Of a stretch of 27,011 nucleotides of DNA, positions 1-27,011 are shown in pieces; position 1 is the first letter of the stretch, and each line of letters opens with the position of its first letter. The stretch comes from a virus, in IMG/VR virus record IMGVR_UViG_3300020474_000084, positions 1 to 27,011 of that record; one strand, given 5' to 3'. The notes beneath the pieces were generated by a model. That model was not told where the DNA came from, ran no database searches, and worked only from the letters and a program-made list of their open reading frames with translations. A program made the translations under genes and the position numbers.

Positions 1-101
1 AGTTGAGATAGTTCATAAGTTTTTCCGCAATAAACGCATGTGCAGCCAAAGTGTTCTTTAATGCTGCGCCTCCAAAGGCGCTTGGCTTCAGAGGATGTCA
101 T
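1..101 (-). CDS. HNH endonuclease, N-terminal part (runs off window edge)
   Basis: The frame opens with ATG at 101 and is open to the window edge, giving 33 residues. It begins MTSSEAKRLW and contains a CVYCGKTYEL stretch, the CxxC zinc knuckle that precedes the catalytic His in small HNH endonucleases of cyanophages; an upstream TCTC adds more cysteines. The catalytic HNH residues would lie beyond the window. Small HNH nucleases next to terminase genes are common in tailed phages, where they either help the terminase cut concatemers or behave as free-standing homing endonucleases. The gene follows the 85-residue basic protein after a 47-base gap and has no clear Shine-Dalgarno sequence. The family call rests on the zinc-knuckle half only. 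Confidence 0.7.
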   Translation of the reverse strand, partial: MTSSEAKRLWRRSIKEHFGCTCVYCGKTYELSQ

Positions 102-148
102 GGTTATTAGGTTGTAAAGGTAATGTTCAGGAGTTGGAAGTAAAGGTG

Positions 149-406
149 TCATGCGTAACGAGATGATTTCATACGTGGTCTACGGCGATTCTTAGAAGGA
201 CTTTCTAATTTGCCTTTATTAGGACCAGTATGAGAAGCATCTAGTTCGTCATGGTTGCCATAAGTACCGAGCTTGCGGTTTAACTTGTTGGCAGCAGTAC
301 GAATCTTTAAACCTTTAGTTGTTTTGTTGTAGCGTGCTTGTTGCTTATTCCGTTTAGCTTTTGCTTTCGGATTATTTTTATAGTATGTGGAACTACTTGC
401 GGCCAT
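149..406 (-). CDS. small basic protein next to terminase, unknown function
   Basis: This is an 85-residue, very basic protein starting MAASSSTYYK, rich in Lys, Arg and Asn, with a KAKAKRNKQQARYNKTTKG segment and an Arg/Lys-rich end. I chose the ATG at 406, not the upstream ATG at 436, because cyanophage proteins of this type start with the MA(A)SSSTYYK sequence and because it gives a short 14-base overlap with the small terminase gene. The charge suggests nucleic-acid binding. Its place between the small terminase and an HNH nuclease fits a role in packaging or DNA processing, but this is inference. No enzymatic motif is visible. Confidence 0.72.
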   Translation of the reverse strand: MAASSSTYYKNNPKAKAKRNKQQARYNKTTKGLKIRTAANKLNRKLGTYGNHDELDASHTGPNKGKLESPSKNRRRPRMKSSRYA

Positions 407-638
407 AAAGTCTGCTCTGTACAAGTTCAGGGTCAACTTGTGGCATGATTCCAGCTAGTTTTGACAATGGGTTACCTTCAACAGCAACACCACTAATGTC
501 ATTCTTTGCCAGCCAATCACAAGCTGCCTTTAGGTCTTGAGTGCTTGCTTCACCGGATTTGACTCGGTTCAAGAACTCTGTTGTTACTAGGTTGTGCAGT
601 TCATTAAACTGATCTTCATTCGCTTTCTTTTTTGACAT
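393..638 (-). CDS. terminase small subunit
   Basis: An 81-residue protein resembling small terminases of T7-like and N4-like marine phages. The central sequence LVTTEFLNRVKSGEAST, then QDLKAACDWLAKNDISGVA, matches the family pattern of a helix ending in K-S-G-E-A-S/T followed by D-L-x-A-A-x-x-W-L. The small subunit recognises concatemeric phage DNA and brings it to the large ATPase/nuclease subunit at the portal. Length is near T7 gp18 (89 residues). The order fibre, then small exported/membrane genes, then small terminase matches T7 17, 17.5, 18. The start overlaps the previous gene in a TGATG junction, implying translational coupling. The large subunit is not in the window. Confidence 0.78.
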   Translation of the reverse strand: MSKKKANEDQFNELHNLVTTEFLNRVKSGEASTQDLKAACDWLAKNDISGVAVEGNPLSKLAGIMPQVDPELVQSRLYGRK

Positions 639-799
639 CAGGCAATACCTTTTTTAGCATCCCTAAAGGGATTTCTGCGTCGGCGTTTACTTCCTTTTTC
701 AGGATCTTTTTCACCAGGACCAAATTTTTTAATCGTGTTTGGATACCAATATCCATCATCAAATGCCTGAGCAGTCTTATCAGTTTTCTTTTTTGACAC
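638..799 (-). CDS. 53-residue basic protein with GTG start
   Basis: A short open frame starts with GTG at 799, overlaps the 3' end of the upstream gene by 20 bases and ends in a TGATG junction with the small terminase gene. The protein starts MSKKKTDKTAQ, has a YWYPNTIKKFGPGEKDPEK core and a very basic KRRRRNPF end. The SKKK start is shared with the downstream small terminase. A purine-rich AAGAAAG lies just upstream of the GTG. The frame fills the only otherwise empty space between two genes and is coupled to the terminase start, which supports it being real. Function is unknown; position suggests DNA packaging. Confidence 0.6.
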   Translation of the reverse strand: MSKKKTDKTAQAFDDGYWYPNTIKKFGPGEKDPEKGSKRRRRNPFRDAKKGIA

Positions 800-962
800 G
801 TGCTTTCTTCGCCTTTGGTTTTTTAACTACTGGTGTTTCGATTGCATAGCGTGTTTCACCTGGCTCATGAACTAGGTGTGATTCAGCTTTAACTGCCTGA
901 TCTGCAGTTTCGTAAGTACCTAGTACCTTTTCGGTGTATAGGTCTACAAGTTTATACGTCAT
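780..962 (-). CDS. small protein with Lys-rich tail, unknown function
   Basis: A 60-residue protein, MTYKLVDLYTEKVLGTYETA at the start, with a predicted small alpha/beta N-terminal part and a Lys/Ala-rich C-terminal tail (KKPKAKKARVKK). The N-terminal pattern (strand, turn, strand, helix beginning ETADQAVKAE) looks like a small folded domain, and the tail could bind nucleic acid or membranes. It directly follows the coiled-coil membrane protein gene (TAA immediately followed by ATG). I do not recognise a function. It is kept because frame, coding density and junction are consistent with its neighbours. Confidence 0.65.
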   Translation of the reverse strand: MTYKLVDLYTEKVLGTYETADQAVKAESHLVHEPGETRYAIETPVVKKPKAKKARVKKEN

Positions 963-1214
963 TTAGTTATTCCTAAGGACAATTTGGTCTAATTTGTTTT
1001 CAATACGCACCATATGATCTTCCATACGTTGAACCATGACTGATAAATCAGCTTTAGAAACATAGTCCTGAGCCACGCCAAGTTCAATGGCGTCAATACG
1101 TCTGTCAAGACCACTAATGCGATCATGTACATTGTTTATTCTGTTGTGTAGTCTGTTATTCAGAGTTGCGCCGCCAGCGACTATTGCAATGACAGCAGCG
1201 ACTATTGCTTCCAT
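963..1214 (-). CDS. membrane-anchored coiled-coil protein, spanin-like candidate
   Basis: An 83-residue protein with an N-terminal hydrophobic segment at residues 3-18 (MEAIVAAVIAIVAGG) followed by an Asn/Arg/Asp-rich, heptad-like helical region to the C-terminus (RINNVHDRISGLDRRIDAIE, then MVQRMEDHMVRIENKLDQI). This is the layout of an inner-membrane protein projecting a coiled coil, as in i-spanins (T7 gp18.5, lambda Rz), and it sits close to the small terminase as T7 18.5 does. A membrane-anchored coiled coil of unrelated function is equally possible. Its ATG overlaps the previous stop as TAATG at 1214. Confidence 0.68.
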   Translation of the reverse strand: MEAIVAAVIAIVAGGATLNNRLHNRINNVHDRISGLDRRIDAIELGVAQDYVSKADLSVMVQRMEDHMVRIENKLDQIVLRNN

Positions 1215-1858
1215 TATTTAAGGGATACGATTGGTACGATGTCATGGCAAAGCATTTCGACACGACTGCCAGGTCTAAAGGTAAAACCTGATTTCATAAT
1301 TTCTGTACATTTAAGTGCTCTGACTAATTCGTAGTCAAGACGCATCTTTTGTTCGTGTTTACGAGCGATACCTTTACAGGTTTCTATCATGCCACCATCT
1401 AAGGGAACTGAAAAGTTCAGTTGTACGCCGTAGTTATTGCTCCGTACATACCCTGTACTATCGAATGGAATAGTATCATTGCCCATATAAAAGGGCGAGA
1501 ATTGCATGGTTGCTCCATTACAACTATTGTTACTTGCAAAGTATTGCCTAGACGGTGCACCAGTGTTCTGGAACTGCACCGCCTGATTGGTCACATTACC
1601 TGTAGCTGCTGCTACTGGAGATGATGTATTTTGTACCTTTGGGTCATCATTAGCGTAAGCAGGACTTACTGAGAGAAGACCGATAAGGATGTAGTAGTAG
1701 TAACTTGTTCGATTGTTTCTGTTACTAGGCTGTCTTGAATCTTTCCTGCCGCTCTGGTTACAATTTCTAGTTGAAATTGATCGCCTGCAGTATGAACTGA
1801 ATAAGTTGTAGCAGCATTTGAGATGTCCCCACTTGGGACTACGTTTGTTCCAGACCAT
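1214..1858 (-). CDS. exported Cys-containing protein, true start uncertain
   Basis: The open frame with an ordinary start runs from ATG 1858, but the credible protein begins near 1690. The first 56 residues are low-quality sequence antisense in character to a protein (Cys/Asn/Arg/Ser-rich) and overlap the preceding gene in another frame. From about 1690 the frame reads ILIGLLSVSPAYAND, a signal peptide end with an AYA cleavage site, then a mature region with PVAAATGNVTNQAVQFQN and four cysteines (in NNSCNG, ETCKG, LKCTE, MLCHD) that could form disulfides in the periplasm. There is no ATG, GTG or TTG near 1690, so either a rare ATC start, a -1 frameshift from the upstream gene, or a lost start codon must be invoked. 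Function unknown. Confidence 0.6.
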   Translation of the reverse strand: MVWNKRSPKWGHLKCCYNLFSSYCRRSISTRNCNQSGRKDSRQPSNRNNRTSYYYYILIGLLSVSPAYANDDPKVQNTSSPVAAATGNVTNQAVQFQNTGAPSRQYFASNNSCNGATMQFSPFYMGNDTIPFDSTGYVRSNNYGVQLNFSVPLDGGMIETCKGIARKHEQKMRLDYELVRALKCTEIMKSGFTFRPGSRVEMLCHDIVPIVSLK

Positions 1859-2013
1859 GATGAATATGCACCACCATATACATTTGTCGCAATAGTTCGG
1901 TCAATATCAATGGTGGTAGTTGTTGTTGACTGCATTGAACCTTGCGTGAAGTTAGGGGTCACCTGAGCTGATACTGGACTAGCTAAAAACAATAAAAGTA
2001 GTAATCGTTTCAT
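1666..2013 (-). CDS. secreted protein of unknown function
   Basis: A 115-residue protein with a clear signal peptide: MKRLLLLLFLASPVSAQ, basic n-region, Leu-rich core and an Ala-x-Ala-type cleavage (VSA|Q). The mature part is Thr/Ser-rich with VTPNFTQGSMQSTTTTT, a YGGAYSSWSG segment and a TTTTSLSVFSQ end, suggesting beta structure. It starts in an ATGA overlap with the two-TM gene and its 3' end overlaps the next exported gene. Proteins of this kind recur in cyanophages without assigned function. Export of two consecutive products suggests action at the outer membrane or periplasm late in infection, perhaps in lysis; that is inference. Confidence 0.72.
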   Translation of the reverse strand: MKRLLLLLFLASPVSAQVTPNFTQGSMQSTTTTTIDIDRTIATNVYGGAYSSWSGTNVVPSGDISNAATTYSVHTAGDQFQLEIVTRAAGKIQDSLVTETIEQVTTTTSLSVFSQ

Positions 2014-2318
2014 TCTTCTTTCTTTTTAGGATCAGGAGATTTGTTATTAGATTTATTATTGGAAGTAGTTAAACCAAAAGTAGCAAGTGCACCAGTAAAC
2101 ACAGAAGCAACAAACGTTATATCACCACCACTCTGACCTTTTTTAATCATGGGTAGTTCAACATAGTTTAGAGTAATAATAAAACCACTCCAAATAACAA
2201 CGCCTAGACGAACAAAGGTTCCAAGGATTTGTAGTTCATCTTCTGTATTTTCTTTTACCTTTGCTAAGAAGTTTTTACTGGGTCCGGTTGATTCTTCTTT
2301 TTTGTTATTTTGTTCCAT
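2010..2318 (-). CDS. small two-transmembrane protein, holin-like candidate
   Basis: A 102-residue protein with charged ends (MEQNNKKEES; PDPKKKEE) and two hydrophobic segments, about residues 31-53 (LGTFVRLGVVIWSGFIITL) and 66-84 (DITFVASVFTGALATFGL). Two TM segments with a Lys-rich tail are typical of class II holins such as T7 gp17.5, and the gene occupies the equivalent place between fibre and small terminase. No sequence motif proves a holin role, and cyanophage lysis genes are poorly known. The start lies 55 bases inside the end of the Pro-rich gene; the stop overlaps the next start as ATGA. Confidence 0.65.
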   Translation of the reverse strand: MEQNNKKEESTGPSKNFLAKVKENTEDELQILGTFVRLGVVIWSGFIITLNYVELPMIKKGQSGGDITFVASVFTGALATFGLTTSNNKSNNKSPDPKKKEE

Positions 2319-2737
2319 GCTTGCTTCATGATTGGTTTCATAATCATCACTAAATATTTAAATAGTGATGTAGCAGCAAGGGTGGCAGCTACAGAAATAA
2401 ATGCTGTAGTTGCTGCAGTAGTCATGATCGTAGTAGTAGGCATCGGGACTTCAATGTCCGTGAACGGAATCTCTACGAACTGAGCTTCAGGTGGTATAGC
2501 TGGTTTAGCTAATGTTGGATTGTTTGTTTGCTGTTGTTGTTGACTATCTGTACTTTGTGGTGGAGGATCTATATTAATACCCTCTATCCCTGGTGGCGGT
2601 CTAAGTACGTTAGGAGGCACCACAAGCGGCTCATACGACGGTATATCTGCCTGTGGTACCTCTAGTATAGGTATAGGTAATTGGAACGCTTCAGGGAGCA
2701 ATAGAGAGGGTAGTTTGGGTGGGTCAACCCACTCCAT
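2264..2737 (-). CDS. proline-rich protein with C-terminal membrane segment
   Basis: A 157-residue protein. Residues 1-80 are Pro/Ile/Leu-rich (LLLPEAFQLPIPILEVPQ) with PPP and a short poly-Gln run; residues about 95-130 are Thr/Ala-rich and hydrophobic (FISVAATLAATSLFKYLVMI), consistent with one membrane helix, followed by a basic end (ITKKKNQPDP). The architecture suggests an extended Pro-rich arm anchored in a membrane. Position among membrane and exported products suggests a late, envelope-related role. It starts in a TAATG overlap with the 53-residue gene upstream. No known family assigned. Confidence 0.7.
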   Translation of the reverse strand: MEWVDPPKLPSLLLPEAFQLPIPILEVPQADIPSYEPLVVPPNVLRPPPGIEGINIDPPPQSTDSQQQQQTNNPTLAKPAIPPEAQFVEIPFTDIEVPMPTTTIMTTAATTAFISVAATLAATSLFKYLVMIMKPIMKQAWNKITKKKNQPDPVKTS

Positions 2738-2898
2738 TACTGTGTACCAAACAACCCACGTTCAATAAAATCAACAGCGGTATCATCAACTGTATTGTCT
2801 GTTGTTGTAGCCATTTTCCGCAGCAGGTCAACAATCAAGCGTTTGACCTTTGGAGATTGGATAAAAGAGAACAGAATTGGACGGATAAGTGTAATCAT
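2737..2898 (-). CDS. conserved 53-residue cyanophage protein, unknown function
   Basis: ATG at 2898, stop at 2739-2737 overlapping the next start (TAATG). The protein begins MITLIRPILFSFIQSPKVKR and continues LIVDLLRKMA, then an acidic DNTVDDTAVDFIERGLF end. The N-terminal 15 residues are hydrophobic and could be an amphipathic or membrane-associated helix, followed by a basic patch and an acidic helix. I recognise the MITLIRPILFSF...VDxIExGLF pattern as recurring in cyanophages, always small and near membrane-protein genes. The upstream 37 bases (2899-2935) are A/T-rich without a Shine-Dalgarno sequence. Function unknown. Confidence 0.72.
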   Translation of the reverse strand: MITLIRPILFSFIQSPKVKRLIVDLLRKMATTTDNTVDDTAVDFIERGLFGTQ

Positions 2899-2935
2899 AA
2901 TAATTTAAAAAAAATTTAATTAAGCCCTGATAGCT

Positions 2936-3307
2936 TTATTCAGGTGCTTCAACCTTGACCCACGATGTTGTTGACTCGTTCCACGTGTAGGCATTGCCAT
3001 CATCTGGGTATGGCGTAGGCGCTTCCCAACGGCAAGTGCTTTCGTTCAACACCCAGCTTGCATGAGGTTTTGGTGCGATAAACGCATCACGCGTTAAGTC
3101 GTATGTGTAGCCAATACCTGCAAAGTTTTTCCGTATGTTGTCGTTGTAAGAAGTTTGTATCCAGGTACTATCTGTACCAAACAACGAGTGGCAGCATGTA
3201 ACACCTAAAGCCTCTTGCTCGTTGCCCTCGGTGTTTATCAATTTGTCATTATCAATGATGACAACCTGCTGAACAATATTATTTTTAATTAATGCAAAAT
3301 GTGCCAT
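2936..3307 (-). CDS. tail-associated protein, fibre accessory type
   Basis: A 123-residue protein starting MAHFALIKNNIVQQVVIIDN, which matches a family widespread in cyanophages and pelagiphages and usually encoded next to fibre or adhesin genes. Visible features are the FAGIGYTYD motif, and two Trp-containing repeats in the C-terminal half (SWVLNESTCRWEAPTPYPDD and YTWNESTTSWVKV) of the form W-x-x-N-E-S-T-x-x-W, typical of tail-fibre assembly or appendage proteins. It likely acts at the tail tip or in fibre assembly. TAATG overlap at 3307 couples it to the Gly-rich protein upstream. Confidence 0.7.
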   Translation of the reverse strand: MAHFALIKNNIVQQVVIIDNDKLINTEGNEQEALGVTCCHSLFGTDSTWIQTSYNDNIRKNFAGIGYTYDLTRDAFIAPKPHASWVLNESTCRWEAPTPYPDDGNAYTWNESTTSWVKVEAPE

Positions 3308-4137
3308 TAGAAGGTGATACTCCCAGAGCTAGTAAAATCATAGTATCTGTATCCATTTGCAACTGTAACTGTAGGGTTTCCAGTTGTTGCCGTGGCAGGC
3401 AGATATGTATCGGCATAACGGAGAACAACGCGGCCAGAGCCACCATTACCGCCACTGTTACCGCCTTGACCGCCACCACCGCCGCCACCACCACCTCTGT
3501 TCACAGGAGCACTGTCACCACTCTGTTGGCTGCCATTGCCACCACCAGCGCCTGCATCACCACCAGTCATATATCCGCCGCCGCCTCCGCCCCCACCTAC
3601 AGTTAAGCCTGTGGGGTGTATAAATGTAACGCCAGGGCCACCGTCGCCTCCGTTAAAGGAAGTACAGGCTCCACCATTGCCACCAGCTCCTGCACCGCCG
3701 CCAGCTGCAAAAGCACCACCAGCACCACCGGTATAAGTGGCATTGTCGCCCCCTGAATCTTGATTAGTACCAGAAGAACCATCGCCGCCGGTACTACTCG
3801 CGCTAACGCCTGTTCCTATTAAAGAGCTTGTCCCACCATTTGCTGCAGGTGAGCCTCCCCCACCTCCCGCTCCAACTGTCACGGTATAAACTACACCTGC
3901 TATTGGCACATAATTTCCTTGCACCAAAACAGAACCTGCACCTCCAGACTGGTAATCGCCTGTACCACCGCCACCGCCGCCGCCTATGACGTTGTAAGTG
4001 AGAGTATCAGGCGCATTAAAACTGGGCCATTCACCACTAACAGTATTACGCAAAAAAACCTGATTACCCGACCACATCCCTGAAGCAGAAATAGCCGTTG
4101 TAATATTTTGTTTCCCAATAATTCCACCTTCGTTCAT
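3307..4137 (-). CDS. glycine-rich tail adhesin-like protein
   Basis: A 276-residue protein. Residues 1-50 are ordinary (MNEGGIIGKQNITTAISASG...); from about residue 52 to 230 it is dominated by glycine, including runs of seven to nine consecutive Gly separated by short loops; the end (GRVVLRYADTYLP... to YRYYDFTSSGSITF) is beta-like. The layout, a Gly-run sandwich with variable loops, is reminiscent of polyglycine-helix adhesins such as T4-like gp38, where loops determine receptor specificity. Location directly after the tail fibre supports a tip adhesin or virion surface role. The strong local GC content on the complementary strand (CCN repeats) comes from the Gly codons. TAATG junctions on both sides. 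Confidence 0.7.
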   Translation of the reverse strand: MNEGGIIGKQNITTAISASGMWSGNQVFLRNTVSGEWPSFNAPDTLTYNVIGGGGGGGTGDYQSGGAGSVLVQGNYVPIAGVVYTVTVGAGGGGGSPAANGGTSSLIGTGVSASSTGGDGSSGTNQDSGGDNATYTGGAGGAFAAGGGAGAGGNGGACTSFNGGDGGPGVTFIHPTGLTVGGGGGGGGYMTGGDAGAGGGNGSQQSGDSAPVNRGGGGGGGGGQGGNSGGNGGSGRVVLRYADTYLPATATTGNPTVTVANGYRYYDFTSSGSITF

Positions 4138-4475
4138 TATGTAATCTCCAATGAACTGACCGTTACTTCAAGGTCGTTTGCAGCGCCAGCCGTCGCCCGC
4201 AACTTTTGCGATTGCTTCATAACTACTTTGTTCGCAATAATCTCGATAGACGCATCAGGAGGAACAGCAATTGTGCTAGCCAAAGTGCTCAACACATTAT
4301 CACTGCCGTCTGTCAACGCAATTGTGATTACAGCACTAGCACTGCCATCAACGTTGGCAACCAAGCAACTCAGAACAATCGATCGGTCTGTTGCCGCACC
4401 AGTTGGCGCTTGATATAAATCTGTCGCATTTGTCGTCGTTAGTTTGACGGATGCGTTGTTAAAAGTTTCAGCCAT
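4137..4475 (-). CDS. small beta-rich virion-associated protein
   Basis: A 112-residue protein starting MAETFNNASVKLTTTNATDL, with alternating hydrophobic and polar residues and segments such as AVITIALTDG, IEIIANKVVMKQSQKLRATA and LEVTVSSLEIT, implying a beta-sandwich. No TM or signal peptide. It lies between the fibre and the Gly-rich gene, so a structural or appendage role is likely; related small proteins occur among cyanophage virion components. The 33 bases upstream are A/T-rich with no Shine-Dalgarno sequence. TAATG overlap with the following gene. Confidence 0.7.
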   Translation of the reverse strand: MAETFNNASVKLTTTNATDLYQAPTGAATDRSIVLSCLVANVDGSASAVITIALTDGSDNVLSTLASTIAVPPDASIEIIANKVVMKQSQKLRATAGAANDLEVTVSSLEIT

Positions 4476-4508
4476 TAGTTTGTTTAGTAAATAATTTTTT
4501 TAACAATG

Positions 4509-6989
4509 TTATCCAAGTGCAATAGCTAGACCTAGGCTTACTCCAGCTGCAGGAATATTGTCCACAGTCCATTTTTGTGTTGCAGTTTTATATCTAAGGA
4601 CTTGATTGTTAGCAAGAGGTTCTACACCGTTAGAGAAGCGAGAACAAGTTAGTGTTACTGAAGCTGCACTACTTGAATGGTATAGACCAGCATTTGCAAA
4701 CACTACTGTTCCATAACTACCAGAAGGTATTGGTTGCGCTGTTATAGTATTAACAGTTGTGGTTTGGGATGCAGTTGTACCATTAGAATGTGTCCAATCA
4801 AGCGTAACACTATCTCCAACTTGCAGGGCTTCCATGTTTGATTTAATGGAAGCGTTTGTTGGCTTAAATGAAAAGTTTCCGGTGTTTGCGTCCGTAAAAA
4901 AGCTAAATTCTGAATCATTAGGACCGGGAGTGCTGGTTAAACCATCATCAAACGTTAATGAATTACTTGATGGTGCATAAGCAAAGTCAGTCTGCGTAAT
5001 AATGGAACCTGAATCTTCTGGAGTCCACTTGGACGTTGCAGTTTTATATTTAAGTACCTGGTTGTTTGTAAGAACCTCAGTACCATTACTCATTTGAGCC
5101 GAAGAAATAACTACAGCGTTACTTGTTGGCTTACTTATAGACCAGACGGTTCCAAATTTAACCTCTAGGTTGTTGTACGATGAGGAATTTGCTGTAGGTA
5201 GTTGAGTTATTGTTGTGTTTAAAGATGTATGATAGGAGGGATCATTACCATAAGTAGTGGTATAAGCTAAAGTTACATTATCGCCAACTGATAACGTATT
5301 TAAAGCATCTTTAACTTGTGTATCGTTAGGACTAAAGTGTAAAACTGCATATGAGGTTCCGGCAGCATCAGTAGGATAGTATTCTCCAGATGATAGGGTT
5401 CCAGAAACTGCAACTGCATTTAAATAAGTTGGAAGTGTTGCAGTATTACTTGACGGCGCATAAGCAAAGTCATTCTGCGTAATAATTGTAGCAGAGCTAT
5501 CCACATATGCTTTATTTGCAGCGTGATTAGCAGCAGTAGGATTACCAGACAGTGTTAATGGAGTAGTTATTGACGCACCTGTACCAGTAAGGTTTAGAAC
5601 AGTCCCACTGTTAACGGCTGAAAGAGTGATACCAGTATTACCAGTATTGATAATACTATTACCGCTTGACAAGTAATCAGAACCTTTCCACGACAAATTT
5701 CCTGCGCCATCAACCTGCAATAGATTATTTGCAGCGCCAACTGTATCAGGTAGCTTTAAAGTATAAGTAGCACCTGCACTATGTTGTGGTCCTTTGATCG
5801 TTACACCATGGGAATTGTTGTCACAATTAAGAGTAATCTGACCTGAACCATTCGTGCTATCACCTTTTACGACAGGAAGAGATTCAGTTAAATACCTATT
5901 CTCAGGATCAGCAGCAAAATACTGTTGCCATACCCACTTAGATGTAGATGAGTTGTACTGTAGTCGGACTGTTAGATCAGTTGAACCAACAAAACCTGCT
6001 GGCACACCAGAAACAGAACTATTACTCTCAACTCCCGTTGAATTAACAACCTCAACCCTATCTTCATTAGAAGGGCTACCAGGAAGATTTGCAAGTGCTG
6101 CAATAGGCGCATAAAACGCAGTTGCTGCCACAGTAGCTGCTGCTGCATTAGCTGTGTTAACTGCAGCCGTAGCGTTTGTATCAGCAGTATTAGCTGTTGT
6201 TACTGCACCATTGGCAGTCGTTACAGCATTAGCTGCAGTTGCAATTGTTGAATTAGCTGTAGTAACAGCACCGTTAGCAGTTGTTGTAGCAGTAGCAGCA
6301 TTAGCTAGTGCCGTATTAGCTGTAGTTGTTGCACTATTAGCAGTCGTAATAGCAGACGCAGCATCTGTAGCAGCACTGTTAGCAGTCGTAACTGCTCCGT
6401 TCGCTGTAGTTGTAGCTGTGTTTGCTGTGTTAACTGCAGTAGTAGCGTTAGTCGATGCTGTATTAGCTGTACTAACAGCATTAGTAGAGTTTGTGTTAGC
6501 AGTGTTAGCAGTAGCTACAGCAGTATTAGAATTAGTTTCAGCTGTGTTAGACGTTGCTACAGCAGCATCTGATTTAGTGTTTGCTGAGTTAGCTGTAGTC
6601 ACTGCTCCATTAGCAGTCGTTACAGCAGAGTTAGCCGTGGTTACAGCACCGTTAGCTGTAGCGGTAGCTAAAGCAGCTTCAGCATCAGACTCCTGTGTAA
6701 CGTATAAGTTTTGAGTAAAGTTTTCGTTTAAATCCTCAGCTTTAATGGCGGAGCCAGGGAAGAAAGTAGAACTAAGCGTATCGCTAGGTGTGTCACGGAA
6801 AATACGAATAGCCACACCAGTAGCTGGTGCCGTTGTAAATGCCAGCGTCGTAGCGTTAGCAAATGTATATGCAGTTGTAGCGGCTGTATTAAGTGTTACC
6901 TTGACATCAGCCTGTTTTAAATATTCAAATGTAAATGAATAGTTCGTTGTAGAACCATTCCCTGTGTATGTGTTTTGTGTTGTTGCCAT
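4509..6989 (-). CDS. tail fibre protein (T7 gp17-like N-terminus)
   Basis: An 826-residue fibre, longer than T7 gp17 (553). Residues 1-100 match the T7-type fibre N-terminal attachment domain: YTGNGSTTNYSFTFEYL, then FRDTPSDTLSSTFFPGSAI and LNENFTQNLYVTQE. Residues 111-285 are 25 heptads of TANxAVT type, an Ala/Asn/Thr coiled shaft. Residues about 300-340 include a WVWQQY segment found in phage tail proteins, and the distal half holds two related modules beginning IITQNDFAYAPSSN (near residue 500) and IITQTDFAYAPSSN (near 661), each ending in an NNQVLxYKTAT-KW motif. The protein should trimerise, attach to the tail tubular A/portal region and bind the host surface. No intramolecular chaperone domain was recognised. 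Confidence 0.88.
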   Translation of the reverse strand: MATTQNTYTGNGSTTNYSFTFEYLKQADVKVTLNTAATTAYTFANATTLAFTTAPATGVAIRIFRDTPSDTLSSTFFPGSAIKAEDLNENFTQNLYVTQESDAEAALATATANGAVTTANSAVTTANGAVTTANSANTKSDAAVATSNTAETNSNTAVATANTANTNSTNAVSTANTASTNATTAVNTANTATTTANGAVTTANSAATDAASAITTANSATTTANTALANAATATTTANGAVTTANSTIATAANAVTTANGAVTTANTADTNATAAVNTANAAAATVAATAFYAPIAALANLPGSPSNEDRVEVVNSTGVESNSSVSGVPAGFVGSTDLTVRLQYNSSTSKWVWQQYFAADPENRYLTESLPVVKGDSTNGSGQITLNCDNNSHGVTIKGPQHSAGATYTLKLPDTVGAANNLLQVDGAGNLSWKGSDYLSSGNSIINTGNTGITLSAVNSGTVLNLTGTGASITTPLTLSGNPTAANHAANKAYVDSSATIITQNDFAYAPSSNTATLPTYLNAVAVSGTLSSGEYYPTDAAGTSYAVLHFSPNDTQVKDALNTLSVGDNVTLAYTTTYGNDPSYHTSLNTTITQLPTANSSSYNNLEVKFGTVWSISKPTSNAVVISSAQMSNGTEVLTNNQVLKYKTATSKWTPEDSGSIITQTDFAYAPSSNSLTFDDGLTSTPGPNDSEFSFFTDANTGNFSFKPTNASIKSNMEALQVGDSVTLDWTHSNGTTASQTTTVNTITAQPIPSGSYGTVVFANAGLYHSSSAASVTLTCSRFSNGVEPLANNQVLRYKTATQKWTVDNIPAAGVSLGLAIALG
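6135..6659 (-). repeat. 21-bp coding tandem repeat, 25 heptads in fibre shaft
   Basis: Residues 111-285 of the tail fibre consist of 25 uninterrupted seven-residue units with consensus T-A-N-x-A-V-T; TANGAVT itself occurs five times. At DNA level this is a degenerate 21-bp tandem array in which identical units are scattered among diverged ones. The opposite strand is open and encodes an Ala/Val-rich shadow frame, not a gene. Such arrays can gain or lose whole units by slippage while keeping the frame, changing shaft length. Confidence 0.85.
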
Positions 6990-6995
6990 TACGCA

Positions 6996-9900
6996 TTAGT
7001 AAGAAAAGTTTTCTTCCATAAAATCCATATGTTCTTTTGCACTTTCTATATCACCTGACTGCAGGTAATTTCCAATAGTCTCTTGCACTTTGCCTTTACG
7101 TTGCATATCTGTCAGGCTTGCAGAGGAATCCATTGCCTTACGCATTGCCTTACGTAGTTCTCTTTTTAGTTCTCTATGTACACTGGCAAACTCACCTACA
7201 TCAGGATTTAACCCTTCTTTCTCTGCTCTTCTGTACAGCTCTCGGAACTTTTTAGCTGGATACCTCTGCATCACACGTTGGATACCTTTCTTAAATAGTT
7301 CCTTTTCACCCATGTAATTAAGAATCTCTGATTGCATTGCTGCTGTCAGTGGATTACCCTTGCCATCTGTTCGTAGGGATGGTGTTGCATCAAACTCGAC
7401 TTCGTGTAGGTATTCTTTTTCAGGGCTGATTTCACCAGTGATCTTCCAAGGCGTGTATGTATTCCAAACTCGTGCCATGAAACTGTCTGGTACTCCTACT
7501 TCACCACCATCAATCCAGTCGTATTCCTTAGGTAATGCACTCTTTAATAGTGGTAACCGGTTCTGCACCATCGCAGTAAATTCGTTTTCAACTTGCTTGC
7601 GACCTGGATCAAAGAATCGTCCAATCTCTGCCATTTGACTAGAACCTTTAAGCGTCGCTGCACTTAAAAAACTAGAACTCCATCTATTAATTGCACCAAC
7701 ATCACCACGTACTACATCTAGCAATGGTTGGATACCTGCCAACATAGTCTTGTCTGTGACCGATGCAGCTACTACAAATGTCATCTTTTTTAAGAAGGTG
7801 CCTTGTTCATGAGCAGACAATGTATCCATGTTGTCCATTATATCTGTAGTCAGTGCTAACCAATTAGTTAGAGGACCAAGTCCTTCATAGCTATACCAAT
7901 TATCGTCTAATCCTCGGATAGAACGACGTGGACGTTGTGTCTTATCACGTGTTTTTTGCTTCTGTCTGTTGTAAAGACCATTGCCAGTGATGCGATCATC
8001 CATAAATAATCCGACTGCACCGGTAACAGCAATGTTTCCTAATGCTCTCCTACCTTTAAGGTCAGCTCTAATCTCATTGTATTTAGCTCTTGCATTATGT
8101 GGTCCAACTTCAATGCCTCTAGCCGCCAAAAGTTGTTCTACTTCAGCACCACTTACTTCTTCAAATGGTGCTTTAAATGCTGCAGAGTCTTCAAGAAATA
8201 CCTTTACTGGGTTACTTGGACGGTAGCTCAGGGATAGTGCTAGTTCATTTAGTGGTGTTTTAGTAAACAACATAAATGGCTTCAAAAGAGGTAGTCTGTT
8301 AATGACATCTGACATCATTCTCGTTCCCTTGTTATCCAAGTTCATCGAGATTTCTCCAGCAATATTGTCTACTGCTTTATTATTCAAGATGCCTTTTTCA
8401 TTAAACATCTTTTGATAGAACTCATTAGCAAGTTCATCTGCCTTTGCTTCATCTAAAGGTAGTTTGCCACCATTGGTCACGATGTCATATGCATTAGCTC
8501 TTGCTTCAGCTACTGCAATCATTGACTTCGTAAAGCCATCAGTTGCCTGCATGGATCGTGTGCCGAACCTAAGCCAAGGATGATTAGCTAAATCGTTCAT
8601 ATCACTAACCTGTTGCATCAATGCTTGAGGACCATATTCACCTTGCTTCGCTTTCGCATCTGCAAAGGCATTCAGCAAGTCCATCTGTGCTTTGTTCTTG
8701 AGTCCAAGATCATCACGGGTTTGTACAACATTAGGGTCAAGAGCAGACCTTTGAAACACTTGATTCATGTATTCAGTTGACTTATCAACTGCTGCTTTCA
8801 TGTTTTTGTATTGATACATCCCACGACGCACCGTCTCCATGTCACCACCAGTTAACCCACCACCTAGAATCTTTACAGGGCGTTCGACTAATAAGTGTGT
8901 TGCTGAAATACCAGCTTTAATTGGTGTTGCAATTGCACTTAGTGTTGAGTTGTATAGGTTTGCATAAAAACCTTTAAGGATCACAGAAGGAATCTCAGGA
9001 TTGCCATCGTAAAAAGCTTTCCTCAATACACCTGTGGACTCCTTGACATACTCATTTAATGCATGAATGGTTTTGATGTTTCCGTCAGTCATCTCATAAC
9101 CCATCATTATTGGAGCAAGCATCTCAGGCTGCTCTTTACTAATTTCTCTTAGGTTATCGATGGTTTCCTTTGACTCTTGCTTGATCCTCTCCATTGCTTT
9201 GAGAGTACCATTCTTTTCATCTTTGATTAAATTCTCAAGACGTTTAGTCTCTGCAAGATCATATGCCTTAGATCCTTTTGCAGTCATCCTATTCCAAAGA
9301 TTTAGCTGGTTTAATGCCTTACCTCTTGCATAAGATGTCATACCTTTTTGAGCCATTAAAAACTCAACACGATCTAAGATCTGTTCCTGTGCTCGGTCAA
9401 TAGCAGCGGTTCCTTCAGTAAGACGCATACCTTGCGCCATATCAGATACTTGACCAGCTAGAGACGTGCCTACGTATGCCTGTGCCTTGGCCAGATCCAT
9501 ATTGATAAAGTCATCCATGTAGCTCTTAATAGCTCCCATGACTCCTGCATAAGCTTCGCTAGTCAGCTCTGGTGTCTTTGTATCTACGTTTCTGCCTTGA
9601 TATACAGAGCCTGGATAGATGGTCCTCTGCAGCTCTTGTAGGTCCATTTGGTAAAAGTCATTAGCTAACTTTGCACCGGTTTCCATTATCTCGGCATGGC
9701 TAATGTATTTACCTGTAGCTGTTTTGTAACCATACTCACCAGCATCCTTCAGACCTTCAGCTAGTCCTGTGATAATTAACTGTTGTTTAGCACTGCTTTC
9801 TAGACCAAACTTAATAGCACCTTCTGATACAACACTTCCGACACGACCATAGACACTATCGTAATTTTTATCGATACGTACAACATCAATAGAAGCACCG

Positions 9901-10934
9901 ACAATTCCTAGATCATCTACTGACCTAATACCTTGTTCGGTATAGTCGTACATATCGTGGTATCCAAAAACTGGATCATCAATATTGACTGACTTCTCCA
10001 AGTTGTAGCCACCAACTTCATCTAGTTCAGCAGATCTCTTCGCAGCAGATGCTTCTACTACTTCTTCAGGTGTGTTTTTAATCTCTACGTTTTCAGAAAA
10101 CCACTTGACTGCTTTTTCATTTTCAGGAATGTGACTTGCTGCTCTATGTGCACCCCTTAGGTTTTTTATAAACTTCAGTGCTCCTACAAGCATGTCACTA
10201 CTACCACCTAGATAGACACCTTCCACAACATTCTTTATTCGCTTTACTTCTGGACTATCAGTGTCCATCGTAGCGATGTTGTCAGGTATCCATCCCCATG
10301 TTCTTGGGAACGTCTTCTTAAGCATTCCAGTGGCATTATCATCTGTCTGGTTAATCTCCACTGTGTAGTCCACAGCAGCTCCTACACCAGCACCAAATGT
10401 TGTAGTACCTAACCATTTAACAAATGGATCAGCTAAGAACTTTATATTCTTAGTTCTACTCGCTAGAGCTGCTGAGCCTGAACCAGTCAGTGCAAGTGTA
10501 GGCAGGACAATAGAAGACATCTCCCGCATGCTCTGTGCTACTTCATTTTCAAACTCTGGTACTTTCCTTGCTTCTTGCCTGGTAACTAGGTTAAAAGCAT
10601 CAACTGCAAAGTCTGCAATTCCGGCACCCATTGCCAAACCGGCTTTAGTTACTTCAGGTAGATTTTCATCAAGAACTTCATTGCCAGTCATATTGTCTAG
10701 CAATGCTTCAGCCTGTTGTGGTTCTTCTGTTGGTTGAACTTCTTGTTGTACAGGCTGAGCTTGCTCTTCTTGTACTGGAGCCGTAGCTTCAGCTTCTGGT
10801 TGTGTTACCTCTTCAGGTTCAGTTGATGTCCCAAGCTGGTCATAAAATTCACGATCTGCTTGTATTTGAAGTTGTTCTTCTTCACTTAGATGTGAAGGCG
10901 TACCTTCACTCAACTGTTCGTCATAGTCATTCAC
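6996..10934 (-). CDS. internal core protein, T7 gp16-like ejectosome protein
   Basis: A 1312-residue protein, close to T7 gp16 in length (1318) and in gene order (last internal protein before the fibre). The start is GTG at 10934, immediately after the TAA of the previous gene. Residues 1-80 are Glu/Pro/Gln-rich and probably disordered; residues about 95-260 contain several Gly/Ala-rich hydrophobic segments (TKAGLAMGAGIADFAVDAF, SIVLPTLALTGSGSAALASR, TTFGAGVGAAVDYT) that could insert in membrane during ejection. The rest is mostly helical, with another hydrophobic stretch near GNIAVTGAVGLFM. Unlike T7 gp16, no N-terminal SLT transglycosylase domain is visible; a lytic domain is found instead in the preceding protein. 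It should form the channel through the envelope. Confidence 0.82.
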   Translation of the reverse strand: MNDYDEQLSEGTPSHLSEEEQLQIQADREFYDQLGTSTEPEEVTQPEAEATAPVQEEQAQPVQQEVQPTEEPQQAEALLDNMTGNEVLDENLPEVTKAGLAMGAGIADFAVDAFNLVTRQEARKVPEFENEVAQSMREMSSIVLPTLALTGSGSAALASRTKNIKFLADPFVKWLGTTTFGAGVGAAVDYTVEINQTDDNATGMLKKTFPRTWGWIPDNIATMDTDSPEVKRIKNVVEGVYLGGSSDMLVGALKFIKNLRGAHRAASHIPENEKAVKWFSENVEIKNTPEEVVEASAAKRSAELDEVGGYNLEKSVNIDDPVFGYHDMYDYTEQGIRSVDDLGIVGASIDVVRIDKNYDSVYGRVGSVVSEGAIKFGLESSAKQQLIITGLAEGLKDAGEYGYKTATGKYISHAEIMETGAKLANDFYQMDLQELQRTIYPGSVYQGRNVDTKTPELTSEAYAGVMGAIKSYMDDFINMDLAKAQAYVGTSLAGQVSDMAQGMRLTEGTAAIDRAQEQILDRVEFLMAQKGMTSYARGKALNQLNLWNRMTAKGSKAYDLAETKRLENLIKDEKNGTLKAMERIKQESKETIDNLREISKEQPEMLAPIMMGYEMTDGNIKTIHALNEYVKESTGVLRKAFYDGNPEIPSVILKGFYANLYNSTLSAIATPIKAGISATHLLVERPVKILGGGLTGGDMETVRRGMYQYKNMKAAVDKSTEYMNQVFQRSALDPNVVQTRDDLGLKNKAQMDLLNAFADAKAKQGEYGPQALMQQVSDMNDLANHPWLRFGTRSMQATDGFTKSMIAVAEARANAYDIVTNGGKLPLDEAKADELANEFYQKMFNEKGILNNKAVDNIAGEISMNLDNKGTRMMSDVINRLPLLKPFMLFTKTPLNELALSLSYRPSNPVKVFLEDSAAFKAPFEEVSGAEVEQLLAARGIEVGPHNARAKYNEIRADLKGRRALGNIAVTGAVGLFMDDRITGNGLYNRQKQKTRDKTQRPRRSIRGLDDNWYSYEGLGPLTNWLALTTDIMDNMDTLSAHEQGTFLKKMTFVVAASVTDKTMLAGIQPLLDVVRGDVGAINRWSSSFLSAATLKGSSQMAEIGRFFDPGRKQVENEFTAMVQNRLPLLKSALPKEYDWIDGGEVGVPDSFMARVWNTYTPWKITGEISPEKEYLHEVEFDATPSLRTDGKGNPLTAAMQSEILNYMGEKELFKKGIQRVMQRYPAKKFRELYRRAEKEGLNPDVGEFASVHRELKRELRKAMRKAMDSSASLTDMQRKGKVQETIGNYLQSGDIESAKEHMDFMEENFSY

Positions 10935-13652
10935 TTAGTTCACTCCAAACTGTTTAAGTCCTTGTTGATAGATTTCCCACAGCCTTAAAGCACTCTTTGC
11001 CGTTTGCCCTTGGTAGTACGACTTGCCATCAGCCTTTGGTATTGATGCAAATTCAGGTGCTATTAAAAGCAATAGGTTGTTATTAAAATCTTCAAAACTT
11101 GTGTACACTCTGTCTGGATCTACACCTCTACCTATGAGTAATTCACGACCTGCCATTTCTTGCGCTTCTGGTCCAAAATCTTGTAGACCTAGTTTTTCAG
11201 AAACACCTTTCCATGTAGCTGGCATGAATTGATACGCACCAGCTGCAGCAGAATTCAAACCACTCGATGACATAACTTCATCAGGATGTCTTGAATAGTC
11301 ATTAAAAGTAGTCCCGCCAAACTTCACGTCGTACATCCTGCCTAGGCGAAGCGTTCCTTCTGCAAATTTAATTACAGCACCAGTTGCTGACCAGGCAGGT
11401 GTTTGTTGACCTGCTGGTGTAGGGATTGCAAAACTACCCCTTCGCGCTGCTGGTAAAGCACTAGATGTTGCCCTATATGGTCGCATTGCTGTCCCATATG
11501 TATTCCTCAATAAAGGCATACGTTCTGGTTTAAATGTCTCTTGATACGTGTTTAAGGTTGTAGCATTAATAAACTCAGCAGCGTCTTCTCCAAATGCTGG
11601 TGCAATAAACGTTGCAAATTCAAATGGTGTTTTGTTGTAGATATGCGCTACAGTTGCAAATTCTGTTGGTACTTCTTTTATAGGTGATTGTAATGCTTCG
11701 ACCGAATCCATAAATAATTTTTTTCCTAGTTGTTGTGCAACAATTCCAAGGCTTACATTATCTTCACGGTAATCTAAATACTTTAGTTGCCTTAATTTAA
11801 ATTTGTCAGTGTATTTTAAAGTTCTTAGAATAGAATCTTCTTCTCTTGTAAGTCCCTTGTTTTGTTTTTTTATATTATTGAGATATATATTAATTTTATT
11901 TTTAATATCAGCTTGGGCCATGGTGTCTGCTTCTTCTTCAACACCACCATTCTTTTTTAATAACTCAAAGTACTTTTCACGATATTCCTTTTGTTGGTAT
12001 TCTATTTCAAAGCTTAATCCTTTTTTTTCAACAAAAGCATTTTTCTCAATAGTAGGATGCTCTTTGATGTATGACGATATTGCATCATTTCCCTTTTTGA
12101 AATATTTACTAGTCCTAGCTTTTTCATTTACTCTTGCTCTTTGTAGCAGGCTTTGCCCATTATCAGTTTCCGTATTTAAAAGCGATTGGCTAAAACCCTT
12201 TTCAATTAGCTCATCTAATGTCGCACCATTGTCTACAAGTTTCTCTCCTATTTCTAATGCGATTGGTTCCATCTGAGCATTTTTTGTATAATACTCAGCA
12301 GCGTAATCAAGTTCGTCAGACTGGAATTTAACTCCTGCCATACGTACACCATCTTTTCTCAATCTTTCAATATCTTCTGGTGTTATTGTTTCTCCACTAG
12401 CAAGGATTTTATTAATCTCGTCAGTTATAAGTGAACGAGCCCCCCGCATAGTTTCTGCTTCTTCTTCTTTAAAATCTATTTCATTTTGCCTCTCTACATT
12501 TTTTATGTATGTGTTGAGTGCAGCAACCTTTTCGTCACCAGGAAAATGTTCAGCTAATGTTTGATTCTTGCCTGTGGCTGCAATAAGAAACGTTGAATCA
12601 TAGAAGTCGTCTAACTGATCGATTTTTAGAACACCACTTTTATGTCCATTAATTAAAAAATCAATTGTTCCATCTCTTTTATCTTTCGATGGATTAATAG
12701 AGTTTAAACGTTGAAGACCTGCAGGACCTTCCTCCTGAAATGCTACTGAGTAAACCCTATTTTGATCAACTGTTAGCTGATCTTTACGATCTGTATTCTG
12801 CTGCTTTTGAATGGGTTCAAGTGCTCGTCTTTCTGCAGCGCGTACTTTTGGGTTAATGACAGTACTCATTACTTCAGCACTTAACGGACGACCATTGATA
12901 TTGACTTTAGTTAGCCAATCCTGTGTGTAGTTACGTACTTCAAGGATCTGTTCAGTTGGAGTTAATTCACCAAGGTTGGCAATGTGTGTAGCCAATCCGG
13001 TCTCGTAATTACCAATGCTATTTAGTGCCAGTGCTTTGTTATCTACCCAAGCCTTAGACCCTCTAGTTAGGTACTGCTTTTCATACAATGCATTGATGTT
13101 CTCTTCCGACCAACCCTGACCAGATAAACCCTGGATGTATTCAGTTGCCTGGAATTGGGATAGTGTTAGCTGATCATTTAGCTTGAGGATATTCTCAAGA
13201 GTATCTATTGTGAAGCCGTGCTGATAAGCAGCAACAGTTGCAGCATCTCTATCGTTTTTAATTCGCTGTTCAGCAAACTGAGCAATCCCCTCAGCAAACT
13301 TTGGAACCAACGGTGCCAGTTCTTGCATTAGTGTTTGTTCAGGTTGCCTATCCCTTTCAGCTTCTGCTATCTCAATATCGGTCTTAATATCTTTTTGCTG
13401 TGCTTCAGCAAGCATCCTGCGATTTTCAGTCTCAAGCTTGAAATTGGTCTCCCTACTTTCTTTTTCGCTACTGTGTGCGAATTGCATTGCACGTAGGTAG
13501 ATCTGTTCTTGTTCCTTTTCAAGGGAACGTGCAGCATTCATCCCCTTGATTTGTCTTGCTGCTTCCTGTTGGATTTTGGCAGCATTATTAGTTGCTTTAG
13601 ATAACCTGGCATTAAAGTCGCCAGGTTTAGCAAATGTTTTGTATTCAGACAT
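10935..13652 (-). CDS. internal core protein, T7 gp15-like, with C-terminal lytic transglycosylase domain
   Basis: A 905-residue protein (T7 gp15 is 747). Residues 1-110 are Lys/Glu/Gln-rich coiled coil; the long middle is helical. From residue 763 the C-terminus resembles the lambda R endolysin (GH104): FAEGTLRLGRMYDVKFGG, FNDYSRHPDEV, then SAAAGAYQFMPATW and LGLQDFGPEAQ, matching lambda R's SEGT, YDV-GG-F-DYS-HP and ST-AG-YQ pattern. E765 aligns with the catalytic Glu. The domain would cut peptidoglycan locally for DNA entry. It follows the 468-residue core protein gene after 10 bases and precedes the gp16-like gene with TAA directly abutting its GTG. Confidence 0.85.
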   Translation of the reverse strand: MSEYKTFAKPGDFNARLSKATNNAAKIQQEAARQIKGMNAARSLEKEQEQIYLRAMQFAHSSEKESRETNFKLETENRRMLAEAQQKDIKTDIEIAEAERDRQPEQTLMQELAPLVPKFAEGIAQFAEQRIKNDRDAATVAAYQHGFTIDTLENILKLNDQLTLSQFQATEYIQGLSGQGWSEENINALYEKQYLTRGSKAWVDNKALALNSIGNYETGLATHIANLGELTPTEQILEVRNYTQDWLTKVNINGRPLSAEVMSTVINPKVRAAERRALEPIQKQQNTDRKDQLTVDQNRVYSVAFQEEGPAGLQRLNSINPSKDKRDGTIDFLINGHKSGVLKIDQLDDFYDSTFLIAATGKNQTLAEHFPGDEKVAALNTYIKNVERQNEIDFKEEEAETMRGARSLITDEINKILASGETITPEDIERLRKDGVRMAGVKFQSDELDYAAEYYTKNAQMEPIALEIGEKLVDNGATLDELIEKGFSQSLLNTETDNGQSLLQRARVNEKARTSKYFKKGNDAISSYIKEHPTIEKNAFVEKKGLSFEIEYQQKEYREKYFELLKKNGGVEEEADTMAQADIKNKINIYLNNIKKQNKGLTREEDSILRTLKYTDKFKLRQLKYLDYREDNVSLGIVAQQLGKKLFMDSVEALQSPIKEVPTEFATVAHIYNKTPFEFATFIAPAFGEDAAEFINATTLNTYQETFKPERMPLLRNTYGTAMRPYRATSSALPAARRGSFAIPTPAGQQTPAWSATGAVIKFAEGTLRLGRMYDVKFGGTTFNDYSRHPDEVMSSSGLNSAAAGAYQFMPATWKGVSEKLGLQDFGPEAQEMAGRELLIGRGVDPDRVYTSFEDFNNNLLLLIAPEFASIPKADGKSYYQGQTAKSALRLWEIYQQGLKQFGVN

Positions 13653-13662
13653 TAGTTATGTG

Positions 13663-15069
13663 TTATGAAATTGCAGATAGAGAGGGGTTTAAATTAAAGT
13701 CTCCTACTGGTCCAGATAACCCAAGTTTATTCATACCTCCAAAACTACCAGCACTGAAACTACTTCCTAGTCCTGTAGATGCTCCTACGTTTGACAAATT
13801 AAGCGACGCTAAACTAGATGTGGTGCTACTTAAATATCCTCCAGCATTAAACATACTTGGACTACTTGTTGCAGGAGTTGCGCTATAACCACCACCACTA
13901 AAGATTCCTGCTTTCTGGAAGCTTTGAACCATTCCCATGGCTGCAGTGCCAACGTCTCCCATCATCGATGGTTGTGTGCTAAGTACAGCTGATGCTCCTT
14001 TCTTAGGCTTAGGTGGTTTCTTAGGCTTATAGATGTCCTGATATTCAGGTTTAGGTAGTGCTATTGGTTTTGGCATAGGCGGCGTCATTTCAGGTCTCAT
14101 AGGGATAGCTGCCCTTGCCCTGCGATTAGCATCTTTTAAATTGAATGCAATTTGTTCCCGTGCCAACTTATCATTTGCATTTAAATTAGACACTGATGCT
14201 GCTAATTTTGCTTGATCTATAATAAGTTGATTAGACATTCCTTCAGTTTTAATTCTAACTGCATCTAACGAAATATTTAAATCAGTTAAACCAAACATCA
14301 GTTCTTCTGCGATAGCAGCTTGGTTAGCTCCTGCCTCAGCCATTGCTGCCTGTACTGCTTTTGCATTTGATCTGCCAGGTCCCCTTGCTGCTGCTTCACC
14401 ACTTGCTTTCAGACCTTTGATCCTTTCAGCTTGTGTTTTAAATGTTGCATCAGCTTTTGATGATCTTTTTTTATTAATTATCTGGTTTCTTTGATTTTCA
14501 AATCCTGCAGATTGCAGTGCATAATTAGCTAATGTTTGTTTTTCATCAAACATCATTCCACGGATCATTTCTTCTGCGTAACGATCCTGCTGCTTTACAG
14601 CAAAGTTACTTGCTATTTGATTGAATGAGATTTGTTCATCAGCAGCAGCTACGGATGCTTCGTATGCCCGAGTAGCTTGACTAAATTCATAATCACGAAT
14701 CGCCATCGCGTGATTATAGTTATTATTATTTATCTTGTCTGTGTATTCTCTCCGCTCTGTATCATTGTCTTGTCGTATATTTAACGACTCGACTTGATGA
14801 TCATATTTTCTTTCAGCTTCTGCGTTGTTGTACTTCCAAACTTTTTTATTGTATTTGTGGGTTTTTCTTACGGCTTTCTTTTGGGCAGCTTTTTGTTTAC
14901 TTGCTGCTTTCTTTTTACTGCTGCCGCCTAATAATCCACTAACAAGTCCTACACCTGCACCAATCGCTGCGCCGATAGGACCAGCACTAGCACCAGTTGA
15001 AACTGCAGTAGCAATACCAGCTCCAGCTCCAGCCCCACCTAATGTTCCACTGATTGCATCTCCTATCAT
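13663..15069 (-). CDS. internal virion protein, T7 gp14-like
   Basis: A 468-residue protein in the T7 gp14 position. Residues 1-50 are an unusually Gly/Ala-rich hydrophobic stretch (GGAGAGAGIATAVSTGASAG, then IGAGVGLVSGLLGG) suited to insertion in the outer membrane, followed by a basic linker (SSKKKAASKQKAAQKKAVRK) and a long helical region to about residue 330 with heptad character. The remainder is a Pro/Lys linker (KPKKPPKPKK) and a Ser/Gly-rich tail. T7 gp14 is only 196 residues, so the C-terminal half is an extension. The start has one of the few good Shine-Dalgarno sequences here: AGGAGGG five bases before ATG, formed by the last codons (RRV stop) of the tail tubular B gene. Confidence 0.78.
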   Translation of the reverse strand: MIGDAISGTLGGAGAGAGIATAVSTGASAGPIGAAIGAGVGLVSGLLGGSSKKKAASKQKAAQKKAVRKTHKYNKKVWKYNNAEAERKYDHQVESLNIRQDNDTERREYTDKINNNNYNHAMAIRDYEFSQATRAYEASVAAADEQISFNQIASNFAVKQQDRYAEEMIRGMMFDEKQTLANYALQSAGFENQRNQIINKKRSSKADATFKTQAERIKGLKASGEAAARGPGRSNAKAVQAAMAEAGANQAAIAEELMFGLTDLNISLDAVRIKTEGMSNQLIIDQAKLAASVSNLNANDKLAREQIAFNLKDANRRARAAIPMRPEMTPPMPKPIALPKPEYQDIYKPKKPPKPKKGASAVLSTQPSMMGDVGTAAMGMVQSFQKAGIFSGGGYSATPATSSPSMFNAGGYLSSTTSSLASLNLSNVGASTGLGSSFSAGSFGGMNKLGLSGPVGDFNLNPSLSAIS

Positions 15070-15071
15070 GC

Positions 15072-17705
15072 TCAGACCCTCCTATAAAAACGTGGCGTAT
15101 AGTTTCCTTCCCACATCATTGCGTTTAAAGCAACGGGGAACGGTGTGTTGTTAAACATCCTCAATTTAAAATTCTCAGTTCGTTGATGAATAGGTATCGT
15201 AAATATTGTCTCGTTATCTAGTGGGACATCATTGGCTAAATACTCATTAGCTTCAACTACAGCAGTAGTACTAAACCATTCGTCAATAACAAATGACACC
15301 TTCGCATTATTTGCAGGTGCACTATTGAAAACAATGGTTGTATCGTTTGTAAAACTAAAAGCTGTGGTAGCAATGCCATCTACTGATACTTTGACATCTG
15401 ATCTGTCCTGATAATCAAGATCTCTTTTGTTAAAGTTAAAGCTTGTTGTAGTACCATCTCCAGTAAATTCAACTCGATATGGTTCCCTACCTTTTTGCTT
15501 GACTTTAAAATTCATAGCTCCTGATAACCCAACAGAGAAATTCATACGAGCTATAGTTAGTGAAGCTGTGAAATCTGTTGATTTATTTTCTGGTCTATAG
15601 AATGTAGTAGGTAGGTGTACATCAAAGTCATACTTAAATCCCACAATCACGTCACTGGCTAAACTAGTTAGATCTTTTTTAGGTACAATAAAGTATGGTC
15701 CAGTCCCATCACTACCACGTTCTGGTGTAATTGTAAAACCTGATTCAACAAATGAACCTGTACTTGTATTGCCCTTAATGATCAATACTGGTGTTAGATT
15801 AGATACATCGTTGTATGGCAGGTAGCATTTTGATAATTCATTTGCTGAGTCATATACAACGCTAGATGCAGTTGCATATAAATCAATGGATGGGTTTACC
15901 TTAACGCCTTGGTTGTTGACAATAATTGCTTGTTCTGGACTCTGGCTTAATGCTGCCTTTGACAAGACAACCTGATTGCCTTGCTTTGTTACTGCATACA
16001 TTTCATCAGAATCAATAGCAATAAATTGAGTTGTGCCAGTCATATACCACTTAACCCATGCCTGCATTAGGTTTTCTTTTCCATCACTGTAGTAACGAAA
16101 TACATATACCTCATTAGATGTTTGATCCGCTAAGGCAATCATCGAATTCTGTGGACTAGATATAAGCTGATCAATCGTTGGTGAAATCCATTCCTTTACT
16201 ACACGTGATAGATCAATCACCTGTGGGTTCTCTTCTTGACCACGTGTCACCATACTGAATACACGTGTATATCCTGGTGTTTTAGTAGTGAAATTAATCT
16301 GTGTTCCGACATCTACTGGACTAACAGCTTCGTCTACCTCATAGTTTGAGATAGCACGAATACTTGCATTATTTGGTGTTAGTACACCACTCTCAGAAAA
16401 CATGATGAACTGTTGTCTAGATGAGAATAGAAGAACACCTTGTGCCGTTGGCAGTACTGCGTTTAACTTTGTAGGTACAATAGATGAACAGCTAATGTCA
16501 ATTGGATCTGAATCAATAATTGTCTGTGCTGTTTTAAAGTAAAAATTAAACTGATCTCCTGAGCGACTCATAGACACGTTGTCTTGAGACAAGAATCCAA
16601 GCCTGTTATTACTAAAGAATGCACTTGTAATTTGTGATCCTACAAAACTTGGATGAGAGTTCGTTTCGTTATCCCCTACTAACCTATCGCTATAAGTGAT
16701 TTGCTGAAAGATGAAGGTATTTGTCGATGTATTAATTAGTTCATGCGGCATTGTGGATTTATTTAATCCAGCTGAAGCCTGAGGAGATCTGGTTTCTTCC
16801 CAGTAACCATTACCTTGTGTTCCATTATTTGCATGAAACTTTGCGTAGTAATCGTCTAAAACATTTTCGTTGTTTACAATCTTGACAACATGACCATGAA
16901 ATGACTTTTGTGGCAACTGGCTAATGTTATCTACTTCATCTTGAAAACTACTTAGGTCACTATTATTACCACCACCTCTAGCTGACAAACTAAATGCTGT
17001 ACGTGTTCCTCCTACTTCACGGGTAATGTCTAGACTTGAATCTCCACTTCTAGTTACTGTCCATGTACCAGTAAAATTACTGTTACCTGCACTTGCTTGA
17101 CTATTAATTTCATTAGTAATAGCATCTTTTAAATTATGTCCAGACTTATCTTCTAGTACATCGTCAAATGTAAAATCAGTAGAGTGAGCTGTGACAGTAA
17201 TAGTCCTATCCTGCAGTATAATGTTGTATTCATTATTAGGAGAAGAAGAGGATAAAACTACTGTGCCTTGACTAGAACTTATGAATGATGAAGCTGTTTG
17301 TTCTGTTACTGTTGTTGCACTATTTACGACAATCGTTGTGTCTTGTACTGTCAGTAATTTATAGTCGTTTCTAGTTCCAGTTAAATAGTTCTGTGCATTT
17401 GTCCCGTATGTAACTGTACACACAACACCTGTCAGAGCATTCCATATGTAGATACTATTTCCTTTAATGCAGCCAACATATTCTTCGTCATTATCTCTGT
17501 TGATATAGAACCACTTAGCATTATCGTATGTAGTTCCTGTCCCCAGATTTGCAATATGTTTGAAGCCAGGTCTTTTTGTTAGCCCGTAGGTGGCATCAGG
17601 AAAGCCGTTGTAGCACTCACGGACCTGACCGGGGAGCATTTTGTCATCTGATTGTTTTGATACTCCACCTAGATAGTTAGAGATCCGTTGAGTTACTGCT
17701 GCCAT
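15072..17705 (-). CDS. tail tubular protein B (nozzle), T7 gp12-like
   Basis: An 877-residue protein (T7 gp12 is 794) beginning MAAVTQRISNYLGGVSKQSD, then LPGQVRECYNGFPDATYGLTKRPGF; the family's N-terminal signature is a Q-x-x-N-x-x-P...L-x-x-R-P-G-x. The central region is beta-rich, with SFVGSQITSAFFSNNRLGFL and FFKTAQTIIDSDPIDI typical of the nozzle protein. The segment near YRVEFTGDGTTTSFNFNKRD, and then FSFTNDTTIVFNSAPANNAK, resembles the fibre N-terminal beta domain, suggesting an inserted appendage-type domain. The ATG directly abuts the TAA of tail tubular A. It forms the tail nozzle below the gp11-like adaptor ring. Confidence 0.88.
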   Translation of the reverse strand: MAAVTQRISNYLGGVSKQSDDKMLPGQVRECYNGFPDATYGLTKRPGFKHIANLGTGTTYDNAKWFYINRDNDEEYVGCIKGNSIYIWNALTGVVCTVTYGTNAQNYLTGTRNDYKLLTVQDTTIVVNSATTVTEQTASSFISSSQGTVVLSSSSPNNEYNIILQDRTITVTAHSTDFTFDDVLEDKSGHNLKDAITNEINSQASAGNSNFTGTWTVTRSGDSSLDITREVGGTRTAFSLSARGGGNNSDLSSFQDEVDNISQLPQKSFHGHVVKIVNNENVLDDYYAKFHANNGTQGNGYWEETRSPQASAGLNKSTMPHELINTSTNTFIFQQITYSDRLVGDNETNSHPSFVGSQITSAFFSNNRLGFLSQDNVSMSRSGDQFNFYFKTAQTIIDSDPIDISCSSIVPTKLNAVLPTAQGVLLFSSRQQFIMFSESGVLTPNNASIRAISNYEVDEAVSPVDVGTQINFTTKTPGYTRVFSMVTRGQEENPQVIDLSRVVKEWISPTIDQLISSPQNSMIALADQTSNEVYVFRYYSDGKENLMQAWVKWYMTGTTQFIAIDSDEMYAVTKQGNQVVLSKAALSQSPEQAIIVNNQGVKVNPSIDLYATASSVVYDSANELSKCYLPYNDVSNLTPVLIIKGNTSTGSFVESGFTITPERGSDGTGPYFIVPKKDLTSLASDVIVGFKYDFDVHLPTTFYRPENKSTDFTASLTIARMNFSVGLSGAMNFKVKQKGREPYRVEFTGDGTTTSFNFNKRDLDYQDRSDVKVSVDGIATTAFSFTNDTTIVFNSAPANNAKVSFVIDEWFSTTAVVEANEYLANDVPLDNETIFTIPIHQRTENFKLRMFNNTPFPVALNAMMWEGNYTPRFYRRV

Positions 17706-18320
17706 TTATCGATAAAGTGCGTTGTATGGTTTGTAGCTGTTATAGGTATTTGTATTACCTGGATGTCCAAAGAATGTGTAATCTCCTTGATTACATTCAT
17801 ACTCCATTGCCATAGCCCTGGCAAACGCTTCCTTTTGTTGAAGCATTTGATATTGATTGCTATCACCAACAATTCTGCTACTTACAATTGAAGCTGCTCT
17901 ATTTACAATGAAGTCTGCAATTGGTGTTGGAATGTCTACCCAATCAAATAGCCATGTGATGTCACATTCAATTTCATTAGTGAATGAATAGCTATGGTGT
18001 GCTTTGTCATATAGTTTACCGCTGCGCCTTACAACATCTAGTCCTACATTGGATCCGTTATGTGTAGGATCAATTTGTAGAACGTTATTAGGAATAAGGA
18101 TCTCATTGTTTGTGTCAGGAGTCATTGGATAGTGACTCTCTTTATTAAATGTCCATCCCTCAGCCTGTACTTCCCGAGAGACTTCTAACAAAGTCTGGTA
18201 AGCAATCGCAACGTCCGGGTTGGTTTGATCAAGGGTAGTCACAGGCGCTTGACCACATGACTGCAGGATTGTATTTACAGCAGGTAGCTCTTGCTGAGCA
18301 TTAGTGGTAGGAAAAGCCAT
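17706..18320 (-). CDS. tail tubular protein A (head-tail adaptor), T7 gp11-like
   Basis: A 204-residue protein, close to T7 gp11 (196). The start MAFPTTNAQQELPAVNTILQ at 18320 aligns with T7's [20 protein letters not shown]; the following CGQAPVTTLDQTNPDVAIA, EVQAEGWTFNKE and the MEYECNQGDY near the C-terminus (T7: MEYEMDYGGY) all match. An upstream in-frame ATG at 18410 would run through the intrinsic terminator and into the capsid gene, so it is rejected. The protein makes the ring between portal and nozzle and carries the fibres. No Shine-Dalgarno sequence; the start lies a few bases after the T-run of the terminator. Confidence 0.9.
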   Translation of the reverse strand: MAFPTTNAQQELPAVNTILQSCGQAPVTTLDQTNPDVAIAYQTLLEVSREVQAEGWTFNKESHYPMTPDTNNEILIPNNVLQIDPTHNGSNVGLDVVRRSGKLYDKAHHSYSFTNEIECDITWLFDWVDIPTPIADFIVNRAASIVSSRIVGDSNQYQMLQQKEAFARAMAMEYECNQGDYTFFGHPGNTNTYNSYKPYNALYR

Positions 18321-18326
18321 ATAATT

Positions 18327-18353
18327 AAAAAAAAGGGACCCCGAAGGATCCCC
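18327..18353 (-). terminator. intrinsic terminator after major capsid gene
   Basis: On the minus strand a seven-pair stem, GGGATCC with GGGTCCC (one T-G wobble), closes a TTCG tetraloop in the stable C(UUCG)G context and is followed by eight T. It starts 17 bases after the capsid stop codon. This is a textbook Rho-independent terminator, and the position between capsid and tail genes equals T-phi of T7. It should cap most transcripts after the capsid gene, keeping capsid mRNA high relative to tail and core protein mRNA. Confidence 0.92.
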
Positions 18354-18369
18354 GTAGTGTGTATAAAAA

Positions 18370-19518
18370 TTAGAATGAAGAAGGAGCTGAATTAGTGACA
18401 TGCAGCTCAACAGCTGCAGCAGGGTTCAGGTAGTCCGCCCCCATCGCGAGTCGCCCGAGGATTACGTCTCCCTGATAAATCACGGATACGTCTCCACTGG
18501 TTACTTGTACTTGAGGACCGATTGCTTCTACGCAACCAGCAGCTTCACGCTGGAAGATAAGACCAGCAGACACTGCACCGAATTCGGAAGCAGTACCGTA
18601 GTCATTGTTGATGCCAGTAGTAGCACCAGAAGCATCTTCTAAGGCAGGACCAATGAAATCTCCGGTGTTACCAGGAGATGTCTGACCTGTAGTTCCACCA
18701 TACTTGGTGCCGTACTTGCCAAGGAACGGAATGTTCATTGACTTGTAGATCTTGATACCAGCGATCTCGATGATGCCGTTACCGCCTTGCAAGGCAGGAC
18801 CAGTTTCATCGCGATTAACTAGACCGTTTGAACCACAAGCTTGGATCAATTCATAGTATTGACGTGGGTTCAAGACGCCCACTCGTCCGTCACCAGATAC
18901 ACCCTTTTCATCGAGTGCAGCGGCAGCGTCATAAAAGGCTGCGATTAGTGCGGAAGAAGAGTATGCATCAGCTTCTGAACCACTACCAGTACCAACTTGA
19001 ATCTGTGTACCACCTGGCTCAACGAAGTTAGTTGCACTAACAGGTGAAGCCTCACGTGCACCACGTGCAATAGCACGGAAGATCAAACGGTCATACTTTT
19101 CTGCGAGGGCGTAGCCGATCTTGCGGCTGATCTCCGAACGCAGATCGTAATGAGAAAGAGTCTCATCAAGGTCATAAACGAACGCTGAACTGATCAGCAG
19201 GTCGTCAACCGTGATTGTCTTCTCTGCCACTGGAGGTGCACCATCGGAGTTACCGAGGATTGCGTTTCCAGGGGTGTGATACTCAGCCGTGGTACGGCCG
19301 GTATAGATGAACTGCAAAGACTTGCCGTTCTTAAGTGTACGCTTCATCACCAAATCGCGAGCAATCGCGTTATGCTGGAAGCCTTTAAACATTTCTCCAC
19401 TGAACAAATTCAGATAGAGAGCGCGGCGTTGTGCAGTTGTTGGAGACTGACCACCCGCCAAATTATTAGCGCCGACAATAACCTGATTGGTTGTCAGCGA
19501 TGAACTTTGATGTGCCAT
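18370..19518 (-). CDS. major capsid protein, T7 gp10-like
   Basis: A 382-residue HK97-fold capsid protein (T7 gp10A is 345). Recognisable segments: NLFSGEMFKGFQHNAIARDL, KNGKSLQFIYTGRTTAEYHT, PPVAEKTITVDDLLISSAFV, then DETLSHYDLRSEISRKIGYA and NPRQYYELIQACGSNGLVN; the same motifs occur in T7-like capsids. It forms the icosahedral shell around the portal. The gene is followed by a strong terminator and preceded by a structured 150-base leader; the absence of a Shine-Dalgarno sequence at such a highly expressed gene is notable, and TATAAT lies just before the ATG. No sign of a gp10B frameshift product was seen. Confidence 0.93.
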   Translation of the reverse strand: MAHQSSSLTTNQVIVGANNLAGGQSPTTAQRRALYLNLFSGEMFKGFQHNAIARDLVMKRTLKNGKSLQFIYTGRTTAEYHTPGNAILGNSDGAPPVAEKTITVDDLLISSAFVYDLDETLSHYDLRSEISRKIGYALAEKYDRLIFRAIARGAREASPVSATNFVEPGGTQIQVGTGSGSEADAYSSSALIAAFYDAAAALDEKGVSGDGRVGVLNPRQYYELIQACGSNGLVNRDETGPALQGGNGIIEIAGIKIYKSMNIPFLGKYGTKYGGTTGQTSPGNTGDFIGPALEDASGATTGINNDYGTASEFGAVSAGLIFQREAAGCVEAIGPQVQVTSGDVSVIYQGDVILGRLAMGADYLNPAAAVELHVTNSAPSSF

Positions 19519-19547
19519 TATTATAGAGAGTAAATGTATATTCGACT

Positions 19548-19635
19548 CTCAAAGATCTTTGAGTTATTTAATTGTATATGTGTGGTCTATCCCACCGTCT
19601 AGACGGCTAAAGGTATCCTCCGTAGAGGGCTAAAG
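19548..19635 (-). promoter_or_regulatory. structured leader of the capsid gene with duplicated hairpins and a palindrome
   Basis: The stretch 19519-19672 has no gene. In transcript order it contains CTTTAGCC followed by CCTC-TACG-GAGG (hairpin 19617-19628), then a second CTTTAGCC followed by the perfect palindrome CCGTCTAGACGG (19595-19606), and then the perfect 16-bp palindrome CTCAAAGATCTTTGAG (19548-19563), 29 bases before the capsid ATG. The two hairpins share the direct repeat CTTTAGCC-N-TCTA. The function could be promoter-proximal mRNA stabilisation, RNase processing, or protein binding at the start of the capsid transcript. The structures are seen; the role is inference. Confidence 0.55.
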
Positions 19636-19646
19636 CCAATAGTGAA

Positions 19647-19665
19647 GCCGGGACTTGAACCCGGC
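19647..19665 (-). other. tRNA T-arm-like hairpin
   Basis: On the minus strand GCCGGG and CCCGGC form a perfect six-pair stem around the seven-base loop TTCAAGT, which fits the T-loop consensus TTCRANY. No matching acceptor, anticodon or D arm is present at the right distance, and the YRG peptide gene occupies the space where the 5' half would be, so it is not a complete tRNA. It could be a relic of a tRNA gene, a 3' tRNA fragment of the attP type, or a hairpin closing the peptide mRNA eight bases after its stop codon. There is no T-run, so it is not a canonical terminator. Confidence 0.5.
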
Positions 19666-19672
19666 AGTAAGC

Positions 19673-19732
19673 CTATTTCTTATTCACAGTTTTGTTGTAC
19701 TTGTTGCCGCGATAAGTGAGAGTAACAGTCAT
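19673..19732 (-). CDS. 19-residue YRG downstream peptide
   Basis: A tiny frame, ATG 19732 to TAG 19673, encodes a basic peptide starting MTVTLTYRGNKYNK. The LTYRGxxY motif is the hallmark of short peptides that follow Downstream-peptide RNAs in cyanobacteria and cyanophages (and of the DUF4278-type small cyanobacterial proteins). The start is 15 bases downstream of the last pseudoknot strand of the RNA element, so ligand binding could directly control access to the start codon. Peptide function is unknown. The gene is short, but motif and riboswitch together make a real translated product likely. Confidence 0.75.
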   Translation of the reverse strand: MTVTLTYRGNKYNKTVNKK

Positions 19733-19746
19733 TGTTAATTCCAATT

Positions 19747-19797
19747 ACCTAGCCCCCGTTCCATGACTAGGCGGCATGCGTCCTAACGGATGAACGT
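19747..19797 (-). ncRNA. Downstream-peptide RNA motif (glutamine riboswitch class)
   Basis: On the minus strand, 5' to 3': CGTTC (19796-19792), TCC-GTTA-GGA hairpin (19790-19781), CGCATGCCG, CCTAG (1971x; 19771-19767 is CCTAG with its G at 19767), CATG, GAACG (19761-19757) and CTAGG (19752-19748). CGTTC pairs with GAACG to close the outer stem, the inner hairpin has a GTTA loop, and CCTAG pairs perfectly with CTAGG beyond the outer stem to form an H-type pseudoknot. This layout and the CGUUCA, GGACG and GGAACG sequences are those of the Downstream-peptide motif, related to the glnA RNA; both bind L-glutamine. It precedes the YRG peptide start by 15 bases. The likely role is to tie expression to nitrogen status of the infected cell. 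Confidence 0.82.
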
Positions 19798-19808
19798 AAG
19801 TACTTTAC

Positions 19809-19994
19809 TTATGCGCCAAAATGTAATCCGTATTTATTATACATCTTGTTTAGGCGTACAGCTTCTCTCTTCTTATCCTTTGGATCTTTAATGCTTTTAT
19901 AGTGATCGAACAACATCTTTTTATTGTCTGGTGTCATATGACCAGCTATGAATTCATCTCTTTTTCCGCTTTTAATTTTTAGTCCTGAAGCCAT
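19809..19994 (-). CDS. 61-residue basic protein, unknown function
   Basis: Starts MASGLKIKSGKRDEFIAGHM and is Lys/Asp-rich throughout (YKSIKDPKDKKREAVRLNKM), predicted helical, with a YNKYGLHFGA end. No signal peptide, TM segment or known motif. It starts five bases after the psbA stop codon, so it is probably co-transcribed with psbA, and stops just ahead of the riboswitch element. Frame, codon use and spacing support a real gene; function not recognised. Confidence 0.65.
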   Translation of the reverse strand: MASGLKIKSGKRDEFIAGHMTPDNKKMLFDHYKSIKDPKDKKREAVRLNKMYNKYGLHFGA

Positions 19995-19999
19995 AGAGT

Positions 20000-21079
20000 T
20001 TATCCAATAGAAGGTGCAGTCAGTGCTACCTCAGTGGTAGACGCTGCTGCTAGATCAAGTGGGAAGTTATGAGCATTACGCTCATGCATTACTTCCATTC
20101 CAAGTCCCGCACGGTTAAGAATGTCAGCCCAAGTAGGGACAACGTGGTTCCCGTTATCGACAATGGATTGATTAAAGTTGAATCCGTTAAGATTGAAAGC
20201 CATAGTGCTAACACCCAAGCTTGTAAACCAAATGCCAAGCACAGGCCATGCAGCCAAGAAAAAGTGGAGGCTACGCGAGTTATTAAATGAAGCATATTGA
20301 AAGATCAATCGTCCAAAGTATCCGTGAGCAGCGACAATATTATATGTCTCTTCTTCCTGTCCAAATTTATACCCATAGTTCTGAGATACCGTTTCGGTCG
20401 TCTCCCTAACCAGGGAACTGGTGACAAGAGAACCATGCATAGCACTGAACAAAGCCCCACCAAATACGCCGGCAACACCAAGCATATGGAAAGGATGCAT
20501 AAGAATATTGTGTTCAGCCTGGAAGACCAACATGTAGTTGAAGGTGCCGGAAATGCCAAGAGGCATCGCATCTGAAAAAGAACCTTGTCCAAAGGGATAT
20601 ACCAAGAAGACAGCACTTGCCGCAGCGACAGGTGCTGAGTAAGCAACGAAGATCCAAGGGCGCATACCTAGCCTGTAGCTAAGTTCCCATTCGCGTCCCA
20701 TGTAAGAGTAGATACCGATAAGGAAATGGAAGACAACGAGTTGGAATGGTCCACCGTTGTAGAGCCATTCATCGAGACTTGCTGCTTCCCAGATGGGATA
20801 GAAGTGCAGGCCGATTGCATTGCTAGACGGGACAACTGCTCCCGATATAATGTTATTTCCGTACAGGAGCGATCCTGCAACTGGTTCACGAATTCCATCA
20901 ATATCAACAGGGGGTGCGCCAACGAAGGCAATAATGAAACAAGTAGTAGCTGCAAGCAGCGTAGGAATCATAAGGATTCCGAACCAACCGACATAGAGAC
21001 GGTTGTTAGTAGAGGTAACCCAGTTACAAAAGGCTTCCCAGTTATTTAGTTTTTGTGGTCTTGAAAGTACAGCGGTCAT
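20000..21079 (-). CDS. psbA: photosystem II D1 protein
   Basis: A full-length 359-residue D1, the reaction-centre protein whose turnover limits photosynthesis during infection; phages encode it to keep PSII working. All key residues are present: Y161, D170, E189, H190, H198, H215, H332, E333, D342 and the processing end at A344, with the C-terminal extension [15 protein letters not shown]. Residue 130 is Glu ([10 protein letters not shown]), the high-light D1:2-type choice. Five TM helices are expected in the thylakoid membrane. No intron. It lies in the auxiliary block between scaffold and capsid. The 107 bases upstream hold a hairpin and three TTACTTA repeats but no clear Shine-Dalgarno sequence. 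Confidence 0.98.
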
Positions 21080-21152
21080 TTAAGTAATAGTTCATGGTTG
21101 GGTAAGTAAGATTAAGTAAGACCATTTTTAAGCCTTGGCTGGCTAGAGCTAG

Positions 21153-21171
21153 GGGAGGAATTGCACCTCCC
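21153..21171 (-). other. hairpin upstream of psbA
   Basis: GGGAGG and CCTCCC form a perfect six-pair stem around the seven-base loop TGCAATT, 16 bases after the stop of the 39-residue gene and about 75 bases before psbA. The loop differs from a tRNA T-loop at one position only, and no other tRNA parts are seen. It may separate the hli-side message from the psbA message by slowing exonucleases or acting as a weak terminator, although no T-run follows. The remaining 21080-21152 contains repeated TTACTTA units and no recognised promoter. Confidence 0.5.
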
Positions 21172-21186
21172 GTTAAATCTATTTAG

Positions 21187-21306
21187 CTATTTTGATTTCA
21201 CGCATTTGTCCTTGCCATTTTTAGTACCCGCATATGAGTATCCTTTCCAGCAAGCTTTACCATCAGCGCCTTTAATTTTTTTGGTTGCCTTTTTTTTTGT
21301 TGGCAT
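21187..21306 (-). CDS. 39-residue Lys-rich protein with two cysteines
   Basis: ATG 21306, TAG 21187. The protein begins MPTKKKATKKIKGADG and continues with KACWKGYSYAGTKNGKDKC, so a basic N-terminus precedes a compact CW-GY-YAGT-NGKDKC motif with two cysteines. I recognise this GKACWKGY(x)YAGTxNGKDKC pattern as recurrent in cyanophage genomes near photosynthesis genes; its function is unknown. Small size, paired Cys and aromatic residues could mean a tiny metal- or nucleic-acid-binding fold. It overlaps the previous stop as TAATG. Confidence 0.7.
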   Translation of the reverse strand: MPTKKKATKKIKGADGKACWKGYSYAGTKNGKDKCVKSK

Positions 21307-21368
21307 TACTTCTTCTTAGTAGGAGGACGACCTTTCTTCGTGCCGTATGTTCCTTTACCTTGTGGCAT
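21306..21368 (-). CDS. 20-residue basic peptide between hli and 39-residue gene
   Basis: ATG 21368, TAA 21306, giving MPQGKGTYGTKKGRPPTKKK. Both ends overlap neighbouring genes as TAATG, so the peptide frame is held in a translation-coupled chain hli, 20-residue peptide, 39-residue protein. The sequence has the GTYG-K-GRPPKKK pattern seen in small cyanophage proteins and resembles an AT-hook-like GRPP core, suggesting nucleic-acid binding, though this is inference. It is too short for standard gene finders. Confidence 0.65.
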   Translation of the reverse strand: MPQGKGTYGTKKGRPPTKKK

Positions 21369-21538
21369 TACCAGACTCCAGGGATAAGTTGACCAGTCAG
21401 TGCATAAGCACCTAGTGCTGCGATCACACCCAGCATTGCTAGGCGACCGTTCAGCTTCTCAGCATTTTCGTTATGGTTCACAGCGTTTTCTTGGATGTAC
21501 ATTTGCGGTTCTTTAGGCCATACTTGTGTATCGTTCAT
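21368..21538 (-). CDS. hli: high-light-inducible protein
   Basis: A 56-residue single-helix chlorophyll-binding-type protein. The C-terminal core AEKLNGRLAMLGVIAALGAY, then ALTGQLIPG, is the Hli signature: E-x-x-N-G-R-x-A-M-x-G provides the chlorophyll ligand Glu and Asn and a charge pair, followed by one TM helix. The protein would go to thylakoid membranes and protect photosystems from excess light, supporting PSII together with phage D1. It is coupled by TAATG junctions to the beta-barrel gene upstream and the 20-residue peptide downstream. Confidence 0.95.
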   Translation of the reverse strand: MNDTQVWPKEPQMYIQENAVNHNENAEKLNGRLAMLGVIAALGAYALTGQLIPGVW

Positions 21539-21882
21539 TAGAAAGAATATTTAAGTCCAGCCTTTGTTGCGTAGGAAGTATTGTAATCCCCAGTCATGAA
21601 TGACACCTCTCCATAAAGATCTAGGCGATCGCTTAGAGCTGTAGTACCGCCCAACTTGCCGGAAAGTTCCAGCTCAGATTCTGCACCATCACTAAGGACA
21701 ATGGCAGGACCAGCTTGGATATACCAGTTGTCACCTTCGTATCCAACATGGTTATCAATTACACTTCCGGAATAATCATTTCCAGTGTAACCAGAGTTGG
21801 CTTCTACATTGACGTATGGTCCAGCAAGTACCGGATTTGCAACCAGCAAAGTGGCAGGGAGGAGTGCAATAATTTTTTTCAT
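21538..21882 (-). CDS. secreted beta-barrel-like outer membrane protein
   Basis: A 114-residue protein with a strong signal peptide, MKKIIALLPATLLVANPVLA|GPY, followed by alternating hydrophobic/polar strands (YVNVEANSG, WYIQAGPAIVL, ESELELSGKLGG, LDLYGEVSFMTG, TKAGLKYSF) and a C-terminal Phe, the signal recognised by the outer membrane barrel-assembly machinery. I chose ATG 21882 over 21933 because the longer form adds a non-signal extension and overlaps the scaffold gene. It probably forms a small barrel in the outer membrane or acts in the periplasm. An exported host-envelope protein coupled to hli is unusual for a phage head-gene region. Function unknown. Confidence 0.75.
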   Translation of the reverse strand: MKKIIALLPATLLVANPVLAGPYVNVEANSGYTGNDYSGSVIDNHVGYEGDNWYIQAGPAIVLSDGAESELELSGKLGGTTALSDRLDLYGEVSFMTGDYNTSYATKAGLKYSF

Positions 21883-21904
21883 TGTAATAGTTAAGGTTAA
21901 TAAT

Positions 21905-22651
21905 TTAAAATAAGTTTGTGTTTGAGCGTTCAAGCTTGGCCATTACTTCTTGGCGGTAAGCAGGGTCTCGGTCATACCTTGGGTCTTGCATTGCGCTAAC
22001 AACCTCGGCTTGACTTTTATATCCCCTTGTTGTTTCGGTTGGAGCCTTACCTTGTACAAGCTTGCCCTCTACTCCAACCGAGTCACCGTATTTATACGAT
22101 AACGCTTGGATTGCAAAGTATGCAGCATTAACATCACCTGAACCAATGACTGAATCAAACATGTCAATTTCTTGATCGTTCATATTTTCATTAGCCCATT
22201 GCATAAGCTGTGAATACTGCTCTTCACCACCAACACTTCCTTTCAAGGCTTCAGCTTCCTCGTCACTAAGTGATGAGTTGGATGTACTATTTCGATATTC
22301 AAGATACATCTTTGCGAGTTCAGCCGGATCTGATTCAGATAGTTCTTTCAATGTATCCTCATCAAATTCATCGTTTTGGGATTGCTCCCAAAGTCGATCA
22401 AATAATGATTCTACTGTTTCATCTGTCTCTTCTTGTTCCTCTTCCTCTTCAGATTCTTCTTTGTCTTCACCAAGTTTTTTCTGAAGTTCAATATAAGCTG
22501 CTTCTAATTCTTCAGCATTCTTATATTTTCCAGCGAGCATAGTGTTTTGCTCTTCGGCCATTTCCTGGCCAATTGCAAGCGACTCTTGCTCATCTGCATT
22601 AAGTTCTCCCTGTGGATTTTCATCAGAGAGCATTGACATTACTTCTGCCAT
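21905..22651 (-). CDS. capsid assembly scaffolding protein
   Basis: A 248-residue, highly acidic and helical protein (T7 gp9 is 307). Visible are an N-terminal Glu/Gln-rich region (NADEQESLAIGQEMAEEQNT), the AGKYKNAEELEAAYIELQKKL motif widespread in T7-like scaffolds, a long Glu run, and a basic C-terminal part (YRQEVMAKLERSNTNLF) that would contact the capsid protein. It directs procapsid assembly and leaves before packaging. It lies between the portal and the auxiliary cassette; in T7 it would be followed directly by the capsid gene. Confidence 0.87.
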   Translation of the reverse strand: MAEVMSMLSDENPQGELNADEQESLAIGQEMAEEQNTMLAGKYKNAEELEAAYIELQKKLGEDKEESEEEEEQEETDETVESLFDRLWEQSQNDEFDEDTLKELSESDPAELAKMYLEYRNSTSNSSLSDEEAEALKGSVGGEEQYSQLMQWANENMNDQEIDMFDSVIGSGDVNAAYFAIQALSYKYGDSVGVEGKLVQGKAPTETTRGYKSQAEVVSAMQDPRYDRDPAYRQEVMAKLERSNTNLF

Positions 22652-22656
22652 TTAAA

Positions 22657-24213
22657 TTATTCGATTGGTGGTTGTTGTGATAGTTCAGGGTTTTTAGATG
22701 GATCCATCATTGGTGTCTTCATTGCATCAACTTCCATCTGAGCTGCCTGCATCTGCATATCTTGCTGTTGCATTGCAGCTTGTTCTTGCTGTACTTCTTG
22801 CATTGAACGTACAAGATTAAGTATGTCAATGCCTTGTGCTGCAGCCAATCGTTTAATGACTTCATCAGTATTGATAAAGTTTGCGATAGCTTCTGGCCCA
22901 AGTGTTTGAGCAAGAATTGTAAGGAATTGACTTAGGCTCTCACGATCCTGTCCACGTCCTAATGCATTGATGCCAGCAATAATAGTTGGCTTGACAATTT
23001 TCTTAGGAATTTTAGGGATGTCACCATTCCTTTGTGCATCACTTAATTTCTTATTGAGGTATGGAACAAGGAAGTCAACAGTCAGTAGTGAGAATAAACC
23101 ACCTAGCTGTTGCTCTAGTTCCATCTGTGTCATCCGTACTTCTTCCGCTGTTGTGCGTTCAGATTGCCTGATGTTCAGAATAAGGAATGCATCACTGATA
23201 CGTTGCGATAACGTACCAACCATTTCATATGCCGTACGAAAGTCAGCTGTCTTGCCTACCTGAATAACACCAATGTCATCAGGTCTGCCTTGAATGATTG
23301 CTCCATTCCCAGCTGCTGCCAGCGTGGAAGGCTTTGTTGTACTTGACGGGCTTACAGTAAAGACAACCTTAGCTGCCGCTGCAGAGCCCTCTACCAATGC
23401 TTGAGATAAACCCTCAAGAGATTTAAGGTCGCCAATAAATTGACCAACCCTACCGCGCCCGTAGGCTTCACCATCAACAGTATTGAACCTCAATGGAATC
23501 CATGGATTTACATCGATAGGTGCTTTACCTTGTGAGCCTTTGACTACCTTTCCGTTGACTTCCTGATGCCAAATGAATCGGTTGTTGTCTCGCTTGATAT
23601 GCGTATAGACATCAACATCATCATCATAGACACCATCATCATCAACACGGTTTGGCTCTAGTTGTTCTTTAGGTAACTGAGTTTCAATCAGATCCTTTGC
23701 TACTCTTTCCTTTGTGACTATTTCAATCACTTGACCGTTTCCATCCCGATCCACTACGTAGCGGTTCAGAGGATATACCTTTAAGCCATGCTTACTCATG
23801 AACACCAGCGCGTTACCTGCCACAACTAAGTGGAGCAGTGCCTGATGTACAGCTACACGATCATCTGATGCAGAAATAGATTCCAGAATAATTCTTTCAA
23901 CCTTGGCAAATGCCAGGTCTAATTCTGATTTCATTTCCGGTGCAAAGTTTTGACCGAGTTGACTTTCGTCTAGCTGTAGCTTGAAGAAACTTGTTTGTAC
24001 AGGTAGCAAAGCAAGCATAAGTTTACTTGCTAAAGTGACACACGCCTTGGCACCGACCGATTGGTAAGGTGTCTTCAAACGTTTCATACCTGAGACATGT
24101 TCTTCATGTCCTTGAATTAAATATGGCAAGGTAAGCTCTGATGCTTGCCGTGCTTCTTCTAGAAATTGAGAACGATCGCTTGATAAATAATCATACCTAG
24201 TTCGTGCGCTCAT
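22657..24213 (-). CDS. portal (head-tail connector) protein, T7 gp8-like
   Basis: A 518-residue protein (T7 gp8 is 536). The N-terminus has RTRYDYLSSDRSQFLEEARQ, then ASELTLPYLI, and continues with TPYQSVGAKACVTLASKLML, ALLPVQTSFFKLQL, all matching the T7-type collar/portal family; FILNIRQSERTTAEEVRMTQ, then LEQQLGGLFSLL is the conserved C-terminal signature. The end is Gln/Met-rich (EQAAMQQQDMQMQAAQM). Twelve copies form the ring at one capsid vertex, through which DNA is packaged. It follows the 149-residue gene by two bases. Confidence 0.93.
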   Translation of the reverse strand: MSARTRYDYLSSDRSQFLEEARQASELTLPYLIQGHEEHVSGMKRLKTPYQSVGAKACVTLASKLMLALLPVQTSFFKLQLDESQLGQNFAPEMKSELDLAFAKVERIILESISASDDRVAVHQALLHLVVAGNALVFMSKHGLKVYPLNRYVVDRDGNGQVIEIVTKERVAKDLIETQLPKEQLEPNRVDDDGVYDDDVDVYTHIKRDNNRFIWHQEVNGKVVKGSQGKAPIDVNPWIPLRFNTVDGEAYGRGRVGQFIGDLKSLEGLSQALVEGSAAAAKVVFTVSPSSTTKPSTLAAAGNGAIIQGRPDDIGVIQVGKTADFRTAYEMVGTLSQRISDAFLILNIRQSERTTAEEVRMTQMELEQQLGGLFSLLTVDFLVPYLNKKLSDAQRNGDIPKIPKKIVKPTIIAGINALGRGQDRESLSQFLTILAQTLGPEAIANFINTDEVIKRLAAAQGIDILNLVRSMQEVQQEQAAMQQQDMQMQAAQMEVDAMKTPMMDPSKNPELSQQPPIE

Positions 24214-24215
24214 TA

Positions 24216-24665
24216 TTAAAGATTAATTGCTGTACTTCTAATACCTTGGATTCGTTGACCCCTTCGTTTAAAGGCATCTTTCTTTTTACTTGCACTACTA
24301 TTTTGACCAGCAAATCTAATACCCATGACACGATTCCTTTCTAGTGGTTTGAAAGGTTTGCTTCGCATGTCACGTAGGCTATCTTCTAAGCTTCTCAGGT
24401 TATCTGCATACTTACCTTCTGATGCTGATATGCGTTGTCTAAATTCGTGACTCAGTTGACTGAGAGCATCTCCATAATCAAACTCTCTTTTCTCTGGTGT
24501 AGCAGCTCTGATCTGACGAATATCATTTTGAGTATCAATGTCTTGAATGCCAATCCTTTTAGCAATACTAGTTGCCTGATTGATTTGCATTAAATCATTT
24601 CGGCTATCAATGTTTTGGATGCCAAGTAACTTAGCAATACGTCTTTGTTCTGCTGTTACATTCAT
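24216..24665 (-). CDS. 149-residue protein in T7 gp7.3 position, with internal repeat
   Basis: The protein contains two tandem copies of a 23-residue unit: AKLLGIQNIDSRNDLMQINQ and AKRIGIQDIDTQNDIRQIRA, both followed by (A)T. The middle is helical and charged, and the end is basic and Gly/Arg-rich (KKKDAFKRRGQRIQGIRS) finishing AINL. T7 gp7.3, a virion protein needed for tail-fibre attachment encoded just before the portal gene, also ends in a basic tail with GINI, so position and C-terminus suggest an analogue. The homology is weak and is an inference. It abuts the 60-residue gene (stop then ATG). Confidence 0.65.
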   Translation of the reverse strand: MNVTAEQRRIAKLLGIQNIDSRNDLMQINQATSIAKRIGIQDIDTQNDIRQIRAATPEKREFDYGDALSQLSHEFRQRISASEGKYADNLRSLEDSLRDMRSKPFKPLERNRVMGIRFAGQNSSASKKKDAFKRRGQRIQGIRSTAINL

Positions 24666-24848
24666 TTAATTTTCCTCCATATAACGGATGATCCATTCAA
24701 CAACACTACGCTGACCGGATCGATACATAATTTTTTCCATTGAATCATCTGGTGTGGGTGTAGTGGGTGGGAAAGTTTCTTCTAATTGATGTGTTAAACC
24801 ACGGGCTTGCATGCCTACGGTCTCAAGCATACTGAGGGAGGTTGACAT
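24666..24848 (-). CDS. 60-residue protein before the gp7.3-like gene, unknown function
   Basis: Begins MSTSLSMLETVGMQARGLTH and ends GQRSVVEWIIRYMEEN. Pattern QARGLxHQLEE...IMYRxGQRSVVEWI is recurrent in cyanopodoviruses between RNR and portal genes. The ATG at 24848 overlaps the end of the RNR beta gene by 26 bases; an internal ATG at 24830 would leave only an 8-base overlap and is equally plausible. Soluble, probably helical. No known function. Confidence 0.68.
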   Translation of the reverse strand: MSTSLSMLETVGMQARGLTHQLEETFPPTTPTPDDSMEKIMYRSGQRSVVEWIIRYMEEN

Positions 24849-25542
24849 TACTATGTTCGAAGAATGCTGGCATCCGTGCTGACTTAGTAAAGGAAAGCTC
24901 AGGAGCTTTGCCTTGATACATCAGGTTGTCACTAGAATCCAGCCAAAATTTTTTGTCTAAATATTTATCGGTATTACTACCAAGTGGTTGCATCACCCAA
25001 TTGATTGTTGCCTTACGTAGTTTGTCTAGGCTTGGAGAGATCTCCAGTCCTAGTTCTCTACATACAATTGAATTTGATGCAACGTGGATCTGTTCATCTC
25101 TGGAAATATCAGCACTTACGGTACGCATTCCAGGGTCACCATTAGCGCGCAGCAATGGTAAAAGAACGAAGAACACTGCACGCTCGGCAACCATCGCTTT
25201 GAGGATCGTATGATCCGGATGCGCTGTCCAAGCATCACGTAGCCGTAACGCTTCAGCCTCAGCTTTTGGATCAGTCCCGTAAGCATTGGCAATGTAACCA
25301 AGTGCCAGGTCGTGGTTCTGTTCGTCTTTGACGTTTGACTCCAGTAGTTCCCGCGATAACTCTGGTACGTCGGAAGCCAATCCATCACGGATAAAATCTC
25401 CCACAGGTAGTTCCATGTGTCGCAAAGCAAGGGCACGGAGTAATGTCTCGTGTGCTCCTTCCTTGCATGTACCAGCAGTTGTCTGTACTGGTGTCCATTT
25501 TCTCTTTCTGTTTAATAATTTCTGATAAGGATTTAGTCTCAT
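24823..25542 (-). CDS. nrdB: ribonucleotide reductase class I-type beta subunit, radical Tyr missing
   Basis: A 239-residue ferritin-like protein, much shorter than E. coli NrdB (376). Start chosen at ATG 25542, which overlaps the alpha stop as ATGA; a TTG at 25551 would add three residues. Metal ligands fit the class I pattern: E44 (HMELPVG), E74 and H77 (KDEQNHD), E120 (AERAVFF), E150 and H153 (RDEQIHV). The position equivalent to the radical Tyr122 of E. coli is Leu81 (EQNHDLALG), so no tyrosyl radical is possible and a metal-based oxidant is likely. It pairs with the adjacent alpha subunit to make deoxynucleotides for phage DNA. This gene type has often been left unannotated in cyanopodoviruses. 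Confidence 0.8.
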   Translation of the reverse strand: MRLNPYQKLLNRKRKWTPVQTTAGTCKEGAHETLLRALALRHMELPVGDFIRDGLASDVPELSRELLESNVKDEQNHDLALGYIANAYGTDPKAEAEALRLRDAWTAHPDHTILKAMVAERAVFFVLLPLLRANGDPGMRTVSADISRDEQIHVASNSIVCRELGLEISPSLDKLRKATINWVMQPLGSNTDKYLDKKFWLDSSDNLMYQGKAPELSFTKSARMPAFFEHSNVNLPQYA

Positions 25543-26918
25543 TCTTGGCAATCACATTGAAGTTCTTCATTTAAAATGTCCTCTAAATAGCTGTCCACTT
25601 CTGACTCATCTAATGCCGCATATGCATTTGACTTATCTTGTGTATCCGGCATCACTTGAAGCGAGTAATAGAGGCTAGTTTGCGGGGACCGTAGCCACTC
25701 TTCCACGAATTCATTGTCGTAGGTTACAACGTCACTCCAAGAGTTAAAGCTATATCCATGAAGAAGCCCTGTGCTATCGAGCAATGTCATCAGTCCATCA
25801 GCGACTGCCTTATAGGCATCCCAACCAACTTCTGATGCAATCTCAACATCACCGTAATTATATGTTTGTACACCGAACGTGCCGCTATCACGGTCCACAG
25901 TACGACTGATAGGTGGTGCAATCTCAGGGGTAGATGTGAAGCCATCGAGATCTTTTGATCTGTAGCTACACGATGCAGTAGGGGCAATTGCAAACGCCCT
26001 ATCCATCTTGTGTGACCTAGCAACACGTGCTGCAAGGTTGATACCTAGCTTTAGTTGTACGGCAAGTTCGTAGGCTGGTGTACGAATTACTTCACCACTG
26101 TTCAGGCAACGAAGTCCTTCACCAAACTGTTCATAAGTTACGCCGTACCGCCGTAGGAGATTTGCGAGTCCAAGCATTCCAAGTCCAACTTGTCTGTCTG
26201 TTTCACTTGGGAGATATTCTCCTGAATCGCCAACGCCAGTTCGACCATGGAGTTCGCACAATTGCTGCATCCCTTCAGCGAAAGCTCTTGGAATGTCGTC
26301 AAATTCACAGGCAGAGAGAGCGATATGCTGCAAGAGACAGGTGCCTCTGCTTGGCAAATACACTTCAGTGCATACGTTACCGCGGATTCTTTTTCCATTT
26401 TTGTCATACTTAACTTTGTTTAGCCAGATGTCCCCGGACTTAATTCCGTGAAGCAATTGTTCTTTGAATGTACATTCTTTCCACCATTCATCTGTGATGT
26501 TGATGCATCGTTTAATCCACGGCAACTCTGATCGTGATGCATTAATGAACTCAAGAGCATCACGATGCCGGAGATCTAGGTGGCACACTATCGCACCATT
26601 ACGGTATGTGCCGCCCCTCCTCAATATTTCATTTAAGGTGCTGTAGATTTTGGCAAATGAAACTGGTCCGCTTGCAACGAGCTTGTCATTTCCTTTAATT
26701 GATTCAGTTCCTTTGGGTCGCAACTCCGACAAGTGGATCGCGCAACCTGCTCCATTTCGTAAAGCATGAGAAGCAAATCTCCAGCTTGCTTCAATTCCAT
26801 TTGGTCCCTCCATTGTGTCATCGCACAGGAAAACTGTGCAGCTAACTGGAAGCCTTGACTCAGGATTATCGAGCCAAGATTGTACACGTCCAGTACGTGC
26901 AATGTAAGAGGTGGTCAT
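25539..26918 (-). CDS. nrdA: ribonucleotide reductase catalytic subunit, class I-like, short
   Basis: A 459-residue catalytic subunit lacking the N-terminal ATP-cone and about 200 residues of usual NrdA. Catalytic residues are present: C27 (VSCTVFLC; E. coli C225), N181, C183, E185 (NVCTEV; N437, C439, E441) and C194 (TCLLQHIALS; C462). Y417-Y418 (SLYYSL) match the radical-transfer pair Y730-Y731 (LYYQ), which class II enzymes do not need, and C455, C457 (CDC) at the C-terminus match the reductant cysteines. APTASCSYRS resembles the PTAST loop. These features argue for class I rather than the class II label often given to cyanopodovirus enzymes. It converts NDPs to dNDPs. ATGA overlap links it to the beta gene. 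Absence of the ATP-cone suggests loss of dATP inhibition. Confidence 0.9.
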   Translation of the reverse strand: MTTSYIARTGRVQSWLDNPESRLPVSCTVFLCDDTMEGPNGIEASWRFASHALRNGAGCAIHLSELRPKGTESIKGNDKLVASGPVSFAKIYSTLNEILRRGGTYRNGAIVCHLDLRHRDALEFINASRSELPWIKRCINITDEWWKECTFKEQLLHGIKSGDIWLNKVKYDKNGKRIRGNVCTEVYLPSRGTCLLQHIALSACEFDDIPRAFAEGMQQLCELHGRTGVGDSGEYLPSETDRQVGLGMLGLANLLRRYGVTYEQFGEGLRCLNSGEVIRTPAYELAVQLKLGINLAARVARSHKMDRAFAIAPTASCSYRSKDLDGFTSTPEIAPPISRTVDRDSGTFGVQTYNYGDVEIASEVGWDAYKAVADGLMTLLDSTGLLHGYSFNSWSDVVTYDNEFVEEWLRSPQTSLYYSLQVMPDTQDKSNAYAALDESEVDSYLEDILNEELQCDCQE

Positions 26919-26921
26919 TAG

Positions 26922-27011
26922 TTAAATAAGATCAGTAAGTGTTGGTTCTTTATAGTTAGGTCCCTTTAGAACCTTGCCATCAGCTCTGTAGATGGGCTTA
27001 CCGTCTTCTCC
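26922..27011 (-). CDS. 3' end of an unidentified gene (partial)
   Basis: From the window edge an open frame runs 29 residues, GEDGKPIYRADGKVLKGPNY then KEPTLTDLI, to TAA at 26924-26922, three bases before the ATG of the RNR alpha gene. The segment has ordinary coding character with short GKPIY/GKVLKG repeats, and the spacing fits the compact gene arrangement here. In T7-like cyanophages DNA replication genes precede RNR, so this may be the tail of such a protein, but the piece is too short to identify. Confidence 0.6.
   Translation of the reverse strand, partial: GEDGKPIYRADGKVLKGPNYKEPTLTDLI

Follow-up and report, generated by a model that had tools for sequence, protein, structure and literature searches.

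A predicted structured RNA adjoining tRNA-like and hairpin modules in the capsid-gene leaders of T7-like cyanophages

Introduction

Transcripts that contain tRNAs are processed by tRNase Z and RNase P, and a number of bacterial mRNAs, such as ompA, carry stabilising hairpins at their 5′ ends. The leader of the capsid gene in T7-like cyanophages, which we describe here, recalls both of these systems. As in tRNA-containing transcripts, a tRNA or an acceptor/T-arm minihelix can lie directly 5′ of the mRNA; in the cyanophages, however, this module is joined to a fixed partner (an RNA core) and to the capsid gene, can be swapped for a hairpin that is not tRNA-like, and has a cleavage site that we infer. 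As in ompA-type leaders, an abundant message is structured close to its 5′ end, although here the structure takes the form of a conserved multi-helix core with a tRNA-like neighbour.

A further likeness is to the OLE, GOLLD and ROOL RNAs, which, in the excerpt of PMC12286853 consulted, share with the cyanophage leader the possession of palindromes that switch sequence and yet remain self-complementary; the same excerpt places GOLLD and ROOL in phages, often near tRNA islands. Whereas OLE, GOLLD and ROOL are large and their oligomers have been solved, the cyanophage leader has a core of about 58 nt and an oligomer that is predicted only. Cyanophages and marine cyanobacteria also harbour other structured cis-acting RNAs, including the PhotoRC-II, manA, wcaG and Downstream-peptide (Glutamine-II) motifs (PMC2864571). 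These differ in structure and in associated genes, Glutamine-II itself being found upstream of the capsid leader analysed here, and the word ‘capsid’ does not occur in the main text of that paper. In the open-licence literature we came across no title or abstract opening concerned with a capsid-leader RNA of this type, and an earlier report may exist; we file the element under a known kind, the structured mRNA leader.

Results

The window, by which we mean the whole stretch of DNA analysed, is a virus record of 27,011 bases from a T7-like cyanophage that has its main genes on the minus strand; all features described below are on that strand. The gene order there runs from psbA through a small ORF and the leader to the capsid gene. 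The major capsid protein gene was recognised as an ORF (18370–19518, with its ATG at 19518) that matches annotated capsid proteins with a coverage of 80–100%, and is followed directly on its 3′ side by a terminator-like UUCG hairpin and U run (18334–18353). A terminator-like hairpin was found at this place in 213 of 359 loci, as compared with 28 of 359 when the sequences were shuffled (all loci counted). Upstream of the capsid leader core lies a Glutamine-II riboswitch (RF01704, 19747–19799, 50.9 bits) and, after it, a 19-codon mini-ORF (19673–19732), the 3′ end of which shares bases with the acceptor-like 5′ strand in the mini-tRNA described below. The leader had been called gene-free in an earlier note on this DNA, a description that fails for the upstream stretch, which holds both the riboswitch and the mini-ORF. 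Elsewhere in the window, an ORF of 826 aa (4509–6989) contains many repeats of a TTANGAVTTANS-like unit.

The same note had reported a duplicated pair of elements before the capsid gene, each made up of a shared repeat and a hairpin. The letters are indeed present: CTTTAGCC at 19628–19635 and again at 19605–19612, CCTC-TACG-GAGG at 19617–19628 and CCGTCTAGACGG at 19595–19606, all of which lie, as had been said, upstream of the capsid ATG, at a distance of about 77–117 bases. In a search allowing up to two mismatches, CTTTAGCCNTCTA was found at two sites only, both of them exact (the chance figure of 2.37 refers to the search with up to two mismatches). The two copies of CTTTAGCC nevertheless turn out to be the two strands of a single helix, P1, in which GGCUUUAG pairs with CUUUAGCC and whose strands happen to look alike in this phage; the first copy corresponds to the 5′ strand of P1 together with the CC that follows it, and the second to the 3′ strand. 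Nor is the repeat conserved among relatives, since two copies of CTTTAGCCNTCTA were found in 3 and two copies of CTTTAGCC in 4 of 297 unique leaders, and we therefore rejected the idea of a duplicated unit. What held up well was the suggestion of a preserved structure, as the stems of related leaders vary in their letters and still pair. The structured element also extends well past the 41 bases first noted, spanning approximately 19548–19687.

From 5′ to 3′, the core consists of the P1 5′ strand, an unpaired C, hairpin P2, an AUAC bulge, the P1 3′ strand, a linker or the palindrome PAL1, and hairpin P3. In the window, P1 is formed by GGCTTTAG (19630–19637) and CTTTAGCC (19605–19612); the helix has about 8–9 positions, often with a UU/UU internal loop. 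The P2 hairpin (CCTC-TACG-GAGG, 19617–19628) is closed by a YNMG-type tetraloop and is separated from the P1 3′ strand by the AUAC bulge (19613–19616), while P3 (GTGG-GATAGA-CCAC, 19582–19595) has a loop of the GANAGA type. The pairing of P1 is kept in relatives that have, at the corresponding positions, GGCA/UGCC, GGCG/CGCC, GGUA/UGCC, GACU/AGUC or GGUU/AACC, and in the Syn5 group, where CCUA is found with UAGG. The two arms pair in 128 of 132 of their own combinations, as opposed to 10.7% when arms are swapped between phages. For P2, 30 distinct stems were recorded among leaders found through the capsid protein, and swapped arms paired in 19.8% of trials. Eight complementary stem types surround the one loop type of P3 (GUGG/CCAC, GUCUG/CAGAC, GUCG/CGAC, GUUCG/CGAAC, GUGUG/CACAC, GUAGG/CCUAC, GUAG/CUAC and GCUG/CAGC), a tally made without a shuffle or swap control; the P3 scan also returned one chance hairpin type and left 24 leaders without a match, some of them incomplete. 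An alignment test of 12 pairs, carried out with a structure that was off register at P2 and P3 and so understates the helices, found 82.2% of cells paired and one P3 pair at 0%. These comparisons show that the pairing of P1, P2 and P3 has been strongly conserved through many changes in sequence.

A plain hairpin, CCGU-CUAG-ACGG, can be drawn in some phages, but has bases in common with P1 and is lost in L018 and in the S-CBP1 group, and was set aside. The architecture varies in places: three capsid leaders (L172, L177 and L194) retain P1 and P3 and have a far longer hairpin-like insert in place of P2, and L200, L204, L205 and their relatives have an extra hairpin (for example TGAGTC...GACTCA), whose loop is non-palindromic, between the core and the palindrome PAL2.

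Our main counts are based on the 297 unique leaders of loci that were retrieved with the capsid protein, a set that excludes loci L081–L199, which were fetched by the core’s own pattern and would bias counts of the core, together with 11 incomplete loci with wrong leader stretches; the leaders are related, so that counts are not independent events. A parser for P1 and P2, which like the P3 scan requires pairing and for which shuffle and swap controls were run, passes 271 of the 297 leaders and leaves 26 unparsed. It passes 174 of 188 leaders in group B, 70 of 72 in the S-CBP1 group and 27 of 37 in group A. The controls gave 1 pass among 891 dinucleotide shuffles, 2 among 269 stretches taken from further upstream and none among the 297 reverse complements. 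Counts in a wider set that includes pattern-fetched and mis-cut loci come near to those of the recount; the parser there passes 329 of 370.

A model built from 59 cores matched 83 of 89 sources at E ≤0.0005, once each; the six sources that lack a match (L007, L014, L057, L058, L059 and L069) end at or near the capsid start. When whole genomes of eight isolates were searched (P-SSP7, S-RIP2, S-TIP37, S-B28, P-SSP2, P-GSP1, S-RIP1 and S-SBP1), each yielded one good match (E ≤7.3e-6), upstream of the capsid gene, with weak extra matches (E 0.007 to 0.77) in three. Among the capsid loci of 12 further isolates, six match at E <0.01 (NATL2A-133, P-SSP6, NATL1A-7, S-CBP1, S-CBP3 and S-CBP4), and no match below this value was found in S-CBP2, S-TIP28, SS120-1, P60, Syn5 or S-CBP42. 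S-TIP28, SS120-1, Syn5 and S-CBP42 pass the P1 and P2 parser with other letters; the leaders of P60 and S-CBP2 fail it.

When contigs of bacterial and archaeal genomes were scanned by pattern, six places were hit, and all six loci encode a podoviral capsid protein. Under stricter filters, two of 121 genomes from the family of a Prochlorococcus genome match the core model; the same two match the model of the 15-nt-loop hairpin described below, and the two elements adjoin each other in loci that include a capsid gene. A host origin was rejected because the matches in bacterial contigs adjoin a podoviral capsid gene. Five contigs binned as other bacteria (L504, L505, L507, L508 and L509) carry a cyanophage leader and capsid gene, and are probably mis-binned phage DNA. 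By eye, the leader of a pelagic relative, the uncultured phage S39-C11, shows no likeness to the element. Roseobacter phage CRP-227 (L510), from another host group, has a P2-like piece, CCGGATGCGTCCGACAACCC, upstream of its capsid gene. Scans against Rfam 15, covering the window at the gathering score, its positions 19400–20000 to E 5 and eight related loci to E 1, matched neither the core nor the 15-nt-loop hairpin to any family; the matches returned were to Glutamine-II, tRNA and abiF, none of them on the core.

Directly 5′ of the core, the window contains a T-arm-like hairpin (GCCGGG-TTCAAGT-CCCGGC, 19647–19665) and an acceptor-like stem, whose 5′ strand GTGAA (19683–19687) lies inside the 3′ end of the mini-ORF and pairs with the TTCAC that immediately follows the T stem. 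This 3′ strand, with a further TA, occupies 19640–19646, close to the putative point of cleavage. Such a mini-tRNA consists of an acceptor and a T arm and has neither D nor anticodon arm. Across the 297 unique leaders, the module in this place is a T-loop hairpin in 104, a hairpin with a 15-nt loop in 173 and neither in 20, and in no leader were both present. An acceptor-like partner was found in 88 of 95 unique T-arm contexts, as compared with 69 of 285 when tails were taken from other phages. Complete tRNAs were identified by ARAGORN in 11 of the 297 leaders (8 Gly, 1 Leu, 1 Trp and 1 Cys), all on the sense strand; NATL1A-7 has an annotated tRNA-Gly in its capsid leader, and in the 13 tRNAs examined for spacing, the gap between the tRNA and P1 was 1–3 nt. 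A tRNA, or a T loop with an acceptor-like stem, thus adjoins the candidate cut site, and this holds in the window too. At one locus (L060, 2761–2797), an abiF RNA match (RF03085, 47.8 bits) lies just before the tRNA of the capsid leader.

The third kind of module is a hairpin with the near-invariant 15-nt loop CACCUCAGWGUMGGA, or a close variant of it, a constancy that is partly by construction, as the copies were collected by pattern. Its stem varies; in 36 of the 148 copies collected, each of the nine pairs changes on both sides, and 92.3% of cells are paired, as opposed to 65.5% in shuffles. Among 20 isolates, a model of this hairpin finds a single match (E ≤5.1e-14) in each of seven, and there is one more at E 0.46; the seven matches lie within about 70 bases of a core match or of the capsid start region.

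Two palindromes accompany the core. PAL1 (CCGTCTAGACGG, 19595–19606, with an inner GTCTAGAC at 19597–19604) shares positions with the end of P1 as well as with the start of P3, and PAL2 (CTCAAAGATCTTTGAG, 19548–19563) lies between the core and the ATG. Defining a palindrome of the PAL2 type as a perfect one of at least 8 bases, four or more of them G or C, we found one between core and ATG in 267 of 309 unique leaders and in 120 of 1545 shuffles. PAL2 occurs in 66 versions with 12 central tetranucleotides and is palindromic throughout; among 50 distinct hairpins with 4-nt loops, selected solely on their arms, 30 had perfectly self-complementary loops, where 1 in 16 would be expected for random loops. 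PAL1, scored as at least five paired steps from the centre, was found in 23 of 25 distinct tails in group B (44 of 500 shuffles) and in 18 of 23 in group A (39 of 460 shuffles), and is absent in the S-CBP1 group (0 of 24 distinct tails; 28 of 480 shuffles). Some versions of PAL1, such as GUUGAC and GGUGCUAGCGCC, are symmetric only when G-U pairs are counted, which points to RNA. Moreover, because adjacent bases of one chain cannot pair, their joint change in these palindromes suggests a contact between two chains, an argument also made from palindromes for OLE and GOLLD in the part of PMC12286853 consulted. A self-complementary contact that changes in sequence across relatives is therefore seen for PAL2 and, in two of three groups, for PAL1.

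The predicted gain in energy on forming a dimer was −14.9 kcal/mol, compared with −8.8 for shuffles (60 leaders); for the three groups, the gains were −14.0, −15.3 and −15.1, compared with −8.9, −9.1 and −8.0. The energy model pairs the PAL1 region in 31 of 35 S-CBP1 leaders as well, so that models of this type are not specific for dimers.

Discussion

The core lies just 3′ of a tRNA, mini-tRNA or hairpin module and just 5′ of the capsid gene. The reading we favour, with a probability of roughly 0.45 and on grounds of sequence comparison, is that T7-like cyanophages have a structured RNA at the 5′ side of their capsid message, in which the module would be processed and the core would shield the mRNA. 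The tRNA or tRNA-like module would serve as a substrate of host tRNA maturation, with tRNase Z acting at its 3′ side and RNase P perhaps at its 5′ side, so that the late transcript would be cut a few bases before P1. Such a cut would place P1 almost at the very start of a newly made message that would end at its own terminator, and the core may then resist RNase E and the 5′–3′ exonuclease RNase J. The 15-nt-loop hairpin may do the same job in other phages, and the GANAGA loop and AUAC bulge could bind a protein or form a tertiary contact. The excerpt of PMC10989914 consulted names RNases Z, P, E and J for cyanobacteria, and that of PMC9692554 reports a rise in RNase E during P-SSP7 infection. 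The latter excerpt also cites antisense RNAs as protecting phage transcripts in P-SSP7; these offer an alternative to the leader core as a shield. Among the functions first guessed at for this element, RNase processing or mRNA stabilisation is the best fit, because tRNAs and mini-tRNAs abut it. Counting against the processing model are the facts that the commonest upstream module, the hairpin, is not tRNA-like, that the mini-tRNAs lack D and anticodon arms, and that 20 of 297 leaders have neither module and 26 of 297 do not parse. The model does not need the palindromes, and dimerisation may add to it.

If the palindromes are given more weight, the leader can be read as one that homodimerises, with PAL1 and PAL2 each pairing with its counterpart in a second capsid mRNA; dimers would be favoured as the mRNA accumulates, would alter its translation or decay, and would be compatible with processing. 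The frequency and 66 versions of PAL2, the self-complementary loops, the presence of PAL1 in most tails of groups B and A (against about 9% of shuffles), its G-U-only symmetry, the excess in predicted dimer energy and the precedent of OLE and GOLLD all speak for this. Set against them, PAL1 fails in the S-CBP1 group, where the energy model pairs the region anyway, shuffled leaders gain dimer energy too, many copies of PAL2 could fold as simple hairpins, and PAL2 could act as DNA. We regard homodimerisation as possible though somewhat doubtful, and as rather unlikely the composite in which capsid mRNAs are released because they pass for tRNAs, and go on to homodimerise via two symmetric palindromic contacts, so that the message could sense its own concentration. 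That the palindromes and their position mark a DNA element, a promoter or operator before the capsid gene, seems to us extremely improbable: there is one good match per genome in the eight isolates, changes across the loops preserve pairing, and 66 versions of PAL2 do not fit a fixed operator. The earlier suggestion of a phage RNA polymerase promoter founders on the same observations, as several copies per genome would be expected (weak extra matches occur in three of the eight isolates). In addition, no match to the Syn5 promoter, with its sequence taken from the part of PMC3950665 consulted and with up to three mismatches allowed, was found in the window or in four capsid loci from isolates (L200, L208, L215 and L216), Syn5 included.

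The conserved unpaired AUAC bulge, the GANAGA loop and the site before the ATG would also suit a regulatory aptamer that controls capsid translation by binding a small molecule or a protein (the capsid or scaffold protein, for instance, or one of the host's RNA-binding proteins). No clear expression platform was found, however, a helix that joins PAL2 to the start region, in competition with the palindrome, being weakly enriched (37.5% versus 19.7% among 184 leaders), and the abutting tRNA modules would be left unexplained; we consider an aptamer unlikely. Those modules would be equally unexplained by a self-cleaving ribozyme, in which the RNA would be cut by its own core or 15-nt-loop hairpin. 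Although each is small and compact, with near-invariant loops, at the putative point of cleavage, neither matches any Rfam ribozyme family in the stretches scanned, and we judge a ribozyme very unlikely.

The hosts of these T7-like cyanophages, Prochlorococcus and Synechococcus, are major marine photosynthesisers, and P-SSP7, a cultured model phage, carries the element. The conserved RNA, its modules and its palindromes suggest that the phages cleave the message for their shell protein, shield it and perhaps pair it with a second copy. If the processing model is true, the leader would show a phage setting apart and protecting one key message, would provide a series, found in nature, of interchangeable modules (a tRNA, a mini-tRNA and an unrelated hairpin), and would offer a small test case for mRNA homodimers.

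Follow-up and report, generated by a model that had tools for sequence, protein, structure and literature searches.

The window, by which we mean the whole 27,011-base stretch of DNA analyzed here, from a virus of ocean cyanobacteria, carries on its minus strand a glutamine-II riboswitch followed by a short ORF for a peptide with a YRG motif. We favor a model, with a probability of roughly 0.55, wherein the riboswitch controls translation of this host-like peptide as an ON switch that operates through two additional helices (P3 and P0), and wherein the peptide acts on host nitrogen metabolism. Sequence and covariation identify the element as a genuine representative of this already known riboswitch class, and the synteny shows that T7-like cyanophages carry the riboswitch-YRG unit as a regular part of their genomes.

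The riboswitch, its peptide, and its genomic placement

A cmscan search with all 4227 Rfam families yielded a sole match in the whole window. This match is to RF01704 (the glutamine-II riboswitch, formerly named Downstream-peptide), and its score of 50.9 bits (E = 9e-10) lies above the gathering cut-off of 33 bits and well outside what chance would produce. The match is full-length (model positions 1-60), spans positions 19799-19747 of the minus strand, and represents the single RF01704 copy in this virus contig. A first-pass annotation of the letters alone had assigned the element to this family, had noted the YRG peptide downstream, and had proposed a search with covariance models. The assignment is borne out by cmscan and by relatives of the window sequence, and no match to RF01739 (glnA) was obtained.

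All sequence and structural hallmarks of the glutamine-II class are present in the window. These are hairpin P1 (UCC-GUUA-GGA, 19790-19781), helix P2 (CCUAG/CUAGG, 19771-19767 with 19752-19748, extended by 19766-19765 with 19754-19753), the crossing pseudoknot helix PK (CGUUC/GAACG, 19796-19792 with 19761-19757), and the conserved sequences CGUUCA, CGCA, and GGAACGGG. The three paired elements, the 15-base spacer (19747-19733), and the ATG at 19732 that opens 19 codons had all been recognized in the first-pass annotation, and each is found at its minus-strand position. The annotation was also right that two of the helices cross, but its labels were swapped. CGTTC/GAACG, which it had called the outer stem, is the ligand-binding helix PK of the glutamine-II crystal structure, whereas CCTAG/CTAGG, which it had called the pseudoknot, is the hairpin helix P2 (PMC6698751).

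PK exhibits no variation on either strand in 38 aligned copies, and evidence of covariation in relatives supports P1 and P2. Among the matches listed, 124 distinct phage copies have P1 pairs that are 95-99% paired and that covary, and standard pairing at P1 and in the center of P2 stands at 95-100%, accompanied by numerous compensatory changes. Covariation is strong in P2, where a single pair reaches six pair types. The named structure, counted with P0 and P3 included, has 116 cells changed on both sides in the 38-sequence alignment, compared with 37 in shuffles. Because the ligand-site sequences are kept and covariation is strong, the aptamer is under selection as an aptamer, right beside the helix that carries the ribosome binding site (RBS). 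Members of the family bind L-glutamine (PMC6698751, PMC6316151), and by analogy the window aptamer is expected to sense the same ligand.

The associated ORF (MTVTLTYRGNKYNKTVNKK, 19732-19673 on the minus strand, stop included) begins 15 bases past P2 and has 19 codons. Its motif, YRGNKY, conforms to the pattern YRGxxY, and an identical peptide is encoded in L062. Among the matches listed, a YRG ORF is located downstream of 134 of 139 phage or viral copies, and of the five others, four are truncated where their contigs end and L017 has a broken frame. The peptides in these matches fall into two length classes, a short class of mostly 13-20 residues and a long class of mostly 33-38. Variation is concentrated at the third base of codons, and this holds at several positions that played no part in selecting the ORFs. 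This coding pattern shows that the peptide is real, and it is conserved mainly as a protein sequence.

The window peptide, lengthened in frame by four residues because 19 is too short for the search tool, scores 15.3 bits for DUF4278 (PF14105) and is not filed as a member because the curated cut-off is 25.3 bits. Another, long phage peptide of the same unit scores 29.9 bits, and host proteins encoded behind the same riboswitch (e.g. L206) reach 42.9 bits. In the glutamine synthetase inactivating factor IF17, the N-terminal part consists of DUF4278 (PMC6316151). The YRG peptide is host-like, corresponding to one repeat of the DUF4278 proteins that are regulated by glutamine riboswitches in hosts. 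PirA was also considered as an analogue of the peptide, and was dropped because this protein is absent from marine picocyanobacteria (PMC8092223).

In the window, the riboswitch is preceded by psbA, which codes for D1 (20000-21079, minus), and by a 61-residue ORF, and it is followed by the capsid leader and then by the major capsid protein gene (18370-19518, minus), whose counterparts in the corresponding position of relatives are annotated as capsid protein. The same gene order is found in P-SSP7, P-SSP3, S-RIP2, P-GSP1, NATL1A-7, S-RIP1, S-CBP1, S-CBP4, S-TIP37, and others. The earlier observation that nothing else stands between the unit and the capsid leader holds for the window, and this placement is conserved across T7-like cyanophages.

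Of 16 related phage loci, 14 have an RF01704 match of 36.6-59.2 bits at the same place, and the model has no match in the loci of S-B28 and S-SBP1. S-B28 is without the riboswitch, and S-SBP1 has the aptamer sequence with a long insert in P1. This insert (L007:1330-1540) contains an annotated 54-residue ORF (1345-1509) that sits in the P1 loop, with its start and stop both inside the stem strands UCUAUG/CAUAGA of P1, and this explains the missing Rfam match. Exactly one copy is present in five of six complete genomes tested, the exception again being S-B28 with zero. A pattern scan of virus contigs uncovered at least 120 stretches, and because the scan was built on the phage-type loop CATGGAACGGGG, this collection is a sample rather than a census. 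Among the matches listed, which include named phages and contigs, the capsid gene is just downstream in 118 of the 123 copies that have at least 400 nt of downstream sequence, and psbA is upstream in 98 of 138. The riboswitch is mostly without annotation in the records of related phages. The presence of a near-fixed and largely unannotated glutamine-sensing unit beside psbA and the capsid gene, including in the model phage P-SSP7, makes it testable whether these phages read the nitrogen state of the host during infection.

Several neighboring features were also observed. Upstream of psbA, the window carries a secreted or porin-like ORF (21538-21933; ..AGPYVNVE..GKLGG..KYSF) that by eye matches the ORF located directly behind the YRG peptide in P-SSP10 (L008:1693-1998) and NATL1A-7 (L009:1612-1968). 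Since this ORF stands elsewhere in those two phages, gene order around the switch has been reshuffled. In several phages (L004, L006, and L017), the stretch from the YRG ORF to the capsid leader encodes a small CxxC protein (..FKRCGxCGDxKPxCRKQKKCLKGLL). Glutamine-II-like elements with YRG-type ORFs also occur in unrelated bacterial bins, namely a Dehalococcoidia MAG (L257), which seems to carry two such elements in tandem, and a Porticoccaceae MAG (L270), which looks like misbinned phage DNA.

Predicted helices involving the peptide codons

The first of the two additional helices, P3, is an RBS hairpin that pairs the linker (19749-19733) with codons of the peptide (19727-19711) on the minus strand. 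In the window, its stem includes the Shine-Dalgarno (SD)-like sequence UUGGAA and its loop includes the AUG (19732-19730), and its first two G nucleotides (19749 and 19748) also form the two outermost pairs of P2. In the family, P3 pairs the linker that follows P2 (GGUAUAU, GGUACU, and variants) with codons ending in the Tyr of YRG, and the hairpin encloses both the SD and the AUG. P3 cells are paired in 89.1% of cases, and the covariation score is 0.349, compared with 0.131 when shuffled and at most 0.125 for slid registers. Where the nucleotide following GGUA faces the one preceding Tyr, the combinations are U-A (19), C-G (12), G-C (2), A-U (1), and G-U (1). When mapped on a capsid-protein tree, the linker C/T and the base before Tyr differ in the same direction in 10 of 10 independent pairs (sign test p 0.002), and a control in the same test does not behave in this way.

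Codon choice agrees with this arrangement. Lys before Tyr is encoded by AAG in 34 of 35 Lys cases, compared with AAA in 51 of 67 for the Lys codon seven positions after that Tyr. The AAG preference fits P3 because pairing with C requires it. In the short class, the linkers clearly bind their own partners better than permuted ones. The signal is weak in the long class (z -1.8, no stronger than one control), and none is seen in host copies (z 0.0). Some long-peptide phages have no clear SD and carry a different helix before the AUG (UUCGUAC/GUACGAA). Covariation and the tree test establish P3 at the level of the family.

The second helix, P0, is an outer helix that joins the 5′ flank of the aptamer to codons at or beside YRG. 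In most relatives, the sequence abutting the aptamer on its 5′ side, often CCACG, is joined to the Arg-Gly codons (CGUGG). The window version, common to the window and L062, would pair GUACUU (19803-19798) with AAGUAC (19702-19697), which represents the Lys-Tyr codons after YRG. An alternative that is stronger in the window alone pairs 19819-19807 with 19717-19704 (-14.9 kcal/mol, own partner in the top 2%); both versions are on the minus strand.

The flanks of P0 have better energies with their own codons than with permuted partners in both the short and the long class, down to 65% clustering. Permutation of nearby controls in the short class, namely the far flank and the sequence after YRG, gives nothing. 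There are 16 P0 cells changed on both sides versus 6.9 in shuffles, and at flank positions -5 and -8, which are the predicted registers, there is covariation with the synonymous third bases of the Arg and Gly codons (z 2.3 and 2.8). A phylogeny-aware test on the capsid-protein tree falls short of significance (4.6 versus 1.0 pairs, p 0.22), and other P0 pairs run in the same direction (2.4 versus 0 and 3.8 versus 0.4) in numbers too few for significance. A weak P0-like signal is present among 10 representative host copies (p 0.03). Taken as a whole, these comparisons support P0, less strongly than they do P3.

RNAalifold recovers P1 and P2 from the 38-sequence alignment and does not recover P0 and P3, probably because the linker columns are gappy. 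Therefore, P0 and P3 were tested by permutation, by counts on the named structure, and on the tree. The window representative is not among the strongest, as its P3 and P0 are weaker than those of P-SSP7-type phages and its SD-like UUGGAA is weak. Its P3 fold has a predicted energy of -4.8 kcal/mol (z -0.89). Folding the window alone gives hairpins whose stability does not exceed that of shuffled sequence (z -0.9 to -0.3), and P0 does not reach significance in this test. The argument for this copy is carried over from the family level.

These patterns suggest, at what we judge to be even odds, that T7-like cyanophages use the Y-R-G codons of the peptide as a switching strand. The linker and the 5′ flank would pair with these codons to hide the start site, and the ORF would be under dual selection as a peptide and as an RNA platform, making the unit a phage-specific redesign of a host riboswitch. 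If true, such a codon-based platform would provide a mechanism for translation control by the glutamine-II class in phages, and would explain the constraint on codon choice in this tiny ORF.

Proposed switching and the adjacent capsid gene

In the favored ON model, the linker would pair in the absence of glutamine with the codons up to the Tyr of YRG, such that P3 holds the SD-like region and the AUG in a hairpin and P0 secures this glutamine-free fold. Glutamine would stabilize PK and hence P2, which would reclaim the two G nucleotides (19749 and 19748) that close P3. P3 would then open, expose the start site, and permit synthesis of the peptide. The product might act on host nitrogen metabolism when glutamine is plentiful in infection, with glutamine synthetase being the obvious candidate. 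We infer the direction of switching, the competition between P2 and P3, and the function of the peptide; glutamine is proposed to favor P2 and open P3 because the two helices share these G nucleotides. This overlap consists of only two nearly invariant positions, and so covariation cannot prove the competition. The ON direction is in line with a host-type element, the type 2 riboswitch of Prochlorococcus, which activates expression with glutamine (PMC6316151), and release of an occluded RBS has been proposed from the crystal structure (PMC6698751). Glutamine gating of the peptide itself, which had been raised in the first-pass annotation, is the best reading.

The opposite outcome, in which glutamine stabilizes P3 along with a stacked P0-PK-P2 arrangement so that the peptide is repressed under nitrogen-rich conditions, seems unlikely. 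The bound state could have P0 stacked on PK, from which it is separated by 0-2 nt, and the long-peptide class has a 7-bp helix that ends two bases before the AUG. However, the activating Prochlorococcus element is the one type 2 riboswitch tested, and the G nucleotides common to P3 and P2 also argue against an OFF switch.

Equally doubtful is the proposal that P0 and P3 are a glutamine-independent structure for translation or stability of the YRG cistron, with the aptamer merely residing inside. Covariation indicates that these helices form, not that they switch. Moreover, computed RBS accessibility is unaffected by the state of the aptamer, with means of 0.43 bound and 0.42 free (12 copies up, 4 down) in nested folds that have no pseudoknot energies; the values for the window from the same type of fold are 0.60 and 0.45. 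Yet the conserved ligand-site sequences and strong covariation of an aptamer placed beside the RBS helix run counter to this proposal.

It is highly improbable that the switch gates transcription into the capsid message by read-through or attenuation, as the first-pass annotation had also suggested, because, although almost every copy among the matches listed has the unit immediately ahead of the capsid leader, there is no terminator-like site between the riboswitch and the capsid start, the riboswitch and the capsid gene are anywhere from about 220 to more than 1,300 nt apart among these matches, S-B28 has the leader without the riboswitch, and the leader has its own conserved RNA structure. 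A transcription-termination mechanism was rejected for lack of a terminator-like site in 19830-19519, and the only strong site of this kind on the minus strand (18353-18334) comes after the capsid gene. The features listed in the first-pass annotation are confirmed, and its interpretation is partly supported.

The capsid-leader RNA (19665-19581, minus) is separate from the switch and consists of a T-arm-like hairpin (19665-19647) followed by a core (19640-19581). Its parts include a GGCN/NGCC stem, a UACG-type hairpin, a GUCUAGAC hairpin, and an invariant GGUGGGAUAGACC hairpin. This structure is supported by covariation, including at the closing pair, which is U-A in 13, A-U in 8, and G-C in 3 of 28 aligned copies. 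The leader has no Rfam match in the window or in related loci. A pattern search gave 126 matches in the loci examined, and the riboswitch is also present in 52 of 63 leader-bearing contigs that have 1.8 kb of upstream sequence, L167 being a chance match.

The T-arm-like hairpin (GCCGGGUUCAAGUCCCGGC) is located directly before the leader core. The same spot is occupied by a complete tRNA-Gly in NATL1A-7 (L009:2717-2787) and by a GGCACCUCAGAGUCGGACC hairpin in other phages. The T-arm-like hairpin could be a tRNA remnant or a processing signal. A reading of 19665-19647 as a tRNA or tmRNA was rejected, as ARAGORN finds neither in the window, and the only Rfam trace of this piece in related loci is a 14-bit T-arm scrap in S-RIP1.

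Relation to known glutamine riboswitches

Public descriptions of the Downstream-peptide motif mention a phage. The family is already known, as are its ligand and its link with YRG peptides (PMC2864571), and the main text of this 2010 motif paper indicates that an additional file points to regulation in which the conserved peptide takes part (PMC2864571). P0 and P3 may therefore have been anticipated in that file. In the open-access papers examined, we found neither the T7-like cyanophage unit nor codon pairing as an expression platform described.

Glutamine-I (glnA, RF01739) RNAs, which are associated with gifB and with ssrA of phage Melnitz, also sense glutamine and also occur in marine phages (PMC9004378). 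However, they form a three-way junction rather than a pseudoknot and control other genes, and this family is not represented in the window. The YRGxxY pattern is common to the window peptide and to DUF4278 proteins of the Prochlorococcus PMM1846 type (PF14105), whereas the former has a single YRG unit in 19 residues. The window element has the same aptamer sequence, P1-PK-P2 fold, and place before a short YRG ORF as the glutamine-II or type 2 switch (RF01704). Compared with host RF01704 copies, the phage unit is distinguished by its position between psbA and the capsid gene, and by a linker and a flank that pair with codons, clearly so for P3 and more weakly for P0.
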